Assembly (NCBI RefSeq): GCF_030408555.1
Contig: NZ_CP047048.1
Location: 1,426,001 to 1,490,000, forward strand
DNA length: 64,000 nt
Direction of reading: 5' to 3'
DNA from: Corynebacterium aurimucosum
Lineage (GTDB): Bacteria > Actinomycetota > Actinomycetes > Mycobacteriales > Mycobacteriaceae
The position numbers and the translations under genes were made by a program. Numbering within the stretch: the first letter of the stretch is position 1; each line of letters starts with the position of its first letter. The notes under the pieces are model-generated. The model did no database searches and had not been told where the DNA came from. It worked only from the letters and a program-made list of their open reading frames with translations. Positions 1 through 64,000 of the stretch are shown here, piece after piece.

Positions 1-1
1 G

Positions 2-274
2 GGCGGCCGAGGAAGGCCTCGCAAGTTTTGCTCGCCCTCGTGCAAGCAACGCGCGTACGAACAGCGCCATAACGTCGCAGGGACGCCTATTCCAGCCAAC
101 GCTGTCATCTTGACTCCGGAGAAGGCCGACCGACTTCGTGACGGCCTCTTCGAGCTTCGATGCTGTGCCGAGGACGTCGCCACGGCGGCGTCGGAAAGCG
201 CCAGCGCTGAAGAAATGGAAGAACTGTGTGCCGAACTGGTCACATTGGCTCGCAAGCTTGAGGAATTGAGATAG
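2..274 (+). CDS. C-terminal part of a small zinc-ribbon protein (5' end outside window)
   Basis: An open frame runs from the window edge to a TAG and gives about 90 residues. Near its start is an Arg-rich C-x3-C element (RPRKFCSPSCKQRAYEQR), a half zinc-ribbon seen in small actinobacterial proteins; the partner cysteines would lie upstream of the window. The remainder is an acidic, alanine-rich helix ending KLEELR. It stops 3 bases before the next ATG, so it is probably cotranscribed with the YceI gene. Function not recognised; DNA or RNA binding is possible from the basic Cys element. The frame is too short and truncated to name. Confidence 0.55.
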   Translation, partial: GGRGRPRKFCSPSCKQRAYEQRHNVAGTPIPANAVILTPEKADRLRDGLFELRCCAEDVATAASESASAEEMEELCAELVTLARKLEELR

Positions 275-277
275 CAC

Positions 278-979
278 ATGAAATCTGTACTAGGCAACCG
301 CAAACTGATTGTCAGCATCTTCGTGATCCTGATTGTGGCCTCAACGGCACTGGCCCTTGGACCGCTAGCGTTCTCTTTGATCATGGGCCGTGGCGTCCAG
401 ACCGAGCCGATCAACGCGGATAAGGTCCAAGCCGCAACAACGGACATCGACGGCGAATGGCAGGTGGCGCAAGGTTCGGCACATAACCACACCTCAGCAG
501 GGTTTACTATCGACGAAATCCTCCCGGCAGATAAGCGCACGACGTCTGGTTCCACCAAGCACGTCACCGGGCAGGCTACCATTCAGCACGGCATCGTCGA
601 GAAGGCGCGCATCGCCGTGGACATGTCCTCCTTGACCACGGATAAAAAGGTGCGCGACCAAAACATGAAGACGAAGCTCTTTGAGGTCTCTAAGTATCCA
701 GAATCCACCTTTACGTTGACCGAGCCGGCTGATGTCTCCGCCGTGCCCGACGACGGCTCACTGGTTACCATCCCACTCACAGGTGACCTCACCATCCACG
801 GTCAAACCAAGAGCGTGACGCAGGACTTCCAGGTGGTCCGCGATGGTGACACCATCATCCTGGGCGGCGATATTCCGGTTAACCGTCTCGACTACGGAAT
901 TGAGACTCCAGAGATGATCGCCGCACGAATCTCGGAAACCGGCGAGATCAATGTCCGCGTAACTTTTGAGAAGAAATAG
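278..979 (+). CDS. YceI family protein, membrane-anchored
   Basis: 233 residues with one N-terminal membrane segment (about residues 11-32) followed by a YceI lipocalin-like domain from about residue 55 to the end. Typical YceI features are visible: a 'DGEW' strand start, the central 'DMSSLTTDKKVRDQNMK' loop, 'FEVSKYPESTFTLTE', and the 'GDLTIHGQTKSV' strand. YceI proteins bind long isoprenoid or lipid-like molecules in the periplasm; the actual ligand here is unknown. The protein would be anchored on the outside of the cytoplasmic membrane. It starts 3 bases after the preceding gene and is followed 12 bases later by a small membrane protein, so the three form a likely operon. Confidence 0.85.
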   Translation: MKSVLGNRKLIVSIFVILIVASTALALGPLAFSLIMGRGVQTEPINADKVQAATTDIDGEWQVAQGSAHNHTSAGFTIDEILPADKRTTSGSTKHVTGQATIQHGIVEKARIAVDMSSLTTDKKVRDQNMKTKLFEVSKYPESTFTLTEPADVSAVPDDGSLVTIPLTGDLTIHGQTKSVTQDFQVVRDGDTIILGGDIPVNRLDYGIETPEMIAARISETGEINVRVTFEKK

Positions 980-991
980 CTACGGTTCCTT

Positions 992-1156
992 ATGAAATCT
1001 CGCCATCTCATTCCAGTCCTGTGGATCCGGCTCGTCGTGCTCGCAGGCTTCAGCATCTTCATTTGGACCCAAGACATGAAGCTCCTCGCTGCCTTCTCAG
1101 TGCTACTCGTAGTCCTTACGGCGGTACAGCTGGTGATCGCCTACCGTCAGCGCTAA
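992..1156 (+). CDS. Small two-segment membrane protein (54 aa)
   Basis: A 54-residue frame, ATG to TAA, lies directly behind the YceI gene. It encodes two hydrophobic stretches (about residues 7-25 and 31-50) joined by a short polar turn (WTQDMK), and ends in the basic tail AYRQR, as expected of a small integral membrane protein with a positive-inside end. The hydrophobic pattern and tight spacing make it more likely real than chance. No family is recognised. It could be a partner of the YceI protein in the membrane. Confidence 0.6.
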   Translation: MKSRHLIPVLWIRLVVLAGFSIFIWTQDMKLLAAFSVLLVVLTAVQLVIAYRQR

Positions 1157-1787
1157 AACTCGCACTCGGTACAGCCACAGAGGAACATAGGCCAATTACG
1201 TAACTGTGACTATATTTGGGCGATAAGGGGACTCGGCCGCACGGCAAACAGGGGATGCAAATTGGGAACGTCACGAGCCGTCAGCGGTTAACCCCGTACG
1301 CGTACAGTGCATTGCTTGAGGCCAATAAAGAGCACGCAAATGGACTGCCCGGAAACTGACAAAAGCAGGAAGCCGCGCATCAGCAGAAAAGTGTCATGCC
1401 ACAACAACAGCGCAATATAGGAACAGTAAGCATTCCAGAAACTGCAAGGCGGACGTCTCGACACCTAAGCACCGAACGGCGGCAAGATGGGGACAGCACA
1501 CCCGTCACAGCGCCACAACAATCCACGGCCACCGACACCTCACGGTCAAGGCCTGCACTGGACCCGGCCAGGTTTAGCTAAAAGACCACGCTTGGCCCAC
1601 TACTTTAACTATTGTCCGATAATGTACATTATGTCAGATAATCGACGTGCCCACTTCCCGCCCAATGCAAAAACTTACCCAAGAAAAATTTTTCACCCAT
1701 TGAGACTTTTATTTCATTGCGTGGAACGGTAGTGTTTCCCTCACAACCAATCGACCTATCGAAATAATCAAGGAGGGCGCCTCTCAC
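1157..1787. other. Long intergenic stretch without a convincing gene
   Basis: About 630 bases separate the small membrane protein from the MFS transporter. The short frames present are rich in Arg, Thr, Gln and Pro with no domain and look like chance. The left part has a 10-bp palindrome GTACGCGTAC at 1296-1305. The last 200 bases are AT-rich and hold a candidate operator (listed separately) and a strong Shine-Dalgarno AAGGAGG at 1770-1776, ahead of the ATG at 1788. Confidence 0.5.
1613..1642. promoter_or_regulatory. Candidate operator: 14-bp palindrome within an 11-bp direct repeat
   Basis: ATAATGTACATTAT at 1619-1632 is a perfect palindrome. Overlapping it, TGTCCGATAAT (1613-1623) and TGTCAGATAAT (1632-1642) repeat with one mismatch and a 19-bp period, close to two helical turns. 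It lies about 145 bases before the start codon of the MHS-type transporter, where a regulator site is expected. No regulator gene is adjacent, so the binding protein is unknown; a GntR- or TetR-type dimer would fit the symmetry. Confidence 0.45.
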
Positions 1788-3158
1788 ATGACCGCCGTCA
1801 GCACAACACCGCCAAACGCAGCGGCCCCAGCACAGCAGCTCACCAAACGTGACCGTGTGCGTGTGGCCGTGGCTTCAACTATTGGCACGACCATCGAGTT
1901 CTATGATTTCTACATTTATGCCACGGCAGCCGTAGCCGTCTTTCCTTTCCTCTTCTTCCCGAAGACTGAGGATCCGACCGTTGCCCTGCTGCAGTCCTTT
2001 GCAACCTTCGGCCTTGCCTTTATCGCTCGACCACTGGGCTCACTGCTCTTTGGACACTTCGGCGATCGCATCGGCCGCAAGGCCACGCTCGTTGGCGCAC
2101 TCCTGACGATGGGCATTGCCACCTTTATCATTGGTATCCTGCCTACCTACCAAACCGCAGGCATTATCGCGCCGGCCCTGCTGGCCCTGATGCGCTTCTG
2201 CCAAGGTTTGGGCCTGGGCGGCGAATGGTCCGGTGCAGCTTTGCTGGCCTCCGAGACCGCGAAGGAAGGTAAACGAGCTTTTGCCGCCATGTGGCCGCAG
2301 TTTGGCGCACCCTTCGGCTTCCTACTGGCCAATGGCTTCTTCCTGACGCTCGTAGCCACCATGGATTACTCGCGCGGCGATACCACCGGCACCTTCATGG
2401 AATGGGGCTGGCGCCTGCCCTTCCTCGCCTCTGCTGTGATGGTGCTCATCGGTCTCTACGTCCGCTTGCGCCTGGAAGAAACACCGGTTTTCCAACAGGC
2501 CGTTGATGAAGGCAAGAAGGTCAAGACCCCTATGGTGGAGGCTTTCCGCACAGCATGGAAGCCGATGATCATTGGTACCTTCGTGATGGTCTCTTGCTAC
2601 ACCCTATTCTACCTGGTCACCACCTGGATCCTTTCCTACGGTATTGGCGATAAGACCAAGGAGCTGGGTTTGGGCATCCCCTACCTGGAGTTCCTGGAGA
2701 TCCAACTGATCTCTATCTTCATGTTCATCATCGGCATTCCGGTGTCCTCCATGCTCTCGGACAAGTACGGACGCAAGCCGATCTTGACCATAACCTCGCT
2801 TATCATGATTGCCTTCGGCTTCAGCTTCCCGTACTTCTTGGGCATTGCGCACGCTGACCGCAACTCCGTCCTTGGGTTCCTGGTCGTTGGCATGTTCATC
2901 ATGGGCCTCATCTTCGGCCCTATGTCCGCCGTTCTCCCAGAGCTCTTCCCCACCAACGTGCGCTACACCGGTTCCGGCATCGCCTACAACGTGTCCTCTA
3001 TCCTCGGCGCCGCCGTGGCCCCGTTCATCGCAACGTGGCTCGTAAGCACATACAACGTGAGCTACGTGGGCTACTACCTGGTTATCGTTTGCTTCATCTC
3101 CCTCATCGCCATCCTCATGATGCAGGAGCTAAAGGATCAGGACCTGTCCCAGGTTTAG
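1788..3158 (+). CDS. MFS transporter, metabolite:H+ symporter (MHS) family
   Basis: 456 residues with about 12 membrane segments. The MFS signature is seen twice: GHFGDRIGRK at residues 89-98 and SDKYGRKP near 323-330. The early 'TTIEFYDFYIY' and 'GLGGEWSGAALLASE' stretches are typical of the MHS subfamily that includes ProP, ShiA and KgtP, which import small organic acids or osmolytes with protons. The exact substrate cannot be read from sequence. The ATG is supported by AAGGAGG at 1770-1776. It has its own terminator. The next genes are another carboxylate-type transporter and a hydroxyacid dehydrogenase, so an organic-acid substrate is plausible but inferred. Confidence 0.85.
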   Translation: MTAVSTTPPNAAAPAQQLTKRDRVRVAVASTIGTTIEFYDFYIYATAAVAVFPFLFFPKTEDPTVALLQSFATFGLAFIARPLGSLLFGHFGDRIGRKATLVGALLTMGIATFIIGILPTYQTAGIIAPALLALMRFCQGLGLGGEWSGAALLASETAKEGKRAFAAMWPQFGAPFGFLLANGFFLTLVATMDYSRGDTTGTFMEWGWRLPFLASAVMVLIGLYVRLRLEETPVFQQAVDEGKKVKTPMVEAFRTAWKPMIIGTFVMVSCYTLFYLVTTWILSYGIGDKTKELGLGIPYLEFLEIQLISIFMFIIGIPVSSMLSDKYGRKPILTITSLIMIAFGFSFPYFLGIAHADRNSVLGFLVVGMFIMGLIFGPMSAVLPELFPTNVRYTGSGIAYNVSSILGAAVAPFIATWLVSTYNVSYVGYYLVIVCFISLIAILMMQELKDQDLSQV

Positions 3159-3174
3159 GTCTTTAAATACAAAC

Positions 3175-3226
3175 ATCTCCCCGACTCTTTCTGGTGTGAA
3201 GCACCAAGGTCGGGGAGATTTTTATT
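3175..3226 (+). terminator. Rho-independent terminator after the MFS transporter
   Basis: An 11-bp perfect stem (3175-3185 with 3209-3219) is followed by a T-rich tail. It lies 17 bases after the transporter stop codon. Confidence 0.9.
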
Positions 3227-3364
3227 GCGGCGTTGCAGCTCTACTCACGTCACGCTTCACCTGACACCGCCTGCGGGCGCCATTCATGGGTGGTTGTGCC
3301 CCACTGCTGCCAAAAGTGCCAACCACCTATCACGAGCTCTTCATCTACTCAGCCTGCCTAGAAA

Positions 3365-4342
3365 CTACGCAGTAACAGCAGCTTCAGCAGCCTTCGCATC
3401 TTCCTCGATGGGTTTACGGCGCACGATGGCGGAGAAGAGCGCACCAGTAATATTTGCCCACACCGCGGCGACCACACCCGGAATCGCCGCCTCCGGAGTG
3501 AAGAACTGCAGCGCCAATGCCGAGGCCAGACCGGAGTTCTGGGTCGCCACTTCAATTGCCGTGGTGCGTGCCGCTGCCTCGCGCTGGCGAGCAATTTTCG
3601 CCAGATAGTAGCCGAAAAGAAATCCGATGAGATTCTGGATAGCCACGCCCACGAATACCACGAGCCCCACGGTCACGAGCTTGTCCTGGGACTTTGACAC
3701 CACCGCCATGACCACGCCGCCGATGCCAGCGATGGCCACCCACGGCAAGGCCGGCAGAACCTTGTCCACAGCTTTAGTAGCAATCACGCGCAGCAACAGG
3801 CCCAGGCCCACCGGAATGAGGACGGTCTGGACCAGCGACCACACCATGCCGGCACCGTCAACCTCTGCGGTTTGTCCCGCCAACCACAGCATGAGCACCG
3901 GCGTCATGATCGGCGAGACGAGGGTTGACACCGAAGTCATCGCCACCGACAACGCTACATCGCCCTTAGCCAGGTAAGCCATCACATTGGAGGCAGTACC
4001 GCCGGGCACAGACCCGAGGAGGATGAGGCCGACAGTGGCGGCGTCGGAAAGCCCTAGCATTTTCGCCACGAGCACAGCACTCGTCGGCATGATGGCAAAT
4101 TGACAAATAACGCCCAAGAAGATGGGCAGCGGGCGCTTCGCCACTAGGGCCAGGTCCGGAATAGTCAGGGTAAGGCCCATGGAAAACATGATGACCATGA
4201 GCAACTGCGAGGTGTACTGCCCCACCGGTTCAAAGGTACTGGGACTCACAAAGGCGACAATGGCGCAGGCAATAATAACGATGGGAAAGATGTAGACGGC
4301 GAGTTTCTCGCCGGTCTCCCCCTCTGTACGCGGGTTCGTCAT
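3365..4342 (-). CDS. Bile acid:sodium symporter (BASS) family transporter
   Basis: 325 residues, strongly hydrophobic, about nine membrane segments. Family motifs are visible: 'GSVPGGTASNVMAYLAKGD' in the crossover-helix region and 'VATQNSGLASALAL' near the second discontinuous helix; both line the sodium and substrate sites in this fold. Bacterial members import organic anions such as pantoate, keto acids or steroid-like acids with Na+; the name does not imply bile acids. The start codon is ATG at 4340-4342. It is transcribed away from the FAD dehydrogenase and convergently with the MFS transporter. Confidence 0.85.
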   Translation of the reverse strand: MTNPRTEGETGEKLAVYIFPIVIIACAIVAFVSPSTFEPVGQYTSQLLMVIMFSMGLTLTIPDLALVAKRPLPIFLGVICQFAIMPTSAVLVAKMLGLSDAATVGLILLGSVPGGTASNVMAYLAKGDVALSVAMTSVSTLVSPIMTPVLMLWLAGQTAEVDGAGMVWSLVQTVLIPVGLGLLLRVIATKAVDKVLPALPWVAIAGIGGVVMAVVSKSQDKLVTVGLVVFVGVAIQNLIGFLFGYYLAKIARQREAAARTTAIEVATQNSGLASALALQFFTPEAAIPGVVAAVWANITGALFSAIVRRKPIEEDAKAAEAAVTA

Positions 4343-4414
4343 GGTGTTTCCTTTCCAGAGTATGTCTCACTAGATGAATTGAGTATCCCATATAATGAAC
4401 CTCACGTACCCGTT

Positions 4415-4445
4415 TTGGTCCAGATTTACTGTCACGCGATAGATT
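4415..4445 (+). promoter_or_regulatory. Candidate promoter giving a leaderless transcript
   Basis: TTGGTC (4415-4420) and TAGATT (4440-4445) are spaced 19 bp, and the ATG of the FAD/Fe-S gene is only 6 bases after the -10 box. There is no Shine-Dalgarno before that ATG, consistent with leaderless translation. A perfect TATAAT at 4391-4396 is a second possible -10 box. Confidence 0.4.
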
Positions 4446-4451
4446 AGAAAT

Positions 4452-7373
4452 ATGTCCAAGCTTTTAAGCCCCGATTCCTCTCGTTTCTCCCGCCCAGCCG
4501 GCACCACGAGCCAGGCCGACGCGGTTTCTGCACGCTACAAGAACGGCTCCCCCGCCGAGCTGGTGGCGGACATGGAAGCCACCGTTGGTCACGAGAACGT
4601 GCACGGACGTCTCAGCGACCTCGTGCGCTTCTCCTCTGATGCCGGCCCTTACCGCTCCATCCCGAACATCGTGGTCTCCCCGCGCAACGCCACGGACCTC
4701 GCTGCGCTGATGAAGTACTGCGATACTCACGATCGCCACATGACCTTCCGCGCAGCAGGAACGTCGCTGAACGGCCAGGCCATGGGCGATGACATCCTCG
4801 TCGATGTCAAAACCCACTTCGGCGGCATGGAGGTGCGCGAAGAAGGCCGCAAGCTGTGGTCCCGCCCCGGCGTCATCTTGGGCGATGCCCAGGCGGTACT
4901 CTCCCGCCACGGCTTCATGCTGGGGCCGGACCCGGGATCCACGTCCGTGTGCACCATCGGTGGCGTGCTGGCCGATAACTCCGGCGGCATGCGCTGCTCT
5001 TTAGAGCGCGATAGCTACCACAGCATTGAAGAGCTCATCTTCGTCCTACCTTCGGGCACCATCGTGGATACGTCCCGTGGGGACGAGGCCTTCCGCAAGC
5101 AGGAGCCAAAGCTCCACGCCGATCTACTGGCCTTCCGCGACAAGCTGCGCGCTAATACCGAGATGGTGGACTTCCTGCGCACTAAGTTCTCCATCCGCAA
5201 CACCAATGGGCTGCGAATTGACGCCTTCCTCGATGAAGACGAACCCGTGCACATCCTCAAGCGCCTGCTCATCGGTTCCGAGGGCATCTTCGGCGCCATC
5301 ACGGAATCCGTCATCCGCACGGTGAAGCTACCGCGTGTGAAGGCCACGACGTGGGTCGAGCTGCCCAACCTGCGTGATGCCGCAAACTACGTGCACCCCA
5401 TCATGGAAACCGGCGCGGAAGCCTGCGAGCTTCTCGTCGCCCCCGTGATGCGCCGCTCCGCCGAGCACTATGCGCATGCGCCGGAATCCTGGCGCAACCT
5501 TGATGATGATGCCGCGGCACTTCTCGTCGAGGTGGGCGGCAGCGACGAGGCAGATTTGGACAAGGCCATGGATCGCCTACGCACCGTGCTTGCCGACGCC
5601 CCACTACTCCGCCCCCTCGAATTCCTCACCACCGCAGAAGGTATGCGCGGTGCGTGGGAACTGCGCAACGGCCTCTATGGCCTGCTGGGCGCAGACCGCC
5701 CGAACGGCACGGCGTACATCACCGAGGATGTCTGCTTCCCGCCCTCTCAGGTTGGCGAAGCCGCAGCAGACCTGTTGGACTTGCAGGCCAAGTATGGCTA
5801 CCCGGAATCCGTCATGGGGCACGCTGCTTTTGGCAACCTGCACTTCTTCTTCACCCCGCGTTTTGATGTCGAGGAAGAGCGAGAGTCCTATGCCGCGTTC
5901 TTGGATGATCTGGCCGAGCTGGTCATTGATAAGTACCAGGGCTCAATGAAGGCCGAGCACGGCACCGGCGTAAACATGGCTCCCTTCCTGGAGCACGAGT
6001 GGGGCACAGAGGCCTTCGAGCTGTTCTGGGAAGTCAAGAACATGATCGATCCCAAGGGCATCCTGGCGCCGAACGTGAAGCTTACACGCGACCAAACCAT
6101 CCACCTGCGCAACTTCAAGTCCTTCCCGAAGGTCGAGAATGAAATCAACCCGTGTGTGGAGTGCGGCTTCTGCGAGCCTGTCTGTCCCTCGCGCCACGCC
6201 ACGGTGACCCCACGCCAGCGCATCGTGCTGCGCCGCGAGATGGCCCGGCAGCAAGAAGGCTCGGAGGTGCTGGCGCAGCTACAGAAGGAGTACCAGTACG
6301 ACGCAGTCGACATGTGCGCCGCAGACGGCACCTGTTCTATCCCCTGCCCGATTAGCATCGATACAGGTGCGGTCATGAAGCAGCTGCGCGCGCAACAGGC
6401 TACCCCGGCCCGCGAGAAGGTGGCACTGACGACGGCGCAGCGCTGGGAACTGGTGGAAAAGCTTGCCCGCGCTGGCATCATCTCCGCCAACAAGATTCCC
6501 CACAAGCCCCTCGAGCTGGGCGCCAACATGGCTCGCAACGTGGTAGCTCCCGACTTGCTGCCCACCGTCCCGGGGCCGCTTCCGAAGGCCGCATCGCGTC
6601 TGCCGGAAACCCCGCGCGAGGGCGCTGGCGCACTCTACTTCCCTGCCTGCATCAACCGCATCTTCGGCCGCCCAGCCGGCGCGGCCAAGGATTCAGTCGA
6701 CCTCCCGCGCGCCATCGTGGAACTAGGACGCCGCGCTGGCCAGCCAGTGTGGATTCCGGAGGACGTCGCGGGCGATTGCTGTGGTACACCGTGGTCGTCC
6801 AAGGGCTACAAGGAAGGATTTGAGTACCAGGCTCAAAAGATCGTGCGCGACCTCTGGCATTGGTCGGAGCACGGCCAGCTGCCCATCGTGGTCGATGCTG
6901 CCAGCTGCACCCACGGGTTGCTAGATTCCGTTCCTGAGGTGCTCTCCCCTGCTGACCGCAAGCTTTGGGAGGATCTGCGCATCCTCGATGTCGTGGAATG
7001 GCTGCGCGATGAAATCGCCCCACACCTGCCCATCGTGAAAAACATGGGCAGCATCGCCGTACACCCAACCTGCTCGACTGACCACATGGGCATGAGCCAA
7101 GCGCTCGTTGACCTGGCAAACCTCTGCGGCTCTGCCAAAGTCCCGGAGGGCGCGATGTGCTGTGGCTCCGCCGGTGACCGTGTCATGCTGCACCCGGAGC
7201 TTGTCGAGTCCGCCACACGCGAGGAGCGCGTTTCTCTCGACGCGGAACACTTCGACGCCTTCGTCTCCGATAACCGCACCTGCGAAATGGGCCTGGAGAT
7301 GATCTCCGGGCGGACCTATGAATCAATCGCAGTGCTGCTGGAGCGGGCCTCCCGTCCGGTCGTCACTCCATAG
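4452..7373 (+). CDS. FAD/iron-sulfur 2-hydroxyacid dehydrogenase (D-lactate or glycolate type), fused
   Basis: 973 residues joining parts that are often separate. An FAD-binding type 4 domain (about 60-290, with 'GTSLNGQAMGDDILVD' and 'GPDPGSTSVCTIGGVLADNSGGM') and an FAD-oxidase C-terminal domain (about 290-555) are followed by a ferredoxin-like part with C568-ECGFCEPVCP and C622-AADGTCSIPCP, then two cysteine-rich CCG domains (CCGTPW near 776 and CCGSAG near 904). This layout matches GlcD/GlcF-type fused enzymes that oxidise D-lactate, glycolate or similar and pass electrons to the quinone pool at the inner membrane face. The nearby transporters could supply the substrate. Substrate choice is inference. 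Confidence 0.85.
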   Translation: MSKLLSPDSSRFSRPAGTTSQADAVSARYKNGSPAELVADMEATVGHENVHGRLSDLVRFSSDAGPYRSIPNIVVSPRNATDLAALMKYCDTHDRHMTFRAAGTSLNGQAMGDDILVDVKTHFGGMEVREEGRKLWSRPGVILGDAQAVLSRHGFMLGPDPGSTSVCTIGGVLADNSGGMRCSLERDSYHSIEELIFVLPSGTIVDTSRGDEAFRKQEPKLHADLLAFRDKLRANTEMVDFLRTKFSIRNTNGLRIDAFLDEDEPVHILKRLLIGSEGIFGAITESVIRTVKLPRVKATTWVELPNLRDAANYVHPIMETGAEACELLVAPVMRRSAEHYAHAPESWRNLDDDAAALLVEVGGSDEADLDKAMDRLRTVLADAPLLRPLEFLTTAEGMRGAWELRNGLYGLLGADRPNGTAYITEDVCFPPSQVGEAAADLLDLQAKYGYPESVMGHAAFGNLHFFFTPRFDVEEERESYAAFLDDLAELVIDKYQGSMKAEHGTGVNMAPFLEHEWGTEAFELFWEVKNMIDPKGILAPNVKLTRDQTIHLRNFKSFPKVENEINPCVECGFCEPVCPSRHATVTPRQRIVLRREMARQQEGSEVLAQLQKEYQYDAVDMCAADGTCSIPCPISIDTGAVMKQLRAQQATPAREKVALTTAQRWELVEKLARAGIISANKIPHKPLELGANMARNVVAPDLLPTVPGPLPKAASRLPETPREGAGALYFPACINRIFGRPAGAAKDSVDLPRAIVELGRRAGQPVWIPEDVAGDCCGTPWSSKGYKEGFEYQAQKIVRDLWHWSEHGQLPIVVDAASCTHGLLDSVPEVLSPADRKLWEDLRILDVVEWLRDEIAPHLPIVKNMGSIAVHPTCSTDHMGMSQALVDLANLCGSAKVPEGAMCCGSAGDRVMLHPELVESATREERVSLDAEHFDAFVSDNRTCEMGLEMISGRTYESIAVLLERASRPVVTP

Positions 7374-7442
7374 CAACGCGCTGGTGGCAATACTCCTCGT
7401 CGGGAGCTCTGCCACCGGCGCAACAGATGTGGTGGAGCCGGG

Positions 7443-8573
7443 TTAGAGATAGTCGTAATTGATTTCGGTGTCCGGGGCGAAAAACACGCACCCGCCCTTC
7501 ATTGGGCGCAGGTAGATCGTGTCGCCCTGGTGCACGTCAATGCCGCGCGGCACCTTCACTGTGATCCGGCCACCGCGGACCACGGTTCCGTCATTGGCCG
7601 ACTCTTCGCGCGCACCATAGACGTACAGCTCGGAGCCTAAGTGCTCCACAATACCGACCCGAACCGGTATCCCATACTGTTCACCTGGCTGGTTGACGCC
7701 AATGATTTCCCAATTCTCTGGGCGAACACCAACGAGGACGTGCTCCGCTCCCACCTTCGCGGCCTGCTCCCGTGGCATGTAATAGTCCAACGCATGATCT
7801 TTGCCGCTGACAACACGGCCGTCAACGAAAGGTACATTGTCGATGAGAGTCATAGCCGGCGAACCGATGAACGTCGCGACGAAGGAATTACCGGGGTTCT
7901 CATACAGTTTTTTAGGCGCGTCGACTTGCTGAATAATGCCCTGTTTGAGGACACACACGCGATCACCCATGGTCATTGCCTCAGTTTGGTCGTGGGTGAC
8001 ATAGACCGTGGTGGTGTTGAGCTCGCGCTGCAATTGAAGGATCTGCGCACGCGTGGATACGCGGAGCTTCGCATCCAGGTTGGAGAGGGGCTCATCCATG
8101 AGAAAGACCTTGGGCTGGCGCACGATAGCGCGTCCCATGGCCACACGCTGGCGCTGACCACCCGACATTGCGGAGGGCTTGCGATCAATAAGGTCCTCCA
8201 GCTCCAGCATTTTCGCAGCGAAGCTCACGCGCTCTTCGATGGTTGCCTTATCCACCTTGGCATTTTGCAATGCAAACGCCATGTTCTGGCGCGCTGTCAT
8301 GTTGGGGTACAGCGCATAGGACTGGAACACCATGGCTACATCGCGGTCCCGCGAGCGGGTCTCGGTAACGTCGGCCCCGTCGATGAAGATCTGGCCTTCG
8401 TCGATCGGCTCAAGCCCAGCGAGCATACGCAACGTCGTAGACTTGCCGCAACCAGACGGTCCGACGAGTACTAGGAACTCGCCGTCTTTGATATCGAGGT
8501 TAATGCGGCTGACCGCCGGGGGCTTCTTCGGATCATAAATCCTGGAAGCTTGGCGGAATTCAACAGTAGCCAT
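7443..8573 (-). CDS. ugpC: ABC importer ATPase of the sn-glycerol-3-phosphate type
   Basis: 376 residues. Walker A GPSGCGKST (38-46), signature MSGGQRQRV (about 136-144) and Walker B VFLMDEP (156-162) are intact, followed by a C-terminal OB-like regulatory domain of about 130 residues, as in MalK/UgpC/MsmK ATPases. It powers import through the two permeases encoded upstream. It is the last gene of a four-gene minus-strand operon, 26 bases after the binding-protein gene. The substrate assignment rests on the whole operon and the neighbouring phosphodiesterase rather than on this ATPase, which could in principle serve sugar importers too. Confidence 0.85.
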   Translation of the reverse strand: MATVEFRQASRIYDPKKPPAVSRINLDIKDGEFLVLVGPSGCGKSTTLRMLAGLEPIDEGQIFIDGADVTETRSRDRDVAMVFQSYALYPNMTARQNMAFALQNAKVDKATIEERVSFAAKMLELEDLIDRKPSAMSGGQRQRVAMGRAIVRQPKVFLMDEPLSNLDAKLRVSTRAQILQLQRELNTTTVYVTHDQTEAMTMGDRVCVLKQGIIQQVDAPKKLYENPGNSFVATFIGSPAMTLIDNVPFVDGRVVSGKDHALDYYMPREQAAKVGAEHVLVGVRPENWEIIGVNQPGEQYGIPVRVGIVEHLGSELYVYGAREESANDGTVVRGGRITVKVPRGIDVHQGDTIYLRPMKGGCVFFAPDTEINYDYL

Positions 8574-8599
8574 GGTGTCCTTTCAAACGATCCGAAGTG

Positions 8600-9910
8600 T
8601 TACTTGAGCTTCGGGGTGATGTCGCGGTCGATAACGCTCTGCGTCTCCTTTTGCAGGTCACCGAATGCGGACTCCACGTCCTCATTGCCCACAGTGATGC
8701 GATCAAGAACGCCACCGATGCGCTGTCCACCACCCGGTACGAAGACGCGAGCGTAATCCTGCGGCTTGGTGTTCTCGTTGAGCTGCTCGATTGCCGTCTG
8801 GGCGTTCGGGTTCTCCTCCAAGAACTTCTTCTCCGCTGGATCATCCAGGGCGTCCTTGCGCACCGGCATGTAGCCCGTCTTCTGGGAGAACTTGATGGTG
8901 TTCTCGGTGTTCGTCAGGAAGTCAATGAACTTGACCGCGTTAGCCTTGCGCTCGTCAGAAATTCCAGCAGGCACGGCCAGACCAGCACCACCGGTGGCTG
9001 CCGAAGGACCAGGGCCTGGCAGGTAGGTGGTGATGAATGGAATCGTCGCCGTCTCCTTCAGGCCGCCCAGGGAACCGGTGGACTCCAGCAATCCAGAGGC
9101 CTTGCCAGAGCCGAAGGCTACAGTCGGGTCGGTGGAGATTTCGATGTGACCGGCCTTGACCTGGTCCTGCAGGAACTTGCCGGCTTCGATGGACTCCTTC
9201 GACGTAAAGTTCGGTTCCCACTCATCAGAGTAAGAACCGCCAAAGGCCCAAATCATGCCTTGGAAGTACCAGTCGAGATAGCTAGAGCCATCCGGGACGG
9301 TGACGGCCGGCTTGTCGAGCTTGTCCTTGATTTTGGTGGCCCATTCGTCGAATTCTTCCCAGTCCTTCGGGCCACGGTCGGTGGGAAGGCCAGCTGCCTT
9401 GAGGTCATCGGTGTTCCAGTACATCAGGTTCGTGGAGCGGGAGTACGGAACGCCGTAGTGCTTGTCGTTGTACTTGTAGTCTTCGCGCAGGGTGTCGACG
9501 TAGCTCTCATAGTCAATGTCGTTCATCTCCCACAGCTCATCGAGCGGCGTCGTGGCTTCATTCAGTGCGAAGTTGAACCACGTGACGTCAGAAGCAACGA
9601 GGACGTCGGGAAGGTCGCCACCTGCGAGGGCAGCGTTAAAGCGCTGTGCAACTTCTTCGTAGTTGGAGCCTGCGGTGACCAGTTCGACCTTCAGATCTGG
9701 GTTCTCCTTCTCGAATTCATCAATGAGCTCTTGCTCTATGTCACGGGAGGAACCCGGGTGGTTGGACCAGAAGGTGATGGTGTTGGCGTCGCCGCCGTCC
9801 TTTGAGTCGTTCCCTGCGGTGGTCGAACCACCTGCACAGGCGGTCAAGGACATGGTGGTGAGAAGCGCCGCGCAAGCGGCAACGATGCGAGTAGAAATTT
9901 TATGAGACAT
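8600..9910 (-). CDS. ugpB: Extracellular solute-binding lipoprotein (UgpB type)
   Basis: 436 residues. A lipoprotein signal peptide is clear: basic n-region, hydrophobic core, then the lipobox LTAC with Cys at about residue 25 and a Gly/Ser/Thr-rich linker. The rest is a family 1 solute-binding fold ('TITFWSNHPGSSRDIEQ' start, 'GDLPDVLVASD', 'VPYSRSTNLMYWN'), as in UgpB and related binders. It would sit lipid-anchored outside the membrane and deliver glycerol-3-phosphate or glycerophosphodiesters to the permease. Seventy-one bases separate it from the permease gene upstream. Confidence 0.85.
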   Translation of the reverse strand: MSHKISTRIVAACAALLTTMSLTACAGGSTTAGNDSKDGGDANTITFWSNHPGSSRDIEQELIDEFEKENPDLKVELVTAGSNYEEVAQRFNAALAGGDLPDVLVASDVTWFNFALNEATTPLDELWEMNDIDYESYVDTLREDYKYNDKHYGVPYSRSTNLMYWNTDDLKAAGLPTDRGPKDWEEFDEWATKIKDKLDKPAVTVPDGSSYLDWYFQGMIWAFGGSYSDEWEPNFTSKESIEAGKFLQDQVKAGHIEISTDPTVAFGSGKASGLLESTGSLGGLKETATIPFITTYLPGPGPSAATGGAGLAVPAGISDERKANAVKFIDFLTNTENTIKFSQKTGYMPVRKDALDDPAEKKFLEENPNAQTAIEQLNENTKPQDYARVFVPGGGQRIGGVLDRITVGNEDVESAFGDLQKETQSVIDRDITPKLK

Positions 9911-9981
9911 GGGGAGGTTCTCCTTGAGAAGTGAAGAGTTGGGTGGACTTGTTCGAGTTGGGCCTCGGGATGGCAGGCAGG

Positions 9982-10953
9982 CTAGCCCTTGACTGCTCCA
10001 GCAGTCAGGCCCTTAATCATCGGCTTCTGGAGTATGAGGAAGATGATGATCATGGGCAGGGTTGTCAGCACTGTGCCGGCCATCACCGGCGCCCAGTTGG
10101 TCACGCCTTCCGCATCCTGCAAGCGGGTCAGGCCCACCGGAAGGGTGGCTGCAGCCGGTGTATCCGTAATCAGGAAGGGCCACAGGTATTGGTTCCACTC
10201 ATTGACCACGGTGATCAGGACGAACGCGGACAGCGTTGGCCACGACATGGGCAGGACCACTCGGAACAAGGTGGTGAAGAATCCTGCCCCGTCCATGTGC
10301 GCGGCCTCGAGAATCTCCGGCGGCAACGATTGGAAGTGATTGCGCATGAGGAAGGCACCGAACGCCACGCCCGCCAACGGGATGATGACTCCAGCGTAGG
10401 TGTCTCTCCAACCCCATGACGCAACCAACGAGTAGTTCGAAATAATGGTGATCTGGTTGGGCACCATCAACGAGGCGATGATGAGCAAAAACAACAGATT
10501 CCGGCCGGGGAAGCGAATGAAAGCGAAGGCATAGGCAGTCAGCACTCCGAGGACTACCTCCACCACCGTGAGAATCAGCGTGATGATGATGGAATTTCTC
10601 AGATAACTCGAGAAGCCAGAGGTCTGCCAGACATAGGAATAGTTTTCTTCCTTGAAAAGATTAGGCCAGAAAGAAATCGGATCCGAGTACACATCCTGGA
10701 AGGACTTAAAGCTGGTGATGAAGATGAAGTACAGCGGCACCACAATCATCAGCACTGTCAGAACCAAGGCAATATAGCCGACGACCTTCGTTGCTGGATG
10801 GCCGTGATCAGCCGGCTCACCTTTACGGTTGCGCTGGGCCTCGGTGATGACTGGGGCTGCGAGGGACTGCGAACCAGGAACCGGTGGAAGCTCACCTTTC
10901 GCTTGCGGGAGCCCCACCTTGATGGAAGCCGGAATTGCGCGTTTTTCGGACAT
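9982..10953 (-). CDS. ugpE: ABC importer inner-membrane permease (UgpE type)
   Basis: 323 residues. A proline-rich cytoplasmic N-terminus of about 50 residues precedes six membrane segments. The EAA loop near 'EILEAAHMDGAGFFTTLFRVVLPMSWP' is the contact site for the ATPase. Its start codon abuts the ugpA stop (TAAATG), so the two permeases are translationally coupled. The protein forms the membrane channel together with UgpA. Confidence 0.85.
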   Translation of the reverse strand: MSEKRAIPASIKVGLPQAKGELPPVPGSQSLAAPVITEAQRNRKGEPADHGHPATKVVGYIALVLTVLMIVVPLYFIFITSFKSFQDVYSDPISFWPNLFKEENYSYVWQTSGFSSYLRNSIIITLILTVVEVVLGVLTAYAFAFIRFPGRNLLFLLIIASLMVPNQITIISNYSLVASWGWRDTYAGVIIPLAGVAFGAFLMRNHFQSLPPEILEAAHMDGAGFFTTLFRVVLPMSWPTLSAFVLITVVNEWNQYLWPFLITDTPAAATLPVGLTRLQDAEGVTNWAPVMAGTVLTTLPMIIIFLILQKPMIKGLTAGAVKG

Positions 10954-11928
10954 TTACTTATCCATCCTTTCCTGCAACTTGATCTGCAGCACCGTAATGA
11001 CAAGCACGACGAGGAACATGATGGTGGCCACGGCAGCGCCATAGCCGGCACGGTTGTTGATGAACGTCTCTTGGTACACCTGGAAAACCATCGTGGAGGT
11101 TCCATAACCAAACGGTCCACCGCCGGTCATCGCGTTGATAATGTCGAAGACTTGGAAGGAATTGAGCAGCACGGTGATTAACAAGAAAAACGTGGTGCCG
11201 CGAAGCTGCGGCAGGACCACACGGAAGAAATGGCGCGCGGCCGGAGTGCCGTCAATCTCAGAGGCCTCATCGAGGTCGCGCCGGCGCCCCTGCAGGGCAG
11301 CAAGATAGATGACGAAAACGTAGCCGACGTTCTTCCACACGTAGGTCACCGTAATCATGAACAATGCCCAGTTCTGCTGCTGGTAGAAGTTCGGCACATC
11401 GACCCCGATTAAGCCCAGGAAGTATTGGATAAGACCGTAGTTGGGATCGAAGACGAACTGAAAGGCAACGCCAATCGCCGCGCCCGCGATGACATAGGGC
11501 GCGAAAACAATTGAGCGCACCGCCGCGCGGCCAAACAGTTTCTGGTCCAGAAGCAATGCCAGCGCTAGCCCCAGCACCATCGAACCGACCACCGCGAAGA
11601 AGGTGAAGACGACAGTGTTGAACACCACGCGTCCCGTATCTGGCGCTTGGAACCAGTCGATGTAGTTCTGCAGGCCGACGAAAGTCATCGTCGGCGATGA
11701 AATATTCCAGTTAAAGAAAGAGATGCGGATGTTATCGACCAGTGGTCGATAGGTGAAAAGAATGAGAAGGAGAAGGTTCGGGCCAATCAGCAATGCCGCT
11801 AGGCCGATCTGGCGCCAGTCGAGCTTTCGCTTGCGTGGGTGGCGCGCGTACTCCTCGGAGACGATCGGCTTCTCGGTAACAGGAGGGATCGTAGCCGTTC
11901 GCCCGCTCGCGGGGATGGTTTTTGCCAT
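10954..11928 (-). CDS. ugpA: ABC importer inner-membrane permease (UgpA type)
   Basis: 324 residues with six membrane segments after a hydrophilic N-terminus of about 40 residues. The EAA loop 'DLDEASEIDGTPAARHFF' marks it as an ABC sugar-type permease and contacts UgpC. It is the first gene of the operon; the likely control region, with repeated TAAACAAAAAG boxes, lies just upstream. In C. glutamicum the equivalent ugp operon belongs to the phosphate-starvation response; the boxes seen here are not an obvious PhoR site, so control in this strain is open. Confidence 0.85.
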   Translation of the reverse strand: MAKTIPASGRTATIPPVTEKPIVSEEYARHPRKRKLDWRQIGLAALLIGPNLLLLILFTYRPLVDNIRISFFNWNISSPTMTFVGLQNYIDWFQAPDTGRVVFNTVVFTFFAVVGSMVLGLALALLLDQKLFGRAAVRSIVFAPYVIAGAAIGVAFQFVFDPNYGLIQYFLGLIGVDVPNFYQQQNWALFMITVTYVWKNVGYVFVIYLAALQGRRRDLDEASEIDGTPAARHFFRVVLPQLRGTTFFLLITVLLNSFQVFDIINAMTGGGPFGYGTSTMVFQVYQETFINNRAGYGAAVATIMFLVVLVITVLQIKLQERMDK

Positions 11929-11950
11929 GCAGAAAAAACTAGACCAAGTC

Positions 11951-11996
11951 AGTAAACAAAAAGTTTACTCGACGTTTTGATTGAATAAACAAAAAG
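11951..11996 (-). promoter_or_regulatory. Candidate ugp operator: inverted repeat plus direct repeat
   Basis: AGTAAAC-5-GTTTACT (11951-11969) is a perfect 7-bp inverted repeat. TAAACAAAAAG appears at 11953-11963 and again at 11986-11996, a 33-bp period or about three helical turns. The array is 23 bases upstream of the ugpA start codon. The binding protein is unknown. Confidence 0.5.
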
Positions 11997-12161
11997 AAAA
12001 TTCCCGGGGCCGCACCCACAAAAGCACCCCATACGCGAGGGTTACATCACATAAACGCACAGGAGAGGAATCTATAGAAACTCCTGAATACGGGAGTGCC
12101 ACCGTCGATATAGCTAGACCTTTGCGGCCATGAACACAACGGCTCCGAGCGTAGCTTGGCG

Positions 12162-12884
12162 CTAACTCGCTGCGCGCACAACGTCGAGTGCTAGCTCTGG
12201 CAAGTCCGTTGCCATGAGCTCTACCCCGTTGTTACGACACCACTCCATGTCCTTCGGTAAATTCACCGTCCATACGTAGGACTGACTGTCGACGCCTGCA
12301 AAGAAATCAGCTTCCAACCGCGCCTGGCGAATGGAAGGCCCGAAGCCCGAAGCGCCCTCGAGAGAATCTGGTAGTCCCGCATCCGGTTCCAAGAGAAGAA
12401 AGGATCGCAGGGATGGCAATAGGCTTCGGAAGCGCGCAATTGCTTCAGGGTTAAAGGAAATCAGGCTGAACCGTGGATCGGCATCGAGATGTCGGTTGCG
12501 CAGGACTTCGGCCACCGACTCTTCGAGTCGCGCCCCGAAAGGAGACGGGTGCTTCGTCTCGATAAGCAGCTGCTTTCCGGGGTATGACTCGATGAGGTCC
12601 ACAAGTTCGTCGAGAAGCAGGATGCGTTGATGATCCTCGTGGGTACCAAAGTTGAGTGCGCGCAGCTCCTCCAGTGTCATGTCACCGACAGAGCCGGTGC
12701 CATCCGACGTGCGATCCACAGTCTGGTCGTGGATAACCACAACCTCCCCGTCCTTGGTCAGGTTGACGTCACACTCCACACCGGCCACATCAAGCTTGAG
12801 AGCCTCCTCGAAGGCACGGTACGTGTTCTCCGAGTACCACCCGTTATAACCTCGGTGCGCGATAATACCTGTGCGGTCTGCCAT
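12162..12884 (-). CDS. Glycerophosphodiester phosphodiesterase
   Basis: 240 residues from the ATG at 12882-12884, chosen because GGAGGAAG lies at the right distance and the family begins here; an upstream in-frame extension of 36 residues lacks family similarity. The GDPD core is clear: IIAHRGYNGWYSENT with catalytic His, 'VECDVNLTKDGEVVVIHD' with metal-binding Glu/Asp and the second His, then 'LIETK' and 'SFNPEAI'. It has no signal peptide, so it is cytoplasmic. It hydrolyses glycerophosphodiesters to glycerol-3-phosphate and an alcohol, which fits the adjacent ugp importer on the same strand, 234 bases downstream. Confidence 0.88.
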   Translation of the reverse strand: MADRTGIIAHRGYNGWYSENTYRAFEEALKLDVAGVECDVNLTKDGEVVVIHDQTVDRTSDGTGSVGDMTLEELRALNFGTHEDHQRILLLDELVDLIESYPGKQLLIETKHPSPFGARLEESVAEVLRNRHLDADPRFSLISFNPEAIARFRSLLPSLRSFLLLEPDAGLPDSLEGASGFGPSIRQARLEADFFAGVDSQSYVWTVNLPKDMEWCRNNGVELMATDLPELALDVVRAAS

Positions 12885-12942
12885 ACCCTCTTCCTCCGAG
12901 CCGCAAAGTGGTTGTGCCTCTGGCGCCGCCCAGTGTAGACCG

Positions 12943-14235
12943 CTAACGGCGACCCCCGCGGTTGCGGTGGGTCGCCACCACGTGCACCGCATCCAGCATC
13001 CCTAAGGTGAGCAGCGCCTCGCGGAGAGCAAACTGGAACGTCCAAAGGCGGCGGAAAACCTGGTCGAAGCCCGCTGCCGCAGCTTCGCGGTGCCGCCCGT
13101 CGAAGAAGCTGCGCTGGTAACGAAGCGTTTCCAGGTAGTGGGTTCCGGTGTGGGTCTGAGCGATGATGCGCAGGTTGGAGCGCCTATCGAAGAGTCGGTG
13201 GGTCTCCTCCAGCGTCGGGTAATCCAGGCCAGGCCATATATAAGCTCGCAGAACCTGAATCGCGGACTGGGCGGCCGGAGTCATCGCCTCGGTAGCAAAG
13301 AGCGATCCCATGGCCACTCGCCCACCGCTGACCAGCGAGCGATCCAGCATCTGCACATAGCGCCGGCGCTCGGGAGACGATAGTGTCTCTAGCTTCTCCA
13401 CGCTCACTATCGCGTCATAGCGCCCGCGCCACTGCTTCGGATTGGGCAACGCCGTTTCGATGTCCTGCACATGGACAGAATCAGCGGCTCCTTCAAGGAG
13501 TAGTTGTTCGTCGAACAGCGCTTGCTGCTCAGCATCCCCTGTAAGGACGTCAACGGTGGCGCGCCGGGCAACGGCTTGAATTGCTACCTGCAGACCAGTC
13601 GCCGAATAAACCAGAAGATGTGTGCCGGCGCCGGTGCGGGTGGCGTCGAGAAGCCACTGTGCAGCGCGGCGCTGCGCATCGCCCAAGTCCTCACGGTCGG
13701 TGTGCGTCGGCTCGGTCACGCTTGTCACATCGACGAAGTGCTCTTTGGGTTCTTTGCTCCCCACCCGCGCACTATAGCTGCGCACCGCTTCACGCACCGT
13801 TGTGGGAACGCCGCTAGCAAAGATGCCGCCCGAATGGCTGAGGGAATCACCCGCATACAGTTTCACCACATCAAGAGGCAGCTCGCCCGGGCTCGAAGTC
13901 TCCACCGCAAGCTCTTTCGCCTTCGGCCGGTAGCCCACCCCCAGGAGCCGCACGAGAACTTTGACCAAACGATCGGAATCGGGCGTCGTCCACTCCCCTG
14001 CCATATAAGACTCGGCCAAGCCCAGCCAGCCTGAATCGGCGATGCGGGAGAAGAGGGCGTCGTGAAGCACGGCTAGATCTGGGTCCTCGCCGTCCAACTC
14101 GACCCCAGCTTTGGAACACGCCTGCGCAAATTCCGCCTCCGACCGGTCGCTTTTGAAACGCAGCAGGCGTGAAGAAGGGACGGTGGCCACGCCCGGCCAC
14201 GCCGCAGCGTCAATCGAAGCCAAGTGGGAATACAC
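12943..14235 (-). CDS. Cyclopropane-fatty-acid synthase-like protein, SAM motif degenerate
   Basis: 430 residues with the length and layout of CFA/mycolic-acid methyltransferases: an N-terminal helical region ('GLAESYMAGEWTTPDSDRLVKVL', typical of the family) and a C-terminal methyltransferase-like domain ('ETLSSPERRRYVQMLDRSLVSGG', 'YIWPGLDYPTLEE', 'HYLETLRYQRSFF'). The glycine-rich SAM loop is missing: where D-x-G-C-G-W-G is expected the sequence reads YSATGLQV. It may be a non-catalytic or reassigned paralogue. It would act on membrane phospholipid acyl chains if active. It is upstream of the phosphodiesterase on the same strand and divergent from ndh. Confidence 0.65.
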   Translation of the reverse strand: MYSHLASIDAAAWPGVATVPSSRLLRFKSDRSEAEFAQACSKAGVELDGEDPDLAVLHDALFSRIADSGWLGLAESYMAGEWTTPDSDRLVKVLVRLLGVGYRPKAKELAVETSSPGELPLDVVKLYAGDSLSHSGGIFASGVPTTVREAVRSYSARVGSKEPKEHFVDVTSVTEPTHTDREDLGDAQRRAAQWLLDATRTGAGTHLLVYSATGLQVAIQAVARRATVDVLTGDAEQQALFDEQLLLEGAADSVHVQDIETALPNPKQWRGRYDAIVSVEKLETLSSPERRRYVQMLDRSLVSGGRVAMGSLFATEAMTPAAQSAIQVLRAYIWPGLDYPTLEETHRLFDRRSNLRIIAQTHTGTHYLETLRYQRSFFDGRHREAAAAGFDQVFRRLWTFQFALREALLTLGMLDAVHVVATHRNRGGRR

Positions 14236-14421
14236 GCTCTAGCCAGCCTTCCTCATCGCACACACGTATTTTCTTAGACTAAAACGGGCGGGCCACGAAC
14301 AGGTGGAGGCGCGGCCTAAAAAGCCAGTTAATAACCCATAAAGTATGCATGTACCGCTAGAAAGGTTTAGACTAACTCGGGTAAAATAATCTAGCTTTCT
14401 TAAGGAAGGTATTCAATCACC

Positions 14422-15765
14422 ATGGCGCACACCCCCTACCGTCCTAGTAACGGCCGCCACCACGTCGTTGTTATCGGTGCCGGCTTCGGCGGCATCAACG
14501 CCGTTAAGAAGCTCAAGGACGCGGATGTTGAGATCACCCTGATCGACAAGAAGAACCACCACCTCTTCCAGCCGATGCTTTACCAGGTCGCCACCGGCGT
14601 CATCTCCGCCGGTGAGATCGCCCCGTCCACGCGTCAGATCCTGCGCCACCAGGACAACGTCAACTTCGTCAACGGTGAGGTTACCGACGTCAACATCAAG
14701 GATCAGACCGTCACCGCAGAACTTGACGGCGCGGTTCGCACCTACGGCTACGACTCCCTCATCGTCGCCGCCGGCGCTGGTCAATCCTACTTCGGCAACG
14801 ACCACTTTGCCGAGCACGCACCGGGCATGAAGACGCTTGACGACGCCTTCGAGATCCGCTCCCGCATCATCTCCGCCTTCGAGAAGGCTGAGTTGGAAGA
14901 AGATCCTGCCAAGCGTGAGAAGCTGCTGACCTTCGTCATCGTCGGAGCTGGCCCGACTGGTGTTGAGCTCACCGGCCAGATTGCTGAGCTGGCACAGCGT
15001 ACGTTTGCTGGCGAATACTCCTACTTCGGTTCTTCCTCCGCCAAGATTTACCTGCTGGATGGTGCCCCGCAGGTTCTTCCGCCCTTTGGCAAGCGCCTCG
15101 GCCGCAAGGCTCAGCGCACCTTGGAGAAGCTGGGCGTTGACGTGCGCCTCAACGCCATGGTCACCGACGTCACCGCTGACGCCGTCACCTACAAGAACAT
15201 GAAGACTGAGGAAGAGGTCAGCATCGAGGCCGCGACCAAGATCTGGTCCGCAGGTGTCGCTGCTTCCCCGTTGGGCAAGCTTATCGCTGACCAGGCAGGT
15301 GTGGAGGCGGACCGTGCCGGCCGTGTCTCTGTCAACGAGGACCTCACGGTTGGTGAGTACAAGAACGTCTACATCGTCGGCGACATGATTTCCCTCAACC
15401 GCCTTCCGGGTGTGGCCCAGGTGGCCATCCAAGGTGGCAACCACGTGGGCAAGCTCATCGAGGCCAAGATTGATGAAGAGTCCACCGCTAACGAGGCCGA
15501 GCCGTTTGAGTACTTCGACAAGGGCTCCATGGCCGTCATTTCCCGCTTCAACGCAGTGGTCAAGCTGGGCAAGACTGAGTTCGCTGGTTTCCCGGCTTGG
15601 ATTTCCTGGCTTGGTCTGCACATCTTCTACATCGTTGGCTTCCGCAGCCGCACCCTCGTTGCGCTGCACTGGCTGCTCAACGCCTTCTCGCGCGACCGCG
15701 GCAATCTGGAGATCACCCAGCAGCAGCGCGTTGCTCGCAACGTGATTGACCGCGACCTCCACTAG
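14422..15765 (+). CDS. ndh: Type II NADH:quinone dehydrogenase
   Basis: 447 residues. The FAD-binding Rossmann motif VVVIGAGFGGINAVKKL is at the N-terminus and the NADH-binding motif FVIVGAGPTGVELTGQIAEL is near residue 173; 'VYIVGDM' is the second FAD contact. The C-terminus has hydrophobic and basic stretches for membrane attachment. It passes electrons from NADH to menaquinone without pumping protons and is the main NADH dehydrogenase in corynebacteria, which lack complex I. The ATG is preceded by AAGGAAGG. Confidence 0.95.
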   Translation: MAHTPYRPSNGRHHVVVIGAGFGGINAVKKLKDADVEITLIDKKNHHLFQPMLYQVATGVISAGEIAPSTRQILRHQDNVNFVNGEVTDVNIKDQTVTAELDGAVRTYGYDSLIVAAGAGQSYFGNDHFAEHAPGMKTLDDAFEIRSRIISAFEKAELEEDPAKREKLLTFVIVGAGPTGVELTGQIAELAQRTFAGEYSYFGSSSAKIYLLDGAPQVLPPFGKRLGRKAQRTLEKLGVDVRLNAMVTDVTADAVTYKNMKTEEEVSIEAATKIWSAGVAASPLGKLIADQAGVEADRAGRVSVNEDLTVGEYKNVYIVGDMISLNRLPGVAQVAIQGGNHVGKLIEAKIDEESTANEAEPFEYFDKGSMAVISRFNAVVKLGKTEFAGFPAWISWLGLHIFYIVGFRSRTLVALHWLLNAFSRDRGNLEITQQQRVARNVIDRDLH

Positions 15766-15781
15766 GTCTTACGCGTCTTTT

Positions 15782-15818
15782 AAGGAGAGAGGATATATCC
15801 TCTCTCCTTTCTCTTTGC
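15782..15818 (+). terminator. Rho-independent terminator after ndh
   Basis: A perfect 28-bp palindrome (15782-15809) is followed by TTTCTCTTT. It lies 17 bases after the ndh stop codon. Confidence 0.9.
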
Positions 15819-15863
15819 CCATGTACGGTAGAGGGAAGATCAGCCTAGCTTAAGGAGAAAACC

Positions 15864-16700
15864 GTGAGCCAACCTGCGCTGCCTCGTGTCCTCAGCATTG
15901 CCGGCACCGATCCCACGGGCGGCGCTGGTATTCACGCCGACCTCAAGTCTTTTGAGGCCGCTGGGGCCTACGGCATGGCCGTAGTGACCGCCCTGGTGGC
16001 GCAGAATACGCAGGGCGTGCGCGCTATCCACACCCCACCGGTGGACTTTTTGCGCGAACAGCTGGAAAGTGTCAAGGACGACGTGACTATCGACGCCGTC
16101 AAGATCGGCATGCTGGGCTCTGTTGCCATTACCGAAGCGGTGAGCGACTTCATTACTTCCCTCCCCACGGGTGTGCCGGTGGTCTGCGATCCGGTCATGG
16201 TCGCCTCCAGCGGTGACCGCCTGCTCGAGCCGGAGGCGGAACGCGCAGTACGTGAGCTGGCTTGCCGCGCGACAGTGGTCACCCCCAACCTGCCGGAGCT
16301 TGCAGTCCTCGCGGGCGTAGCAGAACCGCGCACCTTTGATGATGCTCTTTCTGTTGCAACCGAGTGGGCCCACGAGAACGACACGTGGGTCGTAGTCAAA
16401 GGCGGGCACCTCGATGGTGCTCAGGCCGATAACGCGACCGTAAGCCCTTCCGGCGAAATCACGCGCGTGCCCTGCCCGCGGATTGATACGAAGAACACGC
16501 ACGGCACCGGCTGCTCTCTGTCCTCTGCCCTAGCGGCGCGTTTGGGCGCGGGCCAATCCCTCGACGAGGCACTGGTATGGGCAACTGAATGGCTCCACGA
16601 GGCGATCGTGCATGCGGATGCGCTCCACGTCGGGCACGGACACGGCCCCGTTGACCACGGCCACCGGCTCCGGCGCCTCGCCGCGGAGGCACAAAGTTAG
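15864..16700 (+). CDS. thiD: Hydroxymethylpyrimidine/phosphomethylpyrimidine kinase
   Basis: 278 residues from a GTG with AAGGAGA upstream. Ribokinase-fold ThiD features are present: 'LSIAGTDPTGGAGIHADLKSFEA', 'VKIGMLGS', 'PVVCDPVMVASSGDRLL', and the anion hole with catalytic base near 'NTHGTGCSLSSALAA'. It phosphorylates HMP and HMP-P for the pyrimidine half of thiamine. Its stop overlaps the stop of the convergent methyltransferase gene by a few bases, so no terminator fits between them. No TPP riboswitch is visible before it. Confidence 0.93.
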   Translation: MSQPALPRVLSIAGTDPTGGAGIHADLKSFEAAGAYGMAVVTALVAQNTQGVRAIHTPPVDFLREQLESVKDDVTIDAVKIGMLGSVAITEAVSDFITSLPTGVPVVCDPVMVASSGDRLLEPEAERAVRELACRATVVTPNLPELAVLAGVAEPRTFDDALSVATEWAHENDTWVVVKGGHLDGAQADNATVSPSGEITRVPCPRIDTKNTHGTGCSLSSALAARLGAGQSLDEALVWATEWLHEAIVHADALHVGHGHGPVDHGHRLRRLAAEAQS

Positions 16701-17299
16701 CCCAGCAGATCGGCGCCTGGGCGGGTAAGCACGGCCACCATGAAGGTGGAATTCTCCTTAAAGACCTTCATGTCCCAGGATGCAAAGATGAAATCGACCC
16801 GATAACCCACTGAGCGAGCGAGGTCGAGGAAGTCCTCAAAGCCCCAGCCGCGGCCCTCGCCAAAACCGACGACGAAGCGGCCGCCGGGGCGTAGCGCGTT
16901 AAACACATTGCGCAAGGCCGCCTCACGCCCTTCGGTAGCAATGAAAGTCATGACGTTGCCCGCAGCCACGGCGATGTCGAAGTTATTCTCGGGGATTTCC
17001 TCCTCGGAAAGATCACCTACCTCCCAGCGGGCCTCCGGATAATCGTTGACCGCATGTTCGATCAAGATGGGATCGACGTCCACGCCCACGACGGTATGCC
17101 CGCGTTTTACCAACTCACCGCCAAGACGTCCGGAACCGCAGCCGGCGTCGAGAACGCGGGAGTGGCGTTCACTCATGGCGTCGATAAGCCGGGCTTCCCC
17201 ATCGATATCCTTGCCCTGGGCCCGTAGCGTCTTCCATTTCCGTGCAAAGTTGTGGGAATGGGCGGGATTCGCTGCAGTTACTTCTTTCCAGGTAGGCAT
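16697..17299 (-). CDS. Class I SAM-dependent methyltransferase
   Basis: 200 residues. The SAM loop is 'VLDAGCGSGRLGGEL', with acidic residue 2 in 'VVGVDVDPILIEHA' and later 'GGRFVVGFGEGRGWG'. Cytoplasmic, single domain. The substrate cannot be inferred. It is convergent with thiD and divergent from corA. Related genes occur near thiD in other corynebacteria, so it is a lineage-conserved neighbour. Confidence 0.8.
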   Translation of the reverse strand: MPTWKEVTAANPAHSHNFARKWKTLRAQGKDIDGEARLIDAMSERHSRVLDAGCGSGRLGGELVKRGHTVVGVDVDPILIEHAVNDYPEARWEVGDLSEEEIPENNFDIAVAAGNVMTFIATEGREAALRNVFNALRPGGRFVVGFGEGRGWGFEDFLDLARSVGYRVDFIFASWDMKVFKENSTFMVAVLTRPGADLLG

Positions 17300-17382
17300 G
17301 ACAACGAGTATAGGCCTTTAGAGGTGTAAGATTTAGCCGCTCTTATAAAACGCCTATACGAAGCGAAGGAGGCTGAGACACG

Positions 17383-18456
17383 ATGCCATCTGTACCGTCA
17401 CCATTCAAGCCACGCAAGAAAAACACTTCGGACAATAATTCGCCGAGTTTTTCTGTGCCTGTCGAGCGCGCCATTGAGCACTGCCGAGTGTTCATCGACG
17501 GCGAGGCACTGCCCGGTGAGTTCACCCCGCACAGCGCGCTGCAAACCGTGGAAGAATACGGCCGCGGCTTCGTGTGGGTAGGCCTGCATGAGCCCTTAGA
17601 GTCCCAGATGACGAAGGTGGCGGCTGAGTTCCGCATCCACGAACTCATCGTTGAAGACACGGTCCAGGCCCACCAGCGCCCGAAATTAGAGCGCTACGAT
17701 GACCAGCTTTTTGTGGTGGCACGGTCGGTGAACTACCGTGACCACGACGAAGTGGCCGACAAGCGCCAGATCATTTCCACGGGTGAAATCCAAATGATCA
17801 TCGGGGATACGTTCATCATCACGGTGCGCCACTCTGCCAAGTTGCCCAACTTAGCCTACGTGATTCAGGATGAACAGGACCTAGTTGAGCAGGGCCCCAT
17901 ATCGCTCGCGTGGAAGATTCTGGACATGATGGTGGACCGCTATTCGGAGATCTGCCGCCTCATCGCCATCGAGGTCGACGAACTAGAAGAAGAAATCTTC
18001 ACCCCGAATTCGCTGCCCAACATTGACCGTATCTACATGTTTAAGCGAGAGATTCTGGAGATGAAGCACGCGATCGTGCCGCTCTCGCCGGCTTTGCGGG
18101 CGATGGTCGCAGACCACAAGGATCTCATTCCGAAGACGATTCGCTCCTATCTGCGCGATGTCAACGATCACCAGCTCGTCGTTCAAGACCAGGTGGCGGG
18201 CTTTGACGAGCGCTTGACCTCGCTTATCGATGCCTCCGTCGCCAAAATCAACATGCAGCAAAACTCCGACATGCGCACGATCTCTGCGGTGGTTGGCATG
18301 TGGGCCGCTCCGACGCTCGTGGCGGGTATCTACGGTATGAACTTTGATGTCATGCCGGAGCTGCATTTTCCTTGGGGCTATTACGGGGCAATTGGCCTCA
18401 TGGTCTTGGTCGTGGCCGGAATGTGGTGGTGGTTCCGGCGCAATAACTGGCTGTAG
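17383..18456 (+). CDS. corA: CorA-type magnesium/divalent metal transporter
   Basis: 357 residues. A large cytoplasmic alpha/beta domain precedes two C-terminal membrane segments. The selectivity signature YGMNF is at about 317-321, followed by the periplasmic loop 'DVMPELHFPWGY', which carries the expected MPEL-like acidic element. It forms a pentameric Mg2+ channel. An AAGGAGG-like site lies 10-15 bases before the ATG. TATAGGC (17309-17315) and GCCTATA (17352-17358) form a wide inverted repeat around the probable promoter. Only 3 bases separate its stop from the convergent thioesterase gene. Confidence 0.93.
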   Translation: MPSVPSPFKPRKKNTSDNNSPSFSVPVERAIEHCRVFIDGEALPGEFTPHSALQTVEEYGRGFVWVGLHEPLESQMTKVAAEFRIHELIVEDTVQAHQRPKLERYDDQLFVVARSVNYRDHDEVADKRQIISTGEIQMIIGDTFIITVRHSAKLPNLAYVIQDEQDLVEQGPISLAWKILDMMVDRYSEICRLIAIEVDELEEEIFTPNSLPNIDRIYMFKREILEMKHAIVPLSPALRAMVADHKDLIPKTIRSYLRDVNDHQLVVQDQVAGFDERLTSLIDASVAKINMQQNSDMRTISAVVGMWAAPTLVAGIYGMNFDVMPELHFPWGYYGAIGLMVLVVAGMWWWFRRNNWL

Positions 18457-18459
18457 GGG

Positions 18460-18906
18460 CTACTGCACCACCATGGTGCGCAGTGTGGAAGCAGCGAGAA
18501 GTACATCGCCCTGGCTGATTTTTACTTCCCACAGCTGCGTGCGGCGGCCCTTGTACAGCGGCGTAGCGACGGCGCTGACGGTGCCTTCGGCTACCGGTTT
18601 AAGGAAGTCTGTGTTGTTGTTCACGCCGACAACCGGCTTGCCCGCGAGAATGAGGCTGCCGACAGATGCAGTGGACTCCGTAATCGTGCAGAAAAGCCCG
18701 CCATTCGCCACGCCCCACGGCTGGTGGTGGTCTGGAACGACGTCGACCTCGGAGCGAATCTCATCAGCCGAGATGTGTGTGAAGCGCAGTCCGATGAGCC
18801 CGGCAAGCCCCTGTGGGTGAGAGTTGATGAGGTCAAGTTCCTCGGCGTTGAGCGGCCGTGTTTGGGATACCGCGACAAACTTTTCAAAGATTTCAGAGTG
18901 TTTCAT
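18460..18906 (-). CDS. PaaI-family hotdog thioesterase
   Basis: 148 residues from the ATG at 18904-18906 (MKHSEIFEKF); a longer frame adds 15 residues that overlap the gnd promoter and are unlikely. The hotdog core is visible: 'QPWGVANGGLFCTITESTASVG' (catalytic Asn-Gly-Gly and Glu region) and 'VNNNTDFLKPVAEGTVSAVATPLYKGRRTQLW'. Members hydrolyse acyl-CoA thioesters in the cytoplasm; the substrate is not known. It is divergent from gnd, with 43 bases between the two start codons. Confidence 0.82.
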   Translation of the reverse strand: MKHSEIFEKFVAVSQTRPLNAEELDLINSHPQGLAGLIGLRFTHISADEIRSEVDVVPDHHQPWGVANGGLFCTITESTASVGSLILAGKPVVGVNNNTDFLKPVAEGTVSAVATPLYKGRRTQLWEVKISQGDVLLAASTLRTMVVQ

Positions 18907-18936
18907 GCCACACCAGGTTAGTGGATATCGGTGACG

Positions 18937-18942
18937 TAGGAT
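18937..18942 (+). promoter_or_regulatory. -10 box of gnd, leaderless
   Basis: TAGGAT ends 7 bases before the ATG at 18950 and no ribosome binding site is present, so transcription probably starts at that ATG. This favours 18950 over the in-frame ATG at 18941, which overlaps the -10 box. Confidence 0.45.
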
Positions 18943-18949
18943 GGTGGAC

Positions 18950-20407
18950 ATGACTCAAACTGCTGAAAAGACAGATCTCGCTCAGATTGGCGTTGTGGGC
19001 CTCGCTGTAATGGGCTCCAACCTCGCGCGTAACTTTGCCCGAAACGGAAATACCGTCGCGGTCTACAACCGCAGTCCGGAAAAGACCCGCGCGCTCATCA
19101 GTGAGCACGGTGATGAAGGTACCTTCATCCCGTCCGAAACTGTCGAAGATTTCGTTGCCTCCCTCGAGCGCCCCCGCAAGGCAATCATCATGGTGCAGGC
19201 TGGCGCGGCTACCGACGCCGTCATCAATCAGCTCACCGAGGCGATGGATGAGGGCGACATTATTATTGATGGCGGCAACGCCTTATTCACGGACACCATT
19301 CGCCGTGAGAAGGAGGTGGCGGCTAAGGGCCGTCACTTTGTCGGCGCGGGAATTTCCGGTGGTGAAGAAGGCGCGCTCAATGGCCCGTCCATCATGCCTG
19401 GCGGCCCAGCAGAGTCTTGGGAGACCCTGGGCCCAATCCTTGAATCGATCGCAGCAGAAGTGGACGGAACGCCATGTGTGACCCACATTGGACCGGATGG
19501 CGCGGGTCACTTTGTCAAGATGGTGCACAACGGCATCGAATACGCCGACATGCAGGTTATCGGTGAGGCATACCAGCTGCTTCGTTATGGTGCAGGCATG
19601 GAACCAGCTGAAATCGCTGAGGTTTTCCGCGAGTGGAACGCCGGCGACCTGGACTCCTACCTCATTGAGATCACCGCCGAAGTGCTGGCACAAAAGGATC
19701 CGGAGACAGGTGCCCCGCTTGTCGACGTCATCGTGGACGCCGCCGGCCAGAAGGGCACCGGCCGTTGGACCGCCATTAATGGCCTCGAGCTGGGCGTGCC
19801 GATCACTGGCATTGCGGAATCGGTGTTCGCGCGTGCGCTCTCCTCTGCCACCGCTCAGCGTGCAGCTGCCCAGGAGGGCCAGCTGCCCTCCGGAACCATT
19901 ACCGAGCTCAACGTAGATAAGGCCGAGTTCGTCGAAGACGTTCGCCGTGCACTGTATGCCGCAAAGCTCATTGCCTACTCTCAGGGCTTCGATGAGATCA
20001 AGGCTGGCTCCGAGGAGTTCGGCTGGAACGTGGACCCACGTGACTTGGCTACAATCTGGCGCGGTGGTTGCATCATTCGTGCGAAGTTCCTCGACCGCAT
20101 CCGTGAGGCCTACGACAACAATGCCGACCTGCCTGCCTTGATTTTGGACCCGTATTTCAAGGGCGAGCTGGAGAACCTCATCGACCCGTGGCGCCGCGTC
20201 GTCGTTGCTGCAACGCAGCTGGGCCTGCCGGTTCCGGTCTTTACCTCTTCCCTCTCCTACTACGACAGCTTGCGAGCCGAGCGCCTCCCTGCTGCTCTAA
20301 TCCAGGGCCAGCGCGATTTCTTCGGCGCCCACACCTTCAAGCGTGTGGACCGGGACGGCACATTCCACATCGAATGGTCAGGTGACCGCTCCCTGACCGA
20401 AATGTAG
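18950..20407 (+). CDS. gnd: 6-phosphogluconate dehydrogenase, decarboxylating
   Basis: 485 residues from the ATG at 18950; a start at 18941 would add three. The NADP-binding motif 'GVVGLAVMGSNLARNFA' opens the protein, followed by 'GISGGEEGALNGPSIMPGG' (substrate loop), the catalytic Lys/Asn stretch 'GAGHFVKMVHNGIEYADMQ' and the C-terminal substrate tail 'RDFFGAHTFKRVDRDG'. It converts 6-phosphogluconate to ribulose-5-phosphate, CO2 and NADPH. Length and motifs are typical for the family. It ends with a strong terminator. Confidence 0.96.
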   Translation: MTQTAEKTDLAQIGVVGLAVMGSNLARNFARNGNTVAVYNRSPEKTRALISEHGDEGTFIPSETVEDFVASLERPRKAIIMVQAGAATDAVINQLTEAMDEGDIIIDGGNALFTDTIRREKEVAAKGRHFVGAGISGGEEGALNGPSIMPGGPAESWETLGPILESIAAEVDGTPCVTHIGPDGAGHFVKMVHNGIEYADMQVIGEAYQLLRYGAGMEPAEIAEVFREWNAGDLDSYLIEITAEVLAQKDPETGAPLVDVIVDAAGQKGTGRWTAINGLELGVPITGIAESVFARALSSATAQRAAAQEGQLPSGTITELNVDKAEFVEDVRRALYAAKLIAYSQGFDEIKAGSEEFGWNVDPRDLATIWRGGCIIRAKFLDRIREAYDNNADLPALILDPYFKGELENLIDPWRRVVVAATQLGLPVPVFTSSLSYYDSLRAERLPAALIQGQRDFFGAHTFKRVDRDGTFHIEWSGDRSLTEM

Positions 20408-20412
20408 CCGCC

Positions 20413-20440
20413 AAGCCCCTCCCCCGAGGGGCTTTTCTTA
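20413..20440 (+). terminator. Rho-independent terminator after gnd
   Basis: AAGCCCCTC (20413-20421) pairs with GAGGGGCTT (20426-20434), loop of four C, then TTTCTT. Confidence 0.9.
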
Positions 20441-20553
20441 TATCTGTTCCGCCGAACGTATTCTCCCTTCTCCGGCTGCGCCCCTCACCGTTCCTGCGGA
20501 GCGCTCCTAGGCGCCACACGCCGCCGTTCCAGCCATGGCTCACATCCTCTCGC

Positions 20554-20608
20554 CCGCAGCCACCGTTCACCCAGCCTCCCCCTGTCCGCAGCCACCGTTC
20601 ACCCAGCC
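20554..20608 (+). repeat. 23-bp direct repeat, 32-bp period
   Basis: The 23 bases at 20554-20576 recur exactly at 20586-20608, separated by 9 bases. Similar but diverged CCG/GTTC strings precede them from about 20480. The stretch 20441-20710 has no credible gene; it lies between the gnd terminator and an HNH gene of a family known for repeat-associated copies. Confidence 0.8.
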
Positions 20609-20710
20609 AATCCCGTCCCCTACCCTTTGTCAGCATTAGCCACGCCTGTGGCCAACCTTCCTCCCGTTACCCGTGACGCACCCCTCTATCCAGGAATTTT
20701 CTTCCTCCGG

Positions 20711-20739
20711 TTGCGGGGTTGCTGGTGCTGTTTTAGTCT
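20711..20739 (+). promoter_or_regulatory. Candidate promoter of the HNH gene
   Basis: TTGCGG (20711-20716) and TAGTCT (20734-20739) have a 17-bp spacer. The ATG at 20748 follows 8 bases after the -10 box, with no ribosome binding site, which suggests a leaderless transcript and sets the start codon. Confidence 0.45.
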
Positions 20740-20747
20740 CTGTGCTC

Positions 20748-21845
20748 ATGGGGGATATCGAAACCTACCTCCGCCTTCGCAACTCGGGGATTGCGCTGGT
20801 GGAACATGCACCTGGCACACCCGATGAGCTCCGCGTGCTCGGCGCGGATGCCTCTGATGCCACCGAGCTTGCCGGCCTACACCAGGTTTACTTCGGTCCC
20901 ACCCGCTTTAGCGGCAAACAACGCAAAGCCCGCCACGCAGCACTCGCCCAGAAACACAGCCTGGGCACCCTCACACTGATTGAAACCTACACCTCCAAGG
21001 TGAAAAAGACCCTGGATGCCTGGAACCTCCGCGCAAAACTCGCCGCAACACCCGCACACCGCATCCCCACTGTGGCCGCCGCACGGCTTAAAGAACTGCG
21101 TGCTAAAAGAACCGCCAAACCAGGCGTACGCATCACCTACCGGGAACAAGGCCCCAACACGCTCTCCATTACTGACGATGCCACCACGATTGCCAACATG
21201 CGCGCCGTCTTAGAATCCACCAACACCACCGACCTACTTAAAGCCGCCAATGACATCTTCTTCAAAGAAAGCACTGGATCCACACCCGCGGTGCGTACCC
21301 AAGTCATCGTCACATTAAATGAGTTGGACCAAATCATTAACGGCGAGGGGGACGAAATCCAGCTCAACCTGACTAACGGCGCGCGCATGACAGGCGCAGA
21401 GTTTCTCACCCACACGTTTGCCGAAATAGGCTACGCCACCATCGTCCACCCTCTTGACGGCCCCATCAACACCTGGCGCCTAGAACGTGGAGCAAACCTC
21501 AACCAACGCCTTAGCCTGCACGCAGAATTCCACACCTGCTCAAGACCAGGCTGCAACAAGCCAGCCGATTACTGCCAAGTCCACCACCTCATCCCCTGGC
21601 AAGCAGGTGGCTTTACCAACATCAAGAACCTGACCTTCCTGTGTGCCTACCACAACGGTATTAACGACGATGACCCACACAGGCCTACCGGGCGCGGCTA
21701 CATGTACCGACTCAACACCGGAGTCAGCTTCATCCCACCCTGGGGTGCACCGATAACCGCAATGCCGGAATACCAAGAAGCACTAGCCAGACTCAACACC
21801 GAAAAAGCAGGACAGCCACCAGAGGAACCACCCGACAGCAGCTAA
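20748..21845 (+). CDS. 13E12-type protein with C-terminal HNH endonuclease domain
   Basis: 365 residues from the ATG at 20748, preferred over 20673 because a -35/-10 pair lies just before it and neither has a ribosome binding site. The long N-terminal region is helical and Ala/Arg/Thr-rich, of the 13E12/DUF222 kind. The C-terminal HNH domain has C264-SRPGCNKPADYC, HHLIPW (about 279-284), 'GGFTNIKNLTFLC' and a final CAYHNGIND, so metal-binding cysteines and catalytic His are intact. Such genes are multi-copy in actinobacteria; the REP13E12 repeats of Mycobacterium tuberculosis are the named example and serve as a phage attachment site. The role here is unknown. It is flanked on both sides by repeat-containing non-coding DNA. 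Confidence 0.8.
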   Translation: MGDIETYLRLRNSGIALVEHAPGTPDELRVLGADASDATELAGLHQVYFGPTRFSGKQRKARHAALAQKHSLGTLTLIETYTSKVKKTLDAWNLRAKLAATPAHRIPTVAAARLKELRAKRTAKPGVRITYREQGPNTLSITDDATTIANMRAVLESTNTTDLLKAANDIFFKESTGSTPAVRTQVIVTLNELDQIINGEGDEIQLNLTNGARMTGAEFLTHTFAEIGYATIVHPLDGPINTWRLERGANLNQRLSLHAEFHTCSRPGCNKPADYCQVHHLIPWQAGGFTNIKNLTFLCAYHNGINDDDPHRPTGRGYMYRLNTGVSFIPPWGAPITAMPEYQEALARLNTEKAGQPPEEPPDSS

Positions 21846-22365
21846 CACCCCCAGCCACCACACACAACAACGACTGAAAGGAAACGGCTTACCACCAGCG
21901 GCAACACCGCTACCCGCCAACCGAGGGAAGGTTCGCGGGCACACCGGCGATCCTTCAGACAACACCACCCACAAACCACAACAAGGCACGCGGGGGTCCC
22001 TGACCACGGCTAATGCGCCACAACATGCAGCGGGGTGTACCGGGACTCTTAAGCCCTTAAAGGAGAAACCCGCCACCCAGATGCAACGGCAGTGACAGTA
22101 AGGCCGGGTTTAAGCCCTTAAAGAACGAGACCCGCCAACCGAAAGATTAACGGGATACCCGTGGTGTGTGACAACAAGTCGACCGTGCGATGACCCACCG
22201 CAGCGAAACACCTTCAAGCCAGTTCTCGAAAGCAATCGACCTGAAGCAGGAGCGGCCGAGAACTTTACTGCCCGCTATCCCGGCTATCCACACCGCCTGC
22301 GGATGACAAATGCGCGCTCGCGGGCTGTGCAGCCGGCGGGTGGCTGGGAGGTGCGGCGCTAAAAG
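21846..22365 (+). repeat. Non-coding region with short direct repeats behind the HNH gene
   Basis: About 520 bases without a credible gene. TTAAGCCCTTAAAG followed by an ACCCGCCA string occurs at about 22050-22075 and again at 22111-22137. ACCCGCCAACCGA occurs exactly at 21912-21924 and 22130-22142. TTAAG-CC-CTTAA can fold on itself. It may be a structured 3' region or decayed element DNA. Confidence 0.5.
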
Positions 22366-23175
22366 CTAGGCATCCACCGGCGGGCCTCCCGGAGTCAGCT
22401 CAAGGATGCCCGCACCCACAAGATAGGTTGCTAGATCATTCAAATCAGCTTCCTCCCCGTTGTCGTCATAACCATCCATGACGTACTCAATGACCGCGTC
22501 GCCATCCTCGAGAACTTCCGCAATCACGTACTCCTCTGCCTCCCCAAAGGCGGCAATCTGCGAGCCACGGGCCGAAGTAAAGTCCTCAACGGAATCGCTT
22601 AGCCCAACGCTTTCTGTATCGCGAATCGCATCCGCGTTCTCTGTGTACTGAGCCACGAACTCCCTGTCCGGGCCATAAATACAAGAGATCGTCGGAACCC
22701 ACTGCACGTCCAAGCCCAGATAGTCCGACTGCCCAAAGAAAGACGTGTCCTCATAGCACTCGTCCGAAAGCCCAATAAGCGGTTCGGGCACCGGAGCAGA
22801 TACCTCGGAGGCTCGGATACTGTCGACATCATCAGCGTCGTATGTACTATTCCAATACGCGTCATCAGAAGCCGCGACGTCTCGTGGTGCTTCGTCGAAG
22901 TCGGCTGCGACATCCTTGAAGAAGGAAACCGCAGCAAAGATTGCGACGGCTGCGATAATAGCGAGTACAAGGATTACTGCCAGTACAATCCACAGCACCT
23001 TCTTCGAGCTCGACTTCTTTTCCGGCGGCTGCGGCATTGCCGGTCCGCTGGCGTTAGTCCCTTGATTCTGATTGTTAAATCCAGGTGCTGCTTGGTTGTG
23101 CGCTGGGTGGCCTTGCTGTGGGTTCTGTCCAAATCCACCGGGCGGTTGTTGCGGGTTAGCGAAAGGGTTCGTCAT
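22366..23175 (-). CDS. Membrane-anchored protein with Pro/Gln-rich N-terminus, unknown function
   Basis: 269 residues from the ATG at 23173-23175 (MTNPFANPQQ). About 55 residues rich in Pro, Gln, Asn and Gly face the cytoplasm, then KKSSSKK and a membrane segment (about 60-83), then an acidic extracellular domain of about 180 residues with two cysteines (DECYED, TISCIYG) that may form a disulfide. The plan resembles mycobacterial and corynebacterial DUF4333/DUF4190-like surface proteins, but no family can be assigned with confidence. A single-gene unit, divergent from the helicase. Confidence 0.72.
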   Translation of the reverse strand: MTNPFANPQQPPGGFGQNPQQGHPAHNQAAPGFNNQNQGTNASGPAMPQPPEKKSSSKKVLWIVLAVILVLAIIAAVAIFAAVSFFKDVAADFDEAPRDVAASDDAYWNSTYDADDVDSIRASEVSAPVPEPLIGLSDECYEDTSFFGQSDYLGLDVQWVPTISCIYGPDREFVAQYTENADAIRDTESVGLSDSVEDFTSARGSQIAAFGEAEEYVIAEVLEDGDAVIEYVMDGYDDNGEEADLNDLATYLVGAGILELTPGGPPVDA

Positions 23176-23290
23176 GCCGATCAATCTAACAGAGAACCAC
23201 GTCACAATATTGTGAAAAATGCAGGATGTGAGGCCCGTTCCCCGTCATAGCTTTTCGATCTGACGGTGCAGCGCATTAGACTGCCATCCG

Positions 23291-24595
23291 ATGAGTACTT
23301 TCGCCGATCTCGGCCTCCCCCGCGATGTTGTCCGTGTTCTAGATAAGCAGGGCATCACGACCCCCTTCCCTATCCAAGAAGCCGCGATCCCCGACACCCT
23401 CTCCGGCAAGGACGTCCTCGGCCGCGGCCCCACCGGTTCGGGGAAAACCTTTACGTTCGGTCTTCCTATGTTGTCCCGGCTGGCAAAATCTGGTGTTTCC
23501 CGCCCCGCGCACCCACGTGGGCTCGTTCTGGCACCAACACGCGAGTTGGCAACCCAGATCCAGCAGCGCCTGGAAGAACCAGCAGCTGCCCTCGGCCTGC
23601 GTGTGCTTGCGGTAGTCGGAGGCGTCAACATCAACAACCACATTCGCTCACTCGCGCGCCCGGTCGACCTGCTCGTTGCTACACCGGGGCGAGCACAGGA
23701 TCTGATCGACCAGGGCAAGCTTTTCTTCGACCACGTCGCCATCACTGCCCTCGACGAGGCCGACCAGATGGCGGACATGGGATTTCTTCCCCAAGTGCGC
23801 AAACTACTTAAGCTCACCCCACCAGACGGCCAACGCCTACTCTTCTCCGCCACCCTCGACGGTGAAGTCAACAAGCTGGTCGAGCAGTTCATGCACGAGC
23901 CCGTAACTCACTCCACCGCGCCTGTCGAGGCCGCCGTGGACACGATGGAACACCACCTGATATACATCGGCACGCGTGAGGCGCGCAACGACGTCGTCCT
24001 GCGCCTAGGTGCACGCAAAGGCAAGACCATCATGTTCATGCGCACTAAGCACGGCGTCGACAGGCAGGCCAAAAAACTCCGCAGAGTCGGTATCAATGCG
24101 CTGCCCCTCCACGGCGATAAGGGCCAGGGCTCACGGACAAAGGCTATAGAGGGCTTCGCCGACGGCAGCGTTCCTGTGCTCGTCGCCACCGACATCGCCG
24201 CGCGGGGAATCGACATCGCGGACGTTTCCCTCGTCGTCCACGTTGACCCGCCCGCGGAACACAAGGCCTACCTGCACCGTTCCGGCCGCACGGCGCGCGG
24301 TGGAGATTCAGGCACCGTTGTCACGCTCGTCACTGATGAACAGCGCGACGAGGTGGCTAAACTCATCGCGAAAGCGGGGGTCAAACACACCGACCTCGAC
24401 ATCAGCGACCGCGCCAACCCTGCCAGCAGTCCTGAGCTTGCCCAGATGACCGGTGCACGCAAGCCAAAGGGCGAACCGCTCGGCCCACCACACCAGCAAC
24501 CATCTAAGAAGCAGACATCGCGTCAGCGGGCGGGCATCCAAGGCCAGCGCCACCGTAACTCGCGCCGCCGACGGGGAAACGCAGGTCAACGATGA
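23291..24595 (+). CDS. DEAD-box ATP-dependent RNA helicase (RhlE-like)
   Basis: 434 residues. Q motif FPIQ (26-29), Walker A GPTGSGKT (46-53), PTREL, 'ATPGR', DEAD (LDEADQM, near 154), SAT (near 182) and helicase motif VI (HRSGRTARGG) are all present. The C-terminal 60 residues are basic (KKQTSRQRAG, RRRRGN), as in RNA-binding tails of this group. It unwinds short RNA duplexes in ribosome assembly or mRNA decay. Its stop overlaps the next start (ATGA), so the pair is translationally coupled. Confidence 0.9.
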   Translation: MSTFADLGLPRDVVRVLDKQGITTPFPIQEAAIPDTLSGKDVLGRGPTGSGKTFTFGLPMLSRLAKSGVSRPAHPRGLVLAPTRELATQIQQRLEEPAAALGLRVLAVVGGVNINNHIRSLARPVDLLVATPGRAQDLIDQGKLFFDHVAITALDEADQMADMGFLPQVRKLLKLTPPDGQRLLFSATLDGEVNKLVEQFMHEPVTHSTAPVEAAVDTMEHHLIYIGTREARNDVVLRLGARKGKTIMFMRTKHGVDRQAKKLRRVGINALPLHGDKGQGSRTKAIEGFADGSVPVLVATDIAARGIDIADVSLVVHVDPPAEHKAYLHRSGRTARGGDSGTVVTLVTDEQRDEVAKLIAKAGVKHTDLDISDRANPASSPELAQMTGARKPKGEPLGPPHQQPSKKQTSRQRAGIQGQRHRNSRRRRGNAGQR

Positions 24596-25446
24596 TTCTG
24601 CAGACCACAGACTGGCAAGCTCGAATGCGCAAGCATGAGGAATCAGCAGATGAGTTCCTCAAGTGCTTTCGGCACCCTGGTTCCTACCACCCTGTCTACG
24701 ACTTTCTCTTCGAGTACTACCCTGTTCGCCCTTCGCATCTGCGGCGTTGGCACCCGGGGGTAGGCATCACCCTGGCAGGGGATGCTCCACACAGCGACTG
24801 GCGCTACTACCACCGCACTGCTGAGGGAATTGCGGTAGACACCGAGGCCTTCCTCGAGCGCCGCGGCGGTACCGTGCGCTATATCCTGGATTTGCTGGAA
24901 AAGACCACACGCAACCCCACCCAATTTGATTGTTTTGGGCTGCATGAATGGGCCATGGTCTACCGCACCGATTCTCCACGCCATGACCTGCCGTTGCGGT
25001 TAGGGGCGGAGGGGACGAATGAGGTCGTCGACAAGCACCGCATCAAGTGCACCCATTACGATGCCTTCCGTTTCTTTACGGAGCCCGCGCGTCCGCTCAA
25101 TCTCACGGTGCTGAGCCGCGAAGACCAGCCGGAAAACGACCAAGCAGGGTGCGTCCATGTGAGCATGGATCTCTATAAGTGGGCGTGGAAATTGGGGCCT
25201 CTGGTGCCGGGTGAGTTGTTTCTTGACACCTTCCGTCTGGCCGTCGCCGCACGCACGCTCGATATGGAGGCCTCTCCCTACGATTGTCGCGAATGGGGTT
25301 TTGGTGTCGTTCCTATCGAAACGCCCGAGGGAAAGTCGGAGTACGTGCGACGCCAACGCGCGCTTGCCGACGCCTCCGAGCCACTCCGCGCGCGGCTTGT
25401 CTCCCTAATTAGAGCAGCGCTGAGCGCTACAATGAGAGACCATTGA
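24592..25446 (+). CDS. Conserved actinobacterial protein of the '3-methyladenine DNA glycosylase' label
   Basis: 284 residues beginning in the ATGA overlap with the helicase gene. The string 'HPVYDFLFEYYPVRPSHLRRWHPG' is the hallmark of an actinobacterial family that databases often name 3-methyladenine DNA glycosylase; I see no helix-hairpin-helix or other known glycosylase motif, so the label should be treated as unproven. It is soluble, with conserved His/Asp/Tyr strings (KCTHYDAFRFF) suggesting an enzyme. Coupling to an RNA helicase hints at a nucleic-acid role, which is inference. Confidence 0.65.
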   Translation: MILQTTDWQARMRKHEESADEFLKCFRHPGSYHPVYDFLFEYYPVRPSHLRRWHPGVGITLAGDAPHSDWRYYHRTAEGIAVDTEAFLERRGGTVRYILDLLEKTTRNPTQFDCFGLHEWAMVYRTDSPRHDLPLRLGAEGTNEVVDKHRIKCTHYDAFRFFTEPARPLNLTVLSREDQPENDQAGCVHVSMDLYKWAWKLGPLVPGELFLDTFRLAVAARTLDMEASPYDCREWGFGVVPIETPEGKSEYVRRQRALADASEPLRARLVSLIRAALSATMRDH

Positions 25447-25502
25447 TGTGACCCGTCGGGACGCAGTGCGCGGCCCCGAGACCTCAGCGCGGAAGGAAAG
25501 AG

Positions 25503-26321
25503 ATGGCCCGGCACTCGGATGGAAAAAATAACTACGCATTTGCACCGTGGGTCATCATCGTGGCCGTCCTGGCGGTGTTGGCGCTGGCCATCGGCGGTTT
25601 CTTTCTTTTCCGAGAGGGAGATTCCTCAAAATCTGAAACAGAGGCTGCGGACACAACCGCTGCGACTTCCACTGAGGAAGCCCCCACCAGCACTGCGGCC
25701 AAGACTCCGGAATCCGCCACGTCTTCGGAATCAGAGCAGCCTTCTTCGGCCGCGCCCAGCTCGGAAGACAAGGCCCCTGAAGATGTCGCGCCAAATACGC
25801 TGTTCCTGCTCGATACATCCGACAGCCTTGCGCCGTACTTCGATGCTGTCACTCAGGGCGTGGCGGAGGCGGCAACGGCGGTCGGCGCGAAGGGAAGCCA
25901 AGTGGCTCTCTGGAACTATTCCTCCCCCATTTCCGCAACAGCCATCGTGGGCTTCCGTCAAAATGTTGCTTACGGCGACGCCGAGAACGTCGCCTTTGCC
26001 GTGGGGCAGTTCGGCACCGGCGGTGTACCACAAACACGCAGCGCCGTCGTTGCGGCACTCGATAACGCCACGGATCAAACAGCTGGTAGTGGCGAAAACA
26101 CTCGCGTCGTGCTGATTACCACTGGGACCCAACAGGATATGGATGACGCAAGCTTTGCGGAGGCAGCCAAGAACGCTCGCGGTGAAGGCGTTAGTTTGAG
26201 TGTGGTCCATATCGGTGATGGCGAAAAGGACACAGAGTTGGAAAAACTCGCAGACGATTATTCCACTGTCTCGAATCCTTCCAATGCACAAGAAAGCATC
26301 GCGAGCGCCGCTGGGGCGTAA
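25503..26321 (+). CDS. Membrane-anchored VWA-domain protein
   Basis: 272 residues: short basic N-terminus, one membrane segment (about 15-36), a Ser/Thr/Glu-rich low-complexity linker (40-95), then a von Willebrand type A fold. The metal-site motif D-x-S-x-S is seen as DTSDS (104-108) and a later Thr/Asp pair at 'LITTGTQQD'. The domain faces outward and would bind a protein partner through a divalent metal. Reading a family function beyond adhesion or complex assembly is not possible. GGAAAGAG precedes the ATG. Confidence 0.8.
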   Translation: MARHSDGKNNYAFAPWVIIVAVLAVLALAIGGFFLFREGDSSKSETEAADTTAATSTEEAPTSTAAKTPESATSSESEQPSSAAPSSEDKAPEDVAPNTLFLLDTSDSLAPYFDAVTQGVAEAATAVGAKGSQVALWNYSSPISATAIVGFRQNVAYGDAENVAFAVGQFGTGGVPQTRSAVVAALDNATDQTAGSGENTRVVLITTGTQQDMDDASFAEAAKNARGEGVSLSVVHIGDGEKDTELEKLADDYSTVSNPSNAQESIASAAGA

Positions 26322-26418
26322 TAATTTGGGTACGCACCTGGAGGATGCGCGGCCTGCTTGAAGCGACGGTGTGCGGGCACGTAAAACCGTCATGTGGGTG
26401 CAGGGCTGCAGAGAAGAA

Positions 26419-26485
26419 AAGCCGCCGCATCCTCAACAGCACTGACGTGAGCTGCAGTGCGCAGGAGGAGGAGCGGCGGCGGCTT
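26419..26485 (-). terminator. Long hairpin terminator of the MerR (McdR-like) gene
   Basis: On the minus strand AAGCCGCCGC (26485-26476) pairs with GCGGCGGCTT (26428-26419), with a smaller inner stem GCACTG/CAGTGC, followed by TTTTCTTCTC. Confidence 0.75.
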
Positions 26486-26500
26486 CCTGTGGTAGGCGTT

Positions 26501-27097
26501 TTAGGAGGTCTTGCGCTTGCGGCGAGCGGCTAGCTCGTCGAGGCCAATGACAACGTCGATGTCTTCTTCCTCTACAACACGCTCGGCTGGGAAGGAAGTA
26601 ATGGTACCAGAGAGTTCCTTGAGAATACCCGGCACAGCGATGCCGAACACGCCTTGGCCGCCGGCCAGCAGGTCGATAACTTCGTCGTTAGACCGGCACT
26701 CGTAGACCGTGGTGCCGTCCGACACCAAGGTGAGCTCAGCAAGATCGTTGACACCACGGTCGCGCAAAGACTCCACGGCGAGGCGGATGTTCTGGAGGGA
26801 GATTCCGGTATCCAGAAGGCGCTTGACAATCTTCAGGACCAGCACGTCTTTAAAGGAGTACAAGCGCTGGGAACCGGAACCGCGGGCAGTACGGATCGAG
26901 GGCTTAACCAAGTCGGTGCGCGCCCAGTAGTCCAGCTGGCGATAGGTGATTCCAGCTACCTGACACGCGATGGGAACGCGGTAGCCCAGCTCCTCATCAG
27001 GCCCTACATCGAAGAGAGATTCCTGAACGTAGGTGTTGGCGGCAATCTCGTCGAGCGGCAGGGCGCTGGACTCAGTACGATTATTCTTACTGCTCAC
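26501..27097 (-). CDS. MerR-family regulator, McdR-like (Rv1830 orthologue position)
   Basis: 198 residues. The winged-helix DNA-binding region is at about 37-107 ('GYRVPIACQVAGITYRQLDYWARTDLVKPS' core with the usual RLYSFKDVLVLK wing). The C-terminal half has no metal-binding cysteines, so it is not a classical metal sensor. It lies in the secA2-odhI-ftsR-nuclease-MerR order matching Mycobacterium Rv1821/Rv1827-Rv1830, where the Rv1830 protein (McdR) affects cell division. That assignment rests on order and sequence type. Confidence 0.8.
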   Translation of the reverse strand: MSSKNNRTESSALPLDEIAANTYVQESLFDVGPDEELGYRVPIACQVAGITYRQLDYWARTDLVKPSIRTARGSGSQRLYSFKDVLVLKIVKRLLDTGISLQNIRLAVESLRDRGVNDLAELTLVSDGTTVYECRSNDEVIDLLAGGQGVFGIAVPGILKELSGTITSFPAERVVEEEDIDVVIGLDELAARRKRKTS

Positions 27098-27273
27098 GTA
27101 ATTACTCCAGTGATACTTGAGGGGAGTTCTATTTTTCTATTAAAGGACACGTCAGCGACGGCGTCAAGGGTCGTCCTCGGTGAACCTCTAGTAGAACTTT
27201 AGACTTTTTGATTCACTTTGTCATCATTAGTCACACGCGTGTCATTAAAAAATTTCAGTGTCAGCACGAGAAA

Positions 27274-27297
27274 AGCGGCGCCCGTAAGGGCGCCGCT
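27274..27297 (-). terminator. Rho-independent terminator after the bifunctional nuclease gene
   Basis: AGCGGCGCCC and GGGCGCCGCT form a perfect 10-bp stem with a 4-base loop. Read on the minus strand it is followed by TTTCTC. Confidence 0.88.
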
Positions 27298-27374
27298 CTG
27301 TCCATCAAAGGTCGGTTTAGAACATAAGTCCGCTATTGAACCACGCGGAACCTAGGCTCCTCACAGTGAAGGAG

Positions 27375-27965
27375 TTAGTCCTCCCCTTCCTCTCCTCCGA
27401 GCAAGTCCTCCTCCGATATGCCAGAATCACGCATCATCTGCTCGAAGCCATCATCTTCCTGCGTTTTCTGCTGAGCAGCTCGCTCTTGAAAGTCGCGCAT
27501 GCGCTTCTCTGGAAAGGTTTCCGGGGATTCCGCCTCGCGCTCTAGGTCGTAATACTCTTTAAGGTCCTCGTCGCTAATGTAGATGGCCACCTCGTCGAGC
27601 ACATCCTTTTCAAAATGGATGGGTAGCCCATAGTGGTCTGCCAGGACGAGTGCATCGGACAGACGGGCATCATGCTCTTCGCCGGTTCCGTCCACAAGAT
27701 CAACCATGAAAACGCCTTTGCGGTACTCGGAGACGCAGATGTGCTCGATGCCATCGAGCTGGTCCGCGAAGGCGATGAGCAGCTCGTAGGTACTTGGCCG
27801 CGCGTTGAAATGGCGCTCGAGGACTTGCAGCACGCGCGCCCCATCAATCGGTGAGACCCACACTGGCACGTGCCGGTCCGCCTCTTCCCAGTAGAAAAGA
27901 GCGCACAGATTGTTTTCGGGTCCGACGGGATGGATTCCTAAAAATTTCAGTACTTCAGTAGTCAT
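27375..27965 (-). CDS. Bifunctional nuclease-domain protein (BFN/DUF151)
   Basis: 196 residues from the ATG at 27963-27965 (MTTEVLKFLGIHPVG); an in-frame 37-residue upstream extension has no similarity pattern. The BFN core is seen in 'LPIHFEKDVLDEVAIYI', 'RVLQVLERHFNARPSTYELLIAFADQLDG' and 'RLSDALVLA'. The C-terminal 50 residues are acidic and charged. Plant and bacterial relatives have been reported with DNase/RNase activity; activity here is not shown. It sits between ftsR and the second MerR gene, as in C. glutamicum and M. tuberculosis (Rv1829 position). Confidence 0.82.
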   Translation of the reverse strand: MTTEVLKFLGIHPVGPENNLCALFYWEEADRHVPVWVSPIDGARVLQVLERHFNARPSTYELLIAFADQLDGIEHICVSEYRKGVFMVDLVDGTGEEHDARLSDALVLADHYGLPIHFEKDVLDEVAIYISDEDLKEYYDLEREAESPETFPEKRMRDFQERAAQQKTQEDDGFEQMMRDSGISEEDLLGGEEGED

Positions 27966-28101
27966 GGGACCCACTTTTACACACTTTTCTTGCACATGGT
28001 TCTCGGGCCAGCTAGGCAGCGTAAAGATACTCGGAGTGGCACGAGAAGGCGACACGAAGCCTGGGTTAGGCCACATTCCATCGCGAGCCAGGCATCAGGT
28101 T

Positions 28102-28857
28102 TTAAGGCCGGAATTCGTCGCGAAGCTCGGTCTTGACCAACGTCCCGTGGAGCGATAAAACCAGGGCCGCCATCTGCTGTGACAGTTCCTCCGCCTGTTG
28201 CGGGGCGGTATCAGACTTCGAATGCGCGACCGGCGTTGCCACCTGCGAAATCATGTCCGCCTGGCGTCGGGCAGCATTGCGCAGCGATTTCAACTGCCGA
28301 GCCTCGAGCCCAAAGGACTCCAGCGCCACGGCCGCGGAGACAATGGACACGTCATCCGTGTCGAAGAAGCCCGCCGGATCCGGCTTGATCAGGCCCACCG
28401 AGACCAGTTTCGCGATGTTTTCCTGCGTTGTTCCGGCTTGGTCGGCCACGTCGGCGTCGGTAAGCCGGGTAACTACCGGCGCACGTAGCTGCTCAGCGCT
28501 GATAAGGGCCTCAGCCTGGGAGGAGACAATAGCGGTCACCTGCCCCGAGTCCATCGCATCCAGTTGTTCCCGAATGACCTTGAGCGGCGTGTAGTGATCA
28601 CGCTGCGCAGTCAGAATGTAGCGCAGGCGGTCCAAGTCTTTTTGGTAATAGCGACGGTAGCCCTTTGCGGTGCGCTCCGGAGTAATCAGCCCCTCAGACT
28701 CCAAGAAGCGAATCTTCGACACCGTCACGTCCGGAAATTGCTTCTGAACGTGCTTCAGCGTTACGCCAATAGACATGGGCTTCTGCTTAGCAGGCTTGGT
28801 CTTCTTGGCCACGGAAGACGCTGCTGCGGCAGCGGCGGTGGACTTCTGCGCACTCAC
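28102..28857 (-). CDS. ftsR: MerR-type cell-division regulator FtsR
   Basis: 251 residues. An Ala/Lys-rich leader (1-27) precedes a MerR HTH ('MSIGVTLKHVQKQFPDVTVSKIRFLESEGLITPERTAKGYRRY', about 28-70), with a dimer helix after it and a second regulator-like domain (about 130-250). The orthologue in C. glutamicum activates ftsZ and is needed for normal growth and shape; M. tuberculosis Rv1828 is the counterpart. It is encoded between odhI and the BFN gene on the minus strand, 136 bases from the latter. Confidence 0.88.
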   Translation of the reverse strand: MSAQKSTAAAAAASSVAKKTKPAKQKPMSIGVTLKHVQKQFPDVTVSKIRFLESEGLITPERTAKGYRRYYQKDLDRLRYILTAQRDHYTPLKVIREQLDAMDSGQVTAIVSSQAEALISAEQLRAPVVTRLTDADVADQAGTTQENIAKLVSVGLIKPDPAGFFDTDDVSIVSAAVALESFGLEARQLKSLRNAARRQADMISQVATPVAHSKSDTAPQQAEELSQQMAALVLSLHGTLVKTELRDEFRP

Positions 28858-28973
28858 GATAGGACTACTACTGCTTTCTACACGGTTTCACTTGGACACA
28901 GCGGGAACGTGGGCAGGGTGCGAAATAAACCTACTCCCCTCGCACCCGTTAGTTCCTGCTAACTAGAACTGCT

Positions 28974-29405
28974 TTATTGAGGGGCAATAAAAACCAGGCG
29001 GAACTTACCGATCTGGATTTCATCGCCTACTTCCAGCACCTGCGCATTGCGCGGCTCACGGTTGACGTAAGTGCCGTTGAGCGATCCGACATCGACAACC
29101 TCAAATTGGCCGTCTTTGGAGCGGAACTCGGCATGGCGGCGGGACACCGTGACATCATCAAGGAAGATGTCTGCTTCTGGGTGGCGTCCGGCGGTAGTGG
29201 TCGGCTGATCCAGCAGGAAGCGTGCGCCAGCGTTGGGACCGCGCTTTACGACGAGCAGCGCCTGGCCCTCTGCCAGGTTCTCAGCGCCGGCAACGGAGGC
29301 GTCAGAACCCGCCGCGGTGCCGTTTTCCATCTCCTTGAGAAGATCAGCGCGGAAGACAGAAGTAGTCTCTGCCTGCGGTTCCGGCGTTCCGGTATTCTCG
29401 CTCAT
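28974..29405 (-). CDS. odhI: FHA-domain inhibitor of 2-oxoglutarate dehydrogenase OdhI
   Basis: 143 residues from the ATG at 29403-29405, which has GGAGG upstream and matches the family start; a 12-residue upstream extension is unlikely. The N-terminal phosphosite ETTSVF carries Thr14 and Thr15, the PknG/PknA targets of OdhI. The FHA domain follows ('LLDQPTTTAGRHPEADIFLDD', 'VSRRHAEFR', 'VGSLNGTYVN'). Unphosphorylated OdhI binds and inhibits the OdhA subunit, controlling flux between the TCA cycle and glutamate synthesis. Confidence 0.95.
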   Translation of the reverse strand: MSENTGTPEPQAETTSVFRADLLKEMENGTAAGSDASVAGAENLAEGQALLVVKRGPNAGARFLLDQPTTTAGRHPEADIFLDDVTVSRRHAEFRSKDGQFEVVDVGSLNGTYVNREPRNAQVLEVGDEIQIGKFRLVFIAPQ

Positions 29406-29492
29406 TTTTACCTCCGAAGGGTCGGATCGATGTTGACTCATTCCATATTAGCGACTCCGCTGTCCGCGCGAGTCACCTCTGGCGCATTTACA

Positions 29493-31784
29493 TTAGCGGA
29501 AAATGTTTCCTATGCCCTTGAGCACGGAATTTCCGCCCCCAGATAGTGGGTTATCAGAGACCATATAAGTCCACGTGGCGCTCGGTCGAGACAGCCCATG
29601 ATCCTCGAGGTGGGCACCCTCAGAATCAATAAGCACAGTCTTAAAAGTATCAAGAGCATCATCAACTGCCCGCTGCGCCAAGTCCTTAAATTCACGCACC
29701 GCGATGCGGTGGTATTCGTCGATGGGCGTCTCGCGGGCGATGGCGCGCAAGTGGATGGATTCACGAACGTCATCCATCAGCTCTAGGTGGTCGGCCCACG
29801 CCAAATCTAGGTGGTACAGCATAATCTCGCGGGCAGCCCGCTCACGAGCTTCCGCGGGGACGTCGCCAAGCTCGGCTGCGCGTTCGGGCGCCCGTTCAGC
29901 CAACTCCTGCCAGGCTTGATCAGTGTCGAGCAACTTGGCACGGCGCTCATCGATAATGATGCGTTGGTCCGCGAGTAGCTGGTTGTACTTCCAGGTTTGC
30001 GCGTGAATCTCCAGCAGTTGCCCTTCCGTCACGCGTTGGCAGTGTGCAATGAAGTCCCGGACGCGCTTGGAATCGATGAGCCCATCGGCATCGGGGCGCG
30101 CGGACAAGGATTCATCTTCCCCGCCCTGTTTGACCACGTCATCCTCCAAGGAAACGAAAAAGAGCGACATGCCCGGATCTCCTTGGCGGCCTGCACGCCC
30201 GCGCAACTGGTTATCCAAACGGGAGGAGCGGTGCCGCGAGGTGCCGAGCACTGCCAAACCGCCCTTTTCAACAACGGCTTCACGGTCAGACTCATCCGCG
30301 CCGCCCAGCTTGATATCGGTGCCGCGGCCCGCCATCTGGGTAGACACAGTCACTCGCCCCACGTCGCCTGCTTCCGCAACGATGCGCGCCTCGTCCTCAT
30401 CATTTTTTGCGTTGAGGACGTTGACCGTAATCCCCTGTTCACGTAGGGCTTCGGCGAGGTCTTCTGATTCAGCAACATCGTGGGTACCCACGAGTACCGG
30501 CTGGCCAGTGCTATTGATTGCCACGATTTCATTGACGATGGCACGGGATTTTTCATCCACGGAGGCATAAATGCGGTCAGGTTCGTCGAAGCGCTGCAGT
30601 TCCTTGTTACGGTCGATGACCGAGACGTGCAGGTCATAGAACTGACGCAGTTGGTCTGTTGCCTCCACTGCGGTTCCGGTCATGCCGCACACTAGCGGAT
30701 AGCGCCGCATGAGCTCCTGGAGCGTAATGGTGTCGAGGATGCGCCCTCCTTCTGACACCTCTAGGCCTTCCTTGGCCTCCACCGCGGCCTGGAGGCCATC
30801 CGGCCAGCGCTGCAGTTCCGCTACGCGGCCGCGGGAGGCGTCGATAAGCTGCAATTTTCCGTCCGTGATGATGTAGTGAATATCGCGGATAAGCAGTGCC
30901 TTAGCGTGCAGCGCTAAGTTAACTTTGACCAGCACGGAGCCGATGTTCTCCTCCGAGTAGAGCGAGTCGAGTCCCAATTCGTGCTCCACACGTGCCGCGC
31001 CCTCCTCGGTGAGCGCTACCGTGCGCCCATCCTCCGCAATAACGTAGTCCTGCTCCTCTCGCAGCCGGGAAACCACGTTGGTGATGTGGCCCGTAGATTC
31101 CTCACCGGGGCGATTTCCGGCGAGGACGAGGGGGACGAGGGCTTCGTCGACAAGCACAGAATCCGCTTCATCCACCAACGCCACATCCGCGCGCGCTTGC
31201 ACCGTTTGCTCGCGGGACGTGATCTGGTTATCCCGTAGCACATCGAAACCGAGCTCATTGACTGGTGCATAGATGATGTCGGATAAGTAAGCCGCGCGGC
31301 GTTCTTCCGGGCCGAGCTTCTCCGTTACCGGGGCCACCGTGAGTCCAAAGAACTCCACGAGCGGGCGCATCCATTCAGCGTCGCGCGCTGCTAGATAATT
31401 GTTCACTGTCACCAGGTGCACGCGCTTGCCGGTCAGCGCAAAACCCGTCGCGGCCATGGCTCCCACCAGCGTCTTTCCCTCACCAGTGGCCATCTGGATA
31501 ACGTCGCCTTCAAGAAGACGCAGCACAGCTTGGGACTGGACAGTAAAGGGACGCATGCCAAGCTTGCGTTCGCTGGCCACGGCTAGGGCTGCGAGGAAGC
31601 GGGATTTATCCGCGATCTTGCCGTCCTTCACGCACTCCCGTGCGGTGGCGGCAACCTCTGCATCCGACAGGTTCGCGATATCCTCTACCGCGGAATCTGC
31701 GGCCGTCACAACGGCTTTCGACTTCTTGTTGTTGCGTTCGGACTGCGCGCCCATTGCCTTCCAGAACCAATCGAATGCGCCCAT
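29493..31784 (-). CDS. secA2: Accessory preprotein translocase ATPase SecA2
   Basis: 763 residues from the ATG at 31782-31784 (GGAGGAG upstream). Walker A is MATGEGKTLVG (about 99-109); DEAD-like 'LVDEADSVLVDEALVPLVLAG' and motif 'MAGRGTDIKLGG', 'GRAGRQGDPG' are intact. It is shorter than the housekeeping SecA and lacks the C-terminal zinc-binding tail, as expected of SecA2. It drives export of a subset of proteins through SecYEG. It heads the minus-strand odhI-ftsR block, with about 87 bases to odhI. Confidence 0.93.
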   Translation of the reverse strand: MGAFDWFWKAMGAQSERNNKKSKAVVTAADSAVEDIANLSDAEVAATARECVKDGKIADKSRFLAALAVASERKLGMRPFTVQSQAVLRLLEGDVIQMATGEGKTLVGAMAATGFALTGKRVHLVTVNNYLAARDAEWMRPLVEFFGLTVAPVTEKLGPEERRAAYLSDIIYAPVNELGFDVLRDNQITSREQTVQARADVALVDEADSVLVDEALVPLVLAGNRPGEESTGHITNVVSRLREEQDYVIAEDGRTVALTEEGAARVEHELGLDSLYSEENIGSVLVKVNLALHAKALLIRDIHYIITDGKLQLIDASRGRVAELQRWPDGLQAAVEAKEGLEVSEGGRILDTITLQELMRRYPLVCGMTGTAVEATDQLRQFYDLHVSVIDRNKELQRFDEPDRIYASVDEKSRAIVNEIVAINSTGQPVLVGTHDVAESEDLAEALREQGITVNVLNAKNDEDEARIVAEAGDVGRVTVSTQMAGRGTDIKLGGADESDREAVVEKGGLAVLGTSRHRSSRLDNQLRGRAGRQGDPGMSLFFVSLEDDVVKQGGEDESLSARPDADGLIDSKRVRDFIAHCQRVTEGQLLEIHAQTWKYNQLLADQRIIIDERRAKLLDTDQAWQELAERAPERAAELGDVPAEARERAAREIMLYHLDLAWADHLELMDDVRESIHLRAIARETPIDEYHRIAVREFKDLAQRAVDDALDTFKTVLIDSEGAHLEDHGLSRPSATWTYMVSDNPLSGGGNSVLKGIGNIFR

Positions 31785-31880
31785 GAGCACTCCTCCATCC
31801 TTGTGCGTCATACAGGTCTTCTATCGACTCTAGTCAACCCCGGTTCGCAGGCGTGCGTTCGCCCTTATATCCTTATGGTC

Positions 31881-33059
31881 ATGCAATCCGTGAACGTGTC
31901 GCTCCCCTCCAGCACCGGTACCACGATGGCCGGAACCATCGACTTCCCTGACTCCCCTCCGCAAGCCTTCGCCATCTTCGCGCACTGCTTTGCCGGCTCG
32001 CGCCATACCCCGGGCGCTGCCCGCGTGAGCAAACAGCTGACTAACTTTGGCATCGCTACCCTGCGCTTTGATTTTCCTGGCCTAGGCCAATCCGAAGGAA
32101 ATTTTGCGGACACATGTTTCAGCCAGAATGTTGCAGATATCCAGGCTGCCGCTGACTGGCTAGCACAGAACTATTCCGCACCGCAGCTACTCATGGGCCA
32201 TTCACTGGGCGGGGCTGCCGCTCTGGCCGCGGCCAACAACATTCGCTCCCTCAAGGCCGTGGCCACCATCGGCGCCCCCTTCGATCCTGCACACTCCGTG
32301 CTGCACTACGCCGACAAGATCGGCGAGGTCGACGCCAACGGTGAAGTCGAGGTCACCCTTGGAGGCCGGGCACTGACCATTTCGCGCCTCTTCCTCGAAG
32401 ACCTTGCTGAGACCAACCCGGAGGACTATCTTCCGCGCCTGCGCAAGCCCCTCATGGTGCTACATTCCCCCATTGATCAAACGGTGGGCATTGATAACGC
32501 GCAAAATATTTTCCGGACCACGCGCTATCCCAAGTCCCTCGTCGCCTTGGATAAGGCCGATCACCTGGTGACTAAGCAGGGCGCGGCAGCCCGTGCCGCC
32601 GACCTCATCGGGGCGTGGGCGGAGCAGTTCATTGTTCCGGAGAACATTCCCACCCCAGTTGCTGAGGACTCAGCGCTTGCAATCCCGGCAGTTGGAACCA
32701 GGATGGGCGTCGTCGTGCGCCACAATGACCGATCGGTGAGCGCTGACCGCACGAAAAAGAACGGCGGCAAAGGCCAAGGTTTCACCGCGGAAGGCCTTCT
32801 TATGTCCGCTGTGGCTACGGCAAGCACTCAGGCCATCAAAGAAGCGGGCAAGGCGCAGAAAATGGACGCGAAGGTGCTCGAAGCGGTATCTGTCAGGGTT
32901 AGCCAAGAATCCGAATCTCGTTTCACACGTATGGTGACGCTTCCTGGCTCTCTGAGTGCCGATCAACAACGCGCGCTTGCCGACGCCGCCGCTTCCACCA
33001 CCATCGACTCCCTCCTCGCTGTGGACATCGCCACCGCCGTGGCAACCACTGCAGAATAA
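31881..33059 (+). CDS. Alpha/beta hydrolase fused to an OsmC-type domain
   Basis: 392 residues from the ATG at 31881, chosen because TATCCT (31868-31873) places transcription start there; 31875 is possible. The N-terminal 250 residues form an alpha/beta hydrolase with the nucleophile elbow GHSLGG, a 'FDFPGLGQSEG' strand-loop and a late His (KADHLV). The C-terminal 130 residues are OsmC/Ohr-like ('FTAEGLLMSAVATASTQAI', 'VSVRVSQESESRF'), but the first conserved Cys of peroxidase members is not evident, so peroxide reduction is doubtful. Same fusion is known in many bacteria. The pair could act on a thiol-linked or acylated substrate; function not established. Confidence 0.82.
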   Translation: MQSVNVSLPSSTGTTMAGTIDFPDSPPQAFAIFAHCFAGSRHTPGAARVSKQLTNFGIATLRFDFPGLGQSEGNFADTCFSQNVADIQAAADWLAQNYSAPQLLMGHSLGGAAALAAANNIRSLKAVATIGAPFDPAHSVLHYADKIGEVDANGEVEVTLGGRALTISRLFLEDLAETNPEDYLPRLRKPLMVLHSPIDQTVGIDNAQNIFRTTRYPKSLVALDKADHLVTKQGAAARAADLIGAWAEQFIVPENIPTPVAEDSALAIPAVGTRMGVVVRHNDRSVSADRTKKNGGKGQGFTAEGLLMSAVATASTQAIKEAGKAQKMDAKVLEAVSVRVSQESESRFTRMVTLPGSLSADQQRALADAAASTTIDSLLAVDIATAVATTAE

Positions 33060-33066
33060 GCCGCCC

Positions 33067-33465
33067 ATGGTTGTTCTTAACCCACTTGATCCTGGCGCCC
33101 GCTGCCCCTGCGGTACCGGCCTAAGCTTCGGCGAGTGCTGCTCGCGCTACCATACCGGCACACCCGCCCCCTCAGCGGAGGCCCTGATGCGCTCGCGTTT
33201 CAGCGCTTTCGTCACCGGCGACGAGGATTATTTGCTGCGCACCTGGGACCCCGAAACCCGCCCGGAGCGCCTCGACCTCGCCGAAACCGGCATTCGCTTT
33301 TATCGCCTCGACATTATCGACACCGTCGCGGGCGGCCCCTTGGACCAGACCGGCATCGTTGAATTCGAGGCTTTCTATAAGGGAGCTGCCAAGGGCTCTC
33401 AACGGGAGCGCTCCTCTTTTCGCCGCCAAGGCGGGCAGTGGGTCTATTCCACCGGAGAGTTTTAG
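33067..33465 (+). CDS. YchJ-like (UPF0225) SEC-C-motif protein
   Basis: 132 residues starting 7 bases after the hydrolase-OsmC stop codon, so probably cotranscribed. The N-terminal cluster CPCGTGLSFGECCSRYH is the zinc-binding SEC-C motif; 'AEALMRSRFSAFVTGDEDYLLRTWDPETRP' and the NTF2-like fold with 'FEAFYKGAAKGSQRERSSF' are typical of YchJ. The family has no firmly known function; the metal motif suggests a protein-binding or metal-handling role. Confidence 0.87.
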   Translation: MVVLNPLDPGARCPCGTGLSFGECCSRYHTGTPAPSAEALMRSRFSAFVTGDEDYLLRTWDPETRPERLDLAETGIRFYRLDIIDTVAGGPLDQTGIVEFEAFYKGAAKGSQRERSSFRRQGGQWVYSTGEF

Positions 33466-33552
33466 AGCCTTTAAAACAGAGGTTGAGCTGGGATTTGTCG
33501 AAGCGAATACCGCTGGTGTAATCTGTAGCAGTTGCACGAAATAGTGCGACGG

Positions 33553-33626
33553 CGGACTATGGCGCAGTTTGGTAGCGCACTACACTGGGGGTGTAGGGGT
33601 CGCAGGTTCAAATCCTGTTAGTCCGA
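33553..33626 (+). tRNA. tRNA-Pro (anticodon GGG)
   Basis: A complete cloverleaf can be drawn: acceptor CGGACTA/TAGTCCG, D-stem GCGC/GCGC with a GG-containing loop, anticodon stem CTACA/TGTAG with loop CTGGGGG (anticodon GGG), T-stem GCAGG/CCTGT with TTCAAAT loop. CCA is not encoded. It reads proline codons CCC and CCU. Confidence 0.95.
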
Positions 33627-33635
33627 CAGTATTAC

Positions 33636-33667
33636 GGCTGGTCAGAGCGATTCTGGTCAGCCTTTTC
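33636..33667 (+). terminator. Terminator after tRNA-Pro
   Basis: An 11-bp stem with two G-U pairs (33636-33646 with 33652-33662), 5-base loop, then TTTTC. Confidence 0.8.
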
Positions 33668-33844
33668 TCACGTTTTCCTTTCCCATCCTGAGGTGGACTA
33701 GCCGGCTAGTCCACCGTAACTCAGAACTTCAAAGTGCCTAATGTGTCGTCGCCAAGCAGCGCTGCCCCTATGTTTCTCCCCCTCATGGGCTAAAGAGCGT
33801 TTCTAACTAGGGCTATAACCTGGGTTGAGGCACTATTACAATTC

Positions 33845-35452
33845 ATGGAATTGTTGTTGACCTACCTCGCTGTGGTGTTTGGCTGCGGCCTCATCGCGTG
33901 GGCAGTGCGCCTGCCTCCACTTATTGGATTTCTCGCCGCTGGCTTTGCGCTCAACGCCGGCGGAGTCGAGCATGTCGAAGCATTAAATCTATTCGCGGAC
34001 ATTGGCGTTACTCTCATGCTTTTCGCAATCGGGTTACGCCTCGATCTCAGGGCCTTAACTGATAAAGCTGTGTGGCTGACAGCCAGCGCACATGTACTCG
34101 TGATGACTCTGCTCGGAGCGGGCTTCATTACAGCACTCGGGGCTCTTGGTGTATTTGGGCCTACGAGCTTTTCGGTAGCTGTCAACATCGCCCTGGTACT
34201 GAGCTTCTCAAGCACCATCGTGGTCTTAAAAATCCTGCAGGACCGCGGCGATGAACAAGCCCTGTACGGAAATATCTGTATTGGCGTACTCATTATGCAG
34301 GACATCATCGCTGTTGCCTTCATGAGCATTCTCCGCGGGGAGCCGCCCAGCTTGACTGCCCTCTTGCTTGTACTCATCGTGCCGCTACTGGCATTGACAA
34401 CGCGCCGCTGGTACAAGCTCGGCCACGGTGAGCTGGGCGCACTATTCGGCATCGTGATGGCCCTTCTGCCTGGTTATGCTCTTTTCGAATGGGTCGGACT
34501 CTCGGGCAGTCTGGGGGCTCTCATCATGGGCGTGGTTCTCTCTCGCTCCCCTGGGGCGGAACAACTCAGCCATTCACTGTTCACACTCAAAGAATTGCTG
34601 CTGGTTGGCTTCTTCGTCAACATCGGCTTCCTGGGCCTCCCGACGTGGCAGCACCTCCTTGACGCCAGCCTGCTCCTAATGCTTTTGCCTGTCCAGGGAA
34701 TCGCCTACTGGGCCATCCTGTGGACACTAGGGCTGCGCAACCGTACTTCCGTCCTCGCGTCTTTGCTCCTGGCCAATTATTCCGAATTCGCGTTAATCAT
34801 TGCTGCCCTCGGGGTGGAAGACGGCTGGCTGAATCAGCGCTGGCTACTTTCATTGGTTCTCGCAGTATCCTTGAGCTTCGTCATCTCCGCCATTTTCAAC
34901 CCACAGAGCGTCTCGCGGGCCACGCACGTGGCCAAACGCTTACCTACGCGCCCACCGCACAAGATTCACCCGGAAGATCGTCCGATCGAGCTGGGGGATG
35001 CCCATGCATTGGTCCTTGGGGTCGGCCGCCTAGGACTTTCCTGTTACAAGGAGCTCACAGAGGTCTATGGCGCGAAAGTCTTAGGCGTGGAGCATGATCC
35101 AGCCCGGGTGCGCCACCTCCAAGAGCGCGGCTTCAATGTCGTGGAAGGCGATGCCACCGATGTCGACTTCTGGGAGCGTGTCAAGGACAGTCACCACATT
35201 GACATGATCATGCTTGCTATGCCCGCCCAGCACGCGAACGTCGACGCAGTCAAGGAGATCTTCGCCTCCGATATCAACCCCGAGGAATGCACCATTAGCT
35301 CGGTGGCAATGTACCGCGAGGACGTAGAAGACCTCGAGGAACTCGGGCTTAACGTCGTGGTGCATCTGCAGGACGGTGCAGGCGAATCACTGGCCGAACG
35401 GACCTTCACCGAAAACCAGATGCGGCGCCTGCGCCTGGCTGGTGAGCTCTAG
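33845..35452 (+). CDS. Kef-type cation:proton antiporter with TrkA-N domain
   Basis: 535 residues. About 12 membrane segments (residues 1-355) of the CPA2 antiporter type ('FADIGVTLMLFAIGLRLD', 'SFSSTIVVLKIL', 'GIVMALLPG', 'LLLVGFFVNIGFLG'), then a cytoplasmic linker and a TrkA-N/RCK nucleotide-binding domain (about 383-500) with a Gly-rich loop VLGVGRLGLSCYKEL and acidic GVEHDP. Such proteins exchange K+ or Na+ for H+, gated by NAD(H) or another ligand. The isolated gene has no ancillary KefF/KefG. ATG at 33845, no clear ribosome site. Confidence 0.85.
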   Translation: MELLLTYLAVVFGCGLIAWAVRLPPLIGFLAAGFALNAGGVEHVEALNLFADIGVTLMLFAIGLRLDLRALTDKAVWLTASAHVLVMTLLGAGFITALGALGVFGPTSFSVAVNIALVLSFSSTIVVLKILQDRGDEQALYGNICIGVLIMQDIIAVAFMSILRGEPPSLTALLLVLIVPLLALTTRRWYKLGHGELGALFGIVMALLPGYALFEWVGLSGSLGALIMGVVLSRSPGAEQLSHSLFTLKELLLVGFFVNIGFLGLPTWQHLLDASLLLMLLPVQGIAYWAILWTLGLRNRTSVLASLLLANYSEFALIIAALGVEDGWLNQRWLLSLVLAVSLSFVISAIFNPQSVSRATHVAKRLPTRPPHKIHPEDRPIELGDAHALVLGVGRLGLSCYKELTEVYGAKVLGVEHDPARVRHLQERGFNVVEGDATDVDFWERVKDSHHIDMIMLAMPAQHANVDAVKEIFASDINPEECTISSVAMYREDVEDLEELGLNVVVHLQDGAGESLAERTFTENQMRRLRLAGEL

Positions 35453-35587
35453 GTCTACGACGGCATCGGAGCGGCGCCTTCCCACCCCGGCGGGCTTTCT
35501 CCTCCACGAGCTACACAAATGCACCTAGAAAATACGCATATCTCACCCGCCACAAAGTAACTTCACACGGAAGAACTAAGAAGAAAA

Positions 35588-35617
35588 ATCTCCGCTTCCC
35601 CTTAAGGAAGTGGAGAT
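35588..35617 (-). terminator. Terminator of the TetR gene region
   Basis: ATCTCC-G-CTTCC pairs with GGAAG-T-GGAGAT (35588-35599 with 35606-35617); on the minus strand TTTTTCTTCTT follows. It lies 57 bases after the TetR stop codon. Confidence 0.85.
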
Positions 35618-35673
35618 TAGCCGTGATAACTGTTGCGGCCAACTAGGCACGCCGCACCGTCACGAGAGCGAAA

Positions 35674-36597
35674 CTAGTTTGCCATACCGCTAAGGCTTCG
35701 CATGATGCCGCCAAATTCGATATCCATATACTGACTGAGGACTTCAAAAATGAAGTCCGAGTCATAACCACGCAATGGCCCCTTTGTGCTCAACATGGAA
35801 AGACCATGAGCACCCGCCCATACCGAAATAACTAGGGTGAAAAGCACCCACGGGGTGCGTGGTCCATCAACCTCATCGATAACCTCGCGCACAAGAGACA
35901 TAATGAAGCCAAAAGCTCGTCCAAACTCGCTAAAGTCGCGCTCGAGCTCGACCGCTTTGTTTGCATTCGGGAGGAAATTATCTTCGAATGACATGGGGAC
36001 GATTGGCCCAGATGCAATCTTGATCAGCGTCTCGAAACCTTGTGGGTCATACAGGGCATGTGAGACATACCCATAACCTGTGGCCTTAATCTTGGATACG
36101 GCACTAGCATCTTCAGGCAATGCAGCCACCTGACGGTAAATGAACTCATAGTTGATCTTGTCCAGATAGCGCTCAAGATAGTTAGCTAGTTCCTTATCAC
36201 TTTCAAACAGGTGTTCAGCCTCTTGAACGCTGAGGCCTGCTCGATTCGCAGCTCCGCCGATGTACAGTCCGGTTACACCACGATCAAGAATCTCCTCGAC
36301 AGCACCCCGAAGCAGCGCTGAACGCTGCTCTTCTTCTGTCGTGCGTGGAAGATCCTTAGCCTTTGTCAAAAGCGCTTCCGGCTGCTCCCCCACCAATCCA
36401 TAAGGAATGGTGCGTTCAATTCGCTCACCTCTAAAAAACGGGTAAAGACCAACGCTGAGAGTATCCATAACAGCACTAAACGTCTGCTTCTTGGCTGCTG
36501 GCGAAAGGTAGCGCAAGATTCCTTCAGCAGCGAGCTGCGTTACGCCGTGCAAATGCGAGAAGATAGACAACGCTGAAAGCAGAGTCCCCCTTTGCAT
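35674..36597 (-). CDS. C-terminal part of a tandem TetR regulator (separated by frameshift)
   Basis: As an open frame it gives 307 residues. Its first 70 residues (LSIFSHLHGVTQLAAEGILRYL onward) read as the end of a TetR ligand-binding domain; then a second complete TetR unit begins, with an HTH at about 92-135 ('VEEILDRGVTGLYIGGAANRAGLSVQEAEHLFESDKELANYLERYLDK') and a C-terminal ligand/dimer domain to the end. It is in the +1 frame relative to the upstream frame. The join lies at a run of five G (minus strand, 36586-36590). Whether it is translated on its own is doubtful because its apparent ATG is inside the other frame. Confidence 0.7.
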   Translation of the reverse strand: MQRGTLLSALSIFSHLHGVTQLAAEGILRYLSPAAKKQTFSAVMDTLSVGLYPFFRGERIERTIPYGLVGEQPEALLTKAKDLPRTTEEEQRSALLRGAVEEILDRGVTGLYIGGAANRAGLSVQEAEHLFESDKELANYLERYLDKINYEFIYRQVAALPEDASAVSKIKATGYGYVSHALYDPQGFETLIKIASGPIVPMSFEDNFLPNANKAVELERDFSEFGRAFGFIMSLVREVIDEVDGPRTPWVLFTLVISVWAGAHGLSMLSTKGPLRGYDSDFIFEVLSQYMDIEFGGIMRSLSGMAN

Positions 36598-37090
36598 CGA
36601 CCTCTCGGCCGCCAGATTCCCTTATAGCGTCTTCAGTCAGCTCAAAAAGCATCCGCATTATAGGGCACGTCTCGGCGCGCCCGCCTCGGTCACCAAAATC
36701 TTCCGCCTTCAGCCCCACCTGCGGCGTTGCGTGGACCGCAGTAAATGCTGCGAAGGCGGAAGGATCCTCAACCGCAAAAGAGAAATACGACAGAGCTGTG
36801 GCCCGGAGCTTGTCCACTGCAGTTGCGTTTTCAGGTAAGCGTTCTAGATGTAAATCAACTACTGAGGTCAATGCTTCATTGAGCGAATGCTTAGTAGCTT
36901 CAACAAGCTCAGCCTCAGATGCAAACAGTGCCCGTGCTTCCCCAAAAGGCACATCGACTTGATCTGCAACCTCCCGCAGGCGGACTTCATCAATACCCGC
37001 CTTGGCAATGACCCGGCCGGCTTGCTCAATAAGTAGCTGCCGAGAGGGGCGGTTACCGTGTTCCACATCTACTGAAGTAATCACGGTCAT
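36524..37090 (-). CDS. N-terminal part of a tandem TetR regulator (frameshifted end)
   Basis: 188 residues. The first 60 carry a TetR HTH ('AGRVIAKAGIDEVRLREVADQVDVPFGEARALFASEAELVEA'), followed by a ligand-binding helix set ('TALSYFSFAVEDPSAFAAFTAVHA'). After about residue 167 the frame runs into unrelated residues (SAFSVVYLLAFARRNAARC) and stops. Skipping one G in the G5 run at 36586-36590 restores continuous TetR sequence into the next frame, giving about 471 residues. It is a damaged or frame-shifting gene. Upstream lies a palindrome AGAATATTCT at 37149-37158, possibly its own operator. Confidence 0.7.
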   Translation of the reverse strand: MTVITSVDVEHGNRPSRQLLIEQAGRVIAKAGIDEVRLREVADQVDVPFGEARALFASEAELVEATKHSLNEALTSVVDLHLERLPENATAVDKLRATALSYFSFAVEDPSAFAAFTAVHATPQVGLKAEDFGDRGGRAETCPIMRMLFELTEDAIRESGGREVDAKGDSAFSVVYLLAFARRNAARC

Positions 37091-37234
37091 TAGCCTACCC
37101 AGGAATAGGTCAATTTTAATTCCATAAACGCAAGATAGGAAACTTTATAGAATATTCTCAGTTTCCTTCCTGGCCGCATCAGTCCGCAACTGAACCAAAA
37201 CAGGTTGAACTATACATTAGTGTAAAACTTATAC

Positions 37235-37266
37235 AGTCCTGCCCACTTTGTGGACAGGACTTTTTA
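37235..37266 (+). terminator. Terminator on the plus strand with no plus-strand gene upstream
   Basis: AGTCCTG-C-CCAC-TTT-GTGG-A-CAGGACT (37235-37261) forms a strong stem with TTTTT after it on the plus strand; the minus-strand side has no U-tract. The nearest plus-strand gene is 1.8 kb upstream and is separated from it by two minus-strand frames. A short plus-strand RNA could end here. Confidence 0.65.
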
Positions 37267-37323
37267 GACTACTGGGCATGCCCTAGTCGCCCAAGGCTAC
37301 CATGCCGGAGAGGCGGCTAGTCT

Positions 37324-37530
37324 TTACTTCTGCTCATCGCCCTCGGGAGCCTCAGCACCCTGGTTGCCGATACGCTCATCAAGCTGGTCACGCACAGAGT
37401 CAATCTTATCTGCCTTGTCCTCGCCCAGCTTTCCCTTAGCCAAGTCTGCACCCTTGTCCAGTGCGCTATCCGAAATCTGCTCACCCTTATCGGTGTTCAG
37501 CGCATCCTTTGCCTTGTCAAAAATACCCAT
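37324..37530 (-). CDS. Rv0909-type (MT0933-like) antitoxin-family protein
   Basis: 68 residues, highly charged with a repeated Lys/Asp/Gly pattern: GIFDKAKDALN, KGADLAKGKLGEDKADKIDS, then an acidic tail ending GDEQK. This is the small family annotated as putative antitoxins in mycobacteria and corynebacteria. No partner toxin-like gene is adjacent, so toxin-antitoxin function is uncertain; CsbD-like stress-protein character is an alternative. GGAAGGACTG precedes the ATG. Confidence 0.7.
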   Translation of the reverse strand: MGIFDKAKDALNTDKGEQISDSALDKGADLAKGKLGEDKADKIDSVRDQLDERIGNQGAEAPEGDEQK

Positions 37531-38008
37531 TTCTACAGTCCTTCCTTTGCTTTACTGTTTCTAACAGTGCTGGCTTCCAACACCCGAAGGCACCTACACC
37601 AGAGCCGTGTTCACTATTGCGTGAAGCCTCCTTAGACTCCCCACGCAACGAACAGATGCTCTACGGTCGCTGCCTTCGGCGTGCGCGCCGACACACCCCC
37701 ACCGTACCGACGCCCTGAGTTCTTCGCCACAGCGTTTATAAATTAACGCTGTCAACAGCGCATGGCAGTTTTGGAAAACTAGATTCTAAGAGTTTTAAGT
37801 ATCTCTATAATGCCCCACCCCCACCATCTACCCCTTTTCGTTCAACAACTTGGTACGTGCCATCACCCTCTCATTTGTGAACGCCTGTACTCTAAGACAC
37901 AATCCTTTTGTGCTCTTTTCACTCTTTGCCGCGGGAAACGAGTAAAGGGCCCGATGTTCAACGCCCCCTTGGTCCTTAATCTCTATAACCAACACACTAA
38001 TCGCCACG
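37531..38008. other. Intergenic stretch before the DNA methyltransferase
   Basis: About 480 bases with no credible gene. TATAAT at 37806-37811 and TATAAC at 37984-37989 are possible -10 boxes for the methyltransferase; no matching -35 or ribosome site is clear. The stretch looks lower in GC by eye than the flanking conserved operons. Confidence 0.4.
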
Positions 38009-39304
38009 ATGTCTTCGTCTCATTCCTCCCCTGATTGCCTTCCTGCCACGCGCCCTCGCGTCACCGCACCATCCCCCGTAGAGCGCGCTTCCACCGATGT
38101 GGGGTCGGTTTTTGGGCTTGTATGGCCGGGCAAGGAACAAGCTGCTGCGCTGGCCAAAGAAGACTCTGTGAGCAAGCGAAAGCTCATCAGCGGCCGGGGT
38201 TCTTCCCCTAACAGTGTTAGTGTGGCAGATAATCTAGCTGCACTGAATGACTTTATTGAGCGGGGTATGCGCGCGGACATCATCTACATCGATCCGCCGT
38301 ACAACACTGGTAAAGACTTTGTCTATCGTGACAACTTCCGACAGCGCCGCGATATGCGCTCAGAGCATTTTGGGCAGTGGCATGCAGAATGGCTTTCCAT
38401 GATGCTGCCGCGCTTAATCCTGGCGCGTGAGGTGCTTGCTGACGCAGGCTTCATCCTCGTGTCAATCGGCGAATCAGAATCGGCCCATCTACGCCTCCTT
38501 CTGAATGAAGTTTTTGGTGAAGATTGCTTTGCTGGCCAACTCATTTGGAAGAAGGGCGGGACTGGCAAGAATGACTCGAAGTATGCTGTACTAGAACATG
38601 AATACATCTTGTGTTACGCCAAGTCCCCAGCAAATCCTGGGTTCAATGTGGATGTAGAGGCGCAGACCTCGACCCGCTACAACCACAGTGACGAGAAGGG
38701 CAACTACTCCTTAGTCCGATTGGACTCTAAAACTTTGGGCTACCTACCCAGTCTGGACTTCCCCATCGTCGCCCCCGACGGCCGCGAGTACTGGCCCCAT
38801 CAACCAGAAGGAAAATCAAAGGTAGCTCGCTGGCGATGGGGCAAGGACAAGGTTGCTGAACACTACGAAGAATTGGTGTTCAGGCGTGGTTTTGTCTACA
38901 CCAAAAACTATGAAAAGAAGGGTGCACGACCTCGTTCCATCCTGGATGGGCAGCGATTCGGAGTCACACGCACAGGCCGTCGCGATGCCGAAGAAGCTCT
39001 CGGCATCACAGGTGTCTTCGACTTCCCTAAACCCGTACGGCTTCTCAAGCACCTCATTGCCATCGCCGGTGGGCCAGACGCGGTAGTCCTTGATTTTTTC
39101 GCTGGCTCGGGGACAACCGCTCAAGCCGTCGTCGAGCTCAACCGCGAGGACGGTGGCCATCGCTCTTTCCATTTGGTGCAGATTCCCGCCCCCACAGAGG
39201 CCTCCAGTGCGGCGCGCCAAGCAGGCTTCGACACGGTTGCAGATATCTGTCTCGCACGAGTTCGCTCACTCGATGTGCCCTTTGACCACTTCACCCTGGA
39301 CTAG
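38009..39304 (+). CDS. Type III Mod-like DNA adenine methyltransferase, without Res partner
   Basis: 431 residues. Beta-class order: motif IV IDPPYNTGKDFVYRDNFR (about 94-111) comes first and the SAM motif DFFAGSGTTAQAVVEL near residue 363 last, with a central target-recognition region. The stretch 'VWPGKEQAAALA' ahead of it matches Mod subunits of type III systems. At 431 residues it is shorter than many Mods (often near 600). No Res helicase-nuclease gene is adjacent: the neighbours are an antitoxin-like gene and an esterase. It would modify a short asymmetric site; the target cannot be read. No ribosome site before the ATG; translation may be leaderless. Confidence 0.85.
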   Translation: MSSSHSSPDCLPATRPRVTAPSPVERASTDVGSVFGLVWPGKEQAAALAKEDSVSKRKLISGRGSSPNSVSVADNLAALNDFIERGMRADIIYIDPPYNTGKDFVYRDNFRQRRDMRSEHFGQWHAEWLSMMLPRLILAREVLADAGFILVSIGESESAHLRLLLNEVFGEDCFAGQLIWKKGGTGKNDSKYAVLEHEYILCYAKSPANPGFNVDVEAQTSTRYNHSDEKGNYSLVRLDSKTLGYLPSLDFPIVAPDGREYWPHQPEGKSKVARWRWGKDKVAEHYEELVFRRGFVYTKNYEKKGARPRSILDGQRFGVTRTGRRDAEEALGITGVFDFPKPVRLLKHLIAIAGGPDAVVLDFFAGSGTTAQAVVELNREDGGHRSFHLVQIPAPTEASSAARQAGFDTVADICLARVRSLDVPFDHFTLD

Positions 39305-39326
39305 CAAAACCGCGCAGTAACGCCCC

Positions 39327-40337
39327 CTAGGCCACGCCGTGCTCTTCGGTGCCTTCTGGGCGCCCGGGGATGCCAAAGAAATCCAGTACTGCATCGGTGG
39401 CGAATCCTTGTCCGACTTCGATTTTCGTGTCATTGTTTCCGCCCGGCCATACGTGAGATCCGCCTTCGATGCGGATGTGCTGTAGCGGTGCTTCACAGGC
39501 AGTCCAGGTCTCTCTAGTGGCACCGTTTGTCAGGCGCACGGAATCGACGTCCCCTCGACAGTCATTGCGCCGCTGATCCTGCCCGAGCACCTCTGCTACT
39601 GAAGAATAGGCAGTATCGTGGCGCACTCCGCCTTCGTAATTAACTACGGGATCTTTTGTACCGTGGATATCCAAACGGCCGACAGGTTTATCCAAACAAT
39701 TCGTATGGATTCCTTCGTAATATGCCGCCGAAACTGTCGCTACAGATCGAAAGGTGCCCGGCATCCGGCAGGCCAGGAAGGCTGCGAACCCCCCGCCGTT
39801 GGACAGACCTGCGGCATAGATGGCGTTATCGTCCACCTCGTAAGTAGAACGCAGACTATCCACGAGAGAGCGAACGAATTCTAGGTCTTCTTCAGCGCTA
39901 GTAGCAGCGTAGGGGGCTGGCGCCCACGCGGCCTTCTCCCCCGCTGGGTAGGCAACGATGGCGTGAGCGGCATTGAATTGGGTGTACTGCTCCATATTCT
40001 CCGGAGAATCTGTATACCCGTGGAAAGATAGCAGCACCGGCCAGGAACGCTCAGGCGTGTAGTTTTCAGGCACATGGAGAAGGAAGCTCCGACCAGAGGC
40101 CAACCGAACTTTCTTCGTGTGTCCAGGCTCCGGGCCGACCAGCATAGGAGCTAGTGGGATACCGAGATCATTTGTCCACTCTGCTGGGGAGGTTGACGTA
40201 GGTGCTTCCTCTTCAGGCGAGCTGCACGACGCCAACGCCATGACAGTTGCCGCGACGGCGACAGACCCAGCGAGCGCACGCAACCGGCGCAGCCGCGTTG
40301 CGGAATCTTCGCCCATCATTCCCCTCGCCACATTCAT
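39327..40337 (-). CDS. Esterase/depolymerase lipoprotein (LpqC/PHB-depolymerase type)
   Basis: 336 residues. A lipoprotein signal with lipobox LASC (Cys about 38) is preceded by a basic n-region (RLRRLRALAG). The alpha/beta hydrolase domain has the strand-loop 'LLSFHGYTDSPENMEQYTQFNAAHAIVAYPAGE', nucleophile elbow GLSNGGG (about 177), an Asp near 'IHGTKDPVVNYEGG' and the catalytic His at 'GGSHVWPGG'. It resembles feruloyl-esterase or polyhydroxybutyrate-depolymerase-like surface esterases such as LpqC. Substrate unknown. Convergent with the methyltransferase; 22 bases between stops. Confidence 0.85.
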   Translation of the reverse strand: MNVARGMMGEDSATRLRRLRALAGSVAVAATVMALASCSSPEEEAPTSTSPAEWTNDLGIPLAPMLVGPEPGHTKKVRLASGRSFLLHVPENYTPERSWPVLLSFHGYTDSPENMEQYTQFNAAHAIVAYPAGEKAAWAPAPYAATSAEEDLEFVRSLVDSLRSTYEVDDNAIYAAGLSNGGGFAAFLACRMPGTFRSVATVSAAYYEGIHTNCLDKPVGRLDIHGTKDPVVNYEGGVRHDTAYSSVAEVLGQDQRRNDCRGDVDSVRLTNGATRETWTACEAPLQHIRIEGGSHVWPGGNNDTKIEVGQGFATDAVLDFFGIPGRPEGTEEHGVA

Positions 40338-40419
40338 TATCGGAAAATATCCTCGTCCACCTTAAAACATCCCACCAACATCCACGAACCTGCAGCACCA
40401 CGGTAAGTTTGAGGGCATC

Positions 40420-41262
40420 ATGAGCTCTTTGCCTTCCGACCCATCCGATTCCTTGGGCGTACCCTCTCCGCACCCACTACCCGAGCATTACCCCAGCTAC
40501 CGGCACGCATCCGGAAAAGAATCTCCTAACTTCGGCACTGCTCAACAGCGGGTGCATTCTGCCCGAGCTTTCCAACAAGGAGCCGACGTCTACCACGATG
40601 CTCGTCCTGGATATCCGCCGGAAGTATCGCAACTTATTTCCTCTGCACACACCGTCCTCGACGTTGGGGCAGGAACCGGCAAACTGACCGAGTCACTGCA
40701 CAATCCTGTCGTCTACGCCAGCGATCCTTCCCCTGATATGGCACGAGTATTGGCACGCCTGGGGATTCCCTGCTGGCGCGCCACCGCTGAGAACACAGCT
40801 GCGGATACCGCCTCCCTCGACGCCATCACCTGTGCTCAAACCTGGCACTGGGTCGATGTCGATCGAGCTTGTGCGGAATTTGACCGAGTGCTCCGCCCAG
40901 GGGGAAAAGTGCTTTTGGTGTGGAATACTCTAGACGTTCACGCTGACCCATGGATCCTCCGGCTCTCCCGCATCATGCATTCAGGTGATATCCACCGTCC
41001 CGGTTTCTATCCCGCTTTGAGCGATCCGTGGACGCTCCGTGAGGAGCTTCGCTTAACGTGGGAACACGAGCTGTGCCCCGAAGATCTGCATGCACTCATG
41101 CATACTCGCTCATACTGGCTTCGCAATGGAGCGAAAATCCATGAACGCATGACGCACAACCTCAACTGGTACCTCTACGAGCACATGGGGTTTAGCCCCG
41201 GACAAGCGCTGAGCATCCCGTACCGTACGGATGCATTCTTGTTGGGCCGCCATGGCGAGTAG
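40420..41262 (+). CDS. Class I SAM-dependent methyltransferase
   Basis: 280 residues. A Pro/Ser-rich leader of about 45 residues precedes 'FQQGADVYHDARPGYP' and the SAM loop DVGAGTGKL (81-89), then 'DAITCAQTWHWVD' and 'RVLRPGGKVLLVWNT'. The family includes methyltransferases acting on small molecules or lipids; the substrate is open. It lies divergent from the esterase gene and 106 bases ahead of an ABC transporter operon on the same strand. Confidence 0.8.
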   Translation: MSSLPSDPSDSLGVPSPHPLPEHYPSYRHASGKESPNFGTAQQRVHSARAFQQGADVYHDARPGYPPEVSQLISSAHTVLDVGAGTGKLTESLHNPVVYASDPSPDMARVLARLGIPCWRATAENTAADTASLDAITCAQTWHWVDVDRACAEFDRVLRPGGKVLLVWNTLDVHADPWILRLSRIMHSGDIHRPGFYPALSDPWTLREELRLTWEHELCPEDLHALMHTRSYWLRNGAKIHERMTHNLNWYLYEHMGFSPGQALSIPYRTDAFLLGRHGE

Positions 41263-41346
41263 TTCCGCCATGGCCAGGAGCGGGCCTTCGGCAGCCATGA
41301 CAACTGTCATCACCGATTGGTGACACCTCTTCTACGCTGCAAATAC

Positions 41347-41365
41347 TTCACAGCCATAGCGTGAA
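41347..41365. promoter_or_regulatory. Inverted repeat before the ABC/two-component operon
   Basis: TTCAC-N9-GTGAA occupies 41347-41365, ending 3 bases before the ATG of the ABC ATPase. A NarL/LuxR-type response regulator is encoded in the same operon and could bind it; that is inference. Confidence 0.4.
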
Positions 41366-41368
41366 GAT

Positions 41369-42307
41369 ATGAGCACAACACCTACACTCCCGCCGGCCGT
41401 AGATGTCAGGGGCGTCGGCAAAGTCTTCAACGCATCCTCCCGAGAACCTGTTCCAGCGCTTCACGATGTCTCCCTCACCATTCAACGGGGTGAAATCGTC
41501 GGTTTGCTGGGTACGAATGGCGCTGGCAAGACCACGCTCATTGACCTCATCCTTGGGCTCACGAGTCCAACTTCAGGGACAATTAACGTGCTCGGCACCT
41601 CGCCAAAGGAAGCAGCGAAGACTGGACGCATCGGCGCGGTCATGCAATCCGGCGGCTTACTCCCAGATATCACGGTGAAGGAAACCCTCGAGCTCCTTGG
41701 CGCGGCTTTCCCATCCCACCGCCCATTAAAGGACATTATTGAGCGCGCGAACTTAGGCGATATTCTCTCGCGCCGGGTGGGGAAATGCTCCGGCGGCGAG
41801 CAACAGCGTGTGCGGTTCGGCTTAGCGCTGTTGGGGGATCCGGAGCTGTTGCTTCTCGACGAACCCACGGCCGGCATGGATGCCGCGGCTCGGCGTCACT
41901 TCTGGGAGGCCATGCACCACGAGGCTGAATCCGGCCGGACCATCGTCCTTACTACTCATTACCTTGAGGAAGCAGATTCTTTTGCCCAGCGCATCGTAAT
42001 GCTCAACAAGGGCGAGGTTCAAGCCGACGGCTCCACGGAGGAGATCCGCAAATCTAACTCCACCCGGATTATTCGCGCCACCTTTCCCGATGGGCTGCCT
42101 GATTCCCTCTTGAGTGCTGATCTTCCGGGAGTTGTCCGCCTAGAACGCACCAAAACTGGCCTCACCATCACTACACGGGACTCTGACGCTGTGGCCCGCT
42201 TCCTGCTCACTAAAACTGCAGCTCGCGATATCACCATCGCTGGCCATAGCTTGGAGGATTCCTTCTTGGAGCTTTCCAACGCATCCCCGACTACCGCCAA
42301 TCTTTAA
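41369..42307 (+). CDS. ABC exporter ATPase
   Basis: 312 residues. Walker A LGTNGAGKTTL (48-57), signature CSGGEQQRVRFG (near 139), Walker B LLLLDEPT and switch His (TTHYLEEAD) are intact, with a C-terminal extension of about 90 residues as in DrrA/CcmA-type exporters. It pairs with the permease that follows 13 bases later. The ABC pair plus histidine kinase and response regulator is a layout common for sensing and exporting cell-envelope-active compounds; the actual substrate is unknown. Confidence 0.88.
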   Translation: MSTTPTLPPAVDVRGVGKVFNASSREPVPALHDVSLTIQRGEIVGLLGTNGAGKTTLIDLILGLTSPTSGTINVLGTSPKEAAKTGRIGAVMQSGGLLPDITVKETLELLGAAFPSHRPLKDIIERANLGDILSRRVGKCSGGEQQRVRFGLALLGDPELLLLDEPTAGMDAAARRHFWEAMHHEAESGRTIVLTTHYLEEADSFAQRIVMLNKGEVQADGSTEEIRKSNSTRIIRATFPDGLPDSLLSADLPGVVRLERTKTGLTITTRDSDAVARFLLTKTAARDITIAGHSLEDSFLELSNASPTTANL

Positions 42308-42320
42308 GGAGACAACCACC

Positions 42321-43115
42321 ATGAGCACACGCATGGCATCACCCAACCTTGCCGCCACGCTACGGTACGCCGGTCACGACCTCAAGCGATTGCGCCGCGA
42401 CCTACCAACGCTCTTCTTTAGTATTGGGCTACCGATCATCTTCTACATTCTCTTCGGCGCGATGCAAGAATATGGCGACGTTGAGTTCAACGGCGGAAAC
42501 GTTGCTGCCATGGTCATGATCGGCATGGCGCTCTATGCCGGTGCCACAGGTGCTGTAGGCGCTGCTGGCTCAATGATCGCAGAGAACCGCGCGGGGTGGG
42601 GCCGGCAATTGGCTCTTACTCCCCTGCAGCCTGTCCAGCTGGGAATCGCTCACTTCCTCAACATTGCGGTTCGAGCTATCTTGCCTATCGTCGCCGTTTT
42701 CATCACTGGGGCGCTGACCAAAGCCAACATGCAGCTGGAACAGTGGGTGCTGGCTTTTCTTGCTACCGTAGCCTGCGCCATCCCCTTCGGCTTCTACGGC
42801 ATGGCTTGGGCCATGCTCATTCCATCGGAAAACAGTGTGTCCATTGCTTCCTCTAGCATAGTCATCCTAGCCTTTGCCGGAAACGTCTTCATGCCGCTCA
42901 AGGAAAACCTTCTTGACGTAGGACGCTTCTCCCCCATGTACGGCGCACAAGCTCTTGCTCGTTGGCCGCTGTCTGAAGGAGCTCAAATGATCAATGGCCA
43001 TCAGCTTTTTATCAAAGATCCTCTCTGGTACGCATGGGTTAGTATCGCGGTATGGACAGTGGTTTTCGTCGGGACGTGCTTACTTCTTCGCAGCCGCGAC
43101 AAAGACCGAGCATGA
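42321..43115 (+). CDS. ABC-2 type exporter permease
   Basis: 264 residues with six membrane segments. The N-terminal 'YAGHDLKRLRRDLPTLFFSIGLPIIFYILFG' and the middle 'AENRAGWGRQLALTPLQP' match ABC-2 permeases. It lacks the large extracellular loop seen in bacitracin-type permeases. The start ATG has AAGGAGA upstream. Its stop overlaps the histidine kinase start (ATGA). Confidence 0.86.
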   Translation: MSTRMASPNLAATLRYAGHDLKRLRRDLPTLFFSIGLPIIFYILFGAMQEYGDVEFNGGNVAAMVMIGMALYAGATGAVGAAGSMIAENRAGWGRQLALTPLQPVQLGIAHFLNIAVRAILPIVAVFITGALTKANMQLEQWVLAFLATVACAIPFGFYGMAWAMLIPSENSVSIASSSIVILAFAGNVFMPLKENLLDVGRFSPMYGAQALARWPLSEGAQMINGHQLFIKDPLWYAWVSIAVWTVVFVGTCLLLRSRDKDRA

Positions 43116-44227
43116 TGCACAGCTTCAAGGCCCGCGATGCCGCCTTCGCCGCAGTCTGGCTGATATTTCTCCTTCCTGTACTGCTGCAAATCCTCTTCCA
43201 ACCCACTACTTCTGCAGGACGGCGTTTCTGGGCAGTGGCAATCACCGTCGTCTTCTGCGTGGCCTATTCTCTTGCTTTCGGAACGTTGCACTCCTACCCA
43301 CAGGAGTGGTCCTACCAGCGTCGCGTAGCTACGTGGTGGCTCATCCTCGCACTGCTAGCGCTTTTAGCTATTCCATCTCACGGTGTCTGGGCTGTGGTCT
43401 TCGCGCCCTACCTTGGGGCCTTAGTGTCCTTCACACAACCGCTCAAAACAGCGTCCACCATCATTGCCCTGACCGGTGCCGTAGTTGGTATCCCTCTTTG
43501 GTTTTACGCGGAGCAGCGCTTTATCGATTTCGCACTCATCCTCTTCGGGTAGCCGCTGCTCATCTTGACGCTGGGCACTTTGTCCCAGCGCGATGACACT
43601 GAAACCGCCTTGCGCCACGACTTGGATTTAGCTCAACAACGTGAAGACATCGCCGCAGATATTCACGATCTCCTCGGTCATACCCTCACGGCTATTAATC
43701 TCAAGTCAGAAGTAGCCCGCCGCCTGATCGACCATGATCCGTCGACAGCAGCCGCCGAGCTCGAGGAAATTAGCGCTCTTTCAAGGCTGTCCCTTGCAGA
43801 GGTCCGCTCGACAGTTACACGGATGAAGAACCCCACTTTTGCCGGTGAGATCCAGGCGGCCCGCCGCATCTTGGACACTGCCGGAATCACAACCCACCTT
43901 CCCGATACATTTACGCAGCCCCAGTCACATGAGGATCTTTTCTCCTGGGCACTGCGGGAACTCACCACCAATGTGGTGCGGCATTCTGGTGCCACGGAGT
44001 GCTGGGTAACCCTAGACGAAAACTCCTTGCAAGTGACGGATAACGGCGGCGGCTTCACGGAGGACGCTAAGCAGGCGCTTGCCGCCGGCCTCACAGGCCT
44101 TGCTGGCCTTCGCCGCCGTGCTGACGACGCGGGCGGCGACCTCATAATCCGGCGTAGCGACGGCTTAACCTCTGTCCTCTTGACTCTTGAAAACACCACC
44201 GAGGTAAAGGAGTTTCAGCAGCCATGA
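43112..44227 (+). pseudogene. Sensor histidine kinase interrupted by an in-frame TAG
   Basis: A frame opens at the ATG overlapping the permease stop and encodes about five membrane segments (43112-43549). It stops at TAG (43550-43552) in the middle of the last membrane segment. The same frame continues without shift: the rest of that segment, then a HisKA_3 box ('DIHDLLGHTLTAINL', His near 185 in read-through numbering), and an HATPase with 'ELTTNVVRHS', 'DNGGGF' and 'GLTGLAGLRRRADDAGG'. The kinase part could start at TTG 43565 but has no ribosome site there. So the gene is split by a single nonsense codon. Without read-through no membrane-linked sensor is made. It overlaps the response regulator by ATGA. 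Confidence 0.85.
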
Positions 44228-44832
44228 CAGTTTCGATCCGAGTTCTTATCGCCGAAGACCAGTCACTGGTCCGCGGAGCGCTCACTGCACTGCTCAACAC
44301 CGAACCGGACATAGAAGTCGTAGCGGACTGCGCTTCCGGGACAGAGGTCGCTGCACTCGTCGCTAAGCACAGCGTTGACGTGGCTCTACTGGATATTGAA
44401 ATGCCCGGCATGAACGGCATCGATGCGGCACAAACTATCGCAGATACTGGCTGCCGCAGCCTTATCGTCACCACATTCGGGCGCTCTGGTTACGTCAAGC
44501 GTGCGCTCCAGGCAGGTGTCGATGGCTTTCTGGTCAAAGACACCCCGCCCGACGAACTCGCTGATGCCATCCGCCGAGTCCATTCCGGTATGCGAGTCAT
44601 CGATCCGCAGCTTGCTCAAGATATTCTCTTCTCCCCCGACAATCCTTTGAGCGAAAGAGAAGTAGAGGTCTGTCGCCTACTGCTGCGTGGGCTCGGCTCC
44701 GCCGACATCGCTTCACAGCTTCACCTCAGCGGCGGGACCGTGCGCAACCACGTCTCCGCAATTATGGCGAAGACGCGGGCAGCAAATCGCTTCGAAGCCG
44801 CACGGCGAGCCGAAGCTAATGGCTGGATTTAG
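44224..44832 (+). CDS. Response regulator, NarL/LuxR type
   Basis: 202 residues. The receiver domain holds the acidic pair ED (11-12), phospho-acceptor Asp57 (LLDIEMPGMNG) and Lys near 104 (FLVKDTPP). The C-terminal LuxR HTH is intact ('LSEREVEVCRLLLRGLGSADIASQLHLSGGTVRNHVSAIMAKT'). It overlaps the kinase gene (ATGA), so it was co-evolved with it. With the kinase broken, phosphorylation would need another donor; its own integrity suggests recent loss or an alternative input. Confidence 0.9.
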   Translation: MTVSIRVLIAEDQSLVRGALTALLNTEPDIEVVADCASGTEVAALVAKHSVDVALLDIEMPGMNGIDAAQTIADTGCRSLIVTTFGRSGYVKRALQAGVDGFLVKDTPPDELADAIRRVHSGMRVIDPQLAQDILFSPDNPLSEREVEVCRLLLRGLGSADIASQLHLSGGTVRNHVSAIMAKTRAANRFEAARRAEANGWI

Positions 44833-44839
44833 GAGGGAC

Positions 44840-45430
44840 TTAGAGCAGGATCTGCGCGAGCACCGAACCGACTACACAGGAGGTAACGACAGAAATAGCG
44901 CCGGGGATGATGAACGAGTGGTTGATGACGAATTTGCCGATGTGTGTCGTACCGGTTCGGTCGAAGCCAATGCAGGCCAAATCGGAGGGGTACGTCGGCA
45001 GAATGAAGTAGCCGTAAGCAGCACCGTAGAAGCCCACGATGACCGCTGGGTCAATGCCTAGCTGGAGCCCGATGGGAGCAATAGCTACGAGTGCCGCAGC
45101 CTGGGAATTGACCAGCTTAGACACGATAACCAAGACGACAGCGTAGGCCCATGGAGCGGCTTCGACGACGCTGCCAAGGTTGGATTCCAGGGCATCGATG
45201 TGGGCTTGGAACAAGGTGTCTGCCATCCAGGCCACGCCGAAGACTGAGAACACTGCGGTCATACCAGCTTTAAAGACAGGAGTTGAGGCGATCTTCGCCG
45301 GTTCCACCTTGCAGCTCAGCAAAATGATGGCGCCGGCCACCAGCATATTCATCTGGATGACCAGGTTCATTGGGTATAATGCCAGCGTAACGGCCATACT
45401 GTTAAGAGAGCCGCACCGCCCCAACAGCAA
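44840..45430 (-). pseudogene. C-terminal half of a Dcu-type C4-dicarboxylate transporter
   Basis: About 196 residues match the latter half of DcuA/DcuB antiporters ('KVEPAKIASTPVFKAGMTAVFSVFGVAWMADTLF', 'SKLVNSQAAALVAIAP', 'YFILPTYPSDLACIGFDRTGTTHIGKFVINHSFIIPG'); full-length members have about 430-450 residues. An in-frame TGA lies directly before the TTG at 45428-45430 and only 25 bases separate it from the der stop, so the N-terminal half has been lost by deletion. Not expected to transport. Convergent with the response regulator gene. Confidence 0.85.
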
Positions 45431-45455
45431 TCAGAAAGTCAACTAACCAGACATC

Positions 45456-47084
45456 TCATCGGCGTTGACGGCGCTCGCGCACGCGCACCGCGATGCGCAC
45501 AGGCGAGCCATGGAATCCGAAGCGCTCGCGGAACTTGCGCTCCAAGTAACGGCGGTAGCCCGCATCCAGGAAGCCGGTGGTAAACAACACGATGGTCGGC
45601 GGCTGCGTGGATGCCTGGGTAGCGAACAGCACGCGCGGGAGGCGGTTATTGTTCATCGGCGGCGGGTTGGCGGCGATTGCCTCGCGCATCCAGTTGTTGA
45701 GCTGACCAGTCGACACGCGCTGATCCCAGCTCTCGAGAGCCTCGATCATGGCGGGTTCCAGCTTCTGCAGGGCGCGGCCGGTCTCCGCCGAGATATTCAC
45801 GCGGGTCACCCACGGCAGGTGCCGCAGGTTCTCATCGATCTCGCGCTCCAAGTAGTAGCGGCGATCCTCATCCACAAGGTCCCACTTATTGAAGGCAATA
45901 ACCAGAGCCTTACCGGCTTCCAAAATCATATTGAGAACGCGTTGGTCTTGCTCGGAGACTTCCTGGGAGGCATCGATAAGCATGATGCACACCTCGGCCG
46001 CGTCGATCACGCCGCGCGTGCGCAGCGAAGCGTAATACTCGTGCCCCTGCGCATTCTTGACCTTCTTGCGCAGGCCCGCAGTGTCGATGAACTTCCATAG
46101 CCGCTGATCCAGCTGCACCAAGGAGTCGACCGGGTCGACAGTCGTGCCGGCAGCATTGTCCACGACGGAGCGCTCCTCCGCCGTCAGCTTATTCAGAAGC
46201 GAGGACTTACCCACATTTGGCTTGCCCACCAGCGCTACGCGGCGGGGCCCAGAAGTAATCGAAGAATGGCGCGGTTCCTCGGGGAACAAACGCAGAATCT
46301 CATCCAAGACGTCGGCGCCACCCCGGCCGTGCTGGGCGGATACCGGCCACGGATCTCCCAAGCCCAGCGCGTAGAACTCGGCCATATCTGCGTACATCGT
46401 CTCCGAATCAAACTTGTTCGAGACGAGAATGACCGGAACTTCGGAGCGCTGCAGCTTTCGAGCCATCACAGCATCGGTTTCCGTGATGCCCACCTTGGTG
46501 TCCACCACGAACACGATGACATCGGCGGTCTCCATAGCCTGCTCTGCTTGGCGGGCGATGGCAGCGTGGATGCCCTTGACATTCGGATCCCAACCACCGG
46601 TGTCCTGAACGAAGAAGCGCTGGCCATTCCAGTCCGCCACGTAGGACACACGGTCACGGGTCACACCAGGATGGTCTTCCACCACTGCTTCACGGCGGCC
46701 AAGGAATCGGTTCACCAGGGAAGACTTGCCCACGTTCGGGCGGCCGACCACGGCCACAGTGCAGAGGTTTTCCTCAGTGTGCTCCTCGCCTACTCCGAAG
46801 GCATGAGATAGAGCTTCCCATTCCTCCTCGCTCAGTGGGGCATCACCTTCGGTCGGTTCGTCTTGCTCACCGAAATCAGCCTCGCCGAATTCCGAATCAT
46901 CGAATTCTGACTCGTCAAACTCATAATCGAAGTCCTCGGAATCGAAATCTTTTTGCGCCCAGCCGCCGTGCGGATCGCGCACGACCTCTTCCTCGAGCTT
47001 GCCTACCGGGTAATGAAACTCCGTCTCGAATTCTTCCGGCTGCTGCTCGGGATTCAGGTCCGGATTCTGCGGTTCATTAGTCAT
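45456..47084 (-). CDS. der: Ribosome-assembly GTPase Der (EngA) with acidic N-terminal extension
   Basis: 542 residues. Two GTPase domains: G1 motifs GRPNVGKS (114-121) and GKPNVGKS (about 288-295), each with DxxG and NKxD-type motifs (SNKFD, FNKWD), and a C-terminal KH-like domain. About 105 residues precede the first GTPase domain and are rich in Asp, Glu and Phe, with a short repeated unit ([15 protein letters not shown]) absent from most Der proteins outside actinobacteria. Der helps assemble the 50S subunit. It overlaps cmk by 8 bases. Confidence 0.95.
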
Positions 47085-47787
47085 TCGAGGCCTCCTTTGC
47101 AGCAGATTCTTTCACGACGGCGATGAGTGCGTCGAGGACTTCCTCACGGGTCATCTCGGACGTATCGACGAGCACCGCGTCCTCAGCCGGGCGCAACGGC
47201 GAGGTGGCGCGGGAGGAATCTGCGGCGTCGCGCCGTTCGACGTCGGCAAGCACGGTGTCAAAATCCGATTCAATGCCGGCGGCGAGGTTCTGGTCGTGGC
47301 GGCGCTGCGCGCGGACCTCGGCACTGGCCGTCATATACGCCTTCGCGGGGGCATCCGCGAGAACGACAGTGCCGATGTCACGTCCTTCCACAATCGCGCG
47401 GTGGGCCTGTGCCGACAGCTTCCGTTGCAGTTCAACAAGGTTCTGACGTACTTCCGGGATTGCCGATACCGCCGAGACATTGCGGGTGACCTCATCCTCA
47501 CGGATAACGCGGGAAACGTCTTCACCATCGAAGATAACCTGGGTGGAATCAGGGTCATCGGAGACCTCAAGGGGAAGGTCTGCAGTCGCGGCAATCACCG
47601 CTTCAGTATCTGCCGGGTCCACCCCTGCGCGCAGTACAGCCAGAGTAGCTACGCGGTACATGGCCCCAGTGTCGACATACTTCGCCTCAAGCCGCTTGGC
47701 CAGCGCACGGCACGTCGTGGACTTACCGGTCCCAGAGGGGCCGTCAACAGCCAAGATGAGGCCTTGATCGGGCATATTTGAAATCAT
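47077..47787 (-). CDS. cmk: Cytidylate kinase
   Basis: 236 residues. The P-loop GPSGTGKST (16-24), 'VDTGAMYR', '[16 protein letters not shown]' and the Arg/Asp lid ([20 protein letters not shown]) are typical of bacterial CMP kinase. It phosphorylates CMP and dCMP. It overlaps both neighbours (rluB by TAATG and der by 8 bases), a tightly coupled rluB-cmk-der unit. Confidence 0.95.
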
Positions 47788-48704
47788 TACATCCCCACCG
47801 CCTTGTACAGGCTGGTCAATTCATTGGAGTTAAGAGCACGCAGGGAGCCAGGCTTCATATCGCCCAGCTGTACTGTGTGAAGCTTGGTGCGCACGAGGCG
47901 CTGAACTGGGTAGCCGGCTCCCTTCAGCATGCGGCGAACGATGTGCTTGCGCCCCTCGTGCAATTCGACACGCACCAGCGAATAGCCCTGGTTCTTGTCC
48001 ACGATTTGCACATAGTCTGCCTGTGCCAGGCCATCTTCCAATTCGATGCCCTCACGCAGTTGGCGAACCAACTTCTTATCGGCCTCCCCCAGCACGGTAG
48101 CCAGGTAAGTCTTAGAAACCTCGTACTTAGGGTGCATGAGGCGGTTAGCAAGCTCGCCATCATTAGTCAGTAAAAGTAGGCCCTCGGTGTCAGCATCGAG
48201 ACGCCCGACGTGGAATAGGCGTTGACCTGCCACGACGCGGTCAGCCACGACATCACCCACACAAGGCCGGCCCATGTCATCCGACATGGTGGACTGCATC
48301 CCGCGGGGCTTGTTGAGCACGAAGTACTGTGTCTCTTCGTTGACGTTGATGCGGGTGCCATCAACTCGGATGACGTCCTTGTTGGGGTTCACACGGGTGC
48401 CCTGCTTGATGATGACCTGGCCGTTAACTTCGACTCGGCCCTCATCGATCAGGATCTCAGCGTGGCGGCGCGAAGCAACGCCGGCCTTGGCCAACACCTT
48501 TTGGAGGCGTTCGCCCTGATTCTGGGAATTCTTCTTGCTGTTGGCGCCTACCAGCCAATCCGCGCCTAGGTCTCGCGCGACGGAATCTGCGGTGGCCTTC
48601 TTCTTTACATGCTGGTGGCGAGCCGGCTTAGCGTTCGAGACGATCATGTCGCTGTCACGCTTTTTCTTTTCCGGTGTGCCGTCGCGGCGAGCGGGTGGAG
48701 TCAC
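47787..48704 (-). CDS. rluB: 23S rRNA pseudouridine synthase RluB type
   Basis: 305 residues from the GTG at 48702-48704, chosen because GAGAGGA lies 9 bases upstream; an in-frame TTG six codons earlier has no ribosome site. The S4 domain ('RLQKVLAKAGVASRRHAEILIDEGRVEVNGQ') is followed by the catalytic 'VGRLDADTEGLLLLTNDG' (catalytic Asp) and 'YEVSKTYLATV'. The N-terminal 60 residues are basic. It isomerises a uridine in 23S rRNA helix 80-90 region by analogy with RluB. Confidence 0.9.
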   Translation of the reverse strand: MTPPARRDGTPEKKKRDSDMIVSNAKPARHQHVKKKATADSVARDLGADWLVGANSKKNSQNQGERLQKVLAKAGVASRRHAEILIDEGRVEVNGQVIIKQGTRVNPNKDVIRVDGTRINVNEETQYFVLNKPRGMQSTMSDDMGRPCVGDVVADRVVAGQRLFHVGRLDADTEGLLLLTNDGELANRLMHPKYEVSKTYLATVLGEADKKLVRQLREGIELEDGLAQADYVQIVDKNQGYSLVRVELHEGRKHIVRRMLKGAGYPVQRLVRTKLHTVQLGDMKPGSLRALNSNELTSLYKAVGM

Positions 48705-48791
48705 GGGAGTGTGTCCTCTCAATAGTTCTTCAATTTGCTGGGCGCGAAAACACGCCTCTGTCCGGCCGCAATCTTACCGCAGAGTATGCCC

Positions 48792-49406
48792 TTATGAGTA
48801 GTCCTCCTCGATCTGCTCGATGTCTGGCAACAGCGGAGCAAGATCCGGAAGGCGCTCAAGAGAATCAATGCCGAGTAGCTCGAGGAAAAGCTCAGTGGTT
48901 TCATACTGGTGCGCATGTCCCACAGAGGGCTCAGGGCTTTCTATCTCCCGAATAAGTCCACGCAACAAGAGCGTCCGGACAACTCCATCAACGTTAACGC
49001 CGCGAACACCTGCGACTTGAGCTCGGGTTACCGGCTGGCGGTATGCAATGACCGCCAAGGTTTCCAGGGCGGCGCGGGAGAGTTTGGTTTGGGTGCCATC
49101 GAGAACAAACTGCTCGACGGCATCTGCGTTCTCTTTACGCGTATAGAAGCGCCACCCCTCAGGTGTCTCGCGCAGGTCGATTCCGGAACCACGCTCGGCC
49201 AATTCTCGTTCCACAGCCCGCAAGGTATCGCTGACAACAGTGGGCTCCGCGTCCAACACGCGGGCCAGCTCTTCCACGCTTGCAGGCGAGTCGACGACGA
49301 GGAGTATCGACTCGAGGCGTGAGCGCAGCTGCGGGATGAGGGGCAAAGCTCCCTGTCCGCTGGAGGTGGCCGCTTCGCTAGGTGCCGGAGATGACGTGTC
49401 GTCCAT
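48792..49406 (-). CDS. scpB: Segregation and condensation protein B
   Basis: 204 residues with the ScpB double winged helix: 'RLESILLVVDSPASVEELARVLD', 'WRFYTRKENADAVEQFV', 'LSRAALETLAVIAYRQPVTRAQVAGVRGVN', 'RGLIRE'. It binds ScpA to form the kleisin complex with SMC. Encoded 16 bases after scpA on the same strand. Confidence 0.94.
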   Translation of the reverse strand: MDDTSSPAPSEAATSSGQGALPLIPQLRSRLESILLVVDSPASVEELARVLDAEPTVVSDTLRAVERELAERGSGIDLRETPEGWRFYTRKENADAVEQFVLDGTQTKLSRAALETLAVIAYRQPVTRAQVAGVRGVNVDGVVRTLLLRGLIREIESPEPSVGHAHQYETTELFLELLGIDSLERLPDLAPLLPDIEQIEEDYS

Positions 49407-49422
49407 GTCTCGGTAGCGTACC

Positions 49423-50220
49423 TTAATCCCAGTTCGCTGCTGCGACTACGGCCGGATCTACGTCGAGTCCAGTCCACGATAGTTCGAGCGGCCCCAAAGA
49501 TTCCGGCTGGGAAGCATCCACCGCCTTGGCTTTATATAGCTCCAGCAACGCCAGGAAGCGGCCGACGATTTCCATAGAGACAGTACAGTCCCTCGTTAAG
49601 GCATCGAAGCTCATCCACTGCCCCGTACCCAGCAGCTTGAGCGTAGTGAGGATCTTTCCGGCCTGCTCCGGCACGGAAACGGCAACTTGGTGGATGTGCC
49701 CCGTCGCGACCTCCTCCGGCGGTTTAGGCCGGAAAACACCTGCGGCCAGCTCTGCGAAGCTCGCTGGAGTGTGCCCAAGCTTCACCGGCGGGAGGAGATC
49801 ACTAAAGCGTTCCTCCATGGCCACCGCCCGCGGATAGCGCCGCTGGGCAGCACGTTGCCACTGCGCGAACTGGTCGGCGACTTGTTTATAGGCCTTATAC
49901 TGAAGCAGACGCGCGAAAAGAAGATCGCGGGTCTCCAAAAGCTCTAGGTCCTCCAAGTCATCAACCTCGCCGCGCGGTAACAAACGCGCCGCCTTCAGGT
50001 CCAGGAGTGTGGCGGCGATAAGGAGGAACTCCGTAGTCTCATCCAAGTCCGCAGTTTCTCCCAGTGCACGTGTATAAGCCACGAATTCGTCAGTAACTTC
50101 AGACAGCGCCACTTCCGTAACGTCCAGCTTCTTTGCCTGAATCAGCTGGAGCAGCAGATCAAAAGGGCCCTCGAAGTTGCCCAGCGCGATGCGAAAGCCG
50201 GTGATCTCCGGTTGGGTCAT
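49423..50220 (-). CDS. scpA: Segregation and condensation protein A (kleisin)
   Basis: 265 residues. The N-terminal 'FEGPFDLLLQLIQAKKLDVTEVALSEVTDEFVAYT' and C-terminal winged helix ('MSFDALTRDCTVSMEIVGRFLALLELYK') are characteristic. It bridges SMC heads in chromosome condensation. It starts 9 bases after the upstream ParA-like gene. Confidence 0.94.
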   Translation of the reverse strand: MTQPEITGFRIALGNFEGPFDLLLQLIQAKKLDVTEVALSEVTDEFVAYTRALGETADLDETTEFLLIAATLLDLKAARLLPRGEVDDLEDLELLETRDLLFARLLQYKAYKQVADQFAQWQRAAQRRYPRAVAMEERFSDLLPPVKLGHTPASFAELAAGVFRPKPPEEVATGHIHQVAVSVPEQAGKILTTLKLLGTGQWMSFDALTRDCTVSMEIVGRFLALLELYKAKAVDASQPESLGPLELSWTGLDVDPAVVAAANWD

Positions 50221-50229
50221 AGTAGGCGG

Positions 50230-51108
50230 CTAGCCGTTAGCCCGCTCAATGACCTCTTTAGCTAGGTCGCGGTACTGCTTGGCCGCCTGGGAGCTCGGGG
50301 CCCACGTAGTAATGGGCTCGCCGGCGACAGATGTCTCAGGGAAACGCACGGTGCGGGTAATCACCGTATCGAACACCTTGTCACCGAAGTACTCCACCAC
50401 ACGGTCCATGACCTCGCGCGCGTGACGGGTGCGGCGATCAAACATGGTGACCAGAATGCCCATGATCTCGAGGTCAAAATTGATTCGGTCAGCCACCTTC
50501 TCCACAGTATCGGTCAACAAGGCGAGACCACGCAGGGAGAAGAACTCACATTCCATAGGAATGATGACGCCCTGCGAACAGGCCAAGGCGTTGACGGTCA
50601 GCAGGCCCAGGGAGGGCTGACAGTCAATGATGATGAAGTCATAGTCCTTGCGCACAGGGCGCAGCGCGCGGGCCAGAGTGTGCTCGCGGCCTACCTCGTT
50701 GACCATCTGGATCTCCGCGGCGGACAAGTCGATGTTGGCTGGAACAAGGTCGAGCCCAGCCACACCGGTATGCACAATCGCCGAGTGCACCGAGACCTCG
50801 CTGTCAAGCATGACGTCATAGATGGTGTCCTGGATCTGGTCGTGAGTCAGGCCTAGACCAGCCGAAAGAGCACCCTGAGGATCCAAGTCAACGAGGAGGA
50901 CTTTACGCCCGAGCTCCGCCAAACATGCGCCCATGTTAATGGTGGACGTGGTCTTTCCCACGCCACCCTTCTGGTTGCACATGGAGATAATCGTCGCGGG
51001 ACCATGCTTTTCCAACGGCTCTGGTTCCGGAAGCTCCCGCAGTGGGCGGCCGGTCAACCCGACCTGTGCTTCTGAGGCCTCAAACAGTCCCTCGTCGCTC
51101 ACAGTCAC
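50230..51108 (-). CDS. pldP: Orphan ParA-like ATPase (PldP type)
   Basis: 292 residues. The deviant Walker A KGGVGKTT (47-54), 'VDLDPQGALSAGLGL' and 'IIDCQPSLGLLTVNAL' mark a ParA/Soj ATPase. No parB lies beside it; instead scpA and scpB follow. Its position and type fit C. glutamicum PldP, an orphan ParA that localises to the division site and influences septum placement. The N-terminal 35 residues are acidic and proline-rich. Gene name given by neighbourhood and sequence type. Confidence 0.82.
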   Translation of the reverse strand: MTVSDEGLFEASEAQVGLTGRPLRELPEPEPLEKHGPATIISMCNQKGGVGKTTSTINMGACLAELGRKVLLVDLDPQGALSAGLGLTHDQIQDTIYDVMLDSEVSVHSAIVHTGVAGLDLVPANIDLSAAEIQMVNEVGREHTLARALRPVRKDYDFIIIDCQPSLGLLTVNALACSQGVIIPMECEFFSLRGLALLTDTVEKVADRINFDLEIMGILVTMFDRRTRHAREVMDRVVEYFGDKVFDTVITRTVRFPETSVAGEPITTWAPSSQAAKQYRDLAKEVIERANG

Positions 51109-51272
51109 ACCTGCTTCCTTGACCTTACGGCCTCTCTGCGGCCTTTCCGCTTCGACACTGCAGCCCCGACCGGCGCTACATTCTTACATCTTTGTGATTA
51201 TAGGGTACCCCTTGGGTGCCCGCGCCGCGATTATAGCTAGCACAAACCACAGAATAAACCCTGCAGCCTAGA

Positions 51273-52388
51273 TTAAGAAAGCTCTTCCTTCGATGTCGAA
51301 CGGCGCCTCTTCACGACAAACCCGACGATGAGAGCGATGATCCCGATGCCCACAATGCCCGCTGCGAGAGCGCCAGCTCCCACTTTCGAGCTATTCTGAT
51401 CCTCGCTGTCAGACTCGTTAGCGCCATCAGAATCGAGCTGCTGCTCCGGCGGTACCTCACCAGCGTTCTCACGAGTCGGATCCGTAAGCGTCACTACCAG
51501 CTCCGCGGACTGAGTGTCCTTATTAAAGAACTGCATGATGAAAGGATTGTCAGGCTCCGTACCTTCTGGATAGGTCAACGTCATTGTGCGCGAGCCTTTA
51601 TCAATCTCGCGCTTCACGCCTTCCACAAACTCGCCCTCCGCATTGAGGTAGCGCAGCGTGACGCCGTCATCCTCGAGATGCTTGAAGCGGTTGTACAGAT
51701 CTAGAGCCTGCTTGAAGCCAAGCTTGGCGGTAATTGTCTGTCCGTCGATCGTGGATTCCAGGTTGACATAAGCCGCGTGGGAATCATCGACACCCTCCCA
51801 GCCGCGGCCAGTGCGCGGAGGACGCGCTTGGCCTTTTCCACCGCCATCCGTGGCAGGTGCCGAGCCGCCGGTGGCAGGAGCATTTCCGCCTTCTTTTTCA
51901 TCTCCGCCTGTGACACCCTGTGGATCTCCGTTATCCCCAAGACTATCCGCACCACCTGGGTTCTGCTGTCCCCCTCCGAGGCTGTCCGGATCACCACTTT
52001 CAGCCGCGTCATTGAGTTCCTCGGCAGTTACCTCAGCATCTGCCACGAGCACGATAGTCATGGTCACGCCCTGGTAGGTAACCGGAACACTGATTTGTCC
52101 TCCAGCTGCCGGCGCGGTCACCGTTGCCGTACCACCAGAAGCGCTCACATTCCACCCATCGGAGGCCACGTTGACATCGACAGGCACAGGCAAGGAGACG
52201 GTTGTCGTCTGACCAGCCGGCACCGGGATGGTGGCATCTTGCGCGTGCGCAACCGCCGACCCAATCCCAGTTATTCCACCCTTCCCGCTCACGGGGCCGG
52301 CGACGATACCGGACAGCGGGGCTACGGTGATCGCGAAGGCCAGAGCCATCCCGCGATAAGCTCGGGAGAAAGATGCGGTTGAAGCCAT
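51273..52388 (-). CDS. Surface protein with signal peptide and C-terminal membrane anchor
   Basis: 371 residues from the ATG at 52386-52388, which has AAAGGA at the right distance; an ATG five codons earlier lacks one. A signal peptide ends near AHAQD (about residue 50). An immunoglobulin-like region, a Gly/Asp/Gln-rich linker and a domain with 'AAYVNLESTIDGQTITAKLGFKQALDLYNRFKHL' follow. A membrane segment (about 335-360) ends in KRRRSTSKEELS, so the chain is anchored and exposed outside. Family not recognised. It lies between xerD and pldP, both minus-strand, and probably has its own promoter. Confidence 0.75.
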   Translation of the reverse strand: MASTASFSRAYRGMALAFAITVAPLSGIVAGPVSGKGGITGIGSAVAHAQDATIPVPAGQTTTVSLPVPVDVNVASDGWNVSASGGTATVTAPAAGGQISVPVTYQGVTMTIVLVADAEVTAEELNDAAESGDPDSLGGGQQNPGGADSLGDNGDPQGVTGGDEKEGGNAPATGGSAPATDGGGKGQARPPRTGRGWEGVDDSHAAYVNLESTIDGQTITAKLGFKQALDLYNRFKHLEDDGVTLRYLNAEGEFVEGVKREIDKGSRTMTLTYPEGTEPDNPFIMQFFNKDTQSAELVVTLTDPTRENAGEVPPEQQLDSDGANESDSEDQNSSKVGAGALAAGIVGIGIIALIVGFVVKRRRSTSKEELS

Positions 52389-52433
52389 AAGAATCCTTTT
52401 CATTGGTAGACGTCGTGATGATTCTAGGTGCCT

Positions 52434-53357
52434 TTAGGCACGTGGGTGCGCAGTGCGCCATACTTCGCGGAGCGAATCCGCGGTCACGTGCGTGTAAATC
52501 TGTGTTGTCGTCACGGAAGAATGTCCCAAGAGCTCCTGCACGGTACGTACATCCGCCCCGCCTTCTAGCAGGTGGGTAGCAAAGGAATGCCGCAAAGTGT
52601 GCGGAGAAATTTTAGTGCTCAAGTGTGCGCGCTGCGCTGCGGTCTTGATCGCGGCCCAGGCGCTTTGCCGTGACAAAGCCCTTCCCCGAGTGTTGAGGAA
52701 TAAGGCGTGGGAGGCCCCCGTAGCCAAAACCGGTCGGGCACGCACCAGGTAGTTCTCCACCGCTTTCACCGCATGCGAGCCCAGCGGAACCAGGCGCTGC
52801 TTATCGCCCTTGCCGCTCAGCAGGAGAATATCGCGCACCGACGTCGGTCCCTCACCCGTCACATCATCCACACTCAGCGAAATCACTTCGGAAATACGGG
52901 CGCCCGTTCCATACAGCATTTCCAAAAGGGCGCGATCCCGAATATCAATGGGTGTTGCGGATTCATTGGTGGGGATAGCGTTGAGAAGAGCCTCGACGTC
53001 GTGCACGCTGAGTGTCTCTGGCAACGCTTGCGCCCGCTTGGGCGGGGTCACTTCCGCAGCCACATTCTCCTCAATCATCCCCTCCGCTAGCGCAAACTTG
53101 TGCAAGCCGCGCGCCACAATCAGTGCGCGGCTAGCAGAGGACTGCGCCAAAGATTCTCGGAGAAAAACGAGGTAGTTTTCCACGTGCGCGCGGGTCACCC
53201 GGCGCAGATCCGTGATGCCGGATTCCGCGAGCCAATCAACGTAGCGATTGATATCTCGGCGGTAGTTGCTCACCGTATTCTTTGAGGCACCTTTTTCCAC
53301 CATGAGGTGCATCAACCACGCTTGTCCAGCAGCTGCGGCGGGGCTTGACTGCGTCAC
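52434..53357 (-). CDS. xerD: Tyrosine recombinase XerD
   Basis: 307 residues starting at GTG that overlaps the nudix stop (GTGA). The catalytic set is complete: Arg154, Lys183, His253, Arg256, His279 and nucleophile Tyr288. The N-terminal SAM-like domain is present. With XerC it resolves chromosome dimers at dif near the terminus. Part of the tlyA-to-xerD operon. Confidence 0.93.
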
Positions 53358-53992
53358 AGCTTCTTCAGATCCGGTCCGGGGCGCCGTTGCGCTAGGGATT
53401 GCGGGCGCAGCTCGAAGGGCGCTTCGACCGAGCGCGCTGTGCGTCCCTCTTGCACGCAGGCATAAGCTGCGAGAATTCCCGCCACCGCAATCGAGTTCAC
53501 GATCTCCCCCGCGAGGATTCGCTCGACGGCCTCTGCGAGGGGCACCCAGGCGAAATCCATGTCGGCTTCTTCATCGCCTTCGGCTGCGAGCTTCTCCACG
53601 GGGGACAGGCCACGCGCTAAGAAGACGCGCACGGCTTCCTCACAGAAGCCCGGGGAGGTCACCAGATCGGTCAACACTGCCCATTCCTCGGCGGCTAACC
53701 CGGCCTCCTCCTGGAGTTCGCGTTGCGCGCCGCTGAGCTCATCTTCATCCTTGACGTCGAGCAATCCGGCTGGTAGCTCCCACAGGCGCTTGGCGACGCT
53801 ATGGCGGTACTGCTGCACCATGGCGACCCGGTTGTTCTCATCCAAGGCCACAACGGCGACAGCGCCGAGGTGCTCTACAATCTCGCGTTGCGCTACGACC
53901 TCCCCTGGCATGATGACGTCATCGCGACGTACGGCGATGATGGGGGCGTCGACAAGCATCTCGCTACCTACCGTGCGAAAATCGTGGGTCAT
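53354..53992 (-). CDS. Nudix hydrolase (ADP-ribose pyrophosphatase type)
   Basis: 212 residues. The nudix box '[24 protein letters not shown]' has the REL-x-EE-x-G core and 'VQQYRH' and 'LWELPAG' ahead of it match the ADP-ribose group. It hydrolyses ADP-ribose or a related nucleoside diphosphate derivative. It abuts steB (no gap) and overlaps xerD (GTGA), so it is in the operon. Confidence 0.88.
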
Positions 53993-54955
53993 CTAGAGGT
54001 CCTTCGGTAGTGCCGGAGCTGCGCCTTCAGCATTCGCCGCAGAACCGTAGACGCCCTTACCGCCATCCAGCTGTTCCTTCACCGCCAGGACTGTCGCCAT
54101 CTGGGACACTGGGTGATCGATAGAATCCACAGTGCTGATTCCTGTCTTGGCGGCACGCAGCTTATCCAATACTCCATCATCGCCGGCAGATTGCACGCGA
54201 CCGGCATAGACCATAGCGGTGTCTACGGAATCAAAACCTTCGAGGAATTTGACGGTGGTATCGATAGCGTACTTCTTGGCAGGGCTGTCCTCATCATCCC
54301 CTGGGACCAAGCCGCCGCCCACGACAACGACTGCTTGGGCTGGAAGAATAGTCCCGTCTTTGTAGTCGATATAGCCGGCATCGCGCAAGGCACGAAGCAA
54401 GGTGGCCCGGTCCTCAACGCTGGCAAGAGGCTGGGTGGTTTTAGCATCCATCAGCAGGCCCGCGGCGAGAGCTTGGCCGGAATGAGTACCGGCGTCGACT
54501 TTCTTTTTGTCGAGCTTCGCGCCGGCCGGCAAGGTAGAGGTGACGAGGGACAGGAGCTTGTCTGCCGAATCTTGGGCAAGGAATTTATCGGTCAGCTTGA
54601 TGCTTCCGGCATCGGTGGAATCCGCCGAGCCCAGCAGATCCTTCACAGCCTTAACATCGGCATCATCAGCATCGGGCATGCTCAGCACCATGACGGGGCG
54701 CTGGACTAGGGTTCCATCGACTACGAAACGGCCGAGTTCGCCCATGACGGAATCCGCAGAGTCCAGCTGAGCCTCTGCAATTTTATTGTCCAGTACCAGC
54801 TCGCTGTACTTTTCCCGCACCTCATCTGTGGATTCACCGCCGGGGCCAGGGGCAGAATCCATGTTGGGGGCAATCACCAATGTGCCAAGTGCAATGCCTA
54901 GTGCTGCGCCGAAACCGAGCCCGGCAACGACGAGGGATTTAGGAGACATCATCAT
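53993..54955 (-). CDS. steB: SteB, cell-separation partner of SteA (also labelled MctB)
   Basis: 320 residues from the ATG overlapping the steA stop (ATGA); an upstream GTG would add three residues. A membrane segment is at about 9-28, then an extracellular Asp/Ala-rich domain with 'AEAQLDSADSVMGELGRFVVDGTLVQRPVMVLSM' and 'QAVVVVGGG'. Homologues are annotated copper transporter MctB in mycobacteria; in C. glutamicum SteB acts with SteA in RipC-FtsEX dependent daughter-cell separation. The single membrane segment argues against a true copper channel. Gene name by order and sequence. Confidence 0.85.
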   Translation of the reverse strand: MMMSPKSLVVAGLGFGAALGIALGTLVIAPNMDSAPGPGGESTDEVREKYSELVLDNKIAEAQLDSADSVMGELGRFVVDGTLVQRPVMVLSMPDADDADVKAVKDLLGSADSTDAGSIKLTDKFLAQDSADKLLSLVTSTLPAGAKLDKKKVDAGTHSGQALAAGLLMDAKTTQPLASVEDRATLLRALRDAGYIDYKDGTILPAQAVVVVGGGLVPGDDEDSPAKKYAIDTTVKFLEGFDSVDTAMVYAGRVQSAGDDGVLDKLRAAKTGISTVDSIDHPVSQMATVLAVKEQLDGGKGVYGSAANAEGAAPALPKDL

Positions 54956-56136
54956 TTGAACCACCCCTGCACGCTCAGTGCGAAGTTATTCCAGGTATCG
55001 ATCAAGTTCTGGAGGAAGGATTCATCGCCACCCAAGCCGACGATCAGAATAACCACAGCAAGCGCCACGAGAATGCCGAGCAGCGCCCACAGCCACCCCA
55101 TAGCGCCGGAATTCGGCGCAGTATAGAGGTTAATAACAGCGTCCGCATCCACGAGGCGCGTTCCTGCCTTCATGTGGCACAGCAAGGCTGCCGGCGTAGC
55201 ATTCGGCTCATTGGCGAAGATGTCATCGAGGTCGAGAGCTCCCCCTACCTGCACAATCATCTGGGCTTCGTGGTAGTCCGCTAACAGAAGGGCAAGGTCG
55301 GTGGCTGAGTCCGTAGCTGCTGGGAAAGTCATCGCCCCGATCCCCAGATCCTGAATGCGCTCGAGCCCTTCAGCGGTTCCGTCTGGCTCAGCGGGAAGAA
55401 TGACCTGGGCGCCGCTGCGCAAGGTTTCCGAGCTCACCTCGGAGGGATTTCCCACGATGAAGTGAGGCTGGTAGCCCAGCTCTACCAACGTATCGGCTGC
55501 AGAATCCACGCCGATGATGATGGGTTCATACTCGCGGATGAAATTACGCAGAAGTGTTAGCTTCTTACGGTGTTCCTCGGAGGGCGAGACCACGAGTACT
55601 TTACGGCCAGCCATGTCGGAACCCGCATCGGGTACGCCTAGGCCGTCGATGAGCAGCGGGCCCTCGGAGTGAATGAACTCGATGGAGTTGCCGAAATATG
55701 CCTCCATGTGATCGATGAGTTCCTGTTGAGCAGAAGCGAAATTCTTCTCCGCCCGGTCACGAGTAACTACCGTTCCGGAGGACAACTGGGTATCGCCAGA
55801 ATAAATCGCTCCGTCCTCAGTAAGTCGAGCCTTCTTTCCATCCTTGAAGTTACTCACGAAGTCTTGACCGACGCCTTCAACGAGGGTGACATCGGCGTCG
55901 AGAAGCATATGCGGGCCATAGTTCGGGATAGAACCAGTGGAAAACTCGGCGACGTTGATAACGGCGGCCGGCTTCATGTCCACGAGGGTCTGGGCCTCTT
56001 GGCGGGAAATATTGGCGGCGTTGATGACGGCGAAGTCACCGGCGCTAAACTTCTTCATGCCCTTGCCACCCGGGGTGCAATCACGCAGCGCGCCGTGTTC
56101 TCCAGGCAGATCGGTGTTACGGGAAAACAGACTCAT
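54952..56136 (-). CDS. steA: SteA, putative cytokinetic ring protein
   Basis: 394 residues. A soluble N-terminal region of about 340 residues ('FAVINAANISRQEAQTLVDMKPAAVINVAEFSTGSIPNYGP', 'KVLVVSPSEEHRKKL', 'IIGVDSAADTLVELGYQPHFIVGNPSEVSSE') is related to thiamine-pyrophosphokinase-like folds; a C-terminal membrane segment (about 345-368) and a short outside tail follow. SteA localises to the division ring and activates the RipC-FtsEX separation pathway in corynebacteria. It overlaps steB and lies 26 bases after recN. Confidence 0.88.
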   Translation of the reverse strand: MSLFSRNTDLPGEHGALRDCTPGGKGMKKFSAGDFAVINAANISRQEAQTLVDMKPAAVINVAEFSTGSIPNYGPHMLLDADVTLVEGVGQDFVSNFKDGKKARLTEDGAIYSGDTQLSSGTVVTRDRAEKNFASAQQELIDHMEAYFGNSIEFIHSEGPLLIDGLGVPDAGSDMAGRKVLVVSPSEEHRKKLTLLRNFIREYEPIIIGVDSAADTLVELGYQPHFIVGNPSEVSSETLRSGAQVILPAEPDGTAEGLERIQDLGIGAMTFPAATDSATDLALLLADYHEAQMIVQVGGALDLDDIFANEPNATPAALLCHMKAGTRLVDADAVINLYTAPNSGAMGWLWALLGILVALAVVILIVGLGGDESFLQNLIDTWNNFALSVQGWFK

Positions 56137-56162
56137 GCCTGACAGTTTCCCCTGTTAGGCGC

Positions 56163-57839
56163 TCAATGTGTGGAAGGCGCGCGGAAAGTCTCCACTTCTG
56201 CTTGAGCTCTATCGAAAAGCTCCTGAGCGTGCGCGCGACCGGTCTCGGTGTCATCGAGACCAGCGAGCATACGAGCGAGCTCCTCGACGCGCTCCTCAGG
56301 GGTCAAATCCGCCACGCCTGACGTGAACTTCTCTTTGGACACATGCAGGTGCGAATCTGCATAGGCAGCTACCTGGGGCAGGTGGGTAACGCAGATGACC
56401 TGGTTGGTAGTCGAAAGCCGTGCTAGGCGACGCCCAATTTCCACCGCCGCACGCCCTCCGACGCCGGCATCCACCTCATCGAAGACCAGCGTGGTGCCGT
56501 CGCCACTGGCCAGGACCACCTCCATAGCCAGCATGACGCGGGAAAGCTCTCCTCCCGAGGCCGCGGAAGCTAGCGGCTTGCCGTTGAGTTGGAACTCAAC
56601 CTCATCCGCGCCAGTTTTGGAATATTTGGCCTTCTTTACGGCGACCGTCAAGGTGGAGTTTGGCATGGCCAAGCCGTGGATCTCTTCGGAGACCTGGGTG
56701 CCCAGTTTCTTCGCTGCCTTAATACGGGCAGCAGTGAGTGCTTCTGCCTTGGCCACCATCGTCTTTTCGGCCTCCATTACGTCCTTCTTCAAGGCTTCGA
56801 GGGCCTCCGTGGAGGTATCTAAGGTCGCAAGTTTCGCTTCAGCGGCGTCCCGCCAGGCCAAAACTCCATCGATGTCAGCGGCATACTTGCGCGTGAGGAG
56901 CTTAAGCTCCTGCTGACGTTGCAGAGATTCCTCAAGGAGGTTGGGATCCGCGGGCAGATCGCTTAAATACGTGGTGAGCTCGGCAGCGATATCGGTCAGC
57001 TGCGCGGTGACTTCACCCAACCGCTCTCCTAGCCGGGTCAGCTCGGCATCGCTCGCCCCATTTAGTGCCGATTCAGCTGCGCCGACAAGGTTGACAGCAG
57101 TGTCCTCATCACCAAAACCTTCTCCACCGTCCACAGCGCTCAGAGCAGTAGCTGCGCCTTCACGCAAAGCATCGACGTCCTGCAAACGCTTAATCAGGGT
57201 CACGAGCTCAGCATCCTCACCAGGCTCCGGCTCGAGATCAGAAATCTCCTTGATGGCAAACTGCAAGCGGTCCACCTCTTGGGCCATCTCACGACGGGAC
57301 TCCATCCGGTGCTGGTAGTCCTTGGCCAATGCGCGCCACTTCCTAAAAGCCTCGGTATACGCAATACGGAACTTCTCGATGGAAGGCTCGAAGCGATCGA
57401 TGGCGGCCAACTGTTGATCAGCCGACAGCAAGCGCAGCTGGTCATTTTGCCCATGCACAGTGATGAGGTGGGAAGCGAATTCCCCCAATGTCGCCGCCGG
57501 TACTGAACGCCCACCCAGGTACGCGCGTGAGCGTCCCGCCGCAGACACCGTGCGGGAGGCGATATACTCACCGTTTTCATCCGGCTCTCCCCCTGCGTCC
57601 TCGACCAACGCCGCCACAGCCAGTGAATCGGAGGAAAAATGACCTTCCACAGCCGCCTTCGCGGCCCCATCGCGCACGCGTGATGCATCAGCGCGACCGC
57701 CAGCCAGCAGGCGCAGTCCAGTCACAACCATGGTCTTACCGGCGCCAGTTTCACCGGTAAGCACGGTAAGACCCTGCGAAAGCTCCGCAGCGGAGCTTTC
57801 GATAACGCCGAGGTCAGAGATGCTGATATCTACGAGCAC
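56163..57839 (-). CDS. recN: DNA repair protein RecN
   Basis: 558 residues from a GTG. Walker A GETGAGKTM (about 29-37), signature 'ASGGELSRVMLAMEVVL' and 'VFDEVDAGVGG' Walker B are intact, with long coiled coils between them. RecN is an SMC-like ATPase that holds broken DNA ends for recombination. GGAAGGAAG precedes the start. In the nadK-recN-steA order known from actinobacteria. Confidence 0.94.
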   Translation of the reverse strand: MLVDISISDLGVIESSAAELSQGLTVLTGETGAGKTMVVTGLRLLAGGRADASRVRDGAAKAAVEGHFSSDSLAVAALVEDAGGEPDENGEYIASRTVSAAGRSRAYLGGRSVPAATLGEFASHLITVHGQNDQLRLLSADQQLAAIDRFEPSIEKFRIAYTEAFRKWRALAKDYQHRMESRREMAQEVDRLQFAIKEISDLEPEPGEDAELVTLIKRLQDVDALREGAATALSAVDGGEGFGDEDTAVNLVGAAESALNGASDAELTRLGERLGEVTAQLTDIAAELTTYLSDLPADPNLLEESLQRQQELKLLTRKYAADIDGVLAWRDAAEAKLATLDTSTEALEALKKDVMEAEKTMVAKAEALTAARIKAAKKLGTQVSEEIHGLAMPNSTLTVAVKKAKYSKTGADEVEFQLNGKPLASAASGGELSRVMLAMEVVLASGDGTTLVFDEVDAGVGGRAAVEIGRRLARLSTTNQVICVTHLPQVAAYADSHLHVSKEKFTSGVADLTPEERVEELARMLAGLDDTETGRAHAQELFDRAQAEVETFRAPSTH

Positions 57840-57877
57840 AGTGCGGTATCTTCCTTCCTGAAAACGCGCTAAGGCAG

Positions 57878-58789
57878 TTAATGCCGCGGTCCGCGCCAGC
57901 CTTCCACGGGAAGGCGGAGCTTGGACACGAGGCGGTCGGTGAAGGGCTGCTGGTCCAAGCGAACCCAGCGCACGGGCCTTTCACCACGCACGACTTCCAC
58001 GCGCGAACCCGGCGGCATAGAAATCTCACGGAAACCATCGAGGATTACCACGGCCGGAGTCGTAGCCGAGGCCGATTCGACCGCCACCTGCGAATCCGGA
58101 GAAACTACGAGTGGTTTAGTAAACAGTGCATGCGCATTGTTCGGAACTACCAGGATGGCATCGAGAGAGGGCCACAAGACGGGACCACCCGCTGAAAAGG
58201 CATAGGCCGTAGACCCCGTCGGAGTGGAGATAAGAACACCATCACACCCAAAAGCTGAGACTGGGCGCCCATCTACCTCGAGGATGGCATCGAGGACCCC
58301 CGAGCGGTTGAGGTTCTCAATGGAGGCCTCATTGAGCGCCCAACTACGCTCCCGCAGCTCGCCTTCCGAATCAAAGACGCTCACGTCGATGGTCAAGCGG
58401 TCTTCGACGTCATAGGACTGCTCGATGACGCGCACAAGCGCACGGTCTAGGGACTCCGCTTCCCATTCTGCGAGGAAGCCCACGTGCCCCAGATTGATGC
58501 CTAGGACGGGGACGTCTACTGCGCGTGCCATGTCGGCAGCGCGCAAGAACGTGCCATCACCACCGAGCACGAGGACTAACTCACAGCCTTCGGCTGCCGC
58601 CGGGGTATGCCGCACGTGCTGCAGCCCAGGGAGAACGGTGTCCGCTCCGCAGACACGTACCTTGATGCCAGCCTCCTGCAGCAGCTCTGCTGCACGGTGT
58701 GTGGCAGCGAGGTTGTCCTCGCGGCTAGCGTGCGGGACAAGAAGAATTTCGCGGCGAGTGGCGCCCTCCGCGGCACTAGTCCTGCTCAC
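57878..58789 (-). CDS. nadK: NAD kinase
   Basis: 303 residues from a GTG that overlaps the tlyA stop (GTGA). The GGDGT motif (76-80), 'GINLGHVGFLAEW', 'NEASIEN' and 'TPTGSTAYAFSAGGP' form the nucleotide and diacylglycerol-kinase-like sites. It makes NADP from NAD with ATP or polyphosphate. Position between tlyA and recN is conserved. Confidence 0.95.
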   Translation of the reverse strand: MSRTSAAEGATRREILLVPHASREDNLAATHRAAELLQEAGIKVRVCGADTVLPGLQHVRHTPAAAEGCELVLVLGGDGTFLRAADMARAVDVPVLGINLGHVGFLAEWEAESLDRALVRVIEQSYDVEDRLTIDVSVFDSEGELRERSWALNEASIENLNRSGVLDAILEVDGRPVSAFGCDGVLISTPTGSTAYAFSAGGPVLWPSLDAILVVPNNAHALFTKPLVVSPDSQVAVESASATTPAVVILDGFREISMPPGSRVEVVRGERPVRWVRLDQQPFTDRLVSKLRLPVEGWRGPRH

Positions 58790-59595
58790 TGGGGTCCTTC
58801 CTTGATTGCCGTGTCGATGAGTACATCCAGCTTATCTTCTGGGGTGGACAAGCCATCCTTGACCAACCACAGGAAGTATTCAACATTGCCGCTTGGTCCA
58901 GGTAGTGGGGATGCCGCCACGCCTTTGACGCTCAACCCGAGCTCTTGGGCGAAGACAGCCACGTCCTTAGTCACTTCCGCGCGAAGCTCAGGCGAGCGCA
59001 CTACTCCGCCCGCCCCAATCCGGTCCTTTCCTACTTCAAACTGAGGCTTGACCATGGGTAATAACCATGCGCCATCAGCCATGCATTCTACGATTGCCGG
59101 AAGTACCAGCTTTAGGGAGATGAACGAAAGGTCACCCACCATAGCGTCGCAAGGCCCATTCGTCTGTTCAAGAGTCAGGTTGCGAATATTGGTGCGGTCA
59201 AGCACAGTAACGCGCTCATCATTCTGCAAGCGCCACAATAGCTGTCCATAGCCCACGTCAACAGAAAGCACTTCTGCGGCACCGTGGTGCAAACAGACAT
59301 CAGTAAAACCGCCGGTGGACGCCCCCGCGTCCAAGACACGCTTGCCCTTGAGGTCCACGTCGAAAGCCGCGAGCGCACCGAGGAGCTTGTGCGCACCACG
59401 CGACGCCCAATCATCACCCTCGCTGGCTTCGACCTTAATCGACACCTCAGGCTCGACCACTGTCGCGGGTTTCGTAGCCTTGAAGCCCCCAACCGTCACC
59501 CGACCAGCCTTGATCATCTCAACGGCTTGTTCTCGTGAGCGCGCAATCTTGCGGCGCACCAATTCTGCGTCAAGGCGGCGACGTTGCGGTGGCAT
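58786..59595 (-). CDS. tlyA: TlyA-type 2'-O-methyltransferase/hemolysin A
   Basis: 269 residues. An N-terminal S4 domain (LDAELVRRKIARSREQAVEMIKAGRVTVGG, about 8-38) is followed by an FtsJ-like methyltransferase with 'VLDAGASTGGFTD', 'VSVDVGYGQLLW' and 'MVGDLSFISLKLVLPAI'. TlyA methylates 16S and 23S rRNA and its loss gives capreomycin resistance in mycobacteria. Starts the operon tlyA-nadK-recN. Confidence 0.93.
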   Translation of the reverse strand: MPPQRRRLDAELVRRKIARSREQAVEMIKAGRVTVGGFKATKPATVVEPEVSIKVEASEGDDWASRGAHKLLGALAAFDVDLKGKRVLDAGASTGGFTDVCLHHGAAEVLSVDVGYGQLLWRLQNDERVTVLDRTNIRNLTLEQTNGPCDAMVGDLSFISLKLVLPAIVECMADGAWLLPMVKPQFEVGKDRIGAGGVVRSPELRAEVTKDVAVFAQELGLSVKGVAASPLPGPSGNVEYFLWLVKDGLSTPEDKLDVLIDTAIKEGPQ

Positions 59596-59635
59596 GATTA
59601 GGTCCTCTTTCCCCTAGATTCCTTGGCGATTCGCG

Positions 59636-59797
59636 CTAATTATCTTGGAGCGCATCGCGCAACACGGTATGAGCGCGGTCCAGCTGGGCTAGCTCTTCCT
59701 CAAGAGTCTCTGTCGGCTCGGTGAGAATCTCGGTGATGGACGCATTGAGGGTCTCTGGAGCCAACACTGCGCGTGGGTCATGGGGTTTTACTGCCAT
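59636..59797 (-). CDS. Small conserved protein (53 aa) between HAD hydrolase and tlyA
   Basis: A 53-residue frame, ATG overlapping the HAD gene stop by 10 bases (ATGGCAGTAA), stop TAG. It encodes an acidic helix (LTEPTETLEEELAQLDRAHTVLRDALQDN). Overlap with the preceding gene and its position inside a conserved operon support it; a counterpart occurs at this place in related corynebacteria by my recollection of the layout. Function unknown. Confidence 0.65.
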   Translation of the reverse strand: MAVKPHDPRAVLAPETLNASITEILTEPTETLEEELAQLDRAHTVLRDALQDN

Positions 59798-60771
59798 GTG
59801 GATACTACCCTCTCCGCGGCTTCGCTCCGCGGCTGAATGTAGCGCGGAGGCTCAGAGCCTGCCCAGGCTACTTCCAAAACGGTACGCAGTGCCTCGACCG
59901 ACGTAGACTTCTCGTTACCGCCTTGCAGAACGATGTCATAGCCGTCAAAACGTGCTCTAAACCCGCCCTGGGCGCCCGGACGCGCTTGCGCTTCCGACAA
60001 GGAAAGCTCGTGGAATCCGGCACCAATGAAATTCGGACGCTCCTCCGGTGTTGCTTCAATGAGCGCCAGCTCACGAGACACGCCTGTCAGCACGTGGAAG
60101 GTATCCATGGCCGCATTGTTGCCGCCGACGATATCGGTGTCTAGACGGTCACCGACAGCCAGGGGTTTGGTCGACCCCACCAGCTTGGCCGCCTGCGTAA
60201 ACATAGCGGGCTCCGGTTTGCCTGCAGAAATAGGTTCAACACCGGTGGTCGAAACAACGGCCGCGACGAGCGAGCCATTACCCACAGCCATTCCGCGCTC
60301 CGTCGGCAGCGACGTATCCAGGTTCGAGGCATAGTATTTGGCACCTTGATTGATGGCGAGCGCACCTTCAGAGAGCTGCTCCCACCCCACAGACTTATCC
60401 ATGCCCTGCAGCACGGCGGCAGGCCGATCATCGGCGCTGTCGACGACGATGAAACCTGCGTCCCGCGCGAGCGCGCGGAAGGAGTCTGCGCCAATAACAA
60501 GGACCTTCGCGCGCGCGGGCAGATCCTCGCGCGCGATCTTTATTACAGCTTGCGCTGAGGTGACAACGCGATTGGCATCAGCGTCCAGCCCGATCTCTCC
60601 GAGCATGTCTGCCACGGTCTGGGGGCTACGCGACGCATTGTTCGTCACATACACCGCGGGAATGCCACAGGAGTTAATAACGTCAACGACGCATTGAAGG
60701 GCCTGTCCGCCTTCCCACACGGTCCCGTCAAGATCCAATAGCAACGAATCGTGAGTTTTGAGAATACTCAT
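59788..60771 (-). CDS. HAD-IIA (NagD-like) phosphatase
   Basis: 327 residues. HAD motif I LLLDLDGTVWEG (nucleophile Asp13 and Asp15), motif II 'VTNNASRSP', Lys in 'AGKPEP' and motif IV 'GDRLDTDIVGG' are complete. The C-terminal 70 residues form a separate small domain seen in actinobacterial members of this subfamily. It would dephosphorylate a sugar or nucleotide phosphate in the cytoplasm; substrate unknown. Overlaps the TPR gene (TAATG). Confidence 0.85.
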   Translation of the reverse strand: MSILKTHDSLLLDLDGTVWEGGQALQCVVDVINSCGIPAVYVTNNASRSPQTVADMLGEIGLDADANRVVTSAQAVIKIAREDLPARAKVLVIGADSFRALARDAGFIVVDSADDRPAAVLQGMDKSVGWEQLSEGALAINQGAKYYASNLDTSLPTERGMAVGNGSLVAAVVSTTGVEPISAGKPEPAMFTQAAKLVGSTKPLAVGDRLDTDIVGGNNAAMDTFHVLTGVSRELALIEATPEERPNFIGAGFHELSLSEAQARPGAQGGFRARFDGYDIVLQGGNEKSTSVEALRTVLEVAWAGSEPPRYIQPRSEAAERVVSTWQ

Positions 60772-61709
60772 TATTTACACTCGGCCAGACGCTCCACAGC
60801 GTCGGTCCAGTCCCCTTCGTCAATCTCGATAGCATGCTGGAACCATTCCCGTGCCTCATCCTTACGGCCGGCCTCCAGCAACGCATTCGCATAGGCATAA
60901 GCAAGACGGCACGCGGAGACACCCTTGGCGTCCTTCGTGGGCTGCGCACGTTGAATCGTGACCACAGCGGAGTCTGCTTGGTCCATGTCCAGCCGCGCGC
61001 CCGCAGCGACAATGGCCAATTCGATAGCGTCCTCCGGGGCGAGTTCCTTAGCGTCCTCGCTACGCCACAGCTCGACAGCCTTCTCTGGGCGGCCGAGACC
61101 GCGCTCGCAGTCAGCCATCACCGCCATCAGACCTGGACCACCAGAAATACGGCGTGCAGCGCGCAGCTCTGCGAGAGCTTCCTTCCACTCACCTGCACGA
61201 TAAGCGGCGATACCGTTCATCTCTCGAGCAACCGAGACACGACCGGCACGATCCTTCGCTGCGCGCGCATGGCGAAGCGACAGCTGTGGATCATCATCAA
61301 GCCAGGTTGCCGCCATGATGAGGTGCTTAGCCACAGCTTCAGAGTTCTCCTTCGATAGCGAGGAGAGGTCCTGCAGAACTGAAGGATCGAGATCAGTGAT
61401 ATCGATATCAGAAGGCAGATCCGGGTCCGTCATGCGGCGGTTGATACGCTCCTCACGGTAGCCCGAACGTTGCGGATGAGAGGCCTTGTTCTTATCACGA
61501 CCGTGCCTCTTAGGACTATTGCGGCGAGGGTTAGCACCATCGCGGCCGCCTCGACGCTCATCGCGACGATCACCGCGACGCTCTTGACGACGCCCCGATG
61601 CGCCGCCACGCTTTTCAAACTTCCGGCCACCAGAGCGGCTGTTTCCCCGGTTGCTTTCCGAGAAACCTTCGCGGCCACGCTCGTGGTCGCGGGAGTTAGA
61701 TTCAGACAT
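60771..61709 (-). CDS. TPR-like protein with Arg/Gly-rich N-terminus
   Basis: 312 residues from the ATG at 61707-61709 (MSESNSRD); three extra residues are possible upstream. The first 90 residues are dominated by Arg, Gly, Asn, Glu and Lys (RRDERRGGRDGANPRRN), typical of nucleic-acid-binding disorder. Residues 115-310 form helical repeats resembling tetratricopeptides ('AAYRAGEWKEALAELRAARR', 'ADCERGLGRPEKAVELW', 'YANALLEAGRKDEAREWFQHAI'). Located next to the HAD gene in a tight operon. Role in RNA or ribosome biology is an inference. Confidence 0.8.
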   Translation of the reverse strand: MSESNSRDHERGREGFSESNRGNSRSGGRKFEKRGGASGRRQERRGDRRDERRGGRDGANPRRNSPKRHGRDKNKASHPQRSGYREERINRRMTDPDLPSDIDITDLDPSVLQDLSSLSKENSEAVAKHLIMAATWLDDDPQLSLRHARAAKDRAGRVSVAREMNGIAAYRAGEWKEALAELRAARRISGGPGLMAVMADCERGLGRPEKAVELWRSEDAKELAPEDAIELAIVAAGARLDMDQADSAVVTIQRAQPTKDAKGVSACRLAYAYANALLEAGRKDEAREWFQHAIEIDEGDWTDAVERLAECK

Positions 61710-61839
61710 TAAATCCATGCACTTTCTGCGGTAGACGCGTCCGTATGTACCGAACCAGTCTACAGGTCAGCTTCGCAAAACCGGCAATACACTGGCTGGT
61801 AGGCGAAACGGGCCGCAACCACCGTTACACGTCTAAGAC

Positions 61840-62583
61840 TCAGGAAAACCAAAAAGCATCCAGCCTCTCCAGTGGCCAACCATGCCGCACGCGGTCCAAG
61901 CCAGCAGCCACCTGGGAAGCGGAGAGTCCATGTTCCGCGCTTCCGTGCTCCAATGGCTTGCCGCGGACGACAGCCCAGAATGTCCAGCCATTATTGTGAA
62001 TCGCGTCAAGCCGAAGACCCTTCCGGTCCCGCGCCAAGACTGCGCCTTCCTCAATCATTCGGTCTGGGCTCAGACCTTCCACCAACACCTTGAGCATCCG
62101 GGATTCGCCGCTCGGCGCCACGACAAGAGCTTTTGCGGTATAAAACTGACCCTTCTTTCCAGTATTTCCGCTCTTGCTGTCGTAGAAAAAGCTGCCGAGG
62201 AGGACTGGATAAAAGTCGATCCAGCCTTTCTTCCAAGCCTTATTAATCCTAAAGGCCAACAGCATATGCCGGGCCACGAGGAAAAAGAGGTAAAGCAACA
62301 ACCCGCCAAGGAGAAGCGCCAATAGCCCTGGAACTTGCATGCTATTCAAGAGCAAGCCAAAGAACAAGATAAAACTTGCTATCAAGGCTATCGCCCCGAA
62401 AAAGACCAGTCCATCGCGAATAGCGCGCATCTGAGGAACTCGCGCCTCGGACTCGAAAACGGGACAAAGGTTATAGGGAGAGGGACTATCGTTCTCTCTG
62501 CAATAGGGTACGGACTTCAGATCGCTGAGGAAGACTGGGTTATAAGAATGCCTAAAAAGACTCGGCGATTGTGGAAACCTCAT
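61840..62583 (-). CDS. Membrane protein of unknown function
   Basis: 247 residues from an ATG with GAGGAG 7 bases upstream. A hydrophilic N-terminus of about 50 residues precedes two membrane segments (about 57-78 and 83-107), then a C-terminal cytoplasmic domain with 'GKKGQFYTAKALVVAPSGESRMLKVLVEGLSPDRMIEEGAVLARDRKGLRLD'. No family recognised. It is the last chromosomal gene before the IS elements, and may be strain-specific. Confidence 0.65.
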   Translation of the reverse strand: MRFPQSPSLFRHSYNPVFLSDLKSVPYCRENDSPSPYNLCPVFESEARVPQMRAIRDGLVFFGAIALIASFILFFGLLLNSMQVPGLLALLLGGLLLYLFFLVARHMLLAFRINKAWKKGWIDFYPVLLGSFFYDSKSGNTGKKGQFYTAKALVVAPSGESRMLKVLVEGLSPDRMIEEGAVLARDRKGLRLDAIHNNGWTFWAVVRGKPLEHGSAEHGLSASQVAAGLDRVRHGWPLERLDAFWFS

Positions 62584-62729
62584 CGCTAGCTCCTCAACGA
62601 CCCCTCAGGACGAAGTGTGTACACGGACATCATTCTAGTTCGTGAGCGTGATAAAGGGGACCTGACCCCTGTTAGGTAGACACCTGATATCCAGCCCTGT
62701 TGGGTTGGGAAGAAAGGTAATCTACCACC

Positions 62730-63015
62730 ATGCCTAGGTACTCCGAACAGTTCAAACGTGATGCTGTGGCCCTCTACGAAAACAATGAGGACCTCTCACT
62801 TCACGCGGCTTCAGCAGAGCTAGGAATCAATCGTTCCTCACTTTATTCCTGGCTTAAGCAGTACGGCACCGGCAAGCGTGTCCGCACAAAAAGCATGCGC
62901 GACAAGGCACAGGCGACGACTGATTCTGAGCGGATCCGCCAGTGAGACAAAAGAAGTCTCTAAGCTTCGTGAAGAACGCGACATCCTGCGCAAGGCCGCG
63001 AAATATTTTGCTTAA
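62730..63015 (+). pseudogene. IS3-family transposase orfA, frameshifted
   Basis: ATG to TGA at 62945 gives 71 residues with a helix-turn-helix ('AASAELGINRSSLYSWLKQYG'). The zipper that normally follows (KEVSKLREERDILRKAAKYFA) is in another frame, ending TAA at 63013-63015, so about one base has been gained or lost near 62943. Not functional. Confidence 0.75.
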
Positions 63016-63438
63016 AGAGACACGCTGGTAATCCGCTTCCAGTTTGTCTATGACCATCGAACCGAGTACTCGGTCAAGCGGATGTGCCACGTGTTAAAGC
63101 TCAATCGCTCCTCGTTCTACAAATGGGTCAACACCCGCGAAAAACGCAGGTTAAAGATGTGTTCGGATGCTCTTATTGGTGCACGAATCAAGAGCATCTT
63201 CGATGATGAGCACGGGCTTTATGGTGCTAAACGCATCGCTGCAAGCCTTAAAGCCGATACGGACTTTCCTCCGATCAATCACAAGAAGGTCGCACGCATT
63301 ATGAAATCCATGGGGCTAAAAGGCTTTACTAAACAACGTCGATGTGTCACTACCAGGCGCAAGCCTGGTCATCGAGTCATGCCAGATTTAGTAGGCCGCA
63401 AATTCACCGCTGATAAGCCGAACCAGGTGTATGTAGGC
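63016..63438 (+). pseudogene. IS3-family transposase orfB, truncated
   Basis: The frame from about 63028 ('VIRFQFVYDHRTEYSVKRMCHVLKLNRSSFYKWV', 'YGAKRIAASLKAD', 'HKKVARIMKSMGLKG') is the HTH_21 and start of the integrase domain. It breaks off after 'NQVYVG' before the DDE residues, replaced by sequence of the IS30 element; a continued open frame to 63561 is chimeric and has no meaning. Confidence 0.78.
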
Positions 63439-64000
63439 CCAGGTCCGCAACACAAAAGTGCAGACTTGGAAGTGCAGACTTCCTGTTCGCGGAAGGAAGT
63501 TTTGCGGGTGGCGGCTTTCGTGACCCTTGGCGGAATCAAGCGGTGGATGCGCCACGCTTGAATAGTTCGTTAAGTATTTCACGTGGGGTTGCGCCGCCGA
63601 GGATTTGTCGGGGTGTTTCGTTGAGCTCATTTTGTACCCACGCGACATGTTCGGGTGTGACGGTGGCAAAGTCGGTGCCTTTTTTGTAGAACCGGCGCCT
63701 GATCTCGCCGTTGGTGTTCTCGTTGGTTGGTCTCTGCCACGGTGAGTGCGGGTCGCAGAAAAACACCTGGCAGCCGTCTTTGATCTGGACCTGTGCTGTG
63801 ACAGCCATTTCTGCCCCTTGGTCCCATGTGATGGTTTTTAGCTGCTCGATGTTGAGGTCTTTGACCATGTCCTGCAAGGTTGCGACCACGGTTTGTGAAC
63901 TGTGCTCATCGGGGAGGTGTCCAAGCAGGGTGTAGCGGCTGGTGCGCTCTACTAGGGTAATCAGTGCGCTTTTGCCGCCTTTACCAATGACAAGGTCGCC
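63439..64000 (-). mobile_element. IS30-family element, right end within window
   Basis: Contains the terminal part of an IS30-type transposase gene read on the minus strand and about 97 bases of terminal non-coding DNA (63439-63535). AGTGCAGACTT is present twice there (63457-63467, 63471-63481) and GGAAGT/ACTTCC form an inverted repeat. The rest lies outside the window. Confidence 0.75.
63536..64000 (-). CDS. IS30-family transposase, C-terminal 154 residues (N-terminus outside window)
   Basis: In frame from the window edge to TGA at 63536-63538. The DDE core is visible: 'GDLVIGKGGKSALITLVERTSRYTLLGHLP', 'ITWDQGAEMA' (catalytic Asp) and 'FFCDPHSPWQRPTNENTNGEIRRRF' (Asn/Glu motif) followed by 'TPRQILGGATPREIL'. 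This is an intact C-terminal half; completeness of the rest cannot be judged. Confidence 0.9.
   Translation of the reverse strand, partial: GDLVIGKGGKSALITLVERTSRYTLLGHLPDEHSSQTVVATLQDMVKDLNIEQLKTITWDQGAEMAVTAQVQIKDGCQVFFCDPHSPWQRPTNENTNGEIRRRFYKKGTDFATVTPEHVAWVQNELNETPRQILGGATPREILNELFKRGASTA

What the first reader, a model, noticed from the sequence alone, without database searches (positions are those of the whole stretch)
35674..37090. Double-TetR regulator split by a +1 shift at an AAAGGGGG run
Two overlapping minus-strand frames join into one protein of about 471 residues with two TetR units in tandem when one G of a five-G run (36586-36590) is skipped. The join restores the C-terminal half of the first TetR domain (LSIFSHLHGVTQLAAEG). 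A tandem TetR is itself uncommon, and the shift at a homopolymer could be a decay event, a sequencing slip, a phase-variable switch or programmed frameshifting.
Basis: partly seen in the sequence, partly recalled or inferred. Interest (0 to 1): 0.7.

Follow-up and report, generated by a model that had tools for sequence, protein, structure and literature searches.

The report
Frame-broken copy of double-TetR regulator
In this Corynebacterium genome a gene for a two-headed (double TetR) DNA-binding regulator is cut in two by a shift of reading frame, while several close relatives carry it whole; the protein type is already known and the break looks like an ordinary gene loss or a sequence error, not a genetic switch.

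Summary
Minus-strand frames 36524-37090 and 35674-36597 are parts of one ~470-residue tandem TetR gene whose frame changes at the G run 36586-36590. An intact protein, P0001 (471 aa), is 97% identical to each part. Of 242 Corynebacterium genomes searched, 10 hold a close orthologue: 7 intact, 3 broken (this one, G124, G154), each at a different place. Aligned relatives read through the site unshifted and have no five-G run there, so programmed frameshifting is very unlikely. Five-base G/C runs are ordinary here (500 in 464 kb), so a phase switch is unlikely. Both parts still look constrained: the break is recent or a consensus error. Without reads I cannot separate these; a census found no strong excess of mid-gene breaks. 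The architecture is known: the model of P0001 matches Mce3R (PDB 9b7y), described as the first solved double TetR repressor, along nearly its whole length. Verdict: real but ordinary, a broken member of a known kind.

The parts
36524..37090 (-). N-terminal open frame (188 aa as listed): first TetR unit up to the frame break, then a short out-of-frame tail; probable true start is GTG at 37084
   Evidence: TetR_N only weak (13.5 bits against a cut-off of 24)
35674..36597 (-). C-terminal open frame (307 aa): last helices of the first TetR unit plus the whole second TetR unit; TetR_C_33 above cut-off
36586..36590 (-). five-G run at which the two frames meet; falls near the start of helix 166-188 in the model of the intact relative P0001
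37085..37102 (-). conserved sequence just upstream of the probable GTG start; with that start it matches once in this genome; possible -10 box of a leaderless transcript or operator (inference)
37324..37530 (-). small MT0933_antitox-family gene, the conserved upstream neighbour in the same orientation (14 of 17 sequences examined)

Best explanation
The locus is a frame-disrupted copy of a conserved double-TetR transcription regulator. In intact relatives one chain carries two TetR units; by analogy with Mce3R (inferred) the two units pair within the chain, the two non-identical helix-turn-helix heads bind a non-palindromic operator, and a ligand in the core releases DNA. In this strain a recent single event at a G run ends translation of the first unit before its last helices, so no full-length regulator is made and its targets (unknown; perhaps its own gene and the small upstream gene) are probably released from control. 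That two units exist in one natural chain and that intact copies exist is shown; that the break is a real mutation, and its regulatory effect, are inferred.
Against: No reads and no second genome of the same species, so a consensus error is not excluded. The N part's 0.147 is above the 0.094 between the two intact relatives, which fits relaxed selection but is a small difference. G154 is 82% complete in 240 contigs and G124 96% in 40 contigs, so their breaks may be assembly faults. At least one other mid-gene break of this genome also lies at a five-G run, which fits slippage in the cell and in sequencing alike. Shifts in the first 15% of ORFs, set apart as start-codon ambiguity, were 21 in this genome against 13 in reverse, and a cruder first census gave 18 of 159 against 7 of 164. 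The C piece has its own ATG (36597), so a separate partial protein is not excluded.
Confidence: 0.6

Rival explanations
1. Consensus (sequencing or assembly) error at a homopolymer; the gene is intact in the living strain.
For: Single event at a homopolymer; both parts look constrained and hold no other damage; an intact, nearly identical protein P0001 is known from elsewhere; no record with the same break among the three found with the N piece.
Against: The genome is nearly closed (2 contigs, 100% complete) and has about as many mid-gene breaks as the reciprocal comparison (8 of 446 against 6 of 449). 490 G/C runs of at least 5 lie in its aligned coding copies, and of the eight listed breaks two are plainly at such runs.
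Confidence: 0.3
2. Phase-variable switch: the run changes length between cells and turns the regulator on and off.
For: Break at a homopolymer; intact and broken alleles both exist in the group.
Against: Only five bases, one of 500 such runs in 464 kb and 61 in the window; no relative aligned has a five-G run there, and the other broken copies break elsewhere. That switching tracts are usually longer is recalled. Lengths within the species were not seen.
Confidence: 0.03
3. Programmed or slippage-driven frameshifting makes the full-length protein from two frames.
For: Two overlapping frames that meet at a run.
Against: The relatives aligned read through this site in one frame and have no five-G run; 22 of the 25 orthologues in the two nearer clades have a single frame throughout.
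Confidence: 0.03
4. The split makes two working proteins: the C piece, with its own ATG at 36597, keeps the last helices of unit 1 and all of unit 2 and acts as a one-headed regulator or dominant partner.
For: ATG at 36597 in frame with the C piece and a purine-rich stretch just upstream; the C piece keeps low dN/dS.
Against: In the relatives aligned the C part is in the frame of the upstream start, so this start looks fortuitous. For Mce3R the second unit alone could not be expressed (PMC11667970 section 16).
Confidence: 0.04

Closest known systems
Mce3R (Rv1963c), double TetR-family repressor of Mycobacterium tuberculosis, PDB 9b7y
   Different: No sequence match to Mce3R was seen: it is not among the 22 PDB sequences at E<=10 for P0001 nor among the 60 shown of 140 for the profile. 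11% identity in the structural alignment. No mce gene among the nine neighbouring genes scanned. Here units 1 and 2 are detectably similar to each other, whereas the Mce3R paper says that its two units are homologous to distinct subgroups (passage). The window's copy is broken.
Corynebacterium proteins with Pfam PF13305 (TetR_C_33); P0011 is named 'TetR-like C-terminal domain-containing protein'
   Same: P0001-P0012 carry PF13305; the C piece scores above the cut-off (28.1 against 26.8).
   Different: Family name only; none of the titles and abstracts listed by the paper searches describes the tandem members (most lists were capped).
Single-unit TetR regulators (for example 3on2, EthR2, FadR)
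   Different: Those are chains of about 200 residues with one unit; here two units are in one chain.

Membership tests
TetR family (Pfam TetR_N / TetR_C) | Helix-turn-helix TetR_N domain above the Pfam cut-off | tested here: inconclusive
   N piece 13.5 bits against a cut-off of 24; no TetR_N listed for the C piece. The model of P0001 has short helices in the places expected of an HTH in both units, and each unit matches TetR structures.
TetR family (Pfam TetR_N / TetR_C) | TetR ligand-binding domain | tested here: met
   TetR_C_33 at 28.1 bits against 26.8 for the C piece (12.7, below cut-off, for the N piece); fold match of both units.
Double-TFR repressors (Mce3R type) | Two TetR units in one polypeptide | tested here: met
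   Met in the intact relatives; not met by the window copy as assembled.
Double-TFR repressors (Mce3R type) | Overall fold of 9b7y | tested here: met
Double-TFR repressors (Mce3R type) | Intrachain asymmetric four-helix bundle and non-palindromic operator | not tested
   Only helix positions of the model were returned, no contacts; no DNA-binding data.
Mce3R orthologue | Sequence similarity to Mce3R itself | tested here: inconclusive
Mce3R orthologue | Neighbouring mce operon | tested here: not met
   No mce-type family among the nine neighbouring genes scanned with Pfam.
Programmed frameshift gene | Shift site conserved in orthologues | tested here: not met
   Relatives read through the site in one frame and have no five-G run there.
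Phase-variable homopolymer gene | Long unstable tract with several lengths in one species | tested here: inconclusive
   Tract of five bases, common in this genome; within-species lengths could not be seen.

The most novel reading that the evidence does not exclude
The regulator is lost again and again by independent frame breaks in this species group (3 of 10 close orthologues, at different sites, against 0 of 15 in the next clade), meaning that loss is favoured in some habitats, as mce3R mutations were found in resistance selections in another genus (PMC11667970 passage). In this genome the loss coincides with a nearby antiporter gene that seven sister genomes lack.
Probability: 0.1. Interest if true: 0.4.

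Novelty: new member of a known kind. Interest (0 to 1): 0.15.

Why it matters
It points to a double-TetR family of Mce3R-like architecture in Corynebacterium, with detectable internal similarity of its two units, for which I found no characterised member in the listings seen. The split itself matters little: it is a caution that two adjacent 'TetR fragments' here should be annotated as one broken gene.

Tried and rejected
Programmed frameshifting and phase variation were tested through relatives and run counts and put aside. A search for other records with the same break (N piece) gave three proteins at E<=1e-5, none with the window's tail: P0013 and P0014 leave the frame elsewhere, P0015 is from a 731-bp contig. 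Records are clustered at 90% identity, so this absence is weak. The gene in the plasmid collection: no match. Rfam at gathering scores: only a tRNA in the window. Terminator and promoter scans were near chance. The first censuses were dominated by start-codon ambiguities and gave more shifts in this genome (18 of 159 against 7 of 164 with over 60 bases out of frame, mostly at gene starts). The census was repeated with more sequence and a mid-gene criterion (8 of 446 against 6 of 449). Dropped there before the counts: 69 and 63 ORFs that did not look coding; set apart: 21 and 13 shifts in the first 15% of an ORF. The raw mid-gene lists hold reciprocal, repeated-element and doubtful rows. The first C-half dN/dS run failed on a search string and was repeated. 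More distant members of the 32 include copies that look partial or split too (G069, G224); they were not examined further and are outside the 25 counted. The weight of 3 of 10 against 0 of 15 is marginal (one-sided about 0.05, worked out by hand). The VIA list cannot exclude other folds; only its positive match is used.

Full report
What is there. The window lies in a chromosome of 2.72 Mb (G000:C1:1426001-1490000). Its named relatives are Corynebacterium. The genome's second contig (20,681 bp; 20,000 compared) is 100.0% identical to plasmid records of the same length named C. aurimucosum (NZ_CP068167.1) and C. glucuronolyticum (NZ_CP068163.1), so the species is probably in or near the aurimucosum group. 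Two overlapping minus-strand frames, 36524-37090 and 35674-36597, meet at a five-G run at 36586-36590.

They are one gene. The C piece finds 13 proteins at E<=1e-10; the best, P0001 (471 aa), is 97% identical to it. The two pieces of the genome match residues 166-471 and 1-177 of P0001, both at 97%. DNA of six relatives aligns along the locus with a net frame discontinuity at the run (4 of 6) or 5-21 bases before it (L023, L024). In a multiple alignment with six relatives it lies at the run; two of those relatives, G124 (L039) and the MAG L025, are themselves broken at other columns. L025 gives the same hits as the G154 locus L041, so they are probably one genome.

How common it is. 242 Corynebacterium genomes were searched with P0001: 32 have a match at E<=1e-20. 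Ten have a close orthologue (77-97% identity); 7 are intact (open frames 481-489 aa, no stops) and 3 are broken (G000, G124, G154). The next 15 (37-42%) have one open frame each. The remaining 7 are more distant, and at least two of them (G069, G224) look partial or split. G000 itself also holds a distant tandem paralogue in one frame at C1:2445421-2446755 (499-aa frame).

Cause of the break. Selection: N part dN/dS 0.147 against both G012 and HMSC036D02 and 0.085 against DE0410 with synonymous sites near saturation; C part 0.060 and 0.084, DE0410 saturated. Between the two intact relatives G012 and HMSC036D02 it is 0.094 (N) and 0.076 (C). The gene was therefore kept until lately, or still is; the slightly high N value would fit some relaxation. 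Genome quality: of 446 coding-like ORFs of G012 found in G000, 8 have a mid-gene break; of 449 the other way, 6. Some rows are reciprocal, repeated-element or doubtful cases, and shifts near gene starts were set apart (21 against 13), so this shows only that there is no strong excess of mid-gene breaks. G/C runs of exactly five number 500 in 464 kb, and 24 are longer. This favours a single recent mutation but leaves a consensus error possible.

Surroundings. The gene follows a small MT0933_antitox-family gene (37324-37530, same strand), found beside it in 14 of 17 sequences examined (not all independent: L023 and L026 give the same identities); of the other three, L039 is a short contig piece. 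The DNA methylase gene 38009-39304 lies next to that, in opposite orientation, in 12 of 17, several with short flanks. A block that ends 7 bases before the probable GTG start is conserved and, with the start, matches once in the genome. It could be a promoter of a leaderless transcript or an operator (inference). The target genes are not known.

Literature. Eight searches of the open library listed no paper whose title or abstract concerns this Corynebacterium family; some searches showed only part of what matched. Two papers on TetR regulators were seen in passages only (PMC4482099, PMC3511530). Most subscription papers are not held.

Verdict. The most likely reading is a recently broken, or wrongly assembled, copy of a known kind of regulator; the exotic readings are not supported.

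Noticed in passing
window 33845-35452 (+): A Na_H_Exchanger/TrkA_N (KefB-like) antiporter gene between a tRNA (33553-33626) and the broken regulator is present in G000 and in none of seven sister genomes searched (1 of 8): possibly a gain next to a tRNA.
   Followed up: partly
window 37324-37530 (-): Small MT0933_antitox-family gene that stays next to the double-TetR gene in 14 of 17 sequences examined; no toxin partner was looked for.
   Followed up: partly
window 37085-37102 (-): Strongly conserved block just before a GTG start; may mark leaderless transcription.
   Followed up: partly
L080:16780-17901 (G000:C1:346780-347901): Another broken gene in this genome, an NAD-binding 6-phosphogluconate/3-hydroxyisobutyrate dehydrogenase-like gene that is in one frame in G012.
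   Followed up: partly
G061 and G114: These Corynebacterium genomes carry two matches to the double-TetR family close together, a sign of repeated duplication; G069 shows several pieces.
   Followed up: no
plasmid contig G000:C2 (L096): Essentially the same 20,681-bp plasmid is filed under two species names, C. aurimucosum and C. glucuronolyticum: a shared plasmid or a labelling mix-up.
   Followed up: no
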